From an uncultured bacterium (lineage in GTDB: Bacteria > Bipolaricaulota > Bipolaricaulia > UBA7950 > UBA9294): a stretch of DNA of 59,175 bases. A program made the translations under genes and the position numbers. The DNA is taken from contig CAIOGO010000022.1 in assembly GCA_903857865.1 (NCBI GenBank), positions 1 to 59,175 of the forward strand, in the 5' to 3' direction. This document shows, piece after piece, positions 1 through 59,175 of this stretch. The first letter of the stretch is position 1. The number at the start of each line of letters is the position of its first letter. A model generated the notes under the pieces. It worked only from the letters and a program-made list of their open reading frames with translations. It was not told where the DNA came from and searched no databases.

Positions 1-98
1 ACTTCCAGCGACCCCATCAGGGCTACCGCACCAAAGGGCGCACCCCGGCGGAGGTCTTCTGGGGTGCGATCAGTCACGAAGTCCGTCAGGAGGCCTGA
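1..98 (+). CDS. IS transposase, C-terminal end (partial)
   Basis: The window opens inside a reading frame (codons from base 3) ending at a TGA at 96-98. The last 31 residues include FQRPHQGYRTKGRTPAEVF, the typical C-terminal tail of rve/DDE integrase-type transposases of the IS481/IS3 kind, in which an RPHQ-like motif precedes a short 'TPAE' segment. The catalytic DDE residues would lie upstream, outside the window. The inverted-repeat-like end just downstream supports an insertion sequence whose right end is here. Family (IS481 versus IS3) is inferred from the tail only. Confidence 0.7.
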   Translation, partial: FQRPHQGYRTKGRTPAEVFWGAISHEVRQEA

Positions 99-100
99 AG

Positions 101-126
101 TGTTAACACCATTCCGAAACTGGACA
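101..126. repeat. Putative right terminal inverted repeat of the IS
   Basis: Two bases after the transposase stop is a sequence that reads, on the minus strand, TGTCCAGTTTCGGAATGGTG followed by TTAACA. IS481-type elements usually begin with TGT and carry such a repeat right next to the transposase stop. The left copy is outside the window, so the repeat cannot be confirmed here. Bases 127-313 hold nothing recognisable. Confidence 0.45.
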
Positions 127-313
127 CTCTAGATGCGTATCCGGTTCGTCTGCTGCGTCCGATTCCTAGAGACTCGCGTCGCTCCGATCTGCCCGTCGTC
201 TTCGTCCTCTGTCCGGGCCGGGGAAGACTAACGTCAAGGGGCGAAGGCGTTCAGGCGACGTGGCCTTCCCTCGGTTGCCGGTGACGCACTCAGTCGTATA
301 GGATCGCCTGCAC

Positions 314-3112
314 ATGGTGGTGATGCTCGACGTGTCTGCCCGACGATGGGTCCTATGCCTTGCTGCCCTGTTTCTCACTGCGTGTGCGTGCATCCCCGCG
401 GGGGGAAAGGTTTCCGGCTGTTCTTCCGGTGACTGCAGACCTCGGGTTCTCTTCGACGAGGCACATGCCGAGCGGGGCACCATCTCATACGAACGGGCAA
501 TCGAAATGGACCCCGCACACGGAGCTGATTGGTACCTCTATGGGCACGTAGCGGAGATGCTCGGCACGACGTATAACCTGGTCAGAGGGGAGCAGTCGCT
601 AACCGCTTCCAGTCTGGCCGAGTTCGACGCCCTGATCATCGTCTCACCGACAACAAGATTCACGAGCGACGAAGTCGAAGCCATCTATGACTTCGTGATG
701 CACGGCGGCGGGCTCTTGATCGCGCAGGACACGAACCCCTCTCCGTCCGCGGCAGGCAATCAGCTTGCGGACTTGTTTGGTGGGCGGTTTCTTCCAGGCA
801 TCTTGCGCTCTGAGCGGGGTGACTGGGACGCCGAGAGCTTCCAGGCAGACATCTCAGCGCCAGAACATCCAATAGCCCATGGCGTTGCGACATTCCAGCT
901 CAACTGGGGCTGCGCAATCACGCCGCCGGCAGGCTGGGACGTTCTGGTGCGCAGCAAGAGCAACACATGGCTGGATGCTGATAACAGCCGCAGGCAAAAC
1001 GGGAGTGAGCCTGTTGGGCCGCTGGACGTTGCTGCCGCAGGGTACGCAGGCGCTGGGCGAGTCGTACTGATTGGTGACAACGCTTTTCAGGACACAATCA
1101 TGGAACCAAACTGGGTGCTCTTCTGCAATGCTGTCGCTTGGCTTGTCGGTGAACCCACGCAGGCGGCCAATTGGTCTCCCATAGACAACGGAAACCTCGA
1201 GCCAGTCGTGTCCTCAGCTACCTCGAGCAACTGCCTTGTGAGATTCTTCCCCGATCGTTGGGCAGTCGATCCTGGGGACACGATAGTCTGGACGATCGAG
1301 GCAACTGACGCAGCGGTCCTACCGCTGTACATCAGACCGGAGCTTGACAACGATATCCACCGAGAGCCGCTTGTCATTCTCGAGCATGCTAACATCCGGA
1401 TCGAATTCACGTACGATCACGCGAACATCTATATTCCGTATCTGGAAGTCGTCGATTCCACGGGATACGGCCAGAAGGTCTACCCGGAGAGGCTGATCAC
1501 TGTCAGGCCGGGCTTCGAGCAGCGAGCAAGCATTGGCCTTTCCCTCGCTTCAAGTGCCAGCAGCCAATCCGACCTCATCAAGGCAATTCGAGTAACCACT
1601 TGCGACTCGAGTCTGTACAAGACCCAGGACGGCCTGGAGGACATACACCAGCAGCTGGTGAGGATTGCGGGATTAGGAACAAACCTCGTGGTGTTCAATC
1701 TTGAGTGGTTCTTCGACAACGCCTCGGCAAGCATTCAGGAACCGCTCTACGGAGCGACCTGGCCGATCAGCACACTAGGGACCGTACCTCTTGACGTCCT
1801 TGTCAAGCTGGTGGATTGGAGCCACGCACTCGGTATGCGCGTGGGCCTGTGCTACTTCCTCACAGAGAAAGAGGGGTACCTCCCGGGCAAGCGGGGGCGC
1901 TACACGTACAAGCCGGAAGATGACCGTGTCTATCTTGAGTGGCAGACGGCCATACACGTCGCGTACGCCGAGATCTGCCAGCTTCTCGGTGTCGAGCTGT
2001 TCATCTTGGATGCGGAGAACGACTACTTCACGCAGAATCCTGGGGTCGTCGATCTCATCCACGAGGTACGCGAGGTCTACGGCGGCGCTCTCACCGAACA
2101 AGCGTACACAATAGACAGAGTGTGGAGCTGCCCATTTGCGCACCAGCTCGACTTTGTTGCATGGAGTGATTACTACTTCGGCTTCGCGGATCTGAGCAAT
2201 CGGGGCCTCGACATCAGCGTGTTGAAGGCCGCCTTCTTGCGCCACTACGAGGCAGACGTCCTGCCTGTTCTGCGTCATGTTGGCAGGCCCGGGATGTTCC
2301 TTGAGCTTGGCGCCAACTTCCGAGAGATCGGTGACGAGCAAGGAGAGGTGGAGTATCGGGCTTACCTAGAGGTCATTGCGCAGGTCACGTCAGGACCCTC
2401 TCCCTTGATCGGGCTGTGCTGGTGGGATTGGGCACTTCTTGGAGAGGACCACACCTACCCACACAGTCTTCGTGGCCGTGGTGCAGAACAGGTGGTTAGC
2501 GAGTTCTACAGTAACACGCTACCGAACAGTGTCAACAATGCTGCTGCTGAAGAAGTCGCCCGCAGCTGCTCGGGCAAGAAGATCCTCGCTTCTTTCGAGC
2601 AGGGTGAGAACCTGACCCTCCATACCTACAACGACGGAGGTCAGATCAAGCTCTCGTACGACTCGACCCTGGGGTACCCAGGCCGCTCGGCCCACATAAG
2701 GTTCACTCCGTACACAGCAGAGCGTCAGGTTTCTACCGCAGGGCTATACATCGTGCCCGCACGATCGGAGGACTGGACACAGCAGAGCTCAGTGTGCTTC
2801 TGGCTCCTGAATGATGCGGAGAACTGCAATTGTGTCAGCGTTCTCGAGTTTCAGGTGATCGACGCCGACGGCGACCAGTTCACCTTCCGTACGAGTGCAA
2901 GAACCTTCCTGGCCGGATGGCAGCTCATCACCGTGGATCTTGATCTCCTGTCCTTCCCTTCATGGATTCCGTCAAGCCAGCCGGGGGATGGAGTCCTTGA
3001 CCTGAGACGAGTGGCGAAGTGGGGGTTCATCCTGCAATGGGATGACGGGAGGACCCACGACGTCTGGATTGACACAGTACTGATCGGACGGGGCACTGCA
3101 GGGACACCTTGA
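314..3112 (+). CDS. Secreted lipoprotein with GATase-like, GH113-like TIM-barrel and jelly-roll domains
   Basis: A 932-residue protein. An N-terminal hydrophobic segment ends in lipobox LTAC (Cys24), so it is probably a lipoprotein. Residues about 45-270 resemble a ThuA/class-I amidotransferase-like Rossmann domain (DALIIVSP, GGGLLIAQD). A beta-rich linker follows. Residues about 400-730 look like a GH113-type glycosidase barrel: VELFILDAEND would hold the acid/base Glu, LDFVAWSDYYFG matches the 'DYIGIDAYY' strand, FLELG would hold the nucleophile Glu, and GLCWWDW the final strand. The C-terminus (from about 760) looks like a carbohydrate-binding jelly roll. Likely extracellular polysaccharide binding or cleavage; substrate unknown. 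ATG 314 follows AGGAT; ATG 323 is an alternative start. Family assignment rests on motif matching by eye. Confidence 0.65.
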   Translation: MVVMLDVSARRWVLCLAALFLTACACIPAGGKVSGCSSGDCRPRVLFDEAHAERGTISYERAIEMDPAHGADWYLYGHVAEMLGTTYNLVRGEQSLTASSLAEFDALIIVSPTTRFTSDEVEAIYDFVMHGGGLLIAQDTNPSPSAAGNQLADLFGGRFLPGILRSERGDWDAESFQADISAPEHPIAHGVATFQLNWGCAITPPAGWDVLVRSKSNTWLDADNSRRQNGSEPVGPLDVAAAGYAGAGRVVLIGDNAFQDTIMEPNWVLFCNAVAWLVGEPTQAANWSPIDNGNLEPVVSSATSSNCLVRFFPDRWAVDPGDTIVWTIEATDAAVLPLYIRPELDNDIHREPLVILEHANIRIEFTYDHANIYIPYLEVVDSTGYGQKVYPERLITVRPGFEQRASIGLSLASSASSQSDLIKAIRVTTCDSSLYKTQDGLEDIHQQLVRIAGLGTNLVVFNLEWFFDNASASIQEPLYGATWPISTLGTVPLDVLVKLVDWSHALGMRVGLCYFLTEKEGYLPGKRGRYTYKPEDDRVYLEWQTAIHVAYAEICQLLGVELFILDAENDYFTQNPGVVDLIHEVREVYGGALTEQAYTIDRVWSCPFAHQLDFVAWSDYYFGFADLSNRGLDISVLKAAFLRHYEADVLPVLRHVGRPGMFLELGANFREIGDEQGEVEYRAYLEVIAQVTSGPSPLIGLCWWDWALLGEDHTYPHSLRGRGAEQVVSEFYSNTLPNSVNNAAAEEVARSCSGKKILASFEQGENLTLHTYNDGGQIKLSYDSTLGYPGRSAHIRFTPYTAERQVSTAGLYIVPARSEDWTQQSSVCFWLLNDAENCNCVSVLEFQVIDADGDQFTFRTSARTFLAGWQLITVDLDLLSFPSWIPSSQPGDGVLDLRRVAKWGFILQWDDGRTHDVWIDTVLIGRGTAGTP

Positions 3113-3298
3113 TCCCCAAGGATCGGTAGGGTATTGGGCGGGTCCCGACCATGTTGTCGCGACGACTACACGAGTTTTCTGATCGGGCCCCCAGGCTCCA
3201 GTGCAGGCGCTCGAACTGGGACTCGCGTTTTCTGCCAGTTGGATCCGGTTGGGCTGATCGATTGTCCCAATGCGGGTCTGTCGGGGCATCGAGCGGAA

Positions 3299-3469
3299 GT
3301 TCAAGAGTAGTCCCGTAGAGGGTAAAGAGGAAGAGGGGTCATCGCGACCCCTCTTCCTCTTTGCGTTTGGATGCTCTTGAATCTCCTGAGTTCGCATCTA
3401 CCCAATCCGGCGAACTCCCTAGCTACCCGCAGGGTAGCCGGGTTCCCAAATCCCTCCTGGCGTATAGAC
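3299..3469. repeat. Structured interspersed repeat, copy A
   Basis: About 170 bp, sharing several blocks with copy B (7373-7624). Both start GTTCAAGAGTAGTCCCGTAG, share a GGATGCTCT(T/C)GAATC block and GCGAACTCCCTAGCT, and end with a CAAATCCCTCC block and GGCGTA. Outside these limits the two loci differ, which marks the ends. At 3410-3438 GCGAACTCCCTAGCT runs into hairpin GCTACCC/GGGTAGC with loop GCA. An outer stem AATCCGGC/GCCGGGTT (3404-3411 with 3437-3444) encloses it. The repeat resembles a REP/MITE-like element; its function is unknown. Confidence 0.7.
3324..3362. repeat. Perfect 17-bp inverted repeat (hairpin) inside repeat copy A
   Basis: AAAGAGGAAGAGGGGTC, a 5-base loop ATCGC, then the exact complement ending CCTCTTCCTCTTT. 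The A-rich left end and T-rich right end make it look like a bidirectional intrinsic terminator. Copy B has unrelated sequence at this position, so the hairpin is special to copy A. Confidence 0.75.
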
Positions 3470-3814
3470 AGGCCTTCCGAAGAGCCTTTGCTCGCGAGAC
3501 CCGACGGGACGGACTAGCTGCCGCAGTCCTTTCAGCAGGAATGCATCTGCCGCTTTGAGAGCCTCGATCAACGGCGTTCGAATCCCCTTGGCTCTGCCGA
3601 CCTGTTCCTCGCGTTGTCGCCCCACCTCGTACCGCGACCTAGGCGAGGCACGCGGGAGTGCTACGCCTCACCTGTGGCCCACAGTGTCGACCCGAGTGTA
3701 CCCACTGGCCTGACGCTCTCGTGACAGAATGAGTTGGCCCCTAGCCGGAGCTCGTATACCTTCCATCCCATTAGGATGAGAGGATGGCAGAGGTGTGCAT
3801 GAAGAGGTACGAAC

Positions 3815-6800
3815 ATGAGGCATGAGTTGCATCCCAAGCGCATCGGCGCTGCAGGAACTTGGAAGCTATTCCAAAGGCTGCTGCAGCGGCCCACAACAGG
3901 CATCGGGCAGCAGTTGCGGGAAGCGGCGTTGCGGTATGACGCCTTGTTCAACCACTCTTCTGACGGAGTGTTCATTCTGAGCTTAGATGGTGTTTATCTT
4001 GAAGTCAGTCCACGTGGTGCCAAGATGTTCGGTTACGAGTCTCACGAGCTAATCGGTAAACCTATCACCGCGACAGTCGATCCCGGCGAGCAATCGAGCG
4101 GCAGAAGACAAGCTGTCGGCGCTCTTGGAAGGAAAAGCGATCCCCCTTTACGAGAGAACCTTCCGCGCGAAGGATGGAACCCAAGTTCCTGTGGAGATTG
4201 ACCTCACCCTAGTACGCGACTCAAACGGAAAGCCAGCATACATCCAGAGCGTGGTGCGTGACATCTCTCACCGCAAGCGCCTGGAAGAGAAGTCGCGCCG
4301 GACTACGCGTGCACTGGGGACACTGAGTCAGGGGCACCAAATCCCGCTACGCGCAGAGGACGAGCTGGCCGAGAGAGAGGAGACGCATCGCTCCATCCTC
4401 GAGCGGGCAAGTGATGGCGTTGCGATCATTCAGGACATGACTATTCGCTACGCCAACCCGCGTCTGGCGGAGATCTGGGGTGTACTCGTCTCAGAGGTGA
4501 TTGGAGCATCGATTGCCGACCACCTCCAGCAGGACGAACTCGATCGTCTGGCAGACCAGTACAAGCGCCGGTTAGCGGGAGAGAACGTTCCGGCCCTCTA
4601 CGAGACGTCTCTGCAACGGCGCGATGGCAGCGAGATATTCGTCGAGGTAAGTGCCGGCCTGATCGCGTACGAGGGGAGGCCCGCCGATCTCATTCTCGTG
4701 CGGGACATCACGGAGCGGAGGCGTACCGAAGAGGCTGTGCGGCGAAGCGAGGAGCGGTATCGGCGCATCGTTGAGACCGCACAAGAAGGTATCTGGGTGA
4801 CCGACGCGGAGAATCGGACCACCTTCGTCAACAAGAAAATGGCGGACATGCTGGGCTGTACGGTTGACGAGATGGTAGGCGCCTCGGCGTTCACTTTCAT
4901 TGCCAAGGAGGACAGGGCAAAGGCGGCTGGGCATATTGAGCGTCGCCGTCAGGGGGTCTCAGAGCAGCTTGACTTCAGGTTTCTTCGCAAGGACGGGACG
5001 GATCTGTGGACTCTCCTCAAGTCGAGTCCCATTCAGGACGAAGACGGAAACTACGCCGGTGTGCTCAGGATGATCACTGACATCACCGAGCGCAAGCGTG
5101 CGGAGGAAACCCTGCGCGAGAGCGAGCGCCGATACGCGGCGTTGTTCGAACACCCCAACGACGGTGTCTTCATCTTCAGCCCAGACGGCGTCGAGCTTGC
5201 CGTCAACGAGCGCGGGGCCGAGATGCTCGGCTACGAGGTTCACGAGCTTGTGGGAAAGCCTCTAGTCTACGACCCGGCGGAGTACGCCGACGTCTTGCGG
5301 AAGCGAGCCGAGGTCTTCGCCGGCCGGACAATCCCACCCTACGAGCGCACGTTCCGTGCTAAGGATGGGTCGCCGGTCCTGGTCGAGGTTAACCTCACCG
5401 TGGTGCGCGACGCCGAGAAGCGTCCCCTCTACCTCCAGAGCATCGTGCGGGACATTCGCGAGCGCAAACGTACCGAGGAACGCCTCCGGGAGAGCGAGGA
5501 GCGTTTCCGACGGATCTTCGAGGAGGGCCCGCTCGGCGTGGTGACGTCCGACTCGAGCTTCCGCTTCACCCGAGCCAATTCGGCGTTCTGCAGTATGCTC
5601 GGCTACACAGAAGAGGAGCTCACTTCCCTTACGTTCCAGGAGATCACCCACCCGGCCGACGTCGGCACCGACACCGAGCAGGTAAGAAGGCTCTTCCGCG
5701 GAGAGATCCCACTCTACCGGACCGAGAAACGCTACATCCGCAAGGACAAGGCACCGCTTTGGGGAGCAGTGACCGTAACTGTGGTTCGCGACTCAGAGGG
5801 GAAGTTCCTCTACTTTCTCGCCATGATCGAGGACATCACGTCGCGGAGAGATGCGGAGGAAACGGTGCGTTCCCTCGCTCGTTTCCCAGAGGAGGACCCA
5901 AGCCCCGTACTGCGCGTCGCGGCGGACGGGAGGATCCTCTATGCGAACCGGTCAAGCGCGCGCCTGCTCGAAGCCTGGAAGGGAGGCGTAGGCAAGGCCA
6001 TTCCCGAGCGCTACCGAAACTGCGTTCGGGAAGCTCTCCAGGGAGGTATTCTCACTGATGAGGGGGAGATCGCCGGCCGCGTCCTGTTCCTGACCTTCGC
6101 TGCGATACCGGCCGAGGGATACGTCAACGTCTATGGACTCGATATCACGAAGCTTCGCGAAACGGAGAAGGCCCTTGCCGAAAGCGAAGCCGAGCACAGG
6201 GAGCTGGTGGAAAACGCCAGCGACCTGATCTACACGCATGATCTCCGCGGGAAGATCACCTCGCTCAACTCGACCGCCCAGCTGGTCACCGGCTACTCCG
6301 CGCACGAGCTTGTGGGGAAGGACATCGACCTCATCGTAGCCCCGGAGTATCGCAAGCACGCGCGGGCTATGAGTGCAGCGAAGCTTCGAAGTGAGGGCTC
6401 GACGGTCTGCGAGGTGGGGATCGTCGCCAAGGACGGACACCAAACGCCCGTTGAAGTCAGCAGTCGCCTCATCTACAAGGGTGGGAAGCCCGTCGGGGTA
6501 CAAGGGATCGCGCGCGACATCACCGAGCGCAGGGAGGCCTCTGATCGGCTGAGGAAGTCCCTGGACGGGACGATCAAAGCCGTTGCCCGGACCACGGAGA
6601 TGAGGGACCCGTACACCGCCGGGCATCAGGAGCGGGTGAGCCGATTAGGGTGCGCGATCGCGAAGAGGATGGGGCTTAGCGCGGAGACGGTGGAAGGCCT
6701 GCGCGTGGCCGGGCTCCTCCACGACGTGGGCAAGGTCTCCGTGCCTGCAGAGATCCTCAGCAAACCGACGACCCTGACGTCGATCGAGTTCAGCCTCGTG

Positions 6801-7151
6801 AAGGCGCATGCCCAGACCGGCCACGATATTCTCGCGGGGATCGACTTCCCCTGGCCGGTGGCGGAGATCGTCCTGCAGCACCACGAGCGCCTGAACGGTT
6901 CGGGCTACCCGCGGGGACTCAAGGGCGAGGCGATCTCGCTTGAGGCGAGGATCATCGCCGTGGCCGACGTCGTCGAGGCGATGGCCTCCCACCGCCCCTA
7001 TCGACCTGCTCACGGCCTGGACCAGGCCCTAGCAGAACTGGAAACGGGAGCGGGTGTGCTGTATGACTTCGAAGTCGTCAAGGCGTGCCTGGCATTGTTC
7101 CAGCAAGGCTATGAGCTTTCTCGGCCACTTCCTGAGGATAAGCAAGTCTGA
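3815..7151 (+). CDS. Multi-PAS sensor HD-GYP phosphodiesterase, disrupted by a 1-nt frameshift
   Basis: One gene read in two frames: 3815-about 4100, then continuing to 7151. The first frame carries the N-terminal half of a PAS domain (FNHSSDGVFILSLDG to VDPGEQSS). The second carries its end (LYERTFRAKDG) and six more PAS/PAC units, then HD-GYP. Removing one base near 4100 makes the first PAS align without gaps to the fourth, with exactly 18 residues between DP and the IP(L/P)YERTF motif. The C-terminal 170 residues hold HDVGK and HHERLNGSGYPRGL, the metal-binding and GYP motifs of c-di-GMP phosphodiesterases. No membrane segment is seen, so it is probably a cytoplasmic sensor. ATG 3815 follows GAAGAGG. 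The frameshift is either an inactivating mutation or a sequence error; a TTG restart at 4125 would give 1008 residues. Confidence 0.8.
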
Positions 7152-7748
7152 GAGGTCGTCGCTTGTCTCAGGGCGCTTTTTCTCAAGCTCTTGCCTACGC
7201 GGCAACGGCCTGCGTCTAGTGCCAGATCGAGGTGGAAGGGGTTGGGATACCAGAGACAAGGTGCCGCCTAAAGGAGGTAGACGCCCCGCTGCGTGGCGAG
7301 AAGCGCGCGTTTGACCCACTTCTTCGGCGACGGCCAGAAGCTTGCGGAACTCCTCCACACGACCGCCGCCGAGTTCAAGAGTAGTCCCGTAGAGGGTAAT
7401 CGCGGAGCCGCCGCCATATCAACAAGGAGTTCGCATCTCGCGGCCAGCGAACTCCCTAGCTCCTCGAAGAGGAGCCACCTGGCCGCGATTCCGTGATTGC
7501 GGCTGGATGCTCTCGAATCCCCGGAGTCCACGACGAACAAGCCGTGCGAACTCCCTAGCTGTCCGAAGGACAGCCGTTGCCCCGCAGGGTGGCCGGGGTT
7601 CACAAATCCCTCCGGGCGTACAGCCCGATACGGGGCCAAATGCCGCAAGTGAAGATCTGAACATTCCTCTTGGATTGTCAGGTCACCGCTTGGCTTGCTC
7701 GCGATTGGAGCCGTCTCGATCGCCCTCTGCGCCAGACAGCCGAGCCAT
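7152..7748. other. Intergenic stretch carrying repeat copy B and a RAYT-end half-site
   Basis: No gene supported. Bases 7373-7624 are repeat copy B. At 7648-7660 AGTGAAGATCTGA matches the end of the RAYT unit (8942-9865). Bases 7152-7372 and 7661-7748 show nothing recognisable. Confidence 0.5.
7373..7624. repeat. Structured interspersed repeat, copy B
   Basis: Longer copy (about 250 bp) of the repeat at 3299-3469, with two hairpin units. At 7447-7475 GCGAACTCCCTAGCT leads into stem GCTCCTC/GAGGAGC. At 7546-7574 the same lead runs into GCTGTCC/GGACAGC. Both have loop GAA. An outer stem CGCGGCCAG (7439-7447) pairs with CTGGCCGCG (7479-7487). Stem sequences differ from copy A but pairing is kept, so the structure appears selected or copied by a structure-dependent mechanism. 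Confidence 0.7.
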
Positions 7749-8594
7749 CTAGAGCCACTTGGCGACGTCGTCCGCGGTCAGGTCGTCCGGCTTCCCTGAG
7801 AAGCGGATGACGCCGCTACGATCGACGAGGAAAGCGTGCGGCGTCCCCTTCACGCCATAGGCGGTCCGGGTGGGTCGCGCGTTGTCGTATTCGTGGACCA
7901 CAATGAAGGCGTCGTATTCACTTCCGGAGAAGAACTCCTTCGGACCCGACGGATCCCGATCGAGAACCACGATGATGATGACCAGGCCAGAGGTCCCGTA
8001 TTGGGCCTCGACCTCCTTGAGGTGGGGCAGCGATGCGACGCAGGGTGAGCAGGTCTGGAACCAAAACTCAATCACGACGATCTGCCCGAGGTATGCCGAC
8101 AGCTTCACCGCGTCGCCATCGAGCGATGACAGGGCGAACTCCGGGGCGCGGTTGCCCACCTCGTTTCCGACTGGGGTGGAGCTCGGAGCCGGGGTCTGCA
8201 GATAGGATTCGGCCTCTTCCCGGTCCGTCTCGCCTCGAGGCACAAGGTCGTTCAGATCGATCGTCCGAGACGTCGTGTCAGACGCGCTGCGATCGTCGGT
8301 CACCAAGAGCGTCGCGGCGAACTCGCCGATCCATGAGTAGGTGTGTACGACCTGGGGGCCTGAGCCGATCGTGCCGTCACCGAACGCCCACTCATACGCA
8401 ATGATCGTCCCGTCCGGATCTTCGGAGGCTGTGCCGTCAAAGAAGACGATGGTTGGATCGCTTCTGTCGACGACGTACGCGCGAAACGCGGCGACCGGCT
8501 TCGCGTTGTCGACCGATTGGCTCGCCCCCGGCCCCACCAGCCCGATGACCAGCCCCGGTAGTAGGAGAGTGATACTCCATCTTTGCTTCGTCAT
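7749..8594 (-). CDS. Secreted TlpA-like thiol:disulfide oxidoreductase with PKD domain
   Basis: 281 residues from ATG 8594. An N-terminal signal (SITLLLPGLVIGL) is followed by a PKD domain (about 32-120; FFDGTASEDPDGT, EWAFGDG, VHTYSWIGEF), a short linker, and a TlpA/ResA thioredoxin fold (about 145-281). The redox motif is CSPC in EFWFQTCSPCVASLP, and the cis-Pro segment is GVKGTPHAFLVD. It would reduce or exchange disulfides outside the cytoplasm; the PKD domain probably mediates surface or protein contacts. The frame is open upstream to 8846, but that part is Arg/Cys-rich and lacks a signal, so the later start is preferred. It stands alone; the membrane reductant may be the CcdA-type protein at 14269. 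Confidence 0.8.
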   Translation of the reverse strand: MTKQRWSITLLLPGLVIGLVGPGASQSVDNAKPVAAFRAYVVDRSDPTIVFFDGTASEDPDGTIIAYEWAFGDGTIGSGPQVVHTYSWIGEFAATLLVTDDRSASDTTSRTIDLNDLVPRGETDREEAESYLQTPAPSSTPVGNEVGNRAPEFALSSLDGDAVKLSAYLGQIVVIEFWFQTCSPCVASLPHLKEVEAQYGTSGLVIIIVVLDRDPSGPKEFFSGSEYDAFIVVHEYDNARPTRTAYGVKGTPHAFLVDRSGVIRFSGKPDDLTADDVAKWL

Positions 8595-8821
8595 GCGATC
8601 TGCCCCACGTCTGACGACCATTCTACAAGCACGGACCATCCGCCGGCTTGGCATGGATGTGATTCCTGATCTTGGTTCGCTGTCCAACGAGCACCATGTC
8701 GTGCAACAGGCATGACAGTACCCTGCAGGCGGTGCCGGGGGAGCGTGCACTCTATGATTTGCGGAGAGAACCCTCGCGCAGTACTTTCTGCAAGCTGTAG
8801 CGATGAACGACGAGGATCGTG

Positions 8822-8941
8822 ATGGTGGCCGAAAAGAACAGCTCATCAGGAAAAGTGCTCAGCGCGCTGGTGGATGACCTCCAGGCCGGGGGGCGCTACA
8901 CCTTCGACCGGAGCGAGGCCATCAGTGCTCTTCGCAGATAT
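8822..8941 (+). pseudogene. AbiEi-like antitoxin gene, 5' fragment cut by RAYT insertion
   Basis: From ATG 8822 about 40 codons read MVAEKNSSSGKVLSALVDDL then QAGGRYTFDRSEAISAL. This resembles the N-terminal winged-helix of AbiEi-type antitoxins and similar regulators (R.T.F.R.EA...AL, the DNA-binding helix). The frame stops making sense exactly at the left end of the RAYT unit (8942). No continuation or AbiEii toxin is evident after the right end. Read as a gene remnant interrupted by the mobile unit. The family call rests on a short stretch. Confidence 0.5.
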
Positions 8942-8959
8942 TGGGGTCAGATCTTCACT
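8942..8959. repeat. Left end of the RAYT unit
   Basis: TGGGGTCAGATCTTCACT; perfect inverted partner at 9848-9865. Confidence 0.8.
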
Positions 8960-8988
8960 TATCGCGTAGAATCGGGTAGACTCCTCCC

Positions 8989-9852
8989 ATGGCACGCCCC
9001 CTGCGTGTAGAGTACGAAGGCGCCGTGTACCACGTTACGGGCCGCGGCAACGCCCGGCAGGACATCTTCCTCATTGACCCAGATCGCGAGCTGTTCCTCG
9101 AGACGCTCGGCGGCACAGTCAGCCGCTTCGGTTGGGTCTGTCATGCCTACTGCCTAATGACGAATCACTATCACCTTCTCGTCGAGACGCCAGAGGCCAA
9201 CCTATCGCGCGGGATGCGACACTTGAACGGCGTCTACACCCAGGCATTCAACCGCCGGCACATGCGAACAGGCCATGTGCTGCAAGGCCGATTCAAAGCG
9301 ATCCTCGTCGAGAAGGAGACTCATCTGCTCGAACTGGCACGGTACGTTGTGCTGAACCCCGTACGGGCACGAGCTGTTCGGAGCGCCCGCGACTGGTCGT
9401 GGTCAAGCTACCGTGCGACGGCGGGCATGGTGGACGTGCCCGACTTCCTCACGACGAGCTGGATCCTGGCGCAGTTCCATCGGAGCCCTCGCCGCGCGAT
9501 CGAACTCTACCGCAAGTTCGTGAAGCAGGGCCGTGGCGTCGACGCGTGGGCCGAGCTGCGGGGTGGCATTCTGCTGGGCAGCGACGAGTTCGTGGACAAG
9601 CTCAAGCCACTGCTCTCGGACTACGAGGCGCTGAAGGAGGTTCCGCGCCGCGAGCGGCTCGCTACCCGACCGAGCCTTGACGAGCTCTTCTCCAAGGTAC
9701 GAGACAAGAAGGCACGTGACCGGCAGATCCATGCAGCCACCCGCGTCCACGAGTACACGCTTCAGGCAGTCGCTGACTTCCTCGGTCTCCACTACTCGAC
9801 CATCAGCATGATCGCGAAGCGCATTGCTGAGGACGAGAAACACCAAGAGTGA
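8989..9852 (+). CDS. REP-associated tyrosine transposase (Y1_Tnp / IS200-like superfamily)
   Basis: 287 residues. The N-terminal half has the Y1 HUH fold: YHVTGRGNARQDIF, then AYCLMTNHYHLLVETP with the HxH metal ligands (HYH), then YVVLNPVRA. The catalytic Tyr should be in the YTQAFNRRH helix or the ARYVVLNPVR helix. The C-terminal 60 residues end in an HTH (LQAVADFLGLHYSTISMIAK) like the DnaA/Xre-type tail of long RAYTs. Members cut and join single-stranded DNA at REP hairpins; here the covarying hairpin repeats nearby are candidate substrates. ATG 8989 has only a weak GGGTAG upstream. The gene is intact. Confidence 0.9.
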   Translation: MARPLRVEYEGAVYHVTGRGNARQDIFLIDPDRELFLETLGGTVSRFGWVCHAYCLMTNHYHLLVETPEANLSRGMRHLNGVYTQAFNRRHMRTGHVLQGRFKAILVEKETHLLELARYVVLNPVRARAVRSARDWSWSSYRATAGMVDVPDFLTTSWILAQFHRSPRRAIELYRKFVKQGRGVDAWAELRGGILLGSDEFVDKLKPLLSDYEALKEVPRRERLATRPSLDELFSKVRDKKARDRQIHAATRVHEYTLQAVADFLGLHYSTISMIAKRIAEDEKHQE

Positions 9853-9865
9853 AGATCTGACCCCA
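9848..9865. repeat. Right end of the RAYT unit
   Basis: AGTGAAGATCTGACCCCA, exact reverse complement of 8942-8959; overlaps the transposase stop codon (9850-9852). Confidence 0.8.
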
Positions 9866-10074
9866 GCGCCCCCTGTTGGCAGCACCGGCAAGCGCTCGGA
9901 GTGTGCCGCGCAACGTAGACGTGTAGGAATGTCTGCAAATGTGATGCCACCTCCGTGTTCTATAAGGTATAGTGATGATCGGGGAGTGACATGTATCAGG
10001 TGCTGGGACGATACTGTAGCGGCCGGACTCGCGATGGATGCGTAGAAGTTCGGGGTATCGGAGGGCGGTGAGGA

Positions 10075-13000
10075 GTGACACGGATCTGCGTGCGGGAGGC
10101 GGGGAGTGCGAAGGACGGTTTCCGGGCCGCAGTGACGATCGACGATGGTCCGGAGTACGGCATCAGCGTCTGCAGCCCGTTTGACGAGGCTGAGGAAGAC
10201 AACCTGCGTTGGTACTTCGAGAGTCACCTCCGCAGGCCGTTTACGGACCAGGTTCGAGCCGAGGGAGTAGCGCAGAGTGTGACTCGGTACGGCGAGGAGC
10301 TCTTTGCACAGCTGTTCGGGGCTGGGGTCGACGCGAAGCTGCAGTTTGCCTACCACGAGGCGGAGAAGACGGGGATGGAGAACCTCGCATTCGAGATCGT
10401 GGGCTCTCCTGCGTTTCACGCGCTGCACTGGGAAACGTTGAAGGCTCCGAATCTTCCCCAACCGTTCAGCGTGCGCGCGCCGATGGTGCGACGGAATCTG
10501 AAGCCAACGGACAGCGACTACGAAGTCCGCGCGTCTGCGACGATCAACCTGCTTGTGGTGAGCGCGAGGCCCGGCGGGGCACGAGATGTTGCCTACCGAA
10601 CGATCTCCCGCCCGTTGATCGAGATGCTTGAGAACGCGGACGCACGAGTGCGAGTAGACATCGTTCGCCCTGGAACGTACGACGCGCTGGAGTCGCGCCT
10701 CGGGGAGAAGGGGAGTGGGTACTACCACATCGTCCACTTCGACACCCACGGATCGTTGCTGACGTGGGAACAGTACCTGAAAGCTAAAGCCGGGGAAGCT
10801 GCGAGCAACGGTCCACAGGACGACGAGGACGAGCACTTCTACACGAAGTTCACAAGCCAGTTTGATCTCAAGGAGTACGCCGGGGCGAAGGCGTTTCTTG
10901 CCTTTGAGGGGAACAAGCCAGGCGAGGGGGCGCTGGTGGAGGCGGACCGGCTTGCCGATCTTCTGCGGGCCCATCAAGTCCCTGTGGCCATTCTGAATGC
11001 TTGTCAATCGGGGATGCAGCAGGGTACAGCGGAAACGAGCTTAGGCAGTCAGCTAGTGCAGCGCGGGCTGTGGATGGCTGTCGGAATGAGCTACTCGGTG
11101 ACGGTCAGCGCGGCGCAAGTGATGATGAAGGCGCTGTACGAGCAGCTGTTTGCTGGCAGCCCTCTCTCCAGCGCGATTCGCCGCGGACGGCAGGAGCTCT
11201 ACAGGGAGAAGTCACGCCGCGCCTTCTTTGGGCAGGAGGTCGAGCTCGAGGATTGGATTCTTCCGGTCGTGTACCAGAACAAGCACGACGTTGGGATTCC
11301 AGTTCGGGCGTTTGAGGAAGGGGAGGCGGCAGAGTATTACGGCCCGCAGGCGAAGTGGTACCGAGCACCGAAGACGCCCTACGGGTTCTTCGGGCGCGAC
11401 CTTGACATCCTGTCCATCGAGCGGCGACTTCTGCGCAAAGGCGACAACCTCTTGTTGATTCAAGGACTGGGGGGCGCAGGGAAGACCACCTTGATGCACC
11501 ACCTGGGGGCGTGGTGGGAGGCGACGGGCTTCGTCGACAAGGTGTTCTACTTCGGCTACGACGCGAAGGCGTGGACATGCGACCAGATCATGGACTCCAT
11601 TGCGAAAGAGGTCTGGAGCGCGGTGGAGTATGCCAAGAACTACGAGCCGCTCAACCGAAAAGTCCAACGCGAGGAACTGTGCCAGCACCTGCGTGCTCAC
11701 CGGCATCTGGTGATCCTCGACAACCTGGAGTCGATCACGGGGACAAACCTGGCGATTGCGAACCCGCTGAATGAGACGGAGCAGGAAGACCTGCGGGAGT
11801 TTCTGAGCCGGCTCAATGGGGGGAAGAGCTTCGTACTGCTCGGGTCGCGCGGTGGAGAGACCTGGCTGGCGAAGGGGACGTTTGAGGAGAACGTCCACGA
11901 GCTCGGCGGGTTGGATCCGGAAGCGGCGTCGCAGCTGGCCAGCCAGATTCTGGCGAAGCACGGTGCGACGAAGTACGAGACGGGAGGGGACGAAACCTAC
12001 TTCCGCCTGCTGCGCCTGCTGGGCGGTACCCGTTGGCTCTCGAGGTCGTGCTGTCCAACCTGAAAGATCAGTCCCCTGAAGAGATCCTGGGGAAGCTGGA
12101 TCTCGGGGGCGCGGGACTTGATTCTGGGAAGGCGCGTACGGAGAGCATCGTCGCGTGCATTGACTACTCGCACTCCAACCTTGCATCAGACATCCAAGGG
12201 TTGACCGATTGTCTCGCGCCGTTTACTGGGGTGATCCACGAGGGCATCCTCAAGCCCTACACCGAGCGGCTGAAGGCGCAGCCGGCTCTGGAGCACCTTC
12301 CGTTCGAGCGCTGGGGCGAAGTGATTCAGGCGACGCAAGACTGGGGGCTGGTGCGGCCTCATCGGGAGGCGAAAGGCTTCCTGGAGCTGCAACCGACTCT
12401 TCCGTACTTCCTCCGGGTTCGGCTGGCGAGCGAGGAACGCCGTGCGGCGCGCGAGGCGATCGAGATCGCGTTTCACGAGACGTACGAGGGCGCGGGAAGC
12501 GCGATTGCGAACCTGCTGGGATCCAAGGACGCCGGCGAGAAGGCTCAAGGTCTCATCGTGGCGAAGCTGGAGGAGGAGAACCTGCTGGCGGCGCTGCGGA
12601 TCGCGCTCAATCGCAGAGCGAGCTTCCTAGGACCCACAAGTGCACTGATCGCCTCGCTTGATGCCACTCATGCGTCAGAGCGCCAACTACGGCTCATGGA
12701 GTGGATCCTCGGCCACAAGGATCTGTACAACGGAGAGTTGATCGAGGGAGACGCCGGGGATGGCTTCCTTGTCACTCTCGAAAGGAAGGCAGCCGTGCTG
12801 CTGAAGCTCAGCCGTCCGGAGGATGCGAGACAGACCTACCTCAAGGAACTGGAGATGCACCGCCTCCGCGAGCGTCTCGCGCAGCGGAAGCGTCTTCGCG
12901 CCAGCGCTGGCATCCTGCATAAGCTGGCAGAGGTGGCTCGGCGGAGCCACGATCGAGCGGATGCCGAGAAACTCCTCTCGCGTGTACTCAGGATACGAGT

Positions 13001-13256
13001 GAGACTGGACGAACTTCCCTCGCAAGCGGAGATCTTTCTGCAGTTGGGAATGCTCGCGCACGAGGCTGGCAACCTTGCGCGAGCGGAGACGTGCCACAAG
13101 AGGGCACTTGAGATCTTCAGTGAATGCGGCGACATGGAGAACCGGAAGAAGTGTTGTCTCGAGCTGGCGCGCATCTCGGATGAACTCGGCAATCTCCCTG
13201 ACCAGATTGAGTACTACAAGAAGATTGTCGGAGAGCAGCCGCGCCTGTCCGCCTGA
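10075..13256 (+). CDS. CHAT protease - STAND NTPase - TPR protein, split by a 1-nt frameshift
   Basis: Two frames (10075-12063 and 12033-13256) join into about 1060 residues. The first holds a CHAT caspase-like domain: catalytic His in YYHIVHFDTHGSLL, catalytic Cys in AILNACQSGMQQG. A STAND/NB-ARC ATPase follows, with P-loop GLGGAGKTT, Walker B HLVILDNLES and sensor-like LLGSRGG. At 12026 GGCGGTACCCGTTGGCTC breaks the frame; restoring one T gives GGYPLALEVV, the conserved GxPLAL motif of NB-ARC proteins. The second frame gives a helical region and TPR-like repeats (about residues 900-1060). Such proteins act as signal-triggered proteases, often in immunity or cell death; the trigger and target are unknown. 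GTG 10075 follows GGAGG. The frameshift may be a sequence error or real inactivation. Confidence 0.8.
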
Positions 13257-13469
13257 CCAGTATCACGCCTCACCCCAAGCAGACCAGAACTGCTGGTTCA
13301 CATCGCTCGGCCCAGCGCTAGCAGTTGTCAGACTGGACTCAGAAGTTGCCCTTTGGGTAACCAGGTTCGAGAGTTGTCCCGCTCAGTCACTCGTGGGTAC
13401 GATTCTCGAATCCAGTTCGGAAGTAGTCCACCAGGGCGTACCAGGCACAGCTAGAGCAAGGCGTGTCGT

Positions 13470-13919
13470 CTACTTGAACCAGGCCGGCGGTAGCTCCTCC
13501 TCGTTCATGGTGCCGGGCGGCATGAGGAGGGCTTTCTCGACATCGATGCGGAACACCGCGAACTCAGGGTCGTCGAGGCCGCCCTTCATGTAGAAGGTGA
13601 CGTCGTAGCCTCCGGCGCGCGCCCACGCCTCATGAAGAGGCTTTCCCTTCACTTCGACCGCGCGGCCGGCAACACGCAGCTGCCCGATCCCCTTGTCCAG
13701 TGGCAGGAGCGCGACGATTTCCACCTCGGGGCACGCAGCGATGTCGCGCCCTTTGCCCGTGCATCGGGCGGTCCCGAAGTAGAAGTGGAACCCGTCTCGC
13801 ACAAGTCCCATCGCTCGCGCGCGGGGACGGTGGCCGTCACACGTCGCAAGCACAACGGCTCCCCCGGGCCCCTTGGGCAGCGTCTTGTCAAGCAGAACCA
13901 GGACTTCCTCTTTGGTCAC
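13470..13919 (-). CDS. Pyridoxamine 5'-phosphate oxidase (PPOX) family protein
   Basis: 149 residues from GTG 13919, with AAGGAGG upstream. The split beta-barrel pattern is clear: GGAVVLATCDGHRPRARAMG at the start, FHFYFGTARCTGKGRDI in the middle, VEIVALLP, then RVAGRAVEV. Small single-domain members bind FMN, F420 or heme and are often annotated as general-stress flavoproteins; the substrate cannot be told from sequence. It stands alone, facing away from the redox genes at 14269 onward. Bases 13257-13469, between it and the CHAT gene, hold nothing recognisable. Confidence 0.8.
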   Translation of the reverse strand: MTKEEVLVLLDKTLPKGPGGAVVLATCDGHRPRARAMGLVRDGFHFYFGTARCTGKGRDIAACPEVEIVALLPLDKGIGQLRVAGRAVEVKGKPLHEAWARAGGYDVTFYMKGGLDDPEFAVFRIDVEKALLMPPGTMNEEELPPAWFK

Positions 13920-14095
13920 AGTGGCCTCCTTGTCGAGAGCCTAGCGCACACATCGGACTTCCGGCAAGAGCTGTTGGCGCCTCGGTGCCGCATTGCTCGA
14001 CACGGCGGCGCTGCCCCGGGGCGCCAAGGAGGAGACGCTGCAGTTGTCCGCGCGCTCTTTCGGCTGGAGCCGCGCGGAAGAGTCCAGCCATTGGC

Positions 14096-14124
14096 TTGCG
14101 GGATCTGCTCGCAGCTGGTAGAGT
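14096..14124 (+). promoter_or_regulatory. Predicted sigma-70-type promoter for the thiol transporter gene
   Basis: TTGCGG (14096-14101), 17-base spacer, TAGAGT (14119-14124). Leaves a leader of about 135 bases before ATG 14269. Confidence 0.45.
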
Positions 14125-14155
14125 CGGCCCACAGTCCGGGAAAGGGAGCGCATCG

Positions 14156-14266
14156 ATGCTAGGAGAGCTAAGGCTTCCTGCGCTGGCAGATTCCCGCGAA
14201 CTCGTTGGATCTTGTGCGGATGGCCTGGTGCACGCGCACGAGGACTTCCGAGAGAGGAGAGCCTGA
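14156..14266 (+). CDS. Possible 36-residue upstream ORF
   Basis: ATG 14156 is preceded by GGGAGCGCATCG and opens a 36-codon frame that stops two bases before the next start (ATG 14269). No homology is recognised. It could be a leader peptide coupled to the transporter gene, or chance; the tight spacing and the ribosome site are the only support. Confidence 0.25.
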   Translation: MLGELRLPALADSRELVGSCADGLVHAHEDFRERRA

Positions 14267-14268
14267 CG

Positions 14269-15741
14269 ATGAAACGAGTCCTACTCTTCGCGACGGCGGC
14301 AGTGCTGCTGCTTGCGTTGGCCTGCACTGGGGCGACGGAAGTGGTTCTCTTCTACGAGGACGGATGCCCGCACTGCGCGCACGTGGAGGCGTTGCTTCAG
14401 GAGATCGAGGATGCGGGCGGTGCGCTGACGGTCAGGCAGTACGCCGTGTCGAGCTGGGAGGCTCGCGACCTCCTTCCGCGCCTCCTCTCTGCCTACGGGG
14501 CGGAGATGGGTCCTGTGCCGCTTCTCTTCGTGGCCAACGTGGCCGTCGTACGGGACACCTTCTACAGGCTCGATGCCGCTCCCGTTTCCTTGTCCGGACG
14601 GGCGGCGGATCTGGAGCTCAAGGGCATTGTGGAGAAGGCGATCGCCGAGGATGCTGCCTCGCCGCTTGACCGGCTGCCGGCTGCGGCCACCGAAGCCGTG
14701 CTTGTGCTGGCCGGCGACTGCCCGGACTGCGAGCGGCTGGACCAGTTCGTGACCGGCCTTCAGGAGCTGCACCCGGAGTTGGCCGTGCGACGCGTGTCGG
14801 CGGACGAGGAGGAGGGGCAGAAGCTGCTCGATCGCCTGGCCAAGTTCTACCGGGTGCGTGGCTCCATCCCGGCGCTCTTCGTCGGCGACACCGTCGTCGT
14901 GGGCGGGACGATGTACCCGGGGCGTGACAAGTCGAGGCCCTTTGCGTTCTCGGACGAGGACAAGGCGCTGTTGACGGCGCGCGTCGAACGAGCCATCGAG
15001 CAGAAGGCGATGCCGCCGATCGAGAAGCTGCGGGTACGGGAAAAGGCCACGCTGTGGGCCGTCATCGGCTCGGCGCTGCTGGACTCGATCAACCCCTGCG
15101 ACTTCGCCGTGATGCTTTTGCTGTTGGGCCGCCTGCTCGTCATCGGCAAGCGCCAGAAGGTCATCTGGGCTGGCCTCGTGTGGTCGGCCGGCGTCTACAT
15201 CGTCTACTTCCTGATGGGGTACGTGTTCTACACGCTCCTTGGCGTCACCGTCGGGACGCGCAGCCTGCGGGTTCCGTACATCCTCGCGGTGTCGTCGATT
15301 GCCATTCTGATGGGCCTGTGGCAAATGAAGGATCTCCTCTGGTACGGAAAGTGGTTCTCGATCGAAGTCCCGGAGAGCTGGAAGCCGGCGCTGAAGCGTG
15401 TGACGGACTCCGTGGTCTCGCTGCCGGGGGTGTTCATCGCGGGCATGGTCGACGCCCTGTTCCTCGCGCCGTGCACGTCGGGGCCGTACCTTGCTATTCT
15501 GTCCCTTCTGTCGACGACGACGACCCGAATCCAGGGCGTGCTGCTCTTGCTCCTCTACAACCTGATCTTCATCCTCCCGATGATCGGCATTGCGTTGACG
15601 GTGCACTTCGGCATCACCACGACGGCGCGCGCCGAGCGCTGGAGGACGGCGCGGATGGGCAAGTTCCACTTCGTCACGGGCGTCGTCATGGTGGCTCTCG
15701 GCGTGGGCATGATCATCGGGGTGCAGCTCGGCTACATCTAG
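14269..15741 (+). CDS. Tandem thioredoxin-like domains fused to a CcdA/DsbD-type membrane domain
   Basis: 490 residues. The N-terminus has a signal or lipobox-like segment (LLLALAC). Two thioredoxin-fold units follow: CPHC (about residue 35, FYEDGCPHCAHVE) and CPDC (about 152, LAGDCPDCERLD). From about residue 260 there are six membrane segments of CcdA type, with Cys in LLDSINPCDFAVML and in LFLAPCTSGPY, the pair that carries electrons across the membrane. This should move reducing equivalents from the cytoplasm to extracytoplasmic thiols, in the way DsbD does, but with the soluble domains at the N-terminus. ATG 14269 has GAGAGGAG upstream; the frame is open to 14212. A glutaredoxin and an FTR-rubredoxin lie downstream, which are plausible cytoplasmic donors. 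Confidence 0.85.
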   Translation: MKRVLLFATAAVLLLALACTGATEVVLFYEDGCPHCAHVEALLQEIEDAGGALTVRQYAVSSWEARDLLPRLLSAYGAEMGPVPLLFVANVAVVRDTFYRLDAAPVSLSGRAADLELKGIVEKAIAEDAASPLDRLPAAATEAVLVLAGDCPDCERLDQFVTGLQELHPELAVRRVSADEEEGQKLLDRLAKFYRVRGSIPALFVGDTVVVGGTMYPGRDKSRPFAFSDEDKALLTARVERAIEQKAMPPIEKLRVREKATLWAVIGSALLDSINPCDFAVMLLLLGRLLVIGKRQKVIWAGLVWSAGVYIVYFLMGYVFYTLLGVTVGTRSLRVPYILAVSSIAILMGLWQMKDLLWYGKWFSIEVPESWKPALKRVTDSVVSLPGVFIAGMVDALFLAPCTSGPYLAILSLLSTTTTRIQGVLLLLLYNLIFILPMIGIALTVHFGITTTARAERWRTARMGKFHFVTGVVMVALGVGMIIGVQLGYI

Positions 15742-15838
15742 CGCGGGCTCACACGCTCACCGCATCGCGGTCACAATCGCTTCACAGGGGCGAGGCATCC
15801 TCTTCTGCATACGAGAGCAAGCGGAGTACCTCCTTACG

Positions 15839-15877
15839 CAGAGGGTCCAGGGCACACGCAGAGCCCTGGACCCTCTG
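15839..15877 (+). terminator. Strong intrinsic terminator
   Basis: Perfect 15-bp stem CAGAGGGTCCAGGGC / GCCCTGGACCCTCTG with a 9-base loop, then TCCTTTCT. It lies about 100 bases after the thiol transporter gene and separates it from the glutaredoxin gene at 16003. Confidence 0.8.
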
Positions 15878-16002
15878 TCCTTTCTGGGTTCGGCGAGCCG
15901 GGTCCCGTGCCACGGGGTTCTCCTCAGGTAGCGAGGTGGCTAGACTGCTCTCGACGGACTCTTTGCGAACGTAGCCGGCTGTGCGGCTGAAGGAGGAGAT
16001 GC

Positions 16003-16293
16003 GTGGAGGCCATCGGGAGAGTTCCCGGGAGGGTTGTCGGGTCCCATCGCACGAAGTTCTACGGGTTGTCGACGTGCGTTTGGTGTAAGAAGGCACGCCA
16101 GCTTCTTGAGGAGTTGGGGGCAGAGTTCGACTACGTCTACGTCGACCTCGTGGAGGGCAAGGACCGCGAGGCCGTCCTCGCGGAGCTCACGCGGTTGGGC
16201 CGCGGGGAGACGTTCCCCACGCTGGTGATCGATGGGTCGGACTGCATCGTCGGATTCAAGCCGGACGAGATCCGGCGGGCGCTCGGGTCATGA
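16003..16293 (+). CDS. Glutaredoxin / NrdH-redoxin-like protein
   Basis: 96 residues from GTG 16003, with AAGGAGGAGA upstream. The fold pattern is complete: KFYGLSTCVWCKKARQLLEE (active site CVWC near residue 25), the TFPTLVIDG cis-Pro strand, and CIVGFKPDEIRRAL at the end. It is a small cytoplasmic thiol carrier. Its stop overlaps the start of the FTR-rubredoxin gene by 4 bases (ATGA), so the two are co-translated; this pairing suggests that the FTR reduces this glutaredoxin rather than a classical thioredoxin. Confidence 0.85.
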   Translation: MEAIGRVPGRVVGSHRTKFYGLSTCVWCKKARQLLEELGAEFDYVYVDLVEGKDREAVLAELTRLGRGETFPTLVIDGSDCIVGFKPDEIRRALGS

Positions 16294-16793
16294 ACGCAGG
16301 GCTTCCATCGGCCGCAGACGGGGAGGCGTTGCGGACGCGCCTCGAACTGGAGGCCGAGAGCGCCGGCTACCACCTGAATCCCGATCTCGAGTTCACGCGA
16401 AGCCTCACCCACGGCCTGCTCGTCAACGAGGGTCGATATGGCTACCGCGCGTGCCCGTGCCGCCTGGCGACCGGCGATGCGGCGCGAGACCGAGACATTG
16501 TCTGTCCGTGCGACTATCGCGACGCCGACCTTCTCGACTGGGGAGGCTGCTTCTGCGGGCTCTACGTGTCCGCGGACATACAAGAAGGGAAGACGAGCCT
16601 GGCTTCCGTCCCCGAGCGGCGCCCCCCGGCGGCGGAACGAACGATGGCGCCTGATGCCCCGCGCCTCGGCCGGGCGCTGAGCCTTCCCGTGTGGCGCTGC
16701 CGCGTCTGCGGCTACCTCTGCGCGCGCCAACGTCCGCCGGCCGTCTGCCCGATCTGCAAGGCGACGAGCGACCGATTCGAGGCCTTCGCCTAG
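16290..16793 (+). CDS. Ferredoxin-thioredoxin reductase catalytic subunit fused to rubredoxin-like domain
   Basis: 167 residues. Residues about 25-95 are an FTR beta-subunit: YGYRACPCRLATG, then DIVCPCDYRD, then GGCFCGLYVS, giving the CPC...CPC...CFC set that binds the 4Fe-4S cluster and forms the redox disulfide. A linker leads to a C-terminal rubredoxin-like knuckle pair, WRCRVCGYLC and CPICKATSDRFE (about 133-165). The fusion implies one-electron input from rubredoxin/ferredoxin and two-electron output to a dithiol. The 4-base overlap with the glutaredoxin gene names the likely partner. No FTR alpha subunit is seen nearby, as in other non-photosynthetic FTRs. Confidence 0.88.
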   Translation: MNAGLPSAADGEALRTRLELEAESAGYHLNPDLEFTRSLTHGLLVNEGRYGYRACPCRLATGDAARDRDIVCPCDYRDADLLDWGGCFCGLYVSADIQEGKTSLASVPERRPPAAERTMAPDAPRLGRALSLPVWRCRVCGYLCARQRPPAVCPICKATSDRFEAFA

Positions 16794-16872
16794 ACGATGT
16801 CTCCGGGGTCCCGTTGTTGTGGGCGGAATCGGCGTCTGCTTGGACGCTCAGCGCTCGGAGGAAACGCGGCGT

Positions 16873-17346
16873 CTACCGTAGGGGGCGGCGGATGACGACT
16901 TCCTCCCCCTCCATCTCGCCCGTTGGCTCGAAGCCCAGTTTGCGGTAGAAGGGACCCGCGTCGCCTTCCATCGGCACGTAGCTCGCGGTGATCTCGCGAG
17001 CGTTGTGGCGTCTCCGAGCATGTTCCAACACGAGTTCGAGCGCGCGGCGGCCGTAGCCCCTCCCTTGGTGTTCCCCGGCGATCATGAACCGCCAGAGGTA
17101 GACGTGGTCCTTCTCTGCGTCGTCGTAGAGCATGACAAAGCCGACCGGCGCGTCGTCGGCGTACACCGCGCGGAACCATGCGTGTTTCTCGAAGTACGCC
17201 TGGGCGATGGAGTAGGCGTTGGGGGCCACCATCTTCTTCTGGGGGTCGGACAACGTGTCGCTCAGCTTGCAGACCTGGCCGACGGTCTCTGCCGTCACCT
17301 CGCGCAACGTGATGACGGCGTCGGGTCCTACGGTTCGTTCTTCCAT
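16873..17346 (-). CDS. GNAT N-acetyltransferase (PaiA/diamine-like)
   Basis: 157 residues from ATG 17346 with AAGGAG upstream; the frame is open further but that part is Arg-rich. The acetyl-CoA loop is GEHQGRGYGRRALELVLEHA (about 92-111), and the C-terminus PMEGDAGPFYRKLGFEPTG is typical of GNATs acting on polyamines or small amines (PaiA/BltD-like). Substrate not determinable. It reads toward the end of the FTR-rubredoxin gene, which converges on it. Confidence 0.8.
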   Translation of the reverse strand: MEERTVGPDAVITLREVTAETVGQVCKLSDTLSDPQKKMVAPNAYSIAQAYFEKHAWFRAVYADDAPVGFVMLYDDAEKDHVYLWRFMIAGEHQGRGYGRRALELVLEHARRRHNAREITASYVPMEGDAGPFYRKLGFEPTGEMEGEEVVIRRPLR

Positions 17347-17402
17347 GGAGGCTCCTTCCGCGTGATCGCGGGGAAGTGTACCGCGCGGGGCGGCAAGCGG
17401 GA

Positions 17403-18425
17403 CTAGTACCCGAAACAACTCGACGAGCGGCGCTTTCCTGCAGCCTCCGCGTTCTCCGCGCTCAGGAAGTAGATGCGCTCCGCCTCCGGGATGCCGCACA
17501 CCTCGGGGCAGTCGCGTCGGTAGTAGAAGGAGTCTGCCTGACTTGAGACGAAGAAGGCGGCGTTCTTGAACAGGGACGGGTTGTCGTGGTGCGGGTCGTC
17601 GAGGCCTCCCCAGTCCCAGGAAGAGCTCGCCGCGACGGTCACCGGGAACGAGGCGCTCGTCCGTCGTCCCCAATCATCCTCGACCACGACGATGATGGCG
17701 GCCGTCTGCTCGGGGAACTCCACGCCGACGAGCACGTTGCGGTTCCGCGCGCTGTCGTAGTCGTAACCGGGCAGGGCCTCCGGTGCATAGGGGCGGCCGG
17801 TGGGAGCGGTCTCGGCCGTGTAGAGCGGGTAGACGAGGCACGCGTTGTCAACGAGTTGGCCATGGAACAGGGCGTGGTAGGTCCCTTCTTCCCACGGTGG
17901 GGTGTAGATCGAATCGGCCATGATGGCACCGCACACGACCTTCTCCTGGGCCTCGACGCGAATCGACACAACGCGCCAGGCGCCATCATATACCACGCCC
18001 GACTCGGGGCCGGACAGACCGCCTGGATGGTGGGTGAAGTCGATGAGTGTCAGCTCGCTTGGCCGCAGAGTCCAGAGGTAGGCGTCCCCGTTGATGCGCG
18101 GCAGGAGAAGGGTCGGCGAGGCATTCGTTCCCTCGGCGAGAACGTTCTCGACGCGCACCTGGCGGCTGTCGGTCCACGTGACCCTCGCTTCCCATTCGAG
18201 TCGGTCGACGATCACGTCGAGCTCGTGTTCTTTCGACGTGACGGCGGTCCCGTCGGGCAGCTGATACGTGTACATCCCGGGAAGCGACGAGCACACGATG
18301 CGCGCTGCGTACGGGACGTGTCCGCGCGGCGGATCGACGAACGCGTGCAGCTCGACGGGCTCCGTGCATCCGGCAAGCGCGGCGAGAAGGAGTGCAAGCA
18401 CAAGTCTCGAGACGATTCGTCCCAT
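17403..18425 (-). CDS. Secreted lipoprotein with Ada-like Cys-containing C-terminal segment
   Basis: 340 residues. Signal peptide with lipobox LAGC (Cys19). The body is beta-rich and not recognised, with an Ig/PKD-like look near the start (HAFVDPPRGHVPYAARI). The last 45 residues, SFYYRRDCPEVCGIPEAERI then YFLSAENAEAAGKR ending SSCF, match the small Ada-like metal-binding repeat found at the end of many secreted proteins (Y.h.pdC..v..i....i.F.s..eA...G.rpC). Function unknown; probably anchored at the cell surface. Confidence 0.65.
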   Translation of the reverse strand: MGRIVSRLVLALLLAALAGCTEPVELHAFVDPPRGHVPYAARIVCSSLPGMYTYQLPDGTAVTSKEHELDVIVDRLEWEARVTWTDSRQVRVENVLAEGTNASPTLLLPRINGDAYLWTLRPSELTLIDFTHHPGGLSGPESGVVYDGAWRVVSIRVEAQEKVVCGAIMADSIYTPPWEEGTYHALFHGQLVDNACLVYPLYTAETAPTGRPYAPEALPGYDYDSARNRNVLVGVEFPEQTAAIIVVVEDDWGRRTSASFPVTVAASSSWDWGGLDDPHHDNPSLFKNAAFFVSSQADSFYYRRDCPEVCGIPEAERIYFLSAENAEAAGKRRSSSCFGY

Positions 18426-18547
18426 GGAACCTCCCCCACCAGTAGAGCATAGGCGGAGCTGTGGGTCAAGACACCCTGCGCTCGGCCCAGGTCCGTATCC
18501 TGCGGGGGTTCCGAAGACCGTGTACGATCCACGCAGGGTGAGGAGAG

Positions 18548-19768
18548 ATGCACATTGCCTGGATGATTGCCGCGGGAAGCCTCGTTTCGTGGATCGCGCT
18601 CCTCTTGTTCCGTGGGGGGTACTGGCGAGTGCGTCCGCTCCTTGATGGCGCTTCTTCAGGGAACCCGAGTCCGCGGGCGGGGTGGCCTTCCGTTGTTGCG
18701 GTGATTCCGGCGCGGAACGAGGAGAGCGTAGTCGGGGAGTCCCTTCCGACGGTCCTCTCTCAGGACTACCCGGGTCCCTTTCACGTCGTCGTGGTCAGCG
18801 ATCGGAGCGAGGATGCGACGGCCGACGCCGCACGGGCCGCCGCGGCGCACCTCGGGTGTGCCGATCGCCTCTCGGTTGTGCAAGGAGAGCCACTGCCGGC
18901 GAGCTGGGCGGGCAAGGTGTGGGCGATGGCGCAGGGTGCGGCGCGGCCTGCCGCCCGAAGAGCTGACTATCTCTGGTTCACCGATGCCGACATCGTCCAC
19001 GATGTAGGCATCCTCCGTGCGCTTGTGGCGAAGGCCGAGGCGGATCGCGTGGACCTCGTCTCCCTCATGGCGCGGCTGCGAGTGGACACGCGTTGGGATC
19101 GCCTGCTCATCCCGGCCTTCGTCTACTTCTTCTCGAAGCTCTACCCCTTCCGCTTCGTCAACGACGCGCGCCGCCGTGCTGCGGGCACGGCGGGCGGCTG
19201 CATGCTCGTGCGGCGCGAGGCGCTCGAGCGGGCGGGCGGCGTGGAGAGCATTCGCGCGGCCCTGATCGACGACTGCGCTCTCGGACGGCTGATCAAGCGG
19301 TCGGGAGGGCGCGTCTGGCTCGGGTTCACGAGCTCGGTTCGGAGCGTGCGGCTCTACGGAACGCTGCGCAGCACATGGGACATGGTGGCTCGATCTGCCT
19401 ACACGCAACTCCGCTACTCGCCCCTCGTAGTGCTGGGCACTGTCTTCGGCATGCTCTTCCTCTACGCCGTCGGTCCCGTCGCCCTTGTGGCCGGGCTCGT
19501 CGCTTCGGCATTCGCCGTGCCAGGCGCCGTCACCCTGGCGTGGCTTGGATTGGCCACGTGGAGCCTGATGGGCCTGAGCTTCCTTCCAATGCTGCGGCAT
19601 CACGGAGCCGGCCGCTGGCCGGCGCTACTCCTCCCGTTGGCCGGCGTGCTCTACGCGGCCATGACCGTCGACTCCGCTTGGAGGCACGCGATCGGGCGGG
19701 GCGGATCTTGGAAGGGACGCACGCACGGCGCGGGCGACGCGGCTGCACGGGGCCGCACGGCGGACTAG
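18548..19768 (+). CDS. hpnB: Family 2 glycosyltransferase, HpnB-like
   Basis: 406 residues. An N-terminal membrane segment (IAWMIAAGSLVSWIALLLF) precedes a GT-A domain: VVAVIPARNEESVV, VVVVSDRSEDATAD, the DxD-type metal site in LWFTDADIVHD, and the acceptor segment IDDCALGRLIKRSGG. Three to four C-terminal membrane segments follow. This arrangement and RFVNDARRRAAGTAGGCMLV match the hopene-associated glycosyltransferase family HpnB. No hopanoid genes are in the window, so a lipid-glycosylation role is inferred from the family only. ATG 18548 has GAGGAG upstream. Confidence 0.75.
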   Translation: MHIAWMIAAGSLVSWIALLLFRGGYWRVRPLLDGASSGNPSPRAGWPSVVAVIPARNEESVVGESLPTVLSQDYPGPFHVVVVSDRSEDATADAARAAAAHLGCADRLSVVQGEPLPASWAGKVWAMAQGAARPAARRADYLWFTDADIVHDVGILRALVAKAEADRVDLVSLMARLRVDTRWDRLLIPAFVYFFSKLYPFRFVNDARRRAAGTAGGCMLVRREALERAGGVESIRAALIDDCALGRLIKRSGGRVWLGFTSSVRSVRLYGTLRSTWDMVARSAYTQLRYSPLVVLGTVFGMLFLYAVGPVALVAGLVASAFAVPGAVTLAWLGLATWSLMGLSFLPMLRHHGAGRWPALLLPLAGVLYAAMTVDSAWRHAIGRGGSWKGRTHGAGDAAARGRTAD

Positions 19769-19907
19769 CGGGAGTCCATCAGTTCGTTGCCGCCTGCCGG
19801 AGCGCTCGGGCCGCGCGGCGGTCCTTGCGTTCGTCGATGCTCCAGGACGATGATCACACAGCGGATCTTCCTTCGAGGAGCCGACTCGTGGGCGGGAGGA
19901 GAACAAC

Positions 19908-20459
19908 GTGGGGCACAGGTTCCCAGTTCTGGAAACGGAGAGGCTGCGATTGCGCGAGCCGCGCCGCTCGGACGCCGAGCGACTCCTCGCCGCATGGCGC
20001 GACGAGGAGACCATGCTCTACTTCGGCACGGAGCCTCTCGGAACCCGGCGGGAGGCAATGGAGGAGATCCGTGCGTTTCGTGAGCAGGCGTCGTCCGGCG
20101 ACGGCATTCGCTGGATCATCACCGAACGAGAGCGTGACGAGTACGTCGGAGACATCGGCTTCTTCGACTTCGCTTCGGACCACGCGCGGGCCGAGATCGG
20201 CTTTCTGTTGGCCAAGCCCTCGTGGGGGCGCGGACTCATGACCGAAGCGCTCGCGGCCACCCTGCAGTACGGGTTTGTCTCGAAGGACCTTCACCGGGTC
20301 GAGGCGCTCGTCGATCCGCGCAATGCCGCCTGCCTGCGCGTTCTCGAGCGGCGAGGTTTCCGGAGAGAGGGAACCCTGAGGGATTACGAGTTCGAACGGG
20401 ACGCGTTCATCGACCTCGTCCTCCTGTCCATGCTGCGCCCGGAGTGGGTCGTAGCGTAG
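19908..20459 (+). CDS. RimJ/RimL-type GNAT acetyltransferase
   Basis: 183 residues from GTG 19908, GGGAGGAG upstream. Opens LETERLRLREPRRSDAERLL, the usual RimJ/L start. The CoA loop is KPSWGRGLMTEALAATLQYG; the end is NAACLRVLERRGFRREGTLR. Family members acetylate N-termini of ribosomal proteins or other amines; the true substrate is unknown. Single gene, followed by a terminator at 20591. Confidence 0.85.
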   Translation: MGHRFPVLETERLRLREPRRSDAERLLAAWRDEETMLYFGTEPLGTRREAMEEIRAFREQASSGDGIRWIITERERDEYVGDIGFFDFASDHARAEIGFLLAKPSWGRGLMTEALAATLQYGFVSKDLHRVEALVDPRNAACLRVLERRGFRREGTLRDYEFERDAFIDLVLLSMLRPEWVVA

Positions 20460-20590
20460 TCCTGAGCGTCACTCGACCATGGACTCAGTGGGGGCGACTT
20501 GATTCGTCGGACCGCCGTCGGATAGGATGTCGCCAACAAGAAGAGAAGCGTACCTTCTTTAAGAGACTGAAGCGGCGATCGCGCCTGCGT

Positions 20591-20625
20591 GAGGGCCTTG
20601 CCTAGCGGCGAGGCCCTCTGCTTCT
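20591..20625 (+). terminator. Intrinsic terminator
   Basis: Stem GAGGGCCTTGCC / GGCGAGGCCCTC with loop TAGC (one G-U pair), followed by TGCTTCTTCT. It is the only thing recognised in the 325-base gap between the acetyltransferase gene (ending 20459) and the copper ATPase gene. Confidence 0.65.
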
Positions 20626-20784
20626 TCTGGGGAGCGGTGACCCTGACAGTCGGCAGGAGCCACGCGCGCTCTGCCTCTCGTTCCTGGAAGGGACTCTCCT
20701 CTTGGCTCGTGCCGCCTGCTAGCGTGGCTTGTATAGTGAGCATGGTCGACATCCGATGCGTTGTGAGTCGTCTGGGAGGTGGGT

Positions 20785-23055
20785 GTGCGCGAGGTACCGG
20801 GCGGACTCAGAAAGACCCTCCAGATTGATGGCATGCATTGCGCCAGCTGCGCGCAGGCCGTTGAGCGGGCGCTGCGGGCCGTGGACGGAGTGGCGAGCGC
20901 TGGCGTGGACCTCGTCAACGAACGAGCGTTGGTCGACGTAGCCGGCGATGTCTCGGATGACGTCCTCATCGCAGCAGTGCGCGCGGCCGGGTACAAGGCA
21001 ACGCGCGAAGACCGGACCGCGACGCCGGACACCCTCGTCGAGCATGATGTAGAGCGTGCGAAGGGTGCGCGACGCCGCGCGGCGCTGGCGTGGGCCCTTG
21101 CGTTGCCGATCGTCGCATGGATGATCCCCGAGATGGCTTGGGGAGTGATGTGGCCTTCGCCTCTCGCCTTCCACTTCGGGATGCTGGCGCTGGCGGCTCC
21201 CGCCGTCTTCATCGCCGGCGGGCCGACGTTGCGGTCGGGGTTCACGGCGGCCGTCCGGCGGGCGCCAACCATGGACACGCTCATCGGGCTTGGCGTCGGA
21301 GCGTCGTTCCTGACCGGCGTGCTTGCGGCGCTGGCACACGTCGGGATGATGCCGTCGGTGCCCGACTACTCCGGCGTCGCGGCCATGATCATGGCCTTTC
21401 ACCTGACAGGGCGATGGATCGAGGCTGCGGCGCGGGGACGGACGTCGGGCGCGATTCGCGCCCTTCTGGGTCTCGGAGCGAGGACGGCCCGCGTTGCGCG
21501 CGGGGCTGCCGAGGTCGAGATCCCTGTGACCGACGTTGTGGTTGGGGATCTCATGATCATCCGGCCCGGCGAGCGCGTCCCGACCGACGGCGTTATCGAG
21601 GCGGGAGAGAGTTCGGTCGACGAATCGCTCGCCACGGGGGAGTCGATGCCCATCCTGAGGCACGTTGGTGACCGAGTCATCGGGGCGACGATCAACGGGG
21701 AGGGCGTGCTCCGAGTCCGCGCGACCGGCGTAGGGGAGGCGACGTTCCTCGCCCAGGTCGTACGGCTCGTCCAGCAAGCGCAGGCGACCAAGGTGCCTAT
21801 TCAGGCGCTTGCAGACCGCGTGACGCGAGTCTTCGTTCCCGTCGTGCTTGCGCTGGCCGCCGCGACGTTCCTCGCTTGGTGGCTCGCTCCGTCAGCCCTC
21901 GGTCAGATCGCGACTGCGGCGGGACGATTCCTACCTTGGGGGTCGAGCGATGCGTCGCCGCTCGGGCGGGCGCTGTTCGCTGCCGTCGCGGTGCTCGTCA
22001 TCGCTTGTCCGTGCGCTCTTGGACTCGCGACGCCGACCGCGCTCACGGTCGGCGCCGGGCGTGGCGCTCGAAGCGGAATCCTCTTGAGAAACGGAGAGGC
22101 GGTCCAGACCTTGAGCCGCGTCGATGTGCTCGTCTTCGACAAGACGGGAACGGTGACCGTCGGACGGCCGCAGGTGATGGACATCGTTTCTCGCGAGATT
22201 CCCGCCGACGAGCTCTTGGCGCTGGCCGGGTGCGTCGAATCTGCTTCGGAGCATCCGATTGCGCGCGCGGTCGTTGCGGCGTGCGAGACGCGGGGCATCT
22301 CCCTTGCGGCGGCGAGTGACGTTCGCGCGATTCCCGGGCGTGGGGTGCGGGGGCGCGTCGATGGGCGCGAGGTGTGGGTCGGGCGTGCCGACTGGCTCTC
22401 TGCGGAGGGATTCCCGCTCGATGCGTGGGAGGCTGTGATTGCGCGGATGGAGGATGCGGGGACGACGGCTGTGGGTGTCGCAGTGGCCGGCCGGGTCTTG
22501 GGTTTCCTGTCCGTGGCCGACCGCGCGAAGCCCGACGCTCGGGAGGCGATCGCGACCCTGAGGGGCATGGGCATCGATGTGGTTCTCCTCACTGGGGACA
22601 ACGAACGGGCGGCGCACTCCATCGCAGCCGAGGTGGGGATCGATCGCGTGATCGCAAACGTCCTGCCCGAGGACAAGGTCTCCGTCGTTCGCGGCTTGAT
22701 GGCGGCCGGGTCCGTCACCGGGATGGTCGGCGATGGGATCAACGATGCGCCTGCGTTGACGTCGGCCGACGTCGGCATCGCGTTGGGCACGGGGACCGAT
22801 GTGGCGATCGAATCGGCGGACATCACGCTCGTCTCCGGGGAACTCCTTGCGGTCGTGCGTGCCGTGAAGCTCTCGCGCGCCACGTTCCGCAAGATACGCC
22901 AGAACCTGTTCTTTGCGTTCGTGTACAACGTCGTGGCCATTCCGCTCGCCGTGTTGGGTCTACTGCATCCGCTGATCGCCGAGGCGGCGATGGCGTTCTC
23001 GTCCATCAACGTTGTCCTGAACGCCAATCGGTTGCGGCGAGCACGGCTCGGATAG
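20785..23055 (+). CDS. copA: Copper-translocating P1B-type ATPase
   Basis: About 756 residues. One N-terminal heavy-metal domain with GMHCASC (about residue 15). Membrane CPC motif in IACPCALGLATP (about 408), phosphorylation site DKTGTVTVG (about 451), HP motif in SEHPIARAV, and hinge GDGINDAPALTSADVG (about 650). YN in the next-to-last helix (FVYNVVAIPLAV) and MAFSSINVVLNANRL in the last define the Cu(I) exporter subgroup. GTG 20785 has GGGAGGT 5 bases upstream; GTG 20779 overlaps that site, so the later start is chosen. No chaperone or regulator gene lies beside it. Confidence 0.93.
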   Translation: MREVPGGLRKTLQIDGMHCASCAQAVERALRAVDGVASAGVDLVNERALVDVAGDVSDDVLIAAVRAAGYKATREDRTATPDTLVEHDVERAKGARRRAALAWALALPIVAWMIPEMAWGVMWPSPLAFHFGMLALAAPAVFIAGGPTLRSGFTAAVRRAPTMDTLIGLGVGASFLTGVLAALAHVGMMPSVPDYSGVAAMIMAFHLTGRWIEAAARGRTSGAIRALLGLGARTARVARGAAEVEIPVTDVVVGDLMIIRPGERVPTDGVIEAGESSVDESLATGESMPILRHVGDRVIGATINGEGVLRVRATGVGEATFLAQVVRLVQQAQATKVPIQALADRVTRVFVPVVLALAAATFLAWWLAPSALGQIATAAGRFLPWGSSDASPLGRALFAAVAVLVIACPCALGLATPTALTVGAGRGARSGILLRNGEAVQTLSRVDVLVFDKTGTVTVGRPQVMDIVSREIPADELLALAGCVESASEHPIARAVVAACETRGISLAAASDVRAIPGRGVRGRVDGREVWVGRADWLSAEGFPLDAWEAVIARMEDAGTTAVGVAVAGRVLGFLSVADRAKPDAREAIATLRGMGIDVVLLTGDNERAAHSIAAEVGIDRVIANVLPEDKVSVVRGLMAAGSVTGMVGDGINDAPALTSADVGIALGTGTDVAIESADITLVSGELLAVVRAVKLSRATFRKIRQNLFFAFVYNVVAIPLAVLGLLHPLIAEAAMAFSSINVVLNANRLRRARLG

Positions 23056-23094
23056 GGCACGAAGAACCCTACGAAGGCGCGTCGGCACGCGGCG

Positions 23095-23122
23095 TTGCAC
23101 CTATCGAAGCCGGGGCTATAAT
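23095..23122 (+). promoter_or_regulatory. Predicted sigma-70-type promoter for hpt-tsaD
   Basis: TTGCAC (23095-23100), 16-base spacer, consensus TATAAT (23117-23122). Lies between copA and hpt. Confidence 0.6.
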
Positions 23123-23234
23123 CGCGCCGTGCCAATAGCCGTCGCGCCTATTGGCACTGATCCTTTCGCGCCCGCGTGATGAGAGGCTGAGCGGGATGGC
23201 GTTCTCGCGGGTCGCGTTGCACAAGGTGGGCATC

Positions 23235-23813
23235 ATGGACCAGATCGACCTTCGGACACGTATGGAGCGCGTTCTCTACAGCGAGGACGCGATCTCCGAG
23301 CGCGTTCGGAAGTTGGCCGAGCAGATCTCCGACGACTACCGCTCACGCGGACACGCAGCGGATCGGAAAGGACGGCCGCTCCTGATTGTCGGCATCTTGC
23401 GGGGCGCACTCGTGTTCATGGCGGATCTGGCGCGCGAGATGACGATCCCCGTCGAGTATGACCTGATCAGCGTCTCGTCGTACGGGAACGGGACGGCGCC
23501 CGGCGCGGTGCGGTTGGTGAAGGACCTCGAGCGGCCGATCGAAGGGCGCGACGTGCTCGTCGTGGAGGACATCATCGACACGGGCTACACGATCGAGTAC
23601 CTCCGCCGGAATTTGGAGTCGCGGGATCCCGCCTCGCTTCGCGTCTGTACCCTTGTCGACAAGGCGGCTCGCCGCGAAATCCAGACTCAAGTCGACTACG
23701 TGGGGTTCGCCCTCGCCGAGGACGCGTTCATCGTGGGGTACGGCATGGACTACGCCGAGCTGTACAGGAACCTCCCGTTCATTGGGGTGCTGAAACAGGA
23801 GTACATCGGATGA
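23235..23813 (+). CDS. hpt: Hypoxanthine phosphoribosyltransferase
   Basis: 192 residues from ATG 23235 (AAGGTGGG upstream); the frame is open 28 codons earlier but this start gives the usual length. Motifs: LLIVGILRGALVFMADLAR (PPi loop), SVSSYGNGT (flexible loop Ser-Tyr), and the PRPP-binding VLVVEDIIDTGYT, with VDYVGFALAEDAFIVGYG near the end. Makes IMP/GMP from hypoxanthine/guanine in purine salvage. Its last codons overlap tsaD by 4 bases, so the two are co-transcribed. Confidence 0.93.
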   Translation: MDQIDLRTRMERVLYSEDAISERVRKLAEQISDDYRSRGHAADRKGRPLLIVGILRGALVFMADLAREMTIPVEYDLISVSSYGNGTAPGAVRLVKDLERPIEGRDVLVVEDIIDTGYTIEYLRRNLESRDPASLRVCTLVDKAARREIQTQVDYVGFALAEDAFIVGYGMDYAELYRNLPFIGVLKQEYIG

Positions 23814-24820
23814 CCGGCGCGGACTCTTCTCTCACGCTCGGTATCGAGACTTCGTGCGACGAAACGTCGGTCGCCGTGCTGCGCGGCGAGACGGAGATCC
23901 TGGCGAACATCGTCTACTCGCAAGTCGATCTCCACGCCCGCTACGGCGGCGTCGTCCCCGAGGTTGCGTCGCGCAACCACGTGGTGAAACTGCCCTACAT
24001 CGTCGACGAGGCGTTGGCTTGCGCGGGGGTCCAGGTCCAGGAGATCTCCCTCGTGGCGGCCACGATGGGGCCGGGCCTCGTTGGGCCGCTGTTGGTCGGC
24101 CTGTGCCACGCCAAAGGGATGGCCTACGCGTTGCGCGCCCCGTTCCTCGGAGTGAACCACCTGGAGGGCCACCTCTTCGCCCATCGGCTTCACTCTCCGG
24201 ATGTGGTCCCGCCGTTCATGGGCCTTATCGTCTCCGGCGGGCACACGATGCTCGTCGACGTACCTCGCTACGGCGAGTACTACGTCGTGGGAACGACCGT
24301 CGACGACGCCGCGGGTGAGGCGATCGACAAGATCGGGAAGATGATCGGCATGGGGTACCCGGCGGGCGCGAAGATGGACGAACTGGCGGACAGCGGGGAT
24401 CCTAAGGCGATTCCGCTTCCACGCCCGATGGGAGATTCGCCGAGCTTCGACTTCAGCTTCTCCGGGTTGAAAACAGCGGTCCTGTACCACGTGCGCAAGA
24501 ACCCGCGGGAACGACGGGAAGACATTGCCGCATCGGTTCTCGCGAGCGTGGTGGATGTGCTGACGAAGAAGTCACTCGAGGCGACGCGCCGCTTCCATCG
24601 CCATCGTCTGGTGGTCGTCGGTGGAGTTGCCGCGAATGCTCACTTGCGGGCGCAACTCGTTGCGGAGGGCACCCAACGCGGCATTGACGTCTTGTTCCCG
24701 CCGATCGCGCTCTGCACCGACAACGCGGCCATGATTGCAGCCGTCGGCGCCTTTCGGCACCGGGAGTTCGGAGAGGCGCATCCGCTCTCGGTGTCGCCGA
24801 ACCCTTCGTTGTCCTTCTAG
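23810..24820 (+). CDS. tsaD: tRNA N6-threonylcarbamoyladenosine transferase TsaD
   Basis: 336 residues, the normal length. LGIETSCDETSVAVL at the start; metal site HLEGHLFAHRL (HxEGH); LIVSGGHTML; substrate loop DDAAGEAIDKIGKMIG; and LCTDNAAMIAAVG at the end. Transfers threonylcarbamoyl to A37 of ANN-decoding tRNAs, with TsaB and TsaE, which are not in this window. The start ATG overlaps the hpt stop. It converges on the DUF1385 gene 13 bases away. Confidence 0.95.
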   Translation: MTGADSSLTLGIETSCDETSVAVLRGETEILANIVYSQVDLHARYGGVVPEVASRNHVVKLPYIVDEALACAGVQVQEISLVAATMGPGLVGPLLVGLCHAKGMAYALRAPFLGVNHLEGHLFAHRLHSPDVVPPFMGLIVSGGHTMLVDVPRYGEYYVVGTTVDDAAGEAIDKIGKMIGMGYPAGAKMDELADSGDPKAIPLPRPMGDSPSFDFSFSGLKTAVLYHVRKNPRERREDIAASVLASVVDVLTKKSLEATRRFHRHRLVVVGGVAANAHLRAQLVAEGTQRGIDVLFPPIALCTDNAAMIAAVGAFRHREFGEAHPLSVSPNPSLSF

Positions 24821-24832
24821 AGAGGCTCAGGC

Positions 24833-25720
24833 TCAGGCGGCCCGTTCGGCTGCGGCGGGCTCATCCAATCCGCGGACTTCCTTGAGCGCCGCAATGGCCA
24901 CTTCGATCATGTCGTCGCTCGGCTCCGCCGTCGTCAGTCGCTGCAGCCACAGGCCCGGCTGGCCGAGGATGCGTACCCAGCGCCGATCGAAGTGAAGGCC
25001 CGTGAATCGCTGCGCCTCGAACGAGATGCCGGCGACAACAGGCAACAGCAGGATGCGCGACAGGATCTTGAGCCACAGGGTCGGGTTTCCTGCGAGGGAG
25101 AAGACGAGGATGGCGACGACGAACACCGTCATGAGGAATGCCGTGCCGCAACGAGGGTGCAACGTCGTGTGCTTCTTCGCATTCTCGGTCGTGAGATCCT
25201 CGTCAGACTCGTAGGTGTGGACGACTTTGTGTTCGGCGCCGTGGTACTGGAAGACGCGGCGGATGTCCTTCACCAACCAGCGGATGACGACAATGTAGAC
25301 GAAGAAGAAGGCGAGGCGAATGAGGCCCTCAACGAGGTTGAAGACGATCGAATTCCCCAGCCGCAACCAAGAGACGCTGTTCGCGATGAACAGGGGGAGG
25401 ACGATGAACGCCCCGACGCCGACGATCATGGCGAGGAGGAACGCGAAGAACGTCCCTCCCTTGCTCAGTTGCTCCTCCTCGGGGTACGCGACCTGGGTGG
25501 AGACGTTGAGAGCACGCATGCCTAGCGCCATCGTGTCGTAGAGCCGGAACGTGCCGCGAAGGAACGGGGTCCGTCCGAGGCGTGGGAACCGTCGGTTCAC
25601 CGGCAAAGACCGGACGACGATGGCCTTCGTGTCCAAACGACGAACAGCGACCGCTACGCGGTCGCCGTTCTGCATCATCACACCTTCGATGACAGCTTGC
25701 CCGCCGATCGGCGGCTTCAC
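24833..25720 (-). CDS. DUF1385 membrane protein
   Basis: 295 residues from GTG 25720. GTG comes one base after the rpmE stop, and AAGGA lies 11 bases before it; a longer frame to 25771 would overlap rpmE. The start KPPIGGQAVIEGVMM, the block FQYHGAEHKVVHTYE and HPRCGTAFLM are the family signature. Four or so membrane segments. Function unknown; members usually sit next to rpmE/prfA, as here. Last gene of the rpsI-rpmE-DUF1385 operon. Confidence 0.88.
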   Translation of the reverse strand: MKPPIGGQAVIEGVMMQNGDRVAVAVRRLDTKAIVVRSLPVNRRFPRLGRTPFLRGTFRLYDTMALGMRALNVSTQVAYPEEEQLSKGGTFFAFLLAMIVGVGAFIVLPLFIANSVSWLRLGNSIVFNLVEGLIRLAFFFVYIVVIRWLVKDIRRVFQYHGAEHKVVHTYESDEDLTTENAKKHTTLHPRCGTAFLMTVFVVAILVFSLAGNPTLWLKILSRILLLPVVAGISFEAQRFTGLHFDRRWVRILGQPGLWLQRLTTAEPSDDMIEVAIAALKEVRGLDEPAAAERAA

Positions 25721-25721
25721 C

Positions 25722-25958
25722 TTACTTGCCGTCCTTCTTGGGCTTCTGGGCGGCTGTGACGACGCCCGCATACTTGCGCTGGAAGCGTTCGACGCGCCCT
25801 TCCGTGTCGAGGAACCGCTCCTCGCCGGTGAAGAACGGATGGCACTTCGAGCAGATGTCGACGCGCATCTCCTCCACAGTCGATCGTGTCTCTAGCTTCG
25901 CGCCGCAGCCGCAATGGACAACGGCCTTCTTCATCTCGGGATGAATGCCCTGCTTCAC
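25722..25958 (-). CDS. rpmE: 50S ribosomal protein bL31
   Basis: 78 residues from GTG 25958 (AGAGGAG upstream). KQGIHPEMKKAVVHCGCG, then DICSKCHPFFTGEERFLDTE and GRVERFQRKY match L31. CGC and CSKC give the four-Cys zinc-binding type. 19 bases after rpsI, and directly followed by the DUF1385 gene. Confidence 0.93.
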   Translation of the reverse strand: MKQGIHPEMKKAVVHCGCGAKLETRSTVEEMRVDICSKCHPFFTGEERFLDTEGRVERFQRKYAGVVTAAQKPKKDGK

Positions 25959-25977
25959 GGTAGGCTCCTCTTGCCGG

Positions 25978-26415
25978 CTAGCGCTTGGAGTACTGCTCGC
26001 TCTTGCGCGCCTTGCGGCGGTTGATCTTCTTGCGCTCGACCTCGCGCGCGTCTCGCACGAGAAGGCCGGCCTGCTTGAGAGGCGTGCGGTACTCAGAGGT
26101 GACTCCGCAGAGCGCACGGGCGATGCCGAGACGAACAGCTTCCATCTGCCCGGTGGTGCCGCCGCCCGCCACGCGGGCCTTGACGTCGTACTTGCCGACG
26201 GTCCCCGTGACGTAGAACGGTACCTTGAGCGTCTTCTCGAGATGCTCCTCGGAGTTCAGAAACGCGCCGAAGTACTCCACGGCCGGGCGGTTGTTGATGA
26301 CCAACGCTCCGGAACCCTCGGCGAGGTAAATGCGGGCTGTCGCACGCTTTCGGCGCCCGATCGCATGCACGTAGTTGCCAACCCTCTTAGGTAGTCGCTT
26401 GTCACCCTGCTCCAC
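25978..26415 (-). CDS. rpsI: 30S ribosomal protein uS9
   Basis: 145 residues from GTG 26415 with GAGGAGG upstream. YVHAIGRRKRATARIYL, FVTGTVGKYDV-like strand and RVAGGGTTGQMEAVRLGIAR are diagnostic; the end KARKSEQYSKR is the tail that reaches the P-site tRNA. In most bacteria rplM lies directly upstream; here the upstream gene is a flavin disulfide reductase and no rplM is in the window. Confidence 0.95.
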   Translation of the reverse strand: MEQGDKRLPKRVGNYVHAIGRRKRATARIYLAEGSGALVINNRPAVEYFGAFLNSEEHLEKTLKVPFYVTGTVGKYDVKARVAGGGTTGQMEAVRLGIARALCGVTSEYRTPLKQAGLLVRDAREVERKKINRRKARKSEQYSKR

Positions 26416-26503
26416 GAGAGTCTTTCCTCCTCAAGAAGTGCTAGAACCGTCGGATGATACTCGTGGGTCCTGAACCTGTCAACGGCGCGCCGGACGCGGC
26501 GCG

Positions 26504-27910
26504 CTACACGAAGAGTCTCACGAGCTTGCGCAGGATGGGGTCCTTCATCCGGTTCACCATCCAGCTCTCGGCGGCGGGCTTCGAGAGGAACGACATCGAC
26601 GGGAAGCTGTGCTGGAGGAACAGGATGCGGTGGAGCCGAAGGTGGTTCTGGATGGCGAGGCCCCACTCGTTGATCATTTCCCCGGCGCCCTCGCCGATGA
26701 TGCGGACGCCGTAGATGCGCCCGGCGGGGCTGGCATAGACGCGAACGCTCCCGACCGCGACGCCCTCGGCGATCGCGGCCCCGTAATCCTCGTACTTGGA
26801 TTCGATGACTTCGTACGCCACGTCGTTGGCCTTGAGGTCGCGTTCGAGCCACCCGACGTGCGCTACTTGCGGCTCGGTGAATACCGTCCACGGGACGACG
26901 TAGGAGCGGAAGTTCCGACGGAAGGGCCTTGGGAGGATGGAGTTGACGAGCGCGATCATTCCCTGGTGCATCGCGGCATGAGAGGAGATGTGGACGCCGT
27001 TCCCGTCTCCGGGCGCGTAAATGTGCCGGCACGTCGTGCGAAGCGTCGTATCGACGCGAATCCCGTGATCGGAGTACTCCACGCCGGCGTTCCCCAGGCG
27101 TAGCTCGGCAAGGTCGAACTGTCGCCCGGCGGCGACGAGCAGGCGCTCGCCTCGCAGCGTCTCGCCGACGTTCGTGCGCACCGCGATGGCGCCGCCCGCC
27201 GTGGTCACCTCGCTGATCCGCCGCCCGTTGTACACCTCGATGCCCTCTTGGGTGAAGGCCGCCTCGAGGAGGCGGCCGGCCTCCCAGTCGCCGTGGGGGA
27301 GAAGGTGCTCGTCCATGTGAACGATCGCCACGCGGGCTCCAAGGCGATGAAAGGCCTGCGCCATCTCGCATCCGATGGCTCCGCCACCCATTACGACCAG
27401 GCTTTCGGGAATCCCATCGAGCGAGAAGAGCGTCTCGTTCGTCAGAAAGTCGACGCCATCCAGTCCGGGAATCGCGGGCACGGCCGGACGCGTGCCGACG
27501 CAGAGGAAGATGCGCTTCGCCGTGAACCGCGCGCCGCCGACCTCCACCGTGTGGGGGGCGACGAACGACGCCGGCCCCTCGCGAAGCTTGACATCGACCT
27601 TCTCAAACAACGCTCGCGTCTTCTTCTCGTCGATGAACTGGAGGTGTTCGGCGATCCGGCGGAAGGTTCCGGTCGGCGCCGGGAGCGGCGTCTCGCTGAG
27701 CGCGAGGTCGGGAAACCGGGTCACCGCGTGGCGGGCGTGCGCCATGCGCAGGAGGGCCTTGCTTGGGATGCACCCCACGCTCATGCACTCGCCGCCGAGG
27801 CTGCGCTTCTCGATCCCCAGCACGCGCAGTCCCATCTCCGCCGCTATGATCGAGACGGCCATCCCCGCCGGCCCGAGGCCGATGACGGCGACATCGTAGT
27901 CGTAGGACAC
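26504..27910 (-). CDS. FAD-dependent pyridine nucleotide-disulfide oxidoreductase
   Basis: About 468 residues. YDVAVIGLGPAGMAVSIIAAE binds FAD; redox pair GGECMSVGCIPSK (Cys-x4-Cys); NAD(P)H fold VVMGGGAIGCEMAQAFHRLG; second FAD motif HIYAPGDGNG. It belongs to the lipoamide dehydrogenase/mercuric reductase group. At the C-terminus, where lipoamide dehydrogenases have HPTLSE, it reads HSFPSMSF: the His is kept but the Glu is Phe, so it is probably not a lipoamide dehydrogenase. No dehydrogenase-complex subunits are nearby. GTG 27910 follows GGGAGGAG closely; GTG 27922 is an alternative. The substrate is unknown. Confidence 0.82.
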   Translation of the reverse strand: MSYDYDVAVIGLGPAGMAVSIIAAEMGLRVLGIEKRSLGGECMSVGCIPSKALLRMAHARHAVTRFPDLALSETPLPAPTGTFRRIAEHLQFIDEKKTRALFEKVDVKLREGPASFVAPHTVEVGGARFTAKRIFLCVGTRPAVPAIPGLDGVDFLTNETLFSLDGIPESLVVMGGGAIGCEMAQAFHRLGARVAIVHMDEHLLPHGDWEAGRLLEAAFTQEGIEVYNGRRISEVTTAGGAIAVRTNVGETLRGERLLVAAGRQFDLAELRLGNAGVEYSDHGIRVDTTLRTTCRHIYAPGDGNGVHISSHAAMHQGMIALVNSILPRPFRRNFRSYVVPWTVFTEPQVAHVGWLERDLKANDVAYEVIESKYEDYGAAIAEGVAVGSVRVYASPAGRIYGVRIIGEGAGEMINEWGLAIQNHLRLHRILFLQHSFPSMSFLSKPAAESWMVNRMKDPILRKLVRLFV

Positions 27911-28003
27911 ATCTCCTCCCACCGTACTTCGCGAGCGGCGAGTATAGCACGGCCTGCTGGACCCAACAGGATGGATGCACGCAAGCCAAGAGCCCTGTAG
28001 CGG

Positions 28004-28032
28004 TTGACGTTTCGAGGGTCACCGCCTATCGT
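28004..28032 (+). promoter_or_regulatory. Predicted sigma-70-type promoter of the thiolase operon
   Basis: TTGACG (28004-28009), 17-base spacer, TATCGT (28027-28032). Leads the 28139-30350 operon. On the opposite strand TATACT at 27941-27946 could be the -10 of the divergent oxidoreductase gene. Confidence 0.6.
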
Positions 28033-28138
28033 GTGCGGCGGACTGACTGTCTGGCCGCCCGATCCGGAAGGCGAGGCTCGCTTCGCGTTGCCGTGAGTGT
28101 CCTCGGGTCGGGGTTGGCCGCAACGGAAAGGAGAGTGC

Positions 28139-28834
28139 ATGGGCAGCGTGACCGATCTGGAGGCCCTCCTTCGCCCGCCGGCGATGGAGATGCCGCCGTA
28201 CCCACCCAAGGTGGTCACCTTGGCGAGCGGGGAGGAGATGGTCGTTCGACAGGTGGGGCGCGAGGAGATCCCGACGCTCCTCAAGGCGATCTATCCGCTT
28301 CTCCTCGTCGAGCGCGACTACTACGACATTGTGGCCGCGAGACTGTACGCGGAGCTTCTCGCTTACAAGCGCTACCGCGTGAGAGACGAGTACGTGCTTG
28401 TGGGACTCATCGGCGGCGTGCTCGCGGGCGTCGTCAACGGCCGCCTTGTCGACGCCAAGGTGGGCATGAGCTACCACACGATGACGATTCGCCGAGGACT
28501 GCGCGTAGGCTCTCACCTCTTCGCCGCCAAAATGGAATACCACATCGAGCACATCGGTCAGGAGGACGTGCTCATCGTTGCCGAGAGCCCGATCGGCTTC
28601 CGACGATGGATGATCGAGTACCCGCTCGAGAAGAAGTACGAAGTGCAGCACGAGTTGGGCGGAGTCCCGTCCTGGGTTCTCACGCGGAAGACCTACTTCG
28701 ACGCGAAGCCGCGCCTTGTCTCCGGCCGTCGTCCTGTTCCTGCCGCGCTTCTCGCCGGAGCGGCAACGATCCGGCTCCCGGGAGACGATGTCGTGAAGCG
28801 CCAGGTGCTCGACGAGAAGGGAGGCGGACGATGA
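28139..28834 (+). CDS. Acetyltransferase-fold protein of the thiolase operon, function unknown
   Basis: 231 residues from ATG 28139 (AAAGGAG upstream). Not firmly recognised. The middle resembles a GNAT fold: VGLIGGVLAGVVNGRLVD, then SYHTMTIRRGLRVGSHLFAA (a shifted CoA-loop-like stretch) and the C-terminal ESPIGFRRWMIEYPLEKKYE. It overlaps the thiolase gene by 4 bases, so it likely acts with the thiolase and DUF35 protein on an acyl-CoA. Whether it binds CoA is not clear from sequence alone. Confidence 0.6.
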   Translation: MGSVTDLEALLRPPAMEMPPYPPKVVTLASGEEMVVRQVGREEIPTLLKAIYPLLLVERDYYDIVAARLYAELLAYKRYRVRDEYVLVGLIGGVLAGVVNGRLVDAKVGMSYHTMTIRRGLRVGSHLFAAKMEYHIEHIGQEDVLIVAESPIGFRRWMIEYPLEKKYEVQHELGGVPSWVLTRKTYFDAKPRLVSGRRPVPAALLAGAATIRLPGDDVVKRQVLDEKGGGR

Positions 28835-30015
28835 GGCCCGTCTACATCGTCGGCGCCGGCATGACGCGCTTCGGTCGCTCGGAGCTTCCGCTCGTCGATC
28901 TGGCGGGAACGGCGTCGCTCGCCGCTCTGCGCCACGCTTCGCTCGGGAAGGTCCCAGTCGACGGGGTCGTCGTCGCGAACATGGGCGGGAGTCGCATCAA
29001 CCGTCAGACGGCCCTTGCCAGCGCGCTGGTCGATCGGCTCGCTCTGTACCCAGCCGCGGCGGAGGCGGTCGAGAACGGTCCGGCGTCCGGGGCCTCGGCG
29101 GTCAAAGTGGGATTTCAGGCCGTCGCTTCCGGCATGGCCGACGTGGTTCTCGTCGTGGGCGTCGAGATGATGCGCGCGGTCGACGGGCTTGAAGGCACGG
29201 ACTTCGTTGCCAGCCTGTCCCATCCTGAGGTCGAGTACATCTACGGCGTCACGTTGCCGTCTCTTGCCGGGTTGTTCGCAAGGCTCTACATGAGTCGATT
29301 CGGAGTGGAGCGCAGGCATCTCGCGATGGTGGCGATCAAGAATCACGACCACGCGATGAAGAACCCGTATGCCCACATCCATCAACCGATCACGATGGAG
29401 GGCATCCTGACGTCGCCCGAGGCGGTCGTCAACAACCCTTTGGTTGCCGATCCGCTGTGCCTGTTCGACTGCTGTCCGGTAAGCGACGGATCGGCCGCCG
29501 TGATCTTGGCTTCGAAGGACATCGCCGAGCGGCTCAGCGGGCCGCGCGTCCGGATCGCGGGAATGGGGCAGGCGACGGACACTCACGCCGTGCACGAGCG
29601 CGAGGATCCGACCGATCTCAGAGCGGTGCGCCTGGCGAGCGAGAAGGCTTTCGCCATGGCGGATGCCAAGCCTGCGGACGTCCACGTGGCCGAACTGCAC
29701 GATGCCTTCACGATCCTCGAGATCGCGGAGAGCGAGGCCGCCGGATTCTTCAAGCGAGGCGAGGCTCACAAGGCGATCGAGCGTGGGGAGACGCGGCTCG
29801 GCGGCCGGCTGCCGGTCAACCCGTCGGGGGGACTCAAGGCGCGGGGCCATCCTGTCGGAGCGACCGGCGTGGCCCAGCTCGTGGAGCTCACGTGGCAGCT
29901 GCGCGGTGAAGCGACCGACAGACAGGTAGAGAAGGCGAAAGTCGCGTACGCCTGCAATTTCGGCGGTTTCGGCAACAACGTCATTGCCACCGTGCTGCGC
30001 AAGGAGGAGCGATGA
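28831..30015 (+). CDS. Thiolase-family protein (archaeal/SCP2-type)
   Basis: 394 residues from ATG 28831. YIVGAGMTRFGR opens it; VHVAELHDAFTILEIAESEA, NPSGGLKARGHPVGATG (catalytic His) and ACNFGGFGNNVIATVL are thiolase motifs in the order of the archaeal/SCP-x class. The position of the usual nucleophile (…CASGG) reads VENGPASGASA, so the Cys appears replaced by Pro. Condensation could be lost, or another residue could serve. The partner DUF35 gene follows with a 4-base overlap; in archaea thiolase-DUF35 pairs channel acetoacetyl-CoA to HMG-CoA synthase, which is absent here. Confidence 0.85.
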   Translation: MRPVYIVGAGMTRFGRSELPLVDLAGTASLAALRHASLGKVPVDGVVVANMGGSRINRQTALASALVDRLALYPAAAEAVENGPASGASAVKVGFQAVASGMADVVLVVGVEMMRAVDGLEGTDFVASLSHPEVEYIYGVTLPSLAGLFARLYMSRFGVERRHLAMVAIKNHDHAMKNPYAHIHQPITMEGILTSPEAVVNNPLVADPLCLFDCCPVSDGSAAVILASKDIAERLSGPRVRIAGMGQATDTHAVHEREDPTDLRAVRLASEKAFAMADAKPADVHVAELHDAFTILEIAESEAAGFFKRGEAHKAIERGETRLGGRLPVNPSGGLKARGHPVGATGVAQLVELTWQLRGEATDRQVEKAKVAYACNFGGFGNNVIATVLRKEER

Positions 30016-30350
30016 GCGAGGCAGTCTACGGGGCGAAATGCACCGCCTGCGGCGCTGTCAGCTATCCAAGGCATCTGGTCTGCCCGAAGTGCCGCGGAGA
30101 AGCCTTCCAGCCGGCGGAGATTGGGGGCGAGGGCGTCGTCCTCACCTACACGGACGTCTACGCGCTTGCCATCGACTACGACGTTCGCTACCTGCGTCTT
30201 GCCATCGTCGAGCTGGACGGCGGACTCCGCGTGACGGGCCAACTCCTCGACGAGGAGCCCAAGCTCGGGAAGCGCGTGCGGACGACGGTCGGCGTCGTTC
30301 GGGAGACGGCGGGGAAGGCGATCTACGGACTCCAGTTCGTGCCTGCCTAG
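30012..30350 (+). CDS. DUF35 OB-fold / zinc-ribbon protein, thiolase partner
   Basis: 112 residues. Zinc ribbon CTACG...CPKC at residues 10-30, then an OB-fold (GEGVVLTYTDVYA, RLAIVELDGGLRVTGQLLD, KRVRTTVGVV). These proteins scaffold acyl-CoA and bridge thiolase with the next enzyme. Overlaps the thiolase gene by 4 bases; last gene of the operon. Confidence 0.88.
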   Translation: MSEAVYGAKCTACGAVSYPRHLVCPKCRGEAFQPAEIGGEGVVLTYTDVYALAIDYDVRYLRLAIVELDGGLRVTGQLLDEEPKLGKRVRTTVGVVRETAGKAIYGLQFVPA

Positions 30351-30377
30351 AGCATCAGGGTGCGAGGCAGCGGTTCC

Positions 30378-30406
30378 TTGCGTTCGGCCATGTAGTACGA
30401 TATCGT
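30378..30406 (+). promoter_or_regulatory. Predicted promoter of the PPOX-MarR operon
   Basis: TTGCGT (30378-30383), 17-base spacer, TATCGT (30401-30406). The -10 sits inside the palindrome at 30393-30410. Confidence 0.55.
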
Positions 30407-30410
30407 ACTA
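30393..30410. promoter_or_regulatory. Perfect 18-bp palindrome, likely MarR operator
   Basis: TAGTACGATATCGTACTA. It overlaps the predicted -10 box and lies 34 bases before the first gene of an operon that ends in a MarR regulator; size and symmetry suit a MarR dimer. Binding would block the promoter (autorepression, inferred). Confidence 0.65.
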
Positions 30411-30443
30411 TCCGATACCGAACCACATGACCGAGGAGCCGAC

Positions 30444-30914
30444 ATGGAAAACCTAGCGCCCCAAGAGCTTGCGCGACTGATCATGGAAGTGGCGGATCGA
30501 GCGTATCTGACGACGATGGCCGACGATGGGTACCCGCGCACGCGCGCGGTTCTCAACCTGAGGAACCCGTCCCTCTACCCGGACCAGGCGGACCTGTTCG
30601 ACAGACATCGGCAGGATTTCCTCGTCTACGTCACGACCAACACCTCGTCAACCAGAGTGGCGCAGATCCGGCGAGATCCGCGCGGCAGCCTCTACTACTG
30701 CCATCCAAAGCGGTACCGCGGCGTGCTGCTCGTCGGCGATCTTGCGGTCATCGATGACTCGGCACTGCGACACGCTCTGTGGAACGAGAGTTGGACGATG
30801 TACTACCCCGGCGGACCGGACGATCCGGACCACACCGTGCTCCGCCTGTCACCAAGGCGCGTTGAGGGGTGGCACGGATCCGGCAAGTTTGACTTTGCCC
30901 TAGGCCCCACGTGA
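30444..30914 (+). CDS. PPOX-family flavin-binding protein
   Basis: 156 residues. A general-stress-26-like split barrel: ADRAYLTTMADDGYPRTRAV, NTSSTRVAQIRRDPRGSLYY, KRYRGVLLVGDLAVIDD. Likely binds FMN or F420. Overlaps the MarR gene by 4 bases, under the shared promoter/operator, so it is probably induced by a small ligand. A second, unrelated PPOX-family protein is at 13470. Confidence 0.82.
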   Translation: MENLAPQELARLIMEVADRAYLTTMADDGYPRTRAVLNLRNPSLYPDQADLFDRHRQDFLVYVTTNTSSTRVAQIRRDPRGSLYYCHPKRYRGVLLVGDLAVIDDSALRHALWNESWTMYYPGGPDDPDHTVLRLSPRRVEGWHGSGKFDFALGPT

Positions 30915-31372
30915 GGACGACGAGGCAGGGTGGGTTCCTTCTTGCGAAGGCCCACCGGCTCTCGGGGCGCGTCTTCTCTCATCTGCTGCGGGCGCATAAG
31001 GTGGAGATCAACTCCGCCCAAGGGCGGATCCTCTTCGCCCTGTGGCAGGAGGATCGAGTCCCGATTGGGGAGCTTGCGCGGAGGACGGCGCTCCGCAAGT
31101 CATCGCTGACTTCGATGCTCGATCGCCTCGAGGCTCTGGGCTACGTCGAACGCGTTTCGGACCCGCAGGACCGGCGCGCGGTTCTGATTGCACGAACGGA
31201 CAAGGATCGAGCGCTGGAGGCCGAGTACTGGCGAGTGTCCGCGGAGATGACGCGCGTCTTCTACGCCGGATTCTCTCCGAGCGAGATCGATGCGTTCGAG
31301 CGATACCTTACGCGGGTTCTGGAGAACCTATCGAAGGCCGAAGAGGCCCCAGCGGGGAAGGGGGGCATGTAG
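30911..31372 (+). CDS. MarR-family transcriptional regulator
   Basis: 153 residues from GTG 30911. Winged helix at about 35-100: INSAQGRILFALWQEDRVPI, GELARRTALRKSSLTSMLDR (recognition helix), LEALGYVERVSDPQDRRAVL (wing with the DxRR signature). Helices at both ends form the dimer. Co-translated with the PPOX gene; the 18-bp palindrome upstream is its likely site. Confidence 0.9.
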   Translation: MRTTRQGGFLLAKAHRLSGRVFSHLLRAHKVEINSAQGRILFALWQEDRVPIGELARRTALRKSSLTSMLDRLEALGYVERVSDPQDRRAVLIARTDKDRALEAEYWRVSAEMTRVFYAGFSPSEIDAFERYLTRVLENLSKAEEAPAGKGGM

Positions 31373-31745
31373 AAGTCGCCGAGGCCATAGGGAGAGGAAG
31401 GCGATCCAGGACTCCGCGCCGCAGCCGCTGCGGCGCATTGGCGGTCTCCCATCCGGCGAATACCTGCGACGACGGTGCACTCTCGTCGAGGATCCCACTG
31501 CGCGCACTGAGCTTGAGCGCGAAAGGGAGGCGGCGTACGTCATCGTCGATGGGCGCACTCGTGTGGATCGGTGGCCGCAGGGCATGGAGTGAGCACAGGG
31601 CTGTGCAGCAGGGCGCCGCGCGTCCCGAAGAGCGCGAGGACTTGCGGTCTTTCCTTTTGCGGAGGATTGCGGTACTGTGTCCGTTTGTAGGCTCCGCCGT
31701 CGGCAGTCGGTGCTTGACGGCCCGAGGCTACAAAAAGGAGATCGA
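31373..31745. other. Intergenic region, nothing recognised
   Basis: Short open frames on both strands lack ribosome sites and protein-like content. The last bases carry AAAAAGGAG, the ribosome site of the zinc-ribbon gene. Confidence 0.4.
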
Positions 31746-31997
31746 ATGGGTTTTGGAGAGAGACGGATGGTCGACGTTCGGCATCTTGACCTGAAGTGCG
31801 CGGATTGTGGAAAGGCGATCGACGAGCTGCCGTTCGAGCCGATGTCCGACCGTCCTGTGTACTGCGGTGACTGCAACCGCAAGCGTCGCCCGCCGCGAAC
31901 TGGCGGAGGCGGCATGGGCGGCGGCCGCAGTGGCGGTGGCCGACCGGGTGGGGGTGGACGCGGAGGCGATTCCCGCGGCGGCGGGCGCAGATTCTAA
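31746..31997 (+). CDS. Small CxxC zinc-ribbon protein with Gly/Arg-rich tail
   Basis: 83 residues from ATG 31746 (AAAAAGGAG upstream). LKCADCGKAIDELPFE and VYCGDCNRKRRPPR make a four-Cys zinc ribbon like the CxxC-x17-CxxC small-protein family. A low-complexity Gly/Arg tail (GGGRSGGGRPGGGGRGGDSR) resembles RGG boxes that bind RNA. Followed by a terminator. Nucleic-acid binding is inferred. Confidence 0.75.
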   Translation: MGFGERRMVDVRHLDLKCADCGKAIDELPFEPMSDRPVYCGDCNRKRRPPRTGGGGMGGGRSGGGRPGGGGRGGDSRGGGRRF

Positions 31998-32030
31998 GCG
32001 GATATCTCCTTTAGTAGAGAACATAGGTGG

Positions 32031-32060
32031 CGGGCCGGCCTCGTGGCCGGCCCGTCCTTT
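32031..32060 (+). terminator. Intrinsic terminator after the zinc-ribbon gene
   Basis: CGGGCCGGCC / GGCCGGCCCG with loop TCGT, then TCCTTT. Confidence 0.8.
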
Positions 32061-32655
32061 GGAGTGCGCGGGCGGCCACATGCCGCGGATGACAGAACAG
32101 ACGACTGCGCCGAGGCGCCGGAGCGTCCTCCTTATGGGTTACCGTGCGAGAGGGGACTCGCAGAACCCCGATACCAGCTGGCGATAGGAGAAGACCGTCG
32201 TATGGCGTGAGGCAGCGAACCCGCTCTTCTCTCCACTAGGTCCGCTGGGCACGACGAATTCACCTCCTCTTGCCCTGAGTTGACAGGTTCGTCCTCCCAT
32301 TCGCACGCTCCACTCTAGTGGAGAACTCCCGTAAGACAAGATCCTGCCCGTGTTTCTTCACAGTTTCCTCACGCCTGGCGGCGGGTCGGGAGGAGGGCCG
32401 ACAGGATGGAGGTCTCCGCGAGGCGCGGTCCCCCCGCAAGATGCGCGCGGTCGGCGGGGCGCTCATTGTGTGAGACATCGCAGAGGACTCCGCCCCGGCG
32501 CGTGCTTCGTCACACTTCACGTCATCGACAAGTCCGGCGCCGTGAGGACCATCAGCCAGACGGTCCGGATCGGGGGCCAACGAGATCGTCCATTCCCAGA
32601 CGAGCCGGCGCGCTGTCGGATAGAATGCGTCCAGACACAACGAGGGGGAACTGGA
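32061..32655. other. Intergenic region with a PKD-domain remnant
   Basis: No complete gene. At 32470-32577 the frame of the next gene reads VRHRRGLRPGACFVTLHVID then KSGAVRTISQTVRI, the last strands of a PKD domain (H....PG.f.VTL.V.D..G). The first half of the domain is missing, so this looks like a leftover of a PKD gene. GAGGGGGAA before 32656 is a ribosome site. Confidence 0.4.
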
Positions 32656-33498
32656 ATGCAGAAGTTCGCTCGCCTACGTCGGATGTCGGCATCTGCCGTC
32701 GTCCTCGCCACAGCGTTGGTGTGCAGCGCCGTGGGTGCCGACCTTCGCTTTGGCGGAAGCGCCGAAGCGTGGGGGACTGCCTGTCCCACCCTGAGCGGCA
32801 ACGCCTCACTTGACCTCTTCGTTGGGCTCGGCAATGTGGAGGCGGCCACTCGGACGGAGTTCTCGCTCTTTCCGTACACGATGGGTACCGAGACCTTCTC
32901 CATATCCCTTGTGCGTGAATGGCTCAGCGTCGGGGGGGAGTTTCGGCTGAGCGTCGTCCCGATCGGGATCACGTCGGCGATGGTTCTCTCCCGGGCGCAG
33001 CCATTGCCGTGGGAATGCTCGATCGGCGACGTCCTCCTCGACTTCTCGGTCGAAGGCGAGGCGAGGCTCAAAGGGTACACGTTCGCGACGACTCCGCTAC
33101 GAGCCGAAGTGTGGGTTCAAGGGACCGCGAGCGCGAGTCGCAGCCTCGGTTGCCTCGATCAGGTTCTTCTCGGGGCTTCCCTCGAGGCAACGCTGAGCGC
33201 GCCGGACGACGGCAAGATATGGCCCACTTCGACTCTCGTGGCTGCGCTCTCCTATGGCTGTGCGACGCTGCGCAGCGAAACCGTCGTCTCGCTCGCTCCC
33301 TCCCTCCGTCTCGATGAGGAGAAGCTTCTCCTTCTCGTATCCTGGAGAGATCTAGGCCTTTCCGGCGAGGCATCGCTCGCGTTTACCGCGGAGCCGAGGA
33401 GTCCGAGCGTCGGGCTCAGAATCCTGTACGAGTTTGGCGACACTCCGCTCGGCGGCGGCCCTTCCGACTCGGAGTGCGCGGGCGGCGTCTGCCGCTAG
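32656..33498 (+). CDS. Secreted protein of unknown function
   Basis: 280 residues from ATG 32656. Signal peptide (SASAVVLATALVCSAVGA). The mature part is rich in short alternating strands (LRFGGSAEAWG, LDLFVGLGNVEAATRTEFSL, RAEVWVQGTASASRSLG), like a beta-sandwich or barrel, with several Cys and a Cys-rich end (SECAGGVC). No family recognised. The frame is open upstream through the PKD remnant, but the signal peptide fixes the start here. Confidence 0.6.
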   Translation: MQKFARLRRMSASAVVLATALVCSAVGADLRFGGSAEAWGTACPTLSGNASLDLFVGLGNVEAATRTEFSLFPYTMGTETFSISLVREWLSVGGEFRLSVVPIGITSAMVLSRAQPLPWECSIGDVLLDFSVEGEARLKGYTFATTPLRAEVWVQGTASASRSLGCLDQVLLGASLEATLSAPDDGKIWPTSTLVAALSYGCATLRSETVVSLAPSLRLDEEKLLLLVSWRDLGLSGEASLAFTAEPRSPSVGLRILYEFGDTPLGGGPSDSECAGGVCR

Positions 33499-33687
33499 TG
33501 GCGTGCCGCCAGCCCTTCATTGACACGTTGGCGTCGCTCGGTCTCCCCCCCCCAACTCCCCGCGTCGTTGCGTTGGCGAGAGCGCCGTATCGATGCACTT
33601 CCGAGGCACCAAGTGGACCCCTCGCGTGAGGGACGCCGGGCTTGAAGACTCTTGACGGCGCTCCCGGCTGGCGGGGAAGATCGAGCC

Positions 33688-35088
33688 ATGAATGTACGTC
33701 CGTGGGCACCGATCGGAGCGCGGGTCCTGCTCGCGGGATGGGTTGCAGCCGTCTTGAGTGTCTGTGCCACGGGTGCGCCCGTCCTGGCGTCGTTCCCTGA
33801 GTTCGTCTCCTCGGAAGGCGCGGCGTACGCCGGGGTCCTCCACCTGGATGATTGCGTGGAGGACTCCACGGCGACCGACGCAGATCTCGTGTGGCGAGTC
33901 ACCGAGAGCGCGGCCCTCGACATCCAGCTTACGAGAGAACGGCATCTCATCGTTCGGACGCAGGACGAGAATTGGTGCGGCGTCGAGGTGGTGACACTCA
34001 CCGTCTGCAACCCACTCGGCGAGTGCGCGACGCAGACCGTGGCCTTCCGCGTCGAGGCGGTTCCCGACGATCCGATCATCGACTGGATTCCGGCGCAGGT
34101 TGTCGGGGAGTCTGCCGCCTTCCGACCCCTCGATCTTCGCTGCTTTGGATGGGACCTGGACGACGATGCGGCGCTCACGTGGTCCGCATCCGACGGAGTT
34201 GCGCTCACCGTGAGCGTAGTCGATGGGGTGCTGGGCGTCGGGCCTCGCGATCCCGCTTGGCGCGGGACGGAGCAGGTCGTGCTTTCGCTCAGCGATTCGA
34301 CGGGTCGCAAAGCCTCGCGCGCGCTGTCCTACACCGTGACCGACGGAGTTCCCGTCAGCCTCACCTTCATCCAAGGCCGATTGTTCTCTATCGAAGCGGG
34401 CGAGACGAGGATCGTGATCGACGGACTGCTACGGGACGCGATTGCGCTCTCTGCGACGGAGAAGGCGCATCTCGTCCGGGCCGAGCCGCCGTTCGACGGA
34501 GTCGATCTTGCGCTGGCGACACACGAGCACTACGACCACGTGACGCCGGAGTTCGTTGTCGAATACCTGACGAGTTCGCGCTCCACCCTCTTCGCCTCGG
34601 TCACCGAGACCGTGGACCTACTCGAGCGTGTGCCCGGGTATGCGGAGATCGCCGACCGAGTCGTGGGCATTCCCTTCGAGGATGGACGCAGTGCGGGCCT
34701 CTACTTGGCTGGCGTGCACGTCACCGCGTTCTCCGTTCGTCACGGAGGCGAGGGCGTCAATCTCGCGTTCCTGATCGAACTCGGCGGCGCGAAGATCCTT
34801 GTTCTCGGTGACGCGTCGTTCGACTTCACGCCCGCGGAGCTTGTGGCTGCCTACGGGTGGCCGAATCTCAGCATCGATGTGGCCATCGTGTCGCCGTTGT
34901 GGGTTGAGGGCTTCGACGGAACGCTCGTCACCCGAGGCATCGCGCCGCGCTTTGTCGTCTCGGGTCCACTCCTGCGGTGCCCGCCCTTCGTGACCGTTCA
35001 CGAGGGCTCGCCGATCCCGGTTTTCGTCTGCGAGAGGGTCGAGACCTGGATCTTGCCTCCCCGGGTGGCGTCTTCTGGCAACGACTAG
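33688..35088 (+). CDS. Secreted metallo-beta-lactamase-fold protein with N-terminal beta domains
   Basis: 466 residues from ATG 33688. An N-terminal hydrophobic signal (RVLLAGWVAAVLSVCATGAP) is followed by two Ig/cadherin-like beta domains (about 35-220), then an MBL domain: LALATHEHYDHVTPEF supplies HxHxDH, FSVRHGG the next His and LVLGDASFD the Asp. It resembles UlaG-like hydrolases, but is exported and carries adhesion-like domains. Substrate unknown. The 189 bases upstream hold no gene. It converges on cysE, 9 bases away. Confidence 0.78.
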   Translation: MNVRPWAPIGARVLLAGWVAAVLSVCATGAPVLASFPEFVSSEGAAYAGVLHLDDCVEDSTATDADLVWRVTESAALDIQLTRERHLIVRTQDENWCGVEVVTLTVCNPLGECATQTVAFRVEAVPDDPIIDWIPAQVVGESAAFRPLDLRCFGWDLDDDAALTWSASDGVALTVSVVDGVLGVGPRDPAWRGTEQVVLSLSDSTGRKASRALSYTVTDGVPVSLTFIQGRLFSIEAGETRIVIDGLLRDAIALSATEKAHLVRAEPPFDGVDLALATHEHYDHVTPEFVVEYLTSSRSTLFASVTETVDLLERVPGYAEIADRVVGIPFEDGRSAGLYLAGVHVTAFSVRHGGEGVNLAFLIELGGAKILVLGDASFDFTPAELVAAYGWPNLSIDVAIVSPLWVEGFDGTLVTRGIAPRFVVSGPLLRCPPFVTVHEGSPIPVFVCERVETWILPPRVASSGND

Positions 35089-35097
35089 CGGGAGCCG

Positions 35098-36042
35098 TCA
35101 AGCCGCGCCGGAAGGGGACGCGGAGTCCCCGTTCCCCTTCGTCATCGAGAGGATGCTCCCGGACGGCACGCTGTGTGTCAGCCAAACCCCGCCTCCGACG
35201 ACCGAGCCGCGGCCGATGGTCACGCGCCCCAGAATCGTGGCCCCGGCGTAGAGGATGACGTCGTCCTCGACGATCGGGTGCCGCGCGCCGCCCTTCACCG
35301 GATGACCCCGCTCGTCCGCCGGGAAGCTGAGCGCGCCGAGCGTGACTCCCTGGTACATGCGCACCCTGTCTCCGATCACCGCGGTCTCGCCGATCACCAC
35401 GCCCGTTCCGTGGTCGATGAACAACCGCTCGCCGATCTGCGCTCCAGGGTGGATGTCAATCCCCGTCTGGCTGTGCGCAAGCTCGGTGATCATCCGCGGG
35501 ACAAGCGGGACGCCCTGTCGATGGAGTTCATGGGCCAGTCGGTAGTACGTGATCGCCAAGACGCCGGGGTAGCAGGCGATGGTCTCCTCGCGGCACGTGG
35601 CTGCCGGATCCCCATCGAAGGCCGCCTGAGCGTCAGTGTCCAGGACTCCCTGCAAGCGGGGCAGTTGGGTGACGAGTTCTCGGGTGATGGCTCGAGCGCG
35701 GTCGCTGAGATCGACCTCCGGGCCTTGCACGAGCAAGAACCCGCGCTCGATCTGATCGGGAAGGTGAAGTGCGGCGTACTCCAGCGCGGCGAGCGTCTGT
35801 CCGCACAGGTCCCCCTCGGGCACGGCGGGCACGCAGAAGTACCCCGGGAAGAGGGCGGAGCGAAGCGCATCGACAATCTCGCGCAGGCCTACGCAGGAGG
35901 GCGTCCTCCTCGAGCACGACGACGGGAACGGCTGCTGTCCGCGCGGCCGGAGACTCGGCGGCTGACAGAGCGACGAGGCGATGGACGGCAACCAGTCTAG
36001 CGAAGGCGAGGCGTCGCTTGCCGAGCCCTGAAGATCCGTCAT
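35098..36042 (-). CDS. cysE: Serine O-acetyltransferase
   Basis: 314 residues from ATG 36042, which shares its A with the cysK TGA. Helical N-terminal part (about 50-180), then the left-handed beta-helix: GIDIHPGAQIGERLFIDHGT, GVVIGETAVIGDRVRMYQGV, TLGALSF and HPIVEDDVILYAGATILG. Makes O-acetylserine for CysK. Length and the VRMYQGVTLGA block fit the EpsC/SAT type. GTG 36051 is an alternative start. Near its 3' end GGGGAC/GTCCCC (about 35112-35128) could act as a terminator hairpin. Confidence 0.92.
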   Translation of the reverse strand: MTDLQGSASDASPSLDWLPSIASSLCQPPSLRPRGQQPFPSSCSRRTPSCVGLREIVDALRSALFPGYFCVPAVPEGDLCGQTLAALEYAALHLPDQIERGFLLVQGPEVDLSDRARAITRELVTQLPRLQGVLDTDAQAAFDGDPAATCREETIACYPGVLAITYYRLAHELHRQGVPLVPRMITELAHSQTGIDIHPGAQIGERLFIDHGTGVVIGETAVIGDRVRMYQGVTLGALSFPADERGHPVKGGARHPIVEDDVILYAGATILGRVTIGRGSVVGGGVWLTHSVPSGSILSMTKGNGDSASPSGAA

Positions 36043-37007
36043 CAGAACCACCCTTCGAATAGCGCCGTGCTCAAGTACCGCTCGCCGGCGTCCGGTAGGA
36101 CGACGACGATGAGCTTGCCGGAGTTCGCGGGATCGTGTGCGATGCGCGCCGCGACGGCAAGCGCGGCGCCGCTCGAGATCCCTGCGGTGATGCCCTCTTC
36201 TCGATGAAGGCGCCGCGCGAAGTCGAGGGCCTCCTCGTCCGAGGCGGTCGCGATCTCATCGACGAGGTCGAGGTCGAGGACGTCCGGCTTGAACCCCGCC
36301 CCGATGCCTTGGATCTTGTGCGGGCCCGGGTGCGGTTCGCGACCGTTGCGAAGCGCCGTGAGGACCGGCGAGCGGCTCGGCTCGACGGCCACGGACCGGA
36401 TCGGTTTCCTCTCGACTTGCTTGATGTAGCGGCTGATGCCCGTGATGGTGCCGCCGGTTCCGACTCCGGACACGAGAATGTCGATGGCACCGCCAGTGTC
36501 GCTCCAGATCTCCGGCCCGGTCGTGCGGAAGTGGATCTCCGGATTCGCCGGATTCTTGAACTGTTGGGGCATGTAGTACTTGGCGGGGTCTGCGGCAAGA
36601 AGCTCCTCGGCCTTGGCGACCGCGCCCTTCGTTCCAAGGGCTCCCTCGGTGAGGATGAGCGTTGCGCCGAACGCCTGCAGCATCTTGCGGCGCTCGACCG
36701 ACATCGTGTCCGGCATCGTGAGGACGAGCGGGTAGCCGCGTGCGGCGCACACGTAGGCCAGAGCGATGCCGGTATTGCCGCTCGTGGCTTCGAGCACGGT
36801 GACGTCGCGCGAGCCCGGCGTTAGAATGCCCTGCCGCTCGGCTGCCCAGATCATCGCGGCGCCGATCCGGCACTTGACCGACCCCGCCGGGTTTCGCCCC
36901 TCGATCTTGGCGGCGATTCTTGCCGGGAGCCCCCTCGCGATTCGGTGGATGTGGACGAGGGGCGTGTTGCCGATCGTCTGCGCGTTGTCCTCGAAAATCC
37001 TACCCAT
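36042..37007 (-). CDS. cysK: Cysteine synthase A
   Basis: 321 residues from ATG 37007 (GGGAGAGA upstream). The PLP lysine is in [15 protein letters not shown]; the phosphate loop is [12 protein letters not shown] and [10 protein letters not shown]; the end is [19 protein letters not shown] (instead of SVKDR) and [18 protein letters not shown] follow the enterobacterial CysK pattern closely. Forms cysteine from O-acetylserine and sulfide. Transcribed into cysE (TGATG overlap). Confidence 0.94.
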
Positions 37008-37652
37008 GGCATCTCTCCCAGATCGCGTGTGCGACGACCTCGCCTTCCTTGCCTTGGCTGGCTCGGTTCGCGCGGAATTGAACAACGTGGCGTCCGCCAA
37101 GATGCCGCCGATGGCCGAGGCTACCTCGCTCCCCAACGTCGCGCACCCCCCGTCGACTCGAATGACGGCAGGCGGGTACGTCGACGACGCCAGCGGCCGG
37201 CGCGGTCTTTCCTTACGAGCACGGACATCACGTCGCGCGCCATGATCGTGAACGGATCCCGCATCAGCACGTGCCCGCCGTTCGTCCCGCGGAGGGCACG
37301 CACAAGATCGGTCAGCAGCACGTCAAGTTGCTTTCCGGAGACCCCTGACCCCGAGCAGTGGCCTCGACTTGTAGAAGTGCGCGGCTCAAATGGGACGCAA
37401 GCTCCATCATCCCTCGCAACCCGCAGCGTCCGTGCGTCGACATTCTCACGGGACGGCCCTCTCGAGGCGCGGGAACGCAGGCCTCGTACTCCACAGTATA
37501 TCCATCGAGACACTTGAGAACAGAGATTGCGTTGCCCCGGCGGGCGCCAATTCCGAAGTGTGACGGAGGCAGCGACGCGATCGACAGGGAGACCTGGCGG
37601 GCGTACGACAAGGCCCCGCCGTCATCGCTTGGCGAACCCGTGAGGAGCGCGA
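37008..37652. other. Region without a clear gene; possible decayed minus-strand ORF
   Basis: On the minus strand two frames could join near 37330: one reads NAISVLKCLDGYTVEYEACV and MMELASHLSRALLQVEA, the other [20 protein letters not shown] and [18 protein letters not shown]. These have protein-like composition, but stop or shift and match no family known to me. Treated as a possible broken gene at low confidence. Confidence 0.25.
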
Positions 37653-37844
37653 GTGGTGGACTCGGACCTTGTCATCTTGGCGTCCTTGTGGACGGCGATC
37701 GCCGCGCTCATCGTGATTCTGCTCTGCCCGATCATCCGGCCGCCGTCCAGAGAATCCGCAGCCATCGTCTCCATGTCGGCGCACGTCGTCGGCAAGCGGG
37801 CGCGGACGGGCGGACTCTTCTCCCACATCGTGTCGACGGACTAG
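37653..37844 (+). CDS. Possible small single-span membrane protein
   Basis: 63 residues from GTG 37653, with GAGGAG 5 bases upstream. LVILASLWTAIAALIVILLC is one clear hydrophobic span, followed by a basic tail. No family recognised; isolated between decayed sequence and the PKD lipoprotein. Support is the ribosome site plus the membrane span. Confidence 0.35.
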   Translation: MVDSDLVILASLWTAIAALIVILLCPIIRPPSRESAAIVSMSAHVVGKRARTGGLFSHIVSTD

Positions 37845-38131
37845 TACGTGACTTTCCAGCTGGACATCGGCACACGCCGGGAGTCACGGGTGACGGGCCA
37901 CACCCACGGCGCCCTCGGCGAGGGCGACGCAGGCTCGCTGTCCGTCCAAGGCACGCGGTACTTGGGCTTCGAGCGAGGGCAATGAAGTGTAGGAAGCCGC
38001 CTGCGGGGGCGGTGCATGCAGTGCTATGGCTTGACGTTGCGGGCGGTTCCGCGTTTTCGCCCCGTGCGTGGCGCACGACGAGGGGGCGGTCTCCTGCGGC
38101 CGCCCCCTCGCGGGATCTCAAATTGGCGAGG

Positions 38132-38488
38132 CTACAACGGGTCGACGGTGACGTGTTGAACGGCCGTGTCCGTAGCTCCCTGGTTGTCGGTCACGGTCAA
38201 CACGATGGTGAATGTCTCCGAGTCGCTCTGCACCGTAAACGTGTGCGTAAACGGGACGGCACTCGCCGACGGTGTCTGGCTGTCGCCGAAGTCCCACAGG
38301 TACGAGGCGATGGTTCCGTCCGGATCGTGCGAAGCCGACGGGTCGAGCCCCACAATGAGCGGCGTGACGCCACTTGGGGGTGTCACGGTGAAGCTCGCGA
38401 CAGGGCTCACGTTGAAGAGATAGACGCAGGATGCAAGCGCAAGCAGGGCCAGACTCACACCCGATAACAATACGACGCGGTTCCTCAT
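38132..38488 (-). CDS. Small PKD-domain lipoprotein
   Basis: 118 residues from ATG 38488 (AAGGAGGGG upstream). Lipobox LASC at residue 21, then one PKD domain: GLDPSASHDPDGTIASYLWD, FGDSQ, THTFTVQSDSETFTIVLTVT, DNQGATD. Nothing follows the domain, so it may be a surface-binding or structural lipoprotein. Inverted repeat CGAGGGGGCGG/CCGCCCCCTCG (38081-38112), just downstream, may terminate it. Confidence 0.82.
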   Translation of the reverse strand: MRNRVVLLSGVSLALLALASCVYLFNVSPVASFTVTPPSGVTPLIVGLDPSASHDPDGTIASYLWDFGDSQTPSASAVPFTHTFTVQSDSETFTIVLTVTDNQGATDTAVQHVTVDPL

Positions 38489-38777
38489 TGCCCCTCCTTC
38501 CTACTCTTTGCGAACAGTCGTGGAGCAGTCTACTCCAATCGACGGGTCTTCGTCGTGGCGAAACAGGCGGTGGGCTCCAGCGCGAATGCGCCAGTCTCGT
38601 CCCAGACGACGCCAAGACGCGGTGCGGACGCGTCGCGTAGGGGTGTCGGAGTCCCTTGGGGGACGGCTCCGCGTGGCTGGAGCTGACAGTCTGTATGCGG
38701 CGAGAGCCCGGCGTGCTGACGAAGGGAGGTGAGCGGCACGAGGCCCAGACCCCGTGGCGGGCCGGATCCTTGCAACC

Positions 38778-39542
38778 CTAGGGGGTTGTCGAGCTGGCCG
38801 GCTTCGCCGTCTGGCCCTTCTCCAGCGGGACGGTCTGCGTCGACGAGACCGGGGTCACGCCTGCAGCAGCGACGTAGTTCGCGATGCCCTGCAGGATGCC
38901 GCGCGCGACAAGCTCCTGGTACGCGGGGTCGATCATCTTCGCGCGTTCCTCCGGCGTCGTGACGAACCCGATCAGTGCCGAGGCTGCCGGAATCGTCAGC
39001 CGGGCAAACGAGGAACCTTGTGCCCGCACCCCGCGGTCCTTGCCGCCGGTCGACGCGACAACCCCTTGCTGCACTGCGGCAGCGAACGTCCAGCTCGCGT
39101 CGCCCGACTTGTGCGTGCTGTCGACGAGCGTCTCGATCCCCAGCGCGGTAGGCTGCCCGAACGCGTTGACGTGAAGGGCCACGAACAGCTGGGCCGCTTC
39201 TGTCGACGCCACGGCGATGCGTCCATCCGCGGACACGTCAGCGTCCGTGCTCCGCGCGAGCACGATCCGTAGGCTGGGGAATTCGCTGGCAAGTGCACTC
39301 ATCTTGTTGGCCATGGCGAGGGTTACGTTCTTCTCGAGCACGCCCTCCGCACTCGACCCCACGTCGCTACCGCCGTGAGCGGGATCGATGACGACCACGA
39401 CGGCCGGGGTCTTCCTGGACAGTGTTGATGCGTCCGGTTTGTGCCAGATCGCCCTGATCCCAACGATGAGCACGGCGATCACGGCGACGGCGATGATCAG
39501 CACCATTGGTAGTCTCTTCGAGGAATCGGCTGCTCTCTTCAT
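38778..39542 (-). CDS. Membrane-anchored N-acetylmuramoyl-L-alanine amidase family protein, atypical active site
   Basis: 254 residues from ATG 39542; upstream frame is Arg/Pro-rich and rejected. One N-terminal membrane span (MVLIIAVAVIAVLIVGIRAI), then an Amidase_3 domain: VVIDPAHGGSDVGS (Zn His), GVLEKNVTLAMANKM (Zn Glu), LFVALHVNAFG (Zn His). At the strand that normally reads VE(V/I)GF, with the catalytic Glu, it reads ALIGF, so that Glu seems lost. Zinc ligands are present. It may bind peptidoglycan or cleave poorly; C-terminal 25 residues are Pro/Thr/Ser-rich. Confidence 0.78.
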   Translation of the reverse strand: MKRAADSSKRLPMVLIIAVAVIAVLIVGIRAIWHKPDASTLSRKTPAVVVVIDPAHGGSDVGSSAEGVLEKNVTLAMANKMSALASEFPSLRIVLARSTDADVSADGRIAVASTEAAQLFVALHVNAFGQPTALGIETLVDSTHKSGDASWTFAAAVQQGVVASTGGKDRGVRAQGSSFARLTIPAASALIGFVTTPEERAKMIDPAYQELVARGILQGIANYVAAAGVTPVSSTQTVPLEKGQTAKPASSTTP

Positions 39543-40196
39543 GCGGTCACCGTACCTCGTCTCGCGCGGGGAGGACAAGCCGTAGGTCCTTCGATCCCCG
39601 CCCACGCGAGACGGTTCCGCAGGGGACGGACGACCCCCGCCATCCCTAGCCAGGTTTCTCCTCGTAGGGGTACGGTTGACGCCAAGGTCAGTGGGACGTA
39701 TGGCGCGCTCGTCCGCCGACGTCCCTCGCGCGTGTTCCTGCCTTTGAGTAGCCCTATCCAACTTCGGTGCGGAGGTGGGGCATACTGGTGGGACGAGACG
39801 TGATCGTGGGACTGCACGCGAGGCGGATCTCGACGGGCGGTACGAGTCGATCGCAGACGTGCGGACCATCGGTGACCCTTGGTCGCTCACGATTGGGTCG
39901 AGATTCTAGTGGATCAAGCGGTTTCGCGAGAACGGCTGGTAGACCGACGGCTTCGATCGCATGCTCGTCACGTGCCCGCGAGCAAGCTCGTGGGGTACGT
40001 GAACTATTGCCGGCCGTCACACAGCCATCAGGGACTCAGAATCGGCTACCGGGTCCTCCAGCCGGACGACCGCAGCAAGGGGCTCATTGGCGAGGCGACA
40101 CTGGCCGTGCGAGATCGCTTAAGCGCGTTGGGCAAGGGCCTGGGGCACAGGGTCAGCTTCTTGTCACGTCGTGGCAGATGTCCACGGGCTTGCAGC
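39543..40196. other. Intergenic stretch with a decayed integrase-like fragment
   Basis: At about 39976-40071 (plus strand) a frame reads LVGYVNYCRPSHSHQGLRIG then YRVLQPDD, resembling the YYN..RPHQGL C-terminal tail of IS transposases such as that at 1-98. The rest of the transposase is not readable. Other parts of this gap show nothing. Confidence 0.35.
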
Positions 40197-40676
40197 CTAC
40201 GGGGCGGTCTTCCCGAGCCACTTCCGGAAAACCTGTCGGGATGCTCCGTTGGGAGCCGGCTCCGACATCTCCCCCGGGGCGAATCCCATCTTCTGGTAGA
40301 AGGATCTTGCGGACTCCCCGCCCGGCACGTCGGGTCCGAACGTGATGACAAGGATCTCTGCCGGAGGCTCGATCCTCGCCAACGCGCGGACGAGGAGCGT
40401 GCGGCCAAGACCGGAACGCCGCTCGGACTCGGCGACGACCAGCCAGCCGATGCGATAGACCGGTGGCCGTGGCGAGAGAAGAAGCCCTGCCACAAGGCGC
40501 GAGCCCGGGCAGCCGTCGTTCTCCCGGATGCAGAAGGCAGTTCCGCGCGCGATGTTCCGCGACAAGGCTCTCTGGAAGACCGGATCGTGCGTCATGGGGC
40601 CGAACAGAGGCTCGACCTCGGCGGCCAACTCGAGCCACGGCCCGAAGTCGGCCTTCTCGGCCGTGCGTGCTTCCAT
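40197..40676 (-). CDS. GNAT N-acetyltransferase
   Basis: 159 residues from ATG 40676 (AGAGAGG upstream); ATG 40712 is a less likely start. RIGWLVVAESERRSGLGRTL gives the CoA loop, and ESARSFYQKMGFAPGE the end of the fold. A short FGPMTHDPVFQRALSRNIARG helix precedes. Substrate unknown. Single gene. Confidence 0.78.
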   Translation of the reverse strand: MEARTAEKADFGPWLELAAEVEPLFGPMTHDPVFQRALSRNIARGTAFCIRENDGCPGSRLVAGLLLSPRPPVYRIGWLVVAESERRSGLGRTLLVRALARIEPPAEILVITFGPDVPGGESARSFYQKMGFAPGEMSEPAPNGASRQVFRKWLGKTAP

Positions 40677-41381
40677 CGTCCTCTCTGCAACGCTTCCCAC
40701 CTGCGTCTCCATCTACACGAGGGTCCTTGTCCTTCGCGGCCGCCCGCGTCGGGCGTCGGTCCGCGTCGCCCTCACGGTATCAGTCTTCTCACGTACCCTC
40801 CGAGAGAAGGGTCGTTTCGCCGGAAGACATCGGCGACAAGCAGCGGTGTGCTGAGCCAGGTCGACGTCTCTTGCAGCTCGCCGCGCGGCACGTACGGCGG
40901 CGCCCCTGCAATCGCCTGCGGCGACCTGGAGGTCCCACATCTGCGCAGGTTGTGCGAAAGGTACAACCTCGACTGGATTGCCGGCGTCGGGTTCGATGCA
41001 GCGCGGGCAGCCGCCACGACGGTCCGGCGAAGAGCGAGTCCGATGTCGAGTCCTCGCCGAGCGGGCGGACGTCCATCGAGCCGATTCCTGACGGGCACCA
41101 CGGCGAGTGGCCGACGCGGCCGCGCACGCCGCGAGCGAGCGGAGAGCATCAGCACGAGGGATGCGAGTCGATCGCGGGCACCCCCCCGGGTGAGGCTCGA
41201 GGCGGGCGTCGCATTCAGGCCCCGAGGACCTCGTCGGTGAGGGCACAAGCGGCTCGGCCGAGACACCTGTCCGCGGCACGCAAGACAAACCGGTGACCCA
41301 GCCATCGCGCTAGTCCTCATCGATGTCTCTTCATCGCGCTACGCTCGGGCGGCATCTTCAGACGCACCAAGGAGGAAGACG
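40677..41381. other. Region without a recognisable gene
   Basis: Long open frames exist on both strands, as expected in GC-rich DNA, and none is clearly coding. One plus-strand stretch near 40890-41020 (GTYGGAPAIACGDLEVPHLR, then RLCERYNLDWIAGVGFD) has protein-like composition but no start or family. Base 41362 on carries AAGGAGGAAG, the ribosome site of the next gene. Confidence 0.3.
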
Positions 41382-42494
41382 ATGAAGAGAGCGCTTTCTG
41401 TCGCGATGGTGACCGCCCTGACGCTCCTCACTTTCCTGTTCGTGGCACACGCGCAGGAAGTAGGCGCCTCGTCGATCCCACAGAAACTCGAGCAGGAACT
41501 CGCGTCGATGGAGGCTGCATTCGGAAGTGTGCAGAACTTCATGGGCGAGTTGATTACGGAAGTCAAGACCAGCATGTCCGACATTGAGGCGTTCAATGCC
41601 ACGGTCAGCGACCTGCGGGACGTTGTCGCTGCCGTCTCTGTCGAGATCAAGCAAGCGGAGGGGAAGATCATCGGCCTCCGGACGGACGTCGATGCTCTTG
41701 GTGTCGGCTATCGGGAACTGAAAGCGAGAGTCGACGCGCTCGAAGGCGGCCTGACGGAGCTTTCCTCGTTCTGCGACCTGTTGAAGTCGCGCCTCGACGT
41801 TCAGGGAACTGACCTTGGCACCCTGCGCGGCGAGTTCGACGCTCTTGTGAATGCTTTCGGCGCCCACATGAAGGAGTACAACGACTTCCGGCAGCAGCTC
41901 GCGACCGAGCTGAGCACGATGGATGCCGGGTACCTGAGCCGATTCGACGCGATCGAGTCCGGATTCGCAGGCGCTCTGGACAGCCTGAGGACGGAAGTCT
42001 ACGCCGGCATGGACGCGCTTCAGAGCGGACTCTACGGGGAGATGGACGGACTCCGCGCGAGCTTGTCGAGCGACATCTCGACGATGGAATCGACGTTCAG
42101 CGCCGATCTGACGCTGCTTGAGTCCAGGTACGGCGAGATGACGGGTCGCATCCAAACCCTCGAGGACGAGGATGTCGGGTCGTTCAAAAAGAAGGTGCTC
42201 GAACTCGAGCGGTCCATGGCCGCTCTGGCGATCAAGGTGGACAACAACCGGGCGAAACTAGAAGGTTTCGACCAGGCCATCGCTTCCCTGTCGGAGGACA
42301 TGGCGACGACCAAGGACGGCATCCTCCAGGCGAACAAGGAACTGCTCGGTCAGTACGACATCCGCTTGCAGGCCGTCGAGGACAACGCGGCCTTCCTCAA
42401 GACGCAGATCGATACGCTGTACTTCATCTCCATCGTCGGTCTGTTGGCGGGCGTGGGTGCGTTGATCTGGGGATTCCTTGGGACGAGCAACTAG
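41382..42494 (+). CDS. Exported coiled-coil protein with C-terminal membrane anchor
   Basis: 370 residues from ATG 41382 (AAGGAGGAAG upstream). Signal peptide (ALTLLTFLFVAHAQ). Residues about 35-335 are almost all heptad coiled coil with semi-regular repeats (e.g. MDALQSGLYGEMDGLRASLS), and one hydrophobic span ends the protein (FISIVGLLAGVGALIWGFLG). It would span the envelope from a membrane anchor, like tether or spacer proteins. Followed by a strong terminator; no family recognised. Confidence 0.75.
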   Translation: MKRALSVAMVTALTLLTFLFVAHAQEVGASSIPQKLEQELASMEAAFGSVQNFMGELITEVKTSMSDIEAFNATVSDLRDVVAAVSVEIKQAEGKIIGLRTDVDALGVGYRELKARVDALEGGLTELSSFCDLLKSRLDVQGTDLGTLRGEFDALVNAFGAHMKEYNDFRQQLATELSTMDAGYLSRFDAIESGFAGALDSLRTEVYAGMDALQSGLYGEMDGLRASLSSDISTMESTFSADLTLLESRYGEMTGRIQTLEDEDVGSFKKKVLELERSMAALAIKVDNNRAKLEGFDQAIASLSEDMATTKDGILQANKELLGQYDIRLQAVEDNAAFLKTQIDTLYFISIVGLLAGVGALIWGFLGTSN

Positions 42495-42518
42495 AACCAC
42501 AAGGTGAGGGGCGGTTTG

Positions 42519-42553
42519 CGGGAGGGGCAGGTTCTGCCCCTCCCGTTTCTTTT
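42519..42553 (+). terminator. Strong intrinsic terminator
   Basis: CGGGAGGGGCAG / CTGCCCCTCCCG with loop GTT, then TTTCTTTT. Confidence 0.9.
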
Positions 42554-42579
42554 GCGCCAGGGCGTAACAGAAGTACTAT
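42552..42579 (+). promoter_or_regulatory. Predicted promoter of the xre-smc-scpAB run
   Basis: TTGCGC (42552-42557), 16-base spacer, TACTAT (42574-42579), 30 bases before the first start. It begins in the T-tract of the preceding terminator. Confidence 0.55.
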
Positions 42580-42609
42580 TGGGCAACCGCGTTGAGGGGG
42601 GGCTCCGGC

Positions 42610-42873
42610 GTGGAGGAACTCGGGCAGCGATTGCGAAGCGTTCGTCTCGAGAACGGGTGGAGTAGGCGTGCGACCGCCGAGCGGCTCGGTGTCTCGCTTC
42701 CATCTATCACCCGATGGGAAACCGGTGGTGCTTTGCCCAACGGCACGAACCGCCACAAGATCGATCGGCTTCTCGAATCGGGCGACCGGCCAAGCAGCTC
42801 GCGGGTCGGGCGATGGATTGTCCAGCTCAGCTTATTCCCGGGGAGGATTCCCAGCGCGGTCGGCAAAACGTGA
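42610..42873 (+). CDS. XRE-family HTH protein
   Basis: 87 residues from GTG 42610 (GAGGGGGG upstream). LGQRLRSVRLENGWSRRATA and ERLGVSLPSITRWETGGALP form a full Cro/C1-type HTH (about 4-58); a short tail follows. Stops one base before the smc start. First gene of the smc-scpAB run, so it may regulate it; known smc operons do not normally begin this way. Confidence 0.75.
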   Translation: MEELGQRLRSVRLENGWSRRATAERLGVSLPSITRWETGGALPNGTNRHKIDRLLESGDRPSSSRVGRWIVQLSLFPGRIPSAVGKT

Positions 42874-42874
42874 C

Positions 42875-45418
42875 ATGACGAAGATCAACAGGGTCGAGCT
42901 CAGCGGCTTCAAGTCGTTCCGTAAGAAGACGGTGCTTCCGTTCTTCGAAGGGATGACCGCCGTGGTGGGAGAAAACGGGTCCGGCAAGTCTAACCTGTTC
43001 GACGCCATCAGTTTCGTCATGGGCAGACGCTCCTCCCAGCTTCGCGCCGAGCGGCTCGAACACCTCATCTTCAACGGCGGGGAGCGCTACGATCCTGCGG
43101 AATCGGCCGAGGTGACCCTGTTCCTCGACAACAAGGACGGCGTGTTCGATCGCTTCCTCGAAGAAGGGGTCAAGTCCCCGGAGGTCAGTCTGGGGCGCCG
43201 CATCACGCGGAAGTCATCCACCTACACGTTCATGGGCCACAGCTGCGCCCGTACCTCGATTGACGAAGTCCTTCAGGCCGCACGGATTGATCCCGATGGA
43301 CAGCAGCTCATCGCCCAAGGGCGGATTACGGAGATTGTGCGACGGACCCCGTTGCGTCGCCGCGAGATCCTCGATGAGGTCAGCGGCATCGCGGCGTACG
43401 ACGAGAAGCGGAACCAGGCGATCCTCGAGCTGAAAGAAGTCAAGTCGAGGTTGAACACGCATCGGATGATTCTCGCTGAGCGCCGGCGACGCCTTCTGGG
43501 CCTTCAGAAGGAGAGGGACGCCGCGCTCGCCTACCAGGCCATGGCCGAAGAGCAAGAGAGACTGCGCCGGTCGATCGCCCACCAACGGCGGCAACGCATT
43601 GTGGAGAAGCTGCAGCAGGCACAGACCGAGCGTCAGGGGATGGACGAGCGGATCAATGCGCTGGGAAAAGAAGTCACCGAGTTGGATCGCGAGATTGAGA
43701 ACAAGGAGTGGGAGCTTGAGGGAATGCAGGAGGACCTCGGCGGCGGGCCACAAATCGCCCTCGTGAAGGAGGTCGAGCGCCTTCGCTCCGAAACCCTGCA
43801 TAAACAGGCCGACATCCAGTTCAAACGCCAGCAGATCGTCAACATCCAAGAGATGATCGACGAGATCTCGCGCATGCGGGCCGCGGCCGCCCCGGCGGCC
43901 GGCATCGGCGGCGCGCCGCGCGAGCATCCGGCCGTGCAAGCGCTCATCGAGCGGAAGCGCGGCGGCGTCTATGGCACGGTCGCCTCGCTTTCCACGCCAA
44001 AGCCTGGCTTCGAAGTTGCGTTTGAGGCCGCAGCGGGTGGAAGCCTGGCTGACCTTGTCGTCGACTCGCGCGAGACGGCCATCGAGTGCATCAACTACCT
44101 GAAGGAGAAGCGACTCGGCCGGGCGCGGATTCTACCCCTGCGGCGCCTGGTCACCGTTCGCAAGAGCCTTGCCTCCGCCGAGGCGGTGAAACTGAAGGGC
44201 GTGATCGACTACGCCATCAACCTGGTTGAGTTCGACGAGAAGTACCGGCGCGCGTTCGAATACGTCCTGACCGACACCCTGGTCGCCGAGAGTCTCGACG
44301 CGGTGAAGGAGATTGACGGGGTGCGTGTCGTCACTCTCGATGGCGACATGCAGAGCAAGGGCGGCGCGATGAGTGGCGGATGGCGGCCTCCGTCCGGTGC
44401 GAGCGGAAAGAAGGAAGAGCCTTCAAAGCAGAAGGACACATCGTTCGACGTGGCTCAGCGACGGGAGCACATTCTCAAGCTGCGCAAGGATGTGGAGCGC
44501 CTGGAGGAAGAGCTGAGCGAGCTCGCTTCCCGCCTGGAGAGTGCCGAGAAGAACCTGGCCGCAGTGCAGGAGACATCGTCGCGAACGAAGGGCGAGGCCA
44601 CCACTCGTAGTGACAGGCTTCATCAGCTTCGCGACAAGAGGCGCGAGAGCTATCAGGGTCTCGAGAACCTTCGTCGCTCCCTCACGCGATACGAACGCCA
44701 AGAGGTCGAAGCGCAAGCGGAACTCGAAGCGATTGGGCCGGCCGGGGAAGGAGCGCCGGTGGACCTCATCGACCAGCCGCTGCGCGAGCTGGAGCGGCGG
44801 CTCGAGCAAGTCGGACGTGACCTCAAGCGTCTTGAGCCGGTGAACATGCGAGCCATCGATGACTATGCGACGTTCGAGGCGGACTACAACCTGTTCCGAG
44901 AACGGGTCGACGCCCTCGAGAGTGAGAAGCGCGAGATCGAGCATCTGATTGGCGAGATCGAGGAGAAGAAGCGCGAACGGTTCCTGGAGACGCTCGCGTC
45001 CGTGGGCAAGCAGTTCGATCAGATCTTTCGCCGGCTTTTCGAGGGCGGAAGCGCGGCTCTCGACCTTGAAACTCCCGGAGACATCTCGTCAGGCCTGCTC
45101 ATCCGAGCGAACCCGCCCGACAAGGAGCCGCACGTCATCGATTCCCTGTCCGGGGGAGAGCAGACCCTTGTGGCCACAGCGTTCATCTTCGCTCTCCAGG
45201 AGAACCAACAGGCGCCGTTCTTCATCCTCGACGAGATCGACGCCGCGCTCGATTTGATGAACACGAATCGGCTGTCGCGCATGCTCCAGGACTACGCCCA
45301 GCGCATTCAGGTGATCGTTGTCTCCCACAACGAGGAAACAGTTCGCCATGCCCATCGTGCCTACGGCGTGACAATCAAGAACGGTGTGTCCGAGGTATTG
45401 GCCCTTAACTTGAGCTAG
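42875..45418 (+). CDS. smc: Chromosome segregation SMC protein, short-armed, archaeal-type
   Basis: 847 residues; the usual length is about 1150-1200. N-terminal head: GFKSFRKKTVLPFFEGMTAV then VGENGSGKSNLFDAISFVMG (Walker A), RLEHLIFNGG, LIAQGRITEIV. Hinge at about 345-505 (GVYGTVASLSTPKPGFEVAF, RLGRARILPLRRL, QSKGGAMSGGWRPP). C-terminal head: LEPVNMRAIDDY, signature DSLSGGEQTLVAT, Walker B FFILDEIDAALD. The two coiled-coil arms are each only about 160-185 residues, roughly half normal. Hinge and head sequence resemble archaeal SMCs. Followed by scpA and scpB, so it is a complete condensin. Confidence 0.93.
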   Translation: MTKINRVELSGFKSFRKKTVLPFFEGMTAVVGENGSGKSNLFDAISFVMGRRSSQLRAERLEHLIFNGGERYDPAESAEVTLFLDNKDGVFDRFLEEGVKSPEVSLGRRITRKSSTYTFMGHSCARTSIDEVLQAARIDPDGQQLIAQGRITEIVRRTPLRRREILDEVSGIAAYDEKRNQAILELKEVKSRLNTHRMILAERRRRLLGLQKERDAALAYQAMAEEQERLRRSIAHQRRQRIVEKLQQAQTERQGMDERINALGKEVTELDREIENKEWELEGMQEDLGGGPQIALVKEVERLRSETLHKQADIQFKRQQIVNIQEMIDEISRMRAAAAPAAGIGGAPREHPAVQALIERKRGGVYGTVASLSTPKPGFEVAFEAAAGGSLADLVVDSRETAIECINYLKEKRLGRARILPLRRLVTVRKSLASAEAVKLKGVIDYAINLVEFDEKYRRAFEYVLTDTLVAESLDAVKEIDGVRVVTLDGDMQSKGGAMSGGWRPPSGASGKKEEPSKQKDTSFDVAQRREHILKLRKDVERLEEELSELASRLESAEKNLAAVQETSSRTKGEATTRSDRLHQLRDKRRESYQGLENLRRSLTRYERQEVEAQAELEAIGPAGEGAPVDLIDQPLRELERRLEQVGRDLKRLEPVNMRAIDDYATFEADYNLFRERVDALESEKREIEHLIGEIEEKKRERFLETLASVGKQFDQIFRRLFEGGSAALDLETPGDISSGLLIRANPPDKEPHVIDSLSGGEQTLVATAFIFALQENQQAPFFILDEIDAALDLMNTNRLSRMLQDYAQRIQVIVVSHNEETVRHAHRAYGVTIKNGVSEVLALNLS

Positions 45419-45432
45419 AGGAGAACGACGGC

Positions 45433-46158
45433 GTGCAAATAGTGCGGATCGCGACTGTCCCGATTGAGGAGCTCGTTGGGGAGAGCTGGGAGGGCGTTCT
45501 TCACCGGCTCACGGCCGACATGGATCCGTGGGATATCGACATTGCCGAGCTTGCGAGGCGATATCGCGCTTACCTGCAGGCTCTACGCGAGTTGGAGTTC
45601 ACCGTGCCGGGGCGCATGGTGGTGACGTGCTCGATCCTATTGCGCATGAAGTCCGACGTGCTTCTCGCCTCCCAGCAGTCGACGGAACGAGACGACTTGG
45701 TTGCAGAGCTCGAGCAGGCGGTGGATGAAGATTTCGGGCTTCCCACGACTCCGATGGACCCAGGCGATTTCGCGTTGCCCGTGGTCCGCAAGCCGGCTCG
45801 CCAGGTGACGCTGCGCGACCTCGAGAGCGCGTTGGCGGGAGCCATGAACGTCAGCCGTCGGCGTGCCGGGCGTCTCATCGATCGGGCGACGCTCGACGAC
45901 GAACGCGATCCGTTCGAAGGATTCGAGATCGGTGGGCAGGACTTCACCGAGCGGCTGCGCGGCGTGCTGGACCGGATCAAGAGGTTGCTCTCCGGGCGTC
46001 GCGTGCTGAGTTTCTTCCGGCTTCTCGATCAGGGCGACAAGGATGAGCGCGTCGGCCGATTCTTCGAAATCCTGCACCTCGCAGCGAACGGGCAGATCTC
46101 TTGCTCCCAGAAGGAGTTCCTCGGCGACATTCTCATCCGGTTGGAGTCGGAGACATGA
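45433..46158 (+). CDS. scpA: Segregation and condensation protein A
   Basis: 241 residues from GTG 45433 (AGAGGAG upstream). Kleisin pattern: LTADMDPWDIDIAELARRYR, YLQALRELEFTVPGRMVVTC, LLRMKSDVLL, and the C-terminal winged helix QGDKDERVGRFFEILHLAAN, GQISCSQKEFLGDILI. Bridges the SMC heads and binds ScpB. 14 bases after smc. Confidence 0.92.
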   Translation: MQIVRIATVPIEELVGESWEGVLHRLTADMDPWDIDIAELARRYRAYLQALRELEFTVPGRMVVTCSILLRMKSDVLLASQQSTERDDLVAELEQAVDEDFGLPTTPMDPGDFALPVVRKPARQVTLRDLESALAGAMNVSRRRAGRLIDRATLDDERDPFEGFEIGGQDFTERLRGVLDRIKRLLSGRRVLSFFRLLDQGDKDERVGRFFEILHLAANGQISCSQKEFLGDILIRLESET

Positions 46159-46186
46159 TCTCTGCGGCCACCGCGCCCTGGTCCCG

Positions 46187-46753
46187 ATGACCTACGGAGA
46201 AGAAGCCAGTCGCGGCAACGATCTGGCTCTCGTGGAAGCGGCTCTGTTTCTTGCCTCTCGTCCGCTGACGCGGCGTGCGCTGGCCAAGATCCTTGACGAC
46301 GTACCGCTTGCATACGTGGATCAGCTCCTCAACGATCTGCGCGACGTGTACGCGGACGCCACGAAAGGCATCGAGTTGGTCGTCGAAGAGGGCCGCGCGC
46401 TCCTGCGCGTCAAGGCCCCGTACGTCGATCGGGTCGCCCATCTTGCCCCGCAGCAGGACATCCCTCAGCCCGTGCTCCGGACGCTGGCCGTCATTGCCTA
46501 CAATCATCCCGCGACGCAGGCCGACGTCGTGCGGACGCGGGGAAACAAGGCCTACGAGCACATTCATGAGCTTGTGGAGCGTGGCCTTGTTCGTGGCGAA
46601 GAGCACGGGCGGACGCTCATGCTTCACGTCACGGACGAGTTCCTTCGCCACTTCGGGCTGAGTACAATCGACGAGTTCCGGTTCCATGTTGCGGTGCCGG
46701 TTGACGCCGGCCACGAACCCGCGTCGGAGTCGCAGGAGGTAAGCGATGGATAA
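46187..46753 (+). CDS. scpB: Segregation and condensation protein B
   Basis: 188 residues from ATG 46187; the frame is open from 46043, but only after this start does the family sequence begin. Two winged helices: [20 protein letters not shown] with [20 protein letters not shown], then [20 protein letters not shown] and [18 protein letters not shown]. Overlaps the rubredoxin gene by 8 bases. Confidence 0.92.
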
Positions 46754-46904
46754 GTGGGAGTGCACAGTGTGCGGCTACATCTATGACCCGGAGGTCGGCG
46801 ACCCGACGACCGGCGTTCCGGCCGGGACTGCGTTCGAGGATCTCCCCGACGGCTGGACGTGCCCCGATTGCGGCGCGGCCGCCGATCTGTTCGAGAAGAT
46901 CTAG
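46746..46904 (+). CDS. Rubredoxin
   Basis: 52 residues from ATG 46746. [16 protein letters not shown] and [11 protein letters not shown] supply the two CxxC pairs for one Fe; [13 protein letters not shown] is the usual linker. Normal length. Its start lies inside the end of scpB, so the two are coupled. A rubredoxin in a condensin operon is unusual; the Fe-S genes follow after a terminator. Confidence 0.95.
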
Positions 46905-46913
46905 TCTCCCTGG

Positions 46914-46942
46914 GCCGCCGCGCAAGGGCGGCGGCTTCTTCT
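46914..46942 (+). terminator. Intrinsic terminator
   Basis: GCCGCCGC / GGCGGCGGC-type stem (8 bp, loop GCAAGG), then TTCTTCTT. Closes the smc-scpAB-rubredoxin unit. Confidence 0.75.
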
Positions 46943-46987
46943 TGCATAAGTCGGACTCGGGCGGTAGGATTTCCTTGGTGATCACGG

Positions 46988-48142
46988 ATGCCTGACCGAG
47001 TCTATCTGGACAATAGCGCGACAACGCCGGTGGCAAGCTCAGTTCTTGACGCCATGCTGCCGTACTTCGGCGCCGAATACGGCAACGCATCCAGCCTTCA
47101 TGGCTATGGCCGCGAGGCACGCCGGGCCGTCGAGACAAGCCGAGAATCGATCGCGGACGCCCTAGGCGTTCGCAGTGATGAGATCGTCTTCACCTCCGGC
47201 GCGACGGAGGCCGACAATCTTGCGATCGTGGGATCCGCTCTTGCCCACGGCGGCGGGGGTCACATCATCACGTCGAGAGTTGAACACGACGCCGCTCTGC
47301 ACGCCGTAGAGTGGTTGCGTTCGACCGGCGTCGCGGCGACCTTTCTTGACGTGGACGAAGTTGGCCGAGTCGATCCCGACGCGGTGCGGGCCGCAATGCG
47401 GAGGGACACCTTTCTCGTATCGGTCATGGCGGGGAACAACGAGATCGGGACGCTCGAGCCGATCGGCGACATTGGGCGGATGTGCCGCGACCGCGGCATT
47501 CTCTTCCACACCGACGCCGTCCAGGCGCTGGGCAAAGTCGACATCGCGATCGAGGCTGTCGACCTGCTCTCGGCGTCGGCACACAAGCTCCACGGGCCGA
47601 AGGGGGTTGGATTCCTGGTCGTCCGGCGCGGCTCGCGCCTTGTGCCGCTATTTCACGGTGGAGGCCACGAGCGCGGCCTGCGCAGCGGCACGGAGAATGT
47701 CCCTGGGATCGTCGGCTTTGCCGCGGCGGTACGCCTTGCGCTGGCAGAGCGGCGCGATGTGACGGATGCGATGCGGCGAATGCGTCGGCGGTTGATCGAT
47801 CGGGTGCTGGAGATCCCCGGCACGCGTCTCAATGGCCATCCGGAGCAGAGTCTGCCCCACATCACAAACTTCAGCTTCGCCGCCATCGAAGGCGAGAGCC
47901 TGGTCATGAAGCTCGACGAGGCGGGGATTGCCACCTCAACAGGATCGGCTTGCTCGTCTCCGAATCTGGAGCCGAGCCACGTGCTCGTCGCGATCGGTGT
48001 TCCCCTCTCGATGGCTCACGGGAGTCTACGGATCAGCACGGGGCGGGAGACCACCGACGCCGACATCGACCGGCTGCTCGACGTGCTCCCGGGCGTGGTT
48101 GGAGAACTGCGGGCGATGTCCCCGTTCAAGGTGGGTGAGTGA
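46988..48142 (+). CDS. Cysteine desulfurase (NifS/IscS)
   Basis: 384 residues. VYLDNSATTPVASSVLDAML opens it; DEIVFTSGATEADNLAI, HTDAVQALGKVDI, PLP lysine in SASAHKLHGPKGVGF, RSGTENVPGIVGF, and the mobile Cys loop STGSACSSPNLEPSHV. The last loop is of the NifS/IscS group. Supplies sulfur to the IscU scaffold next to it (TGATG overlap). nifS versus iscS not decided from sequence. Confidence 0.94.
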   Translation: MPDRVYLDNSATTPVASSVLDAMLPYFGAEYGNASSLHGYGREARRAVETSRESIADALGVRSDEIVFTSGATEADNLAIVGSALAHGGGGHIITSRVEHDAALHAVEWLRSTGVAATFLDVDEVGRVDPDAVRAAMRRDTFLVSVMAGNNEIGTLEPIGDIGRMCRDRGILFHTDAVQALGKVDIAIEAVDLLSASAHKLHGPKGVGFLVVRRGSRLVPLFHGGGHERGLRSGTENVPGIVGFAAAVRLALAERRDVTDAMRRMRRRLIDRVLEIPGTRLNGHPEQSLPHITNFSFAAIEGESLVMKLDEAGIATSTGSACSSPNLEPSHVLVAIGVPLSMAHGSLRISTGRETTDADIDRLLDVLPGVVGELRAMSPFKVGE

Positions 48143-48675
48143 TGTACACAGAAAAGGTCGTCGAGCACTTCCGCCATCCCCACAATATGGGGAAACTGAA
48201 AGAGTACTCCGCCGTCGGCAAGGTGGGAAACATCCTGTGCGGAGACGTGATGTGGCTCTACATCCGTGTCGCCAAGGATGAGCAGGGTCGCGACGTGCTC
48301 GCTGACGTCTCGTGGGAGACGTTCGGGTGTACGGCGGCCATCGCGACATCCTCGATGGTGTCGGATCTCGCCAAGGGGCGCACGCTCGAGGAGGCGATTA
48401 CCATCTCGAATCGTGACGTGGCCAACGAACTGGGCGGGCTGCCCCCGATCAAGATGCATTGCTCCGGGCTTGCTGCCGATGCCCTGAATGAGGCGATCTA
48501 CGAGTACATGACGAAGGAGGGGCGGGAGATTCCGGCTGGCCTGCAAGAGCGCCACGAGCACATCCAGAAGGACATGGCGACGCTCGAGGAACGCTACAAG
48601 GTGTTTCTCGATCGAGGCGCGGCGAAGGAGGGGGAGGACGACGCTCCGCCCGCGGCGGAGCTGTCGTGCAGCTGA
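48142..48675 (+). CDS. Fe-S cluster scaffold IscU/NifU N-terminal-like
   Basis: 178 residues. EHFRHPHNMGKLKEYSAVGK, first Cys and Asp in GNILCGDVMWLYI, second Cys in FGCTAAIATSSM, third in KMHCSGLAADAL. All three ligands are present. A C-terminal extension of about 50 residues ends in a Cys (AAELSCS), longer than IscU. GTG 48139 is a possible start. Between nifS and the Rrf2 gene. Confidence 0.92.
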   Translation: MYTEKVVEHFRHPHNMGKLKEYSAVGKVGNILCGDVMWLYIRVAKDEQGRDVLADVSWETFGCTAAIATSSMVSDLAKGRTLEEAITISNRDVANELGGLPPIKMHCSGLAADALNEAIYEYMTKEGREIPAGLQERHEHIQKDMATLEERYKVFLDRGAAKEGEDDAPPAAELSCS

Positions 48676-49085
48676 CGAAAAAGGCGAGCTACGGCCTCAT
48701 CGCCGCCGTGGAGCTGGCGCGGGCGCCGGCCGACACGCCGCGCTCTGCCGCCTGGATTGCCGACCGGTACGATCTGCCCGTCGCGTTCATCGAGAAGATC
48801 CTCCACCAACTGAGACAGGCAGGATTGGTTGCGTCGCGGCAAGGACGTGGCGGAGGATACACGCTCCCCGTGGAAGCAAGGCGAGTCTCCGTACGGCGCG
48901 TCCTCGAGGCTTTGGGCGAGGGTCTCGACCTCGTCGACTGCCTCGGCCAGGCGACATCGTGTCGGCTGACCGGCGTGTGCCCGACGAAGGACGCCTGGCG
49001 GACGATCAATGATCGCTTCCGCGACCTGCTTGACGGGATCTCCCTCGCCGACCTGCGCGGGGGGACGACCACTCTGGATGACTGA
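48666..49085 (+). CDS. Rrf2-family Fe-S regulator (IscR-like)
   Basis: 139 residues from GTG 48666. LTKKASYGLIAAVELARAPA, the winged helix around DLPVAFIEKILHQLRQAGLV and SRQGRGGGYTLPVEARRVSV. Cluster-type Cys spaced Cx6Cx5C in CLGQATSCRLTGVC, as in IscR (Cx5Cx5C). Likely senses Fe-S status and controls the nifS-iscU-rrf2 unit; in other bacteria iscR comes first, here it is last. Overlaps the scaffold gene by 10 bases. Confidence 0.9.
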   Translation: MQLTKKASYGLIAAVELARAPADTPRSAAWIADRYDLPVAFIEKILHQLRQAGLVASRQGRGGGYTLPVEARRVSVRRVLEALGEGLDLVDCLGQATSCRLTGVCPTKDAWRTINDRFRDLLDGISLADLRGGTTTLDD

Positions 49086-49133
49086 GCCTTCGGCTGCGTT
49101 TACCCAACCGCATGAGAGTCGGCGAGTTCTTTC

Positions 49134-49147
49134 GTAATGCGCATTAC
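49134..49147. promoter_or_regulatory. Perfect 14-bp palindrome
   Basis: GTAATGCGCATTAC, about 22 bases before the TGCTATAGT box. Possible operator for whatever transcript starts near 49182. Confidence 0.45.
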
Positions 49148-49166
49148 CGACGATCCGCGACCTTTA

Positions 49167-49250
49167 TGCTATAGTCGCGTCACGAAGAGGAACCCCCTCA
49201 TCTTTTTCACCACCCGGAGAGGGCGGCTTGGCGTCAAGCTGGGCCGCCCT
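49167..49250 (+). ncRNA. Candidate short transcript with its own promoter and hairpin
   Basis: An extended -10 (TGC TATAGT, 49167-49175) faces right, into a gap that has no plus-strand gene until tmRNA. The expected RNA, from about 49182, ends in hairpin AGGGCGGC / GCCGCCCT (49220-49250) with inner pairs CTTG/CAAG. There is no U-tract after the stem. Could be a small RNA, or a terminator region for the Rrf2 unit. Confidence 0.3.
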
Positions 49251-49275
49251 TCACATTCCCGAGCCCTTCGTGGGT

Positions 49276-50130
49276 CTACAGGAAGCGCAGGATGTAGTGG
49301 AAGTAGAAGTAGAAGACCGGGAGGGCGAAGAGAAGGCCGTCGATTCGATCGAGCGCTCCCCCGTGGCCGGGCAAGAAGACGCCCGAATCTTTCACGCCTG
49401 CGGCGCGCTTGAGCTTCGAGGCGAAGACGTCGCCCAACTGGACGGCCCACCCAACGAAGAAGGAAGACACGATGATGTGAGGGAAACCTCTCCAGAATAC
49501 GAACTCGCGCCAGACCGGCGAGAGATTCGCCGCGATCATCGCGCCGAGAACCGTGAACAGGAACCCGCCGGCGACTCCCTCCCAGGTCTTGCTCGGGCTT
49601 ACATTCGGGAACGCCTTATGTCGGCCGATGGCCGTTCCGACGAAGAAGGCGCCGCTGTCGTACCCCCAAACCATGAGAAGGACCACGACGGCGTTCGTGA
49701 CCCCGGTCATGGCGGAGTGTCCCGGTGCACCCAGGTAGATGAGGTAGAAGTAGTGCAGGAGCCAGGGGATGTAGAGAAGCCCGAACACGCCGGCGACCGC
49801 CTGGAGGAATCCGGTACGGTGCGGCGTGACGGCGAGGTACCGAAGGACCTGGTAGGCGATGGCGAAGAGAAGGACCACATCGGCGTAGCGGCCGTCGAGC
49901 ACGAGGTAGCTCAGGACGAGGAGCGGAATCCAGATGAGGAATTCCGGCGCAGCTACCGGGATGTCGAGCTTCCGCATCAGGTTGAGATACTCCAGCGCCG
50001 TGAGGTACGCGACGGCGAGGATCAAGGCTCCCGCCACCCAGCGCACGTCGAAGCGCGCTCCCGCGTACAGCACGCCGAACACGACGCCCATTCCGACGAT
50101 CCCGCTCACGAGTCTCTTTGCCAGATTCAT
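49276..50130 (-). CDS. cdsA: Phosphatidate cytidylyltransferase
   Basis: 284 residues, about eight membrane spans. The signature SPSKTWEGVAGG and GHGGALDRIDGLLFALPVF is near the C-terminus. Makes CDP-diacylglycerol in phospholipid synthesis. Overlaps uppS by 4 bases, in the usual uppS-cdsA order. Last gene of the operon starting at comEC. Confidence 0.94.
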   Translation of the reverse strand: MNLAKRLVSGIVGMGVVFGVLYAGARFDVRWVAGALILAVAYLTALEYLNLMRKLDIPVAAPEFLIWIPLLVLSYLVLDGRYADVVLLFAIAYQVLRYLAVTPHRTGFLQAVAGVFGLLYIPWLLHYFYLIYLGAPGHSAMTGVTNAVVVLLMVWGYDSGAFFVGTAIGRHKAFPNVSPSKTWEGVAGGFLFTVLGAMIAANLSPVWREFVFWRGFPHIIVSSFFVGWAVQLGDVFASKLKRAAGVKDSGVFLPGHGGALDRIDGLLFALPVFYFYFHYILRFL

Positions 50131-50873
50131 TCTCCGCTTCCCTCCACCGTGCCGAAACGGCGCTTCCGCGTCTGGTATGCCGCCAGAGTGCGCAGATACT
50201 CGGCAGGCGTGAAGTCAGGCCAGAGGACGTCGGCGAAGCGGAGTTCGGCGTAGGCTACCTGCCACAAGAGGAAGTTGGAGAGCCTCTCCTCGCCACTCGT
50301 GCGGATCACCAGGTCGGGGTCAGGTATTCCCGACGTCTCGAGTTGGTCCGCGATGGCTTCCTCACCCACTTCACTCAGCTCAAGGCGTCCGGCCGCCACG
50401 TCGGAGGCGATCCTCCGAGCTGCGGCCGCCAACTCCTGGCGAGCGCCGTAGCTCAGGGCAATCGTTAGCTGCAGGCGGTCTCCCGCCGCCGTGGCGGCGA
50501 CTCCGTTCTCAATGAGATCGCGAAGCGAGGCGGGGAGGCGTTCCAGATCCCCGATTACACGCAATCGAACCCCTGCCTCCACGAATTCCGCCAGCCGCGC
50601 TCGGAGGAAGTCTGCGAGCAGGTTCATCAGAAACGCGACCTCGGCCTGCGGACGCGCCCAGTTCTCCGACGAGAACGCGAACAGCGTGAGGTACGGGATG
50701 GGCAGCCGTGTCCCGGCGAACCGAATGAGGCGCTCCGCCGCGAGGGCGCCGGCCTGGTGCCCCGCCGTTCGCGGCAGGCCGCGAGCCTCTGCCCAGCGCC
50801 CGTTTCCGTCCATGATGATGGCCACGTGCCGCGGGAGGGCTCCCGCACTCACTCGCTCGAGCAGCGTGCTCAT
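50127..50873 (-). CDS. uppS: Isoprenyl (undecaprenyl) diphosphate synthase
   Basis: 248 residues. HVAIIMDGNGRWAEARGLPR, HQAGALAAERLIRFA, LTLFAFSSENWARP, and the end DLVIRTSGEERLSNFLLWQV, YAELRFADVLWPDF. The D in MDGNGRWA and R in IRTSGE bind substrate. Builds the lipid carrier for cell wall synthesis. Overlaps folC and cdsA by 4 bases each. Confidence 0.95.
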   Translation of the reverse strand: MSTLLERVSAGALPRHVAIIMDGNGRWAEARGLPRTAGHQAGALAAERLIRFAGTRLPIPYLTLFAFSSENWARPQAEVAFLMNLLADFLRARLAEFVEAGVRLRVIGDLERLPASLRDLIENGVAATAAGDRLQLTIALSYGARQELAAAARRIASDVAAGRLELSEVGEEAIADQLETSGIPDPDLVIRTSGEERLSNFLLWQVAYAELRFADVLWPDFTPAEYLRTLAAYQTRKRRFGTVEGSGE

Positions 50874-52144
50874 AGGCCTCCAAGCGCCCTGCGCGCCTCC
50901 GCGACCACGGTCAAGGACCCGGTAACAAGAATCGTGTCGCGCGGGTCCGCACGGCGCACAAGATCGCGCACCCCCTCCTCGACGGAATCATAGCGGATGC
51001 ACCGTCCGACATGCTTCTCGACGTAGACTGCAAGTTCGTCGGAGCCAAGGGCCCGCGGGCTCGATGATGCGGTCACTCCAATCCGGCCGAAGTGGGGTGC
51101 GAGGGCAGCCACCACTCCGCCCACGTCCTTGTCTCGCAGAATTCCAACGAGCAGCGTGCGGTGCTGCCGGTCCGGCTCCCAGTCCACGATGGCTTGCGCT
51201 ACGACCGATGCTGCGGCGACGTTGTGGGCACCGTCGAGGAGTACCGCGGGGTTCGCCTGCATCAGTTCCCACCGTCCGGGCCAACGGACCGAGGCCAGCC
51301 CTGCGGCCACCGCGTCAAGAGGAAGGCTCCATCCCCTCTCGCGGAGCAGGAGAACGCAGGTGAGAGCGAGTCGTAGATTGTCGAGTTGGTACGCTCCGAG
51401 CAGCGGAAGATCGACTTGCTGCGGAAGGTCGTCGCCATGGATCAAGTACGCGCCGGCGCGCCCGGCACTGGCCTTCCTCTCGACCTGCACGTCCGTGTCG
51501 TGCAGCGGAGCGCCGACCCTGGCGCATTCTGCGGTTACAACGGCCTCCGCATTGGGGTGCAGTTTGCCGATCACCATGGGGACGCCCGGCTTGGCGATTC
51601 CCGCCTTCTCCCAGGCGATCTCCGCGACCGTGCTGCCGAGAAGCGCCGTGTGGTCGAGCGAGACGTTCGTCAAGACGGTCAGAATCGGCGCTACGACGTT
51701 CGTCGCGTCGAAGCGACCGCCCAACCCCACCTCGATCACGGTGAGATCTACGAAACGCGCCCGGAAGTGCTCGAACGCGATGGCGGTGAGCGCCTCGAAC
51801 TGGCTCGGGATATCGTCGTGCGCAAAGAACTCGGGGCCGAGGCGCGCGGCGATCGCGGCGAATGCCTCCTCCGAAACCCACTCCCCGTCCACGCAGATGC
51901 GGTCGCGGAAGTCGATCAGGTCGGGAGACGTGTACCGGCCCACGCGGTAGCCGGCACACTGGAGGATCGCGGCCAGCATGGCTACGACCGACCCCTTTCC
52001 GTTGGTTCCCGTCACGTGGATGGCGGGGAAGCTGCGCTCGGGGTGTCCGAGGACGGAGAGGAGGCGATCAATCCGCTCGAGCCCTGGCTTGACCTCGAAT
52101 TGAGGAAGACGATCGAGGAGCGCGCGCGATGCGGCGTAGTCCAT
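50870..52144 (-). CDS. folC: Folylpolyglutamate/dihydrofolate synthase
   Basis: 424 residues. P-loop HVTGTNGKGSVVAMLAAILQ, then VGRYTSPDLIDFRDRI, LTVIEVGLGGRFDATNVV, NVSLDHTALLGSTVAEIAWE and the C-terminal LDGAHNVAAASVV. Adds glutamate to folates (and possibly dihydropteroate). ATG 52144 is directly next to the valS stop. Confidence 0.93.
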   Translation of the reverse strand: MDYAASRALLDRLPQFEVKPGLERIDRLLSVLGHPERSFPAIHVTGTNGKGSVVAMLAAILQCAGYRVGRYTSPDLIDFRDRICVDGEWVSEEAFAAIAARLGPEFFAHDDIPSQFEALTAIAFEHFRARFVDLTVIEVGLGGRFDATNVVAPILTVLTNVSLDHTALLGSTVAEIAWEKAGIAKPGVPMVIGKLHPNAEAVVTAECARVGAPLHDTDVQVERKASAGRAGAYLIHGDDLPQQVDLPLLGAYQLDNLRLALTCVLLLRERGWSLPLDAVAAGLASVRWPGRWELMQANPAVLLDGAHNVAAASVVAQAIVDWEPDRQHRTLLVGILRDKDVGGVVAALAPHFGRIGVTASSSPRALGSDELAVYVEKHVGRCIRYDSVEEGVRDLVRRADPRDTILVTGSLTVVAEARRALGGL

Positions 52145-54769
52145 CTACGCTCCGAGCGAATCGAGGTTCGCCTGGAGTCGGTCGCGCTTGCGTTGGAACT
52201 CCTCTTGCTTGCCGCGCTCCTTCTCGACGACGGCTTCCGGCGCGCGGCCAAGGAACTGGGCGTTTGCCAACTTCACTTCCACCTCGGCGAGATCTGCCTG
52301 GGTCGAAGACAGTTCGCTGCGAAGCCGCGCGACCTCGGAGTCGAGGTCAATGAGGCCAGCCAGGGGCACGTAGATCTCGGCATCGGTGAGAACGATGCGC
52401 GCGGACCCGCTAGGGGCCGACACATCAGGGGAGACGGTCCATTCGGCCGGGCCGGTCATCCCAGTGCACGTCTCGAGTCTGTCGACCAAACGTCCAGTAG
52501 GGCCTTGAGGATCCGCTTTGACGAGAACCGACAGCTTGGCCGTGGACGGAACATTCCACTCGGCACGAACGGATCGGATCCCGCCAATGACGCTTTGGAG
52601 CGTACCCATATCCCTTTCCGCGTCCGCATCGCGCGGCCCGGCTACCGGGAACGGGGCAATGCACACCGATGCAGGTCGATTGCCGAGAGCTTGCCAGATC
52701 TCCTCGGTGATGAACGGGGCGAAGGGGTGGAGGAGCTTCGTCGTCTCGCTCAGGACGTGGCAGAGGACTCCGCGGGCTGCGTCGTCGCCGACGGCGAGGC
52801 GGGGCTTCACCATCTCGAGGTACCAGTCGCAGGCGTCGTGCCACGTGAAGTCGTAGAGAGCTTCGGCGGCGAGGTGGAAGCTGTACTCGTCGAGGTGACG
52901 GGTCACCGTCTGAATCGTGTCCGAAAGCCGCGATAGGATGTAGCGATCCTCCAACTCCACGACGCGCGTTGGGAGCGGCGGCCGCTCGTCGTCGAGGTTC
53001 ATGAGCACGAACCTCGCCATGTTCCACAGCTTGTTGAGGAAGTTGCGGCCCTCGGCGAGATCCGACCACGGCATCCGCACGGAGCGCCCCTTGCCCGTCG
53101 TGTGAGCCATCGCCAGCCGTAGGGCGTCGGCGCCGTACTCGCCGATGAGGTCGATGGGGTCGACGCTGTTCCCCTTCGACTTCGACATCTTCTGCCCGTT
53201 GTCGTCGACGACGAGGGGCGTGATGTACACGGTTCGGAACGGCACGTCGCCCATGAAATGGAGTGATGCCATGACCATGCGCGACACCCAGAAGAAGAGG
53301 ATGTCGAACCCCGTCAGTAGGAACGACGTCGGAAAGAAAGTTGCCAGGTCTTCGGTCTTCTCGGGCCATCCCATCACGGAGAACGGCCAGAGCCATGAGG
53401 AGAACCACGTGTCGAGCACGTCCTCGTCCTGCCGGAGATCCGCATCCTTGCCGTAATGGGCGCGCGCCGCAGCGACCGCTTCCTCTTCCGAGCGAGCCAC
53501 GAACTCGTGCTCGTCAGGGCCGTACCACACCGGGATCCGGTGTCCCCACCACAGCTGGCGCGAGATGCACCAGTCGCGGATGTTCTCTAGCCAATCGTTG
53601 TAGAGCTTCGTCCACCGCTCCGGCACGAACTGGATGCGGCCGTCCTTCACAGCTTGGAGCGCTTCTCGCGCCAACGGCTCCATACGTACGAACCACTGTG
53701 TCGACAGGAGAGGCTCGACGAGCGTGTCGCAGCGATCGCAGTGTCCCACTGCATGTCCGTACGGGACGACCCTCTCGAGGAGTCCTTCCGCCTCGAGCCG
53801 ATCAACGACGGCCTTCCGCGCCGCGTCGCGCCCGAGGCCCTGGAACGGTCCCGCGTTCGCGTTGAGCGTGCCGTCGGGGCTCAAGATGTTGATTGAGTCC
53901 AGCTTGTGGGTCTTGCCGATCTCGAAGTCCACCGGGTCGTGCGCCGGCGTCACCTTGAGCGCTCCAGTCCCGAACGCCGGGTCCACGGACTCGGTCGCCA
54001 CGATGGGCAGCCGCCGGCCGAGAAGCGGCAGGATGGCGGCCGTGCCGATCAGGTGAGCAAAGCGCTCGTCGTCGGGATGGACGGCGATCGCCGTGTCTCC
54101 GAGCATTGTCTCCGGCCGCGTCGTGGCGATCGTCAACGTGCCGCCGCTCTCTAGAGGGTAGCGAATGTAGTAGAGAGCGCCTTGCACGTCGCGATGATCG
54201 ACCTCGAGGTCCGACAAGGCCGTGCTGCAGCGCGGGCACCAGTTAGTCAGGTACTCGCCGCGGTAGATGAGGCCTTCGTTGTAGAGCTGTACGAACACCT
54301 CGCGAACGGCCGCGGAAAGGCCTTCATCGAGCGTGAATCGCAGGCGAGACCAGTCGCATGAGCAGCCGAGGGCCTTCAACTGTTCGATGATCTCCGAGCC
54401 GTACTTCGCCTTCCAGTCCCAAACGCGTTCGACGAACGCTTCGCGCCCGAGTTCGTGCCGATTCGTGCCCTCGCGTGCGAGCATCTTCTCCACGACGTTC
54501 TGCGTTGCGATCCCAGCGTGGTCCGTCCCGGGAAACCAGCACGCCGCGTTGCCCTTCATGCGGTGATAGCGGATGACGACGTCCTGGAGCGTGTTGTTCA
54601 GCGCATGCCCCATGTGCAAGCGTCCGGTGATGTTCGGCGGCGGGATCACGATCGAGAATGGAGCCTTGCCAACGACGCCGGCCGGTACGCGGAAGTAGTC
54701 GCCCTCTTCCCAGAGGCGGTAGCTCCTCGCCTCGACGTCTGCCGGTTGATAGCGCTTGGACAGTTCCAT
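52145..54769 (-). CDS. valS: Valyl-tRNA synthetase
   Basis: 874 residues from ATG 54769 (GGAGGTG upstream). HIGH-type motif RLHMGHALNNTLQDVV, GTDHAGIATQNVVEK, editing-domain TTRPETMLGDTAIAVHPDD, KMSKSKGNSVDPIDLIGEYG, ARFVLMNLD, and a C-terminal coiled-coil arm (LRSELSSTQADLAEVEVKLA). Complete. folC follows without a gap. Confidence 0.96.
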   Translation of the reverse strand: MELSKRYQPADVEARSYRLWEEGDYFRVPAGVVGKAPFSIVIPPPNITGRLHMGHALNNTLQDVVIRYHRMKGNAACWFPGTDHAGIATQNVVEKMLAREGTNRHELGREAFVERVWDWKAKYGSEIIEQLKALGCSCDWSRLRFTLDEGLSAAVREVFVQLYNEGLIYRGEYLTNWCPRCSTALSDLEVDHRDVQGALYYIRYPLESGGTLTIATTRPETMLGDTAIAVHPDDERFAHLIGTAAILPLLGRRLPIVATESVDPAFGTGALKVTPAHDPVDFEIGKTHKLDSINILSPDGTLNANAGPFQGLGRDAARKAVVDRLEAEGLLERVVPYGHAVGHCDRCDTLVEPLLSTQWFVRMEPLAREALQAVKDGRIQFVPERWTKLYNDWLENIRDWCISRQLWWGHRIPVWYGPDEHEFVARSEEEAVAAARAHYGKDADLRQDEDVLDTWFSSWLWPFSVMGWPEKTEDLATFFPTSFLLTGFDILFFWVSRMVMASLHFMGDVPFRTVYITPLVVDDNGQKMSKSKGNSVDPIDLIGEYGADALRLAMAHTTGKGRSVRMPWSDLAEGRNFLNKLWNMARFVLMNLDDERPPLPTRVVELEDRYILSRLSDTIQTVTRHLDEYSFHLAAEALYDFTWHDACDWYLEMVKPRLAVGDDAARGVLCHVLSETTKLLHPFAPFITEEIWQALGNRPASVCIAPFPVAGPRDADAERDMGTLQSVIGGIRSVRAEWNVPSTAKLSVLVKADPQGPTGRLVDRLETCTGMTGPAEWTVSPDVSAPSGSARIVLTDAEIYVPLAGLIDLDSEVARLRSELSSTQADLAEVEVKLANAQFLGRAPEAVVEKERGKQEEFQRKRDRLQANLDSLGA

Positions 54770-54822
54770 CTCGCACCTCCGCGGGATTGACGCTCAACGG
54801 ATGAACGCGGACCCTGCTCCGC

Positions 54823-55272
54823 CTACGTCCACTTTCGCAGGGCGATCTCGTAGTCGTGGAGCTCCTCGGGAGCGAAGAACAGCGCTACCTCGCGCTGCGC
54901 TGAGGCCAGTGAGTCTGAGCCGTGCACAAGGTTCATGGTCAGATTGAGCCCGAAGTCGCCGCGAATGGTCCCGGATCCCGCCTTCTGCGGATTCGTGACG
55001 CCCATCAGGTTGCGGACGACCTCCACCGCGTTGTCCCCTTCCACGGCGAGCGCGACGATCGGGGACGCCGTGATGAATGCCAGCAGATCGGCGTAGAACG
55101 GCTTCTCCACGTGCTCCGCATAGTGCCTGCCCGCGAGGCTCTCGTCGACCCGGAGCATCTTCATCCCCACGAGCTTCAGGCCCTTCTCCTCAAAGCGGGA
55201 GACGACGCGCCCGACGAGGCCCCGCTGAACGGTGTCGGGCTTGCACAACACCAGCGTTCGCTGCATCGACAT
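54823..55272 (-). CDS. ndk: Nucleoside diphosphate kinase
   Basis: 149 residues from ATG 55272 (GGAGGAACAAG upstream). RTLVLCKPDTVQRGLVGRVV, KLVGMKMLRV, catalytic His in LVHGSDSLASAQREVALFF, VRNLMGVTNP. Balances NTP pools. ndk between dprA and valS. Confidence 0.95.
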   Translation of the reverse strand: MSMQRTLVLCKPDTVQRGLVGRVVSRFEEKGLKLVGMKMLRVDESLAGRHYAEHVEKPFYADLLAFITASPIVALAVEGDNAVEVVRNLMGVTNPQKAGSGTIRGDFGLNLTMNLVHGSDSLASAQREVALFFAPEELHDYEIALRKWT

Positions 55273-55282
55273 CTTGTTCCTC

Positions 55283-56383
55283 CTACGACCTGCGGACGTA
55301 GCACCCGCCGTCGACTTCCGCGATGAGATCATCGAGTTGCAGGAGCAGTAGAACGTGCGAGGCTTCGGTAGGGGAAAGGTCCGCGCGCGCAATGATATCG
55401 TCAACGTGGACCGGATCAAGGCCGATAAGATCGTAGACACGCCGCTCCCGCGCTCCGAGAGACACCTCTTCCGGCTCCTCGAACGCCGGAGCGCGCTCGG
55501 CCATCGAACGGAGGTCGGGAAACTCCTCTAGAATGTCGTTGATCGTCTCCGCGATCTTCGCCCCTTGCCGGATCAGGTTGTTCGTCCCTGCTGAGGTCGC
55601 CGTTGTGATGTTTCCGGGAACGGCGAAAACCTCGCGCCCTTGTTCGAGAGCGAGGCGCGCGGTGATGAGGGACCCGCTGCGCAGGGGCGCTTGGACCACG
55701 ACGACGCCGCGACAGAGGCCGGAGAGGATTCGGTTTCTCTGAGGGAATGTCCACTTTGCCGGGCGTGTGCCGAGGGGATACTCGCTCATCGCGGTACCCT
55801 CGACGGCGATGCGCTCGAACAACGGCTGGTTCGTCTTTGGATAGGGGTAGTCGAGCCCGCAACCGAGCACGGCCACGGTGTGCCCCCCCACGTCGAGCGC
55901 ACCCTGATGGGCGGCGGCATCAATGCCGGCTGCCAGGCCGCTCACGATGAGGATCCCCTTCAGCGCTAGCTGGCTCGCGAACCGCGCCGCGACGAGCTTC
56001 CCGTACTGCGTCCCGCGACGCGTGCCGACGATGCCGATCGTGCACGAGGTGTCCACGGGGAGCTTGCCGCGGACGTACAACGCGAACGGGGGATCGTCAA
56101 TCTCGCGCAGGAGAGCCGGGTACTCGGGATCGACGAGCGTGACCAGATGAATCCCCGCCCGTTCTGTCTTCTCCAGCTCTTCGTCGATCGCCGCGTCGCT
56201 GCGCGCCGAGCCAATGGCCTCCCCCAGCATGGATGACCCGAACACGGAGGAGAGCCGGCTTGCCGGGGCTTCCCACACAGCGCGGAACGAGTCGAAGTGC
56301 GCGAGCAACAGCTTCGCTCGCTTCGGCGTAAGCTGCGGAATCCGATTGAGCCCTATCAGGCACTCTCTGTCCGTGCGCGTCAT
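55283..56383 (-). CDS. dprA: DNA processing protein DprA
   Basis: 366 residues. Helical N-terminus; Rossmann core GIVGTRRGTQYGKLVAARFA, ILIVSGLAAGIDAAAHQGAL, WTFPQRNRILSGLCRGVVVV, EVFAVPGNI; C-terminal winged helix from about residue 300 (LIGLDPVHVDDIIARADLSP). Loads RecA on incoming DNA in transformation. The first 287 bases lie within the still-open comEC frame. Confidence 0.94.
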   Translation of the reverse strand: MTRTDRECLIGLNRIPQLTPKRAKLLLAHFDSFRAVWEAPASRLSSVFGSSMLGEAIGSARSDAAIDEELEKTERAGIHLVTLVDPEYPALLREIDDPPFALYVRGKLPVDTSCTIGIVGTRRGTQYGKLVAARFASQLALKGILIVSGLAAGIDAAAHQGALDVGGHTVAVLGCGLDYPYPKTNQPLFERIAVEGTAMSEYPLGTRPAKWTFPQRNRILSGLCRGVVVVQAPLRSGSLITARLALEQGREVFAVPGNITTATSAGTNNLIRQGAKIAETINDILEEFPDLRSMAERAPAFEEPEEVSLGARERRVYDLIGLDPVHVDDIIARADLSPTEASHVLLLLQLDDLIAEVDGGCYVRRS

Positions 56384-57971
56384 CGTGTAGCAGACTAGGA
56401 TCTAGTCCCCCTCCGGTCAACACCGTCGGTCGATTGTCCGTGATGGTTGGGTCGACCGCCATCGCGAGTCCGGCTCGGCACTCCGCGATCGCGAGCCGAG
56501 GGGCCTGAGCCACGACCTTGCGCGCGAAGTAGAGGAGAACGACGAGGCCGGCGAGCCACAACCCTACTCGTTCGTCGCTGGGGACAGCGCTTCCGGGAAG
56601 GCGTGCGGCTGCGATGACGACGCCCTCGAAGAGTCGGAGCGTGAGTCCGAACGCCTGCGCCGCGGCAGCCGCAACCGGACCCCATGCGGAGCAAGCGATG
56701 GCCACGACCCCGGCCCAGAGGGCCACGGTCGACAGCGGGATGGCGAGAATGCCGGTCACGGCGGTCCACATCTGGAGCTTCTCGAACTGGAGAGCGAGGA
56801 TGGGCGCCGCTCCCGCCTGAGCCGCCAGCGAGACGAAGAGGAGAGAGGTGGCGAAGCGCGCCGTCGCCGCCAGGAAGCGCGGGAGGCGCGCAAAGGCCGG
56901 CCAACCTCGGCGTGGGGCGAACGCAAGGAGGCCCGCCGTCGCCGCAACGCTGAGTTGGAAGCCCACGTCGAACAGGCACGCTGGCTGTGCCAGGAGGAGG
57001 GCGCAGGACGCCGCGGCGAGCGCGTTCATCGGACGAATCGACGCTCGCAGGATAAGTCCAAGGTCGGCGAGCACGCTGCCGGCGGCGACGAAGAGGAAGA
57101 GCAACGCCGATCGCAGGAAGCTGATCCAGGGGCCGATGATCCACACCGCGGCGAGGACGACGAGGACGACGACGAGGTAGGCGACTGCCGGGCGCACGTG
57201 GAGAGCTCGAAGCACCAGCCACACCCCAGCGAGAAGGACGGCGAGATGCATGCCGGACACGGCGAGAATGTGCATCAGGCCGGTGCGCGCGAAGGCCTCC
57301 TCCGTCTCGTCGGACAGTGCGAAGCGGTCGCCGAAGATGTAGCTCTGCGCGAGGGCGAACTCCTCCGGCGCCAGTCTCTGTTCCAGAGAGTGCAGAAACG
57401 TTTGTCGCAGGCGGTCGCCCCATCGCAGAATCCCGTTCTCGTACCCCAGCCTCGTGAGCCCCGCCGACTCAACCCACATCGTGGCGAAGATGCCCTGCCG
57501 CTCGAGGTACTCCGCGTAGTCGAATCCATCGAACGTGCCCGGCCGTTCGGCCCGCCCGGTGAGTCGGACGCGGTCGCCGTAGTGCACGGTGCCCGCCGCG
57601 GCCGGCGAGCAGTACCACGTGGCGAGGATCCGCTTCGGCAGTTCGTCCGGCTTGACCACGAAGCGTATGCGGCCGCCCCCCAGGCTTGGATAGGAGACGA
57701 TGGTCCCGGTCACCTCGGAGATTCGTGGTGCGCGGAGCGCGAGCCACTCTGGAATGTCAGGTTCAGCAGCGCCGCGGAGGAGTCCGAGGATGGCGATGCA
57801 ACCAAGAAGGATCGCGCGTCGCGCGGTCGTGCGGCGGAGCGCAACCGCCAGGACGAGGCACGCGGCACCGGCTCCCAGCCACAGCGCAGGAACGAATGGG
57901 GGTGCCAATCTGGACGCGGCCACGATGCCGGCAGCCAGTGCGAAGAGGATTCCGACCATGGGATATCTCAT
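56097..57971 (-). CDS. comEC: ComEC-type competence DNA channel (end uncertain)
   Basis: Start ATG 57971 (or 57983). DUF4131-like N-terminal part (IVSYPSLGGGRIRFVVKPDE, DRVRLTGRAERPGTFDGFDY), then the Competence domain: LMHILAVSGMHLAVLLAGVW and several membrane spans. There is no MBL domain. The family sequence ends near residue 530 (about 56,400). After this the frame stays open for 287 bases across the dprA start and gives a Gly/Arg/Ala-rich tail that is plainly shadow sequence of dprA. Either the overlap is real, or an indel near 56,400-56,480 hides an earlier stop. Imports single-stranded DNA, with DprA next to it. Confidence 0.8.
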   Translation of the reverse strand: MRYPMVGILFALAAGIVAASRLAPPFVPALWLGAGAACLVLAVALRRTTARRAILLGCIAILGLLRGAAEPDIPEWLALRAPRISEVTGTIVSYPSLGGGRIRFVVKPDELPKRILATWYCSPAAAGTVHYGDRVRLTGRAERPGTFDGFDYAEYLERQGIFATMWVESAGLTRLGYENGILRWGDRLRQTFLHSLEQRLAPEEFALAQSYIFGDRFALSDETEEAFARTGLMHILAVSGMHLAVLLAGVWLVLRALHVRPAVAYLVVVLVVLAAVWIIGPWISFLRSALLFLFVAAGSVLADLGLILRASIRPMNALAAASCALLLAQPACLFDVGFQLSVAATAGLLAFAPRRGWPAFARLPRFLAATARFATSLLFVSLAAQAGAAPILALQFEKLQMWTAVTGILAIPLSTVALWAGVVAIACSAWGPVAAAAAQAFGLTLRLFEGVVIAAARLPGSAVPSDERVGLWLAGLVVLLYFARKVVAQAPRLAIAECRAGLAMAVDPTITDNRPTVLTGGGLDPSLLHDDAHGQRVPDRAQSDSAAYAEASEAVARALRLVPRCVGSPGKPALLRVRVIHAGGGHWLGAQRRGDRRRAGEDRTGGDSSGHARRSRVPGSPARD

Positions 57972-58002
57972 CGTCTCTTTCATGAGGATACGTCATCCGG
58001 CC

Positions 58003-58031
58003 TTGCGGATGGAAGGGCAAAGCCCTACAAT
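58003..58031 (+). promoter_or_regulatory. Predicted tmRNA promoter
   Basis: TTGCGG (58003-58008), 17-base spacer, TACAAT (58026-58031), 22 bases before the mature 5' end. Confidence 0.6.
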
Positions 58032-58052
58032 GAGCCTTGTGGTCTTTGACAT

Positions 58053-58414
<362 letters not shown>

Positions 58415-58433
58415 ACGTCCCATCCGGGAACGG

Positions 58434-58470
58434 CGGCCCTGGGCCATGCGCCAGGGCCGTTTGTCCTTCT
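58434..58470 (+). terminator. Intrinsic terminator of tmRNA
   Basis: CGGCCCTGG / CCAGGGCCG, 8-base loop, then TTTGTCCTTCT. Confidence 0.75.
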
Positions 58471-58501
58471 CGGCCCTCCCGAGCGCCCCGACAATGCCCT
58501 C

Positions 58502-59175
58502 ATGCACCGGGAGATGAGCTTGACACAGACTCAGGATTTCGACGAGATCATCAGTCGACGCGGAACTGACAGCATCAAGTGGAATCTGTACGACGAGGAC
58601 GTCCTGCCGCTGTGGATTGCGGACATGGACTTTCTCACCGCCCCGGCTGTTCGCGAGGCTCTGCATGAGCGCGTCGAGCACGGGATCTTCGGCTACGTCG
58701 CCGAGCCAACCGAACTGCGCGAAGTCCTCGTCGAACGCCTGCGACGCCTCTACGCCTGGAACGTGCAGCCCGAGGCGCTCGCCTTCCTGCCGAGCGTGGT
58801 CTGCGGCTTCAACCTCGTGCACCAGAGCGTGACGAAGCGCGGAGACGGCGTCCTCTTTCAGACACCCGCCTACTTCCCCATCCGCATTGCCCCGAAGAAC
58901 GCGCGGGCAACTGCCCAGGCGGTGCCACTCGCCCGACGCGATGACGGACGGTACGAGATCGACTTCGATGCGCTCGAAGCGGCGGTCACAAAGAAGACCC
59001 GCATGTTCATGCTCTGCAACCCGCACAACCCGGTGGGGCGTAGCTACTCGGAGCAGGAGCTCGTCGAACTCGGCGACCTCTGTGTCCGCCACCGCCTTAC
59101 CATCTGCTCGGACGAGATCCACAGCGACTTCGTCTACGATGGAGCGCGGCACGTCCCCGTCGCCTCGTTGTCGCC
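58502..59175 (+). CDS. MalY/PatB-type PLP aminotransferase (C-S lyase), truncated by window end
   Basis: About 224 residues, open at the right edge. DFDEIISRRGTDSIKWNLYD, LPLWIADMDFLTAPAVREAL, FGYVAEPTELREVLVERLRR, CNPHNPVGRSYSEQELVEL and ICSDEIHSDFVYDG are the MalY/PatB pattern (class I fold). The PLP lysine lies beyond the window. Members are cystathionine beta-lyase-like or aminotransferases; which one is not determined. ATG 58514 and TTG 58520 are also possible starts. Confidence 0.9.
   Translation, partial: MHREMSLTQTQDFDEIISRRGTDSIKWNLYDEDVLPLWIADMDFLTAPAVREALHERVEHGIFGYVAEPTELREVLVERLRRLYAWNVQPEALAFLPSVVCGFNLVHQSVTKRGDGVLFQTPAYFPIRIAPKNARATAQAVPLARRDDGRYEIDFDALEAAVTKKTRMFMLCNPHNPVGRSYSEQELVELGDLCVRHRLTICSDEIHSDFVYDGARHVPVASLS

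Follow-up and report, generated by a model that had tools for sequence, protein, structure and literature searches.

Double-hairpin elements and their surroundings

The stretch of DNA analysed here (the window) comprises 59,175 nt of contig CAIOGO010000022.1 from an uncultured member of Candidatus Bipolaricaulota. It holds three copies of an interspersed element, here termed AB, which are embedded in two composite units with tRNA-derived ends, and, further along, a transposase gene (Table 1). AB is about 45–85 nt long and consists of two adjacent hairpins with the consensus GGAGTTnnn-loop-nnnAACTCC-CTA-GCnnnnn-loop-nnnnnGC-C. Its constant parts are the GGAGTT/AACTCC foot of hairpin A, the link CTA and the GC...GC(C) foot of hairpin B (in alignments A1 and A3 the feet read GGAGTT/AACTCC and CTAGC...GCC); the inner stem letters vary freely provided that pairing is kept. 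Where its position was determined directly, in the window and in the tRNA spacers described below, AB lies between genes.

Table 1 Features of the repeat system and the neighbouring transposase in the window
Feature	Position	Strand	Description
5' marker repeat, unit a, GTTCAAGAGTAGTCCCGTAGAGGGTA	3299..3324	+	T-arm/acceptor-like; identical in both window units
Hairpin H, unit a	3324..3362	+	long and perfect; 17-bp arms, 5-nt loop
AB element 1	3387..3439	+	stem A 3387-3395/3410-3418, CTA, stem B 3422-3428/3432-3438; model score 42.1 bits
tRNA-Arg(tcg) 3'-end copy GGGTTCCCAAATCCCTCCTGGCGTA	3440..3464	+	T-loop altered; best of 31 tRNA ends is the genome's own tRNA-Arg(tcg)
5' marker repeat, unit b	7373..7398	+	identical to 3299-3324
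AB element 2	7426..7476	+	stem A 7426-7434/7447-7455, stem B 7459-7465/7469-7475; model score 44.5 bits
AB element 3, unit b's own	7523..7575	+	stem A 7523-7531/7546-7554, imperfect; stem B 7558-7564/7568-7574; model score 30.8 bits
tRNA-Arg(tcg) 3'-end copy GGGGTTCACAAATCCCTCCGGGCGTA	7595..7620	+	best match is the genome's own tRNA-Arg(tcg)
TIR-flanked tyrosine transposase	8942..9865	+	gene 8989-9852; Pfam Y1_Tnp 37.7 bits; judged outside the repeat system

An earlier note on this DNA had described three hairpins, corresponding to B, that follow a shared lead. This lead, GCGAACTCCCTAGCT, occurs exactly at 3410–3424, 7447–7461 and 7546–7560, and with up to three mismatches allowed there are six matches in the window against 1.86 expected, a number reached in no shuffle. 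The variable pairs of B (GCTACCC, GCTCCTC and GCTGTCC) are compensated in each copy as claimed, although three of the seven pairs vary rather than four. The lead is itself the 3' arm of an upstream hairpin, A, which is present in all three copies and had been overlooked. The covarying outer stem that had been proposed as a further shared feature does not hold up: its letters are present, but pairing is found in 2 of 23 AB copies, where shuffling loops and flanks among the copies gives 1.3, and neither an outer stem nor a pseudoknot is retained as a family feature.

Copy number, fold and genomic neighbours

With a covariance model of AB (E ≤ 1e-3), the host genome yields 65 copies in 35 clusters, and 12 relatives yield between 1 and 24 copies each. 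Among the 100 genomes of the phylum that were searched, AB is present in 13 (by genus: g1 4/4, g6 3/3, g12 4/5, g5 1/1 and g9 1/4), and the model has no match in the other 87. Being short, palindromic, interspersed and present in many copies, AB is REP-like in the broad sense.

The fold of AB is preserved although its sequence varies. At genome sites chosen only by an 11-nt anchor, a perfect 7-bp B stem is found in 17 of 22 cases (control, 1.4%) and a stem A with at least eight of nine positions paired in 16 of 22 (control, 3.0%). In a 27-row alignment, whose rows were selected in part for pairing, 97.5% of stem cells are paired and the covariation score is 0.53, compared with 0.15 after shuffling; the corresponding values for 142 distinct model hits, an alignment fitted to the model, are 97.0% and 0.34 compared with 0.09. 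These results bear out the proposal of an interspersed repeat with covarying stems, which the earlier note was prepared to abandon had the genome contained no further copies, or copies in which pairing was lost.

AB is a previously undescribed repeat family. It has no match in Rfam, none at or near the gathering score, and ten AB loci compared with Rfam gave no tyrT/rttR-type repeat RNA at E ≤ 0.05. The GTAG and CGTC tags are absent from the AB feet in alignments A1 and A3, and attC core sites are also lacking; the earlier note had matched the repeat to no REP, attC or riboswitch familiar to it. In the literature covered, into which few subscription papers fell, there is no report of such repeats in Bipolaricaulota or of tRNA-linked hairpin repeats.

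The neighbouring transposase gene is flanked by its own 18-bp inverted repeats, GGGGTCAG, at 8942–8959 and 9848–9865. These are unrelated to AB and of the GGGGWSAS type described for the TIR-flanked tyrosine transposases (TIRYT; PMC3733652), a group to which the gene is a good fit. The host genome has four such genes, none of them flanked by AB in the manner of a RAYT gene and its repeats: two have no AB within 2 kb, and the other two have AB copies about 0.6 and 1.4 kb upstream. A Y1 transposase is present in 11 of the 13 AB genomes, the exceptions being G075, with 19 copies, and G071, with 9 copies and a genome 67% complete, and it is also present in 44 of the 87 AB-free genomes. No link between AB and the transposase beside it can be demonstrated. 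A Pfam scan of 116 ORFs near AB copies (longest-ORF calls) likewise found no shared mobility gene among the listed families, whether a tyrosine recombinase or another enzyme.

Association with tRNA genes

The main new finding is that AB is tied to tRNA genes. Within 500 bp of a tRNA lie 22 of the 65 copies and 7 of the 35 clusters, against 0.49 clusters expected from a baseline of the whole genome rather than of intergenic DNA alone. AB has inserted between tRNA genes that nearly touch in related genomes. In the orthologous tRNA cluster Pro-Gly-Arg-His-Arg, the Gly|Arg and His|Arg spacers measure 7–18 nt in the seven AB-free genomes in which both are readable, while in G000, G071, G077 and G074 they measure 184–312 and 146–410 nt, respectively, and contain AB-type hairpins throughout; the Pro|Gly and Arg|His spacers of these four carriers are still 2–15 nt. 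The junctions with the empty spacers are too diverged to delimit a target-site duplication, and no TIR like that of a classical MITE is evident in AB.

At tRNA-Arg and tRNA-Leu genes, AB is part of a composite unit made up of a tRNA 3' end, a long hairpin (H), a spacer, AB and the tRNA 3' end once more. Both composite units of the window, a (3299–3464) and b (7373–7620), carry the 3' end of tRNA-Arg(tcg), and AB element 2 is nested inside unit b between its marker and its spacer. The earlier note contained no mention of tRNA. Across the family, the tRNA-end copies that follow AB correspond in each case to the cognate tRNA (Leu, Arg tcg, Arg ccg and Arg gcg) and have a T-loop with 1–2 extra nucleotides. 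Units are repeated in tandem at tRNA-Leu in G069 and at tRNA-Arg(tcg) in G077 and G000, and on contig C4 tandem units 1 and 3 share 96% identity across 97 bp but have unrelated H hairpins. One dispersed copy is recent: the unit at C14:1704–1798 and the sequence 3' of tRNA-Arg(ccg) on contig C2 are 100% identical over 95 bp.

Origin of AB and comparison with known systems

We lean, with some reserve, towards the view that AB is a mobile DNA element, REP-like and non-autonomous, which occurs in some Bipolaricaulaceae, is recognised by its fold and accumulates at tRNA genes. An enzyme encoded outside AB would recognise the folded, probably single-stranded, double hairpin together with the fixed foot letters, and would copy or move it, often beside tRNA genes and with hairpin B abutting the tRNA. 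Beside tRNA-Arg and tRNA-Leu genes, AB would have joined the larger unit of tRNA end, H, spacer, AB and tRNA end, which may multiply in tandem and may also have moved to tRNA-free places, including both loci in the window. The data show the copy number, the covariation, the insertion into short spacers, the duplicated cognate tRNA ends and one recent dispersed copy; we infer that AB moves as DNA, that its fold is recognised, and that an enzyme exists and of what kind it is. Selection on transcripts is expected to favour G.U pairs, and we prefer a DNA reading to an RNA reading because G.T mismatches in the stems (19) are not in clear excess over A.C (13), small counts taken from a model-fitted alignment. 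Several points weigh against the mobile-element view: the searches turned up no mobilising enzyme, AB yielded neither a clean target-site duplication nor a terminal inverted repeat, and its conservation directly 5' of tRNA-Arg genes in four genera might also reflect a function selected at the RNA level.

A function at the RNA level, in which the hairpins are selected leaders, trailers or small RNAs of tRNA transcripts and have spread by duplication, seems to us unlikely. The roles envisaged are processing, termination or an RttR-like RNA. B hairpins directly abut tRNA 5' or 3' ends in several genera, and the unit layout is like that of the E. coli tyrV/rttR repeats, where an annotated small RNA lies. 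However, many relatives have the tRNA cluster intact but free of AB, 28 of the 35 AB clusters lie more than 500 bp from a tRNA, and the orientation of AB relative to the tRNA is inconstant (forward at Arg and Leu but reversed downstream of Ser), in addition to the lack of a clear G.U preference and of an Rfam match. If true, this function would add a structural layer to bacterial tRNA transcripts.

It is more doubtful still that the units are scars of integration at tRNA 3' ends by a tyrosine recombinase, with the stretch from T-loop to 3' end as the core and tandem units as repeated integrations. The cognate matches of the copies after AB fit this reading, as do the differing H hairpins of tandem units and the extra T-loop nucleotides, which are expected if the left part is element-derived. 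It explains the composite units, but not AB 5' of tRNA-Arg or in tRNA-free arrays. Moreover, each of the three tyrosine recombinase genes in the host is either located on another contig or separated by over 28 kb from every listed AB copy, and units away from tRNA begin with a different marker repeat that also occurs without AB; the marker-repeat pattern is found in 20 of 33 family genomes, some of them AB-free.

A reading of AB as REP/BIME elements mobilised by the nearby RAYT transposase, which the earlier note had pointed out beside the repeat, is close to refuted. It is in keeping with short, palindromic, intergenic repeats that are clustered and occur in both orientations, with the frequency of Y1 genes in AB genomes and with the AB copies upstream of two of the four host genes. 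Against it stand the missing GTAG and CGTC tags, the transposase's own TIRs, the 19 AB copies of G075 with no Y1 gene, the two host transposase genes with no AB within 2 kb and the Y1 genes in half of the AB-free genomes.

Integron attC sites resemble AB in forming arrays of structure-conserved, sequence-variable hairpins, and some AB arrays lie beside toxin-antitoxin genes. The AB foot GGAGTT...AACTCC nevertheless differs from RYYYAAC...GTTRRRY. Identity with attC is rejected, as these core sites are absent from the AB consensus and from loci L318–L320, and intact integron integrases above the cut-off occur only in G096 and G099, both AB-free.

REP elements of the GTAG and CGTC superfamilies (PMC3733652) are, like AB, short, palindromic, intergenic, clustered and high in copy number. 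AB differs from them in its untagged feet, its two adjacent hairpins in fixed order, its highly variable stem letters and its strong tRNA association. It is a clear instance of an interspersed repeat in which the sequence is free to drift but both stems persist. CGTC REPs have no dedicated transposase (PMC3733652), and the enzyme for AB, if found, would show how such repeats spread without RAYT, a question shared by both.

The composite units are closest in layout to the E. coli tyrV/rttR repeats of the tyrT locus (checked in NC_000913.3), where a tRNA 3' end of about 19 nt, starting inside the T-loop, is repeated as a tandem array downstream of the tRNA, with hairpin-rich sequence ahead of each copy. 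There the stretch from T-loop to CCA recurs every 178 bp and the region includes an annotated small RNA; in AB units, too, a tRNA 3' end starting in the T-loop is duplicated in tandem downstream of its own tRNA. The E. coli case concerns one locus and one tRNA, whereas AB units involve at least five tRNA species in several genera and, unlike tyrV/rttR, include copies scattered to places that lack a tRNA and share a conserved double hairpin. To our knowledge, the origin of the tyrT arrangement, a tRNA tail repeated with hairpins, is unexplained. AB provides a naturally replicated case of it, at several tRNA genes in several genera and with both empty and filled sites. As a tentative and rather speculative extension, AB may represent a new class of mobile repeat that would be recognised as a folded double hairpin, have tRNA genes as its home site, and copy the stretch from T-loop to 3' end of the host tRNA into every new unit and on to remote sites, spreading tRNA tails genome-wide; the tyrT repeats of E. 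coli would then be a lone remnant of such a process.

A two-hairpin repeat found in one family

The earlier note described three window hairpins that share a lead and differ in covarying stems. The 15-nt lead, GCGAACTCCCTAGCT, has exactly three exact matches in the window (starts 3410, 7447 and 7546), each followed by 7-nt arms that pair perfectly; every stem difference is compensated as claimed, although three of the seven pairs differ and not four, a minor error. As the lead is itself the 3' arm of an additional hairpin directly upstream, each copy consists of two successive hairpins, here termed AB: A (GGAGTTnnn ... nnnAACTCC), CTA, B (GCnnnnn ... nnnnnGC), then C. The proposed second, outer stem is not common to AB copies: loop A can pair with the downstream flank over 6 bp or more in 2 of 23, against 1.3 with shuffled flanks; at the second window copy, this pairing may reflect AB inserted within another hairpin.

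The core AACTCCCTAGC has 22 exact matches in the genome containing the window (2.24 Mb, Candidatus Bipolaricaulota). At these sites, chosen blind to pairing, a perfect 7-bp B stem is found in 17 and at least eight of nine stem A pairs in 16, compared with control rates of 1.4% and 3.0% in the same sequences. Further copies were indeed recovered by a covariance model trained on 27 copies with loops trimmed to 4 nt, which yielded 65 in this genome at E<=1e-3. Under stricter filters, the same model detected AB in 12 same-family relatives among 100 phylum genomes and in none of the other 87. Pair statistics for 142 distinct model matches far exceed both controls, but because that alignment was fitted to the model, the pair-blind test provides the unbiased evidence. 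Copy number in this assembly is probably underestimated, as contigs terminate inside AB tandem arrays or units (locus L065 at the end of contig C16, L064 at the end of C2).

Array-type copies with a period of ~75 nt occur amid small toxin-antitoxin-type genes (nucleotidyltransferase/HepT, HicA, MazF/PemK, PIN) in the window's genome (L061, G000:C10:28500-34500) and a relative (L252, G075:C104:5500-8005), reminiscent of cassette arrays. Integron integrase models score above cut-off in two AB-free Bipolaricaulaceae (G096:C137:12328-13230 and G099:C39:3047-3988); the window's genome holds only a partial fragment with an in-frame stop (G000:C16:5643-6159).

tRNA clusters and composite units

Of the 65 AB copies, 22 lie no more than 500 bp from a tRNA gene, as do 7 of 35 clusters, where 0.49 clusters are expected, an enrichment overstated because AB is mainly intergenic and the null is the whole genome. 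The clearest evidence for the tie is an orthologous tRNA cluster present across the family, Pro(cgg)-Gly(tcc)-Arg(tct)-His(gtg)-Arg(tcg). Its spacers are short in AB-free genomes (in nt, for example 8-9-16-18 in G098, 8-9-7-14 in G097, 8-18-7-13 in G073, 14-13-12-16 in G082 and 7-10-7-11 in G078). In the window's genome (G000) and in G071, G077 and G074, the Gly|Arg (184-312 nt) and His|Arg (146-410 nt) spacers are the sole long ones and are occupied by AB-type hairpins; in each, the B hairpin closest to tRNA-Arg stops at most a few nucleotides from the tRNA, and Pro|Gly and Arg|His keep lengths of 2-15 nt. This makes the AB stretches insertions, the less simple alternative being their loss in all AB-free genera; the cluster is intact without them. 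A long His|Arg spacer without recognisable AB also occurs in G086 (one AB match in the genome) and G085 (none), so spacer length alone is not diagnostic of AB.

On their 3' side, tRNA-Arg and tRNA-Leu genes are followed in order by a long hairpin (H), a spacer, AB and a second copy of the tRNA's own T-loop-to-3'-end, its T-loop carrying 1-2 extra nt. The best match of this tail is the cognate tRNA in nearly all cases (ties or near-ties in G074 and for tRNA-Leu(caa) of G070). Such composite units are repeated in tandem in G069 and G077, and also occur distant from any tRNA, with an Arg(ccg) tail on contigs C14 and C4 and an Arg(tcg) tail at the two window loci; one of these distant units is 100% identical over 95 bp to the flank of tRNA-Arg(ccg) on a different contig. 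On C4 (L063 1369-1810; G000:C4:34868-35309), three tandem units are alike in spacer, AB and tail, whereas H differs in sequence in each with pairing kept; units 1 and 3 share 96% identity over 97 bp, yet their H hairpins are unrelated. Window unit b harbours a second, nested AB copy, flanked by a marker repeat on one side and spacer on the other. This marker forms a repeat in its own right, found in 20 of 33 genomes of the family, AB-free ones included. Its sequence resembles a decayed tRNA T-arm and acceptor end; CCAG follows some copies, and some stand in tandem with an inverted partner.

Features in the window
Feature	Position	Remark
Composite unit a	3299-3464	Arg(tcg) tail, form specific to window's genome
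Composite unit b	7373-7620	Arg(tcg) tail, form specific to window's genome
Marker repeat GTTCRARAGTWGTCCNRTARRGNGTA, 26 nt	3299-3324; 7373-7398	start of both units
Multi-PAS protein	3815-7151	HD domain C-terminal
Y1 transposase gene	8989-9852	between 18-bp inverted repeats
18-bp inverted repeats	8942-8959; 9848-9865	bracket transposase
tmRNA gene	58053-58414	predicted tag ANTTTATYAFAAPSYN

A frameshift, or else an error in the assembly, is possible around 4100-4200 in the multi-PAS gene, whose upstream (3815-4201) and main (4125-7151) ORFs differ in frame. Common tmRNA tags end in LAA-type residues, against which the predicted tag looks unusual.

Candidate mechanisms and a known parallel

The best-supported reading of AB is a non-autonomous, REP-like DNA element that would be recognised by its fold. 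Stem mismatches comprise 19 G.T versus 13 A.C, and the lack of a clear G.U bias in these small numbers fits a fold that functions as DNA. One main rival is a role at the RNA level in tRNA transcripts. The other, that site-specific integration at tRNA ends left the repeats behind as scars, would account for the composite units but leave the remaining AB copies unexplained. Genes neighbouring AB copies show no mobility function in common among the Pfam families listed.

The association with the nearby transposase, proposed as a RAYT, did not hold. Relatives of this protein (77-90% identity) are found in Bipolaricaulis/Bipolaricaulota MAGs, and its own inverted repeats open with GGGGTCAG, preceded by one T, of the GGGGWSAS type reported to flank transposases and to be unrelated to REPs (PMC3733652). 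AB copies lie ~0.6 and 1.4 kb upstream of two of the four such Y1 genes in the window's genome, the other two having none within 2 kb; G075, with 19 AB copies, lacks any Y1 gene, and of the 87 AB-free genomes 44 carry at least one.

The Escherichia coli tyrT locus contains 178-bp repeats, each with a tRNA-Tyr tail. In NC_000913.3, the tail AATCCTTCCCCCACCACCA recurs every 178 bp 3' of tyrV, starting within the T-loop and preceded each time by hairpin-rich sequence. Without any claim of common descent, the T-loop breakpoint is of the same kind as in the AB composite units, and the layout is common to both.
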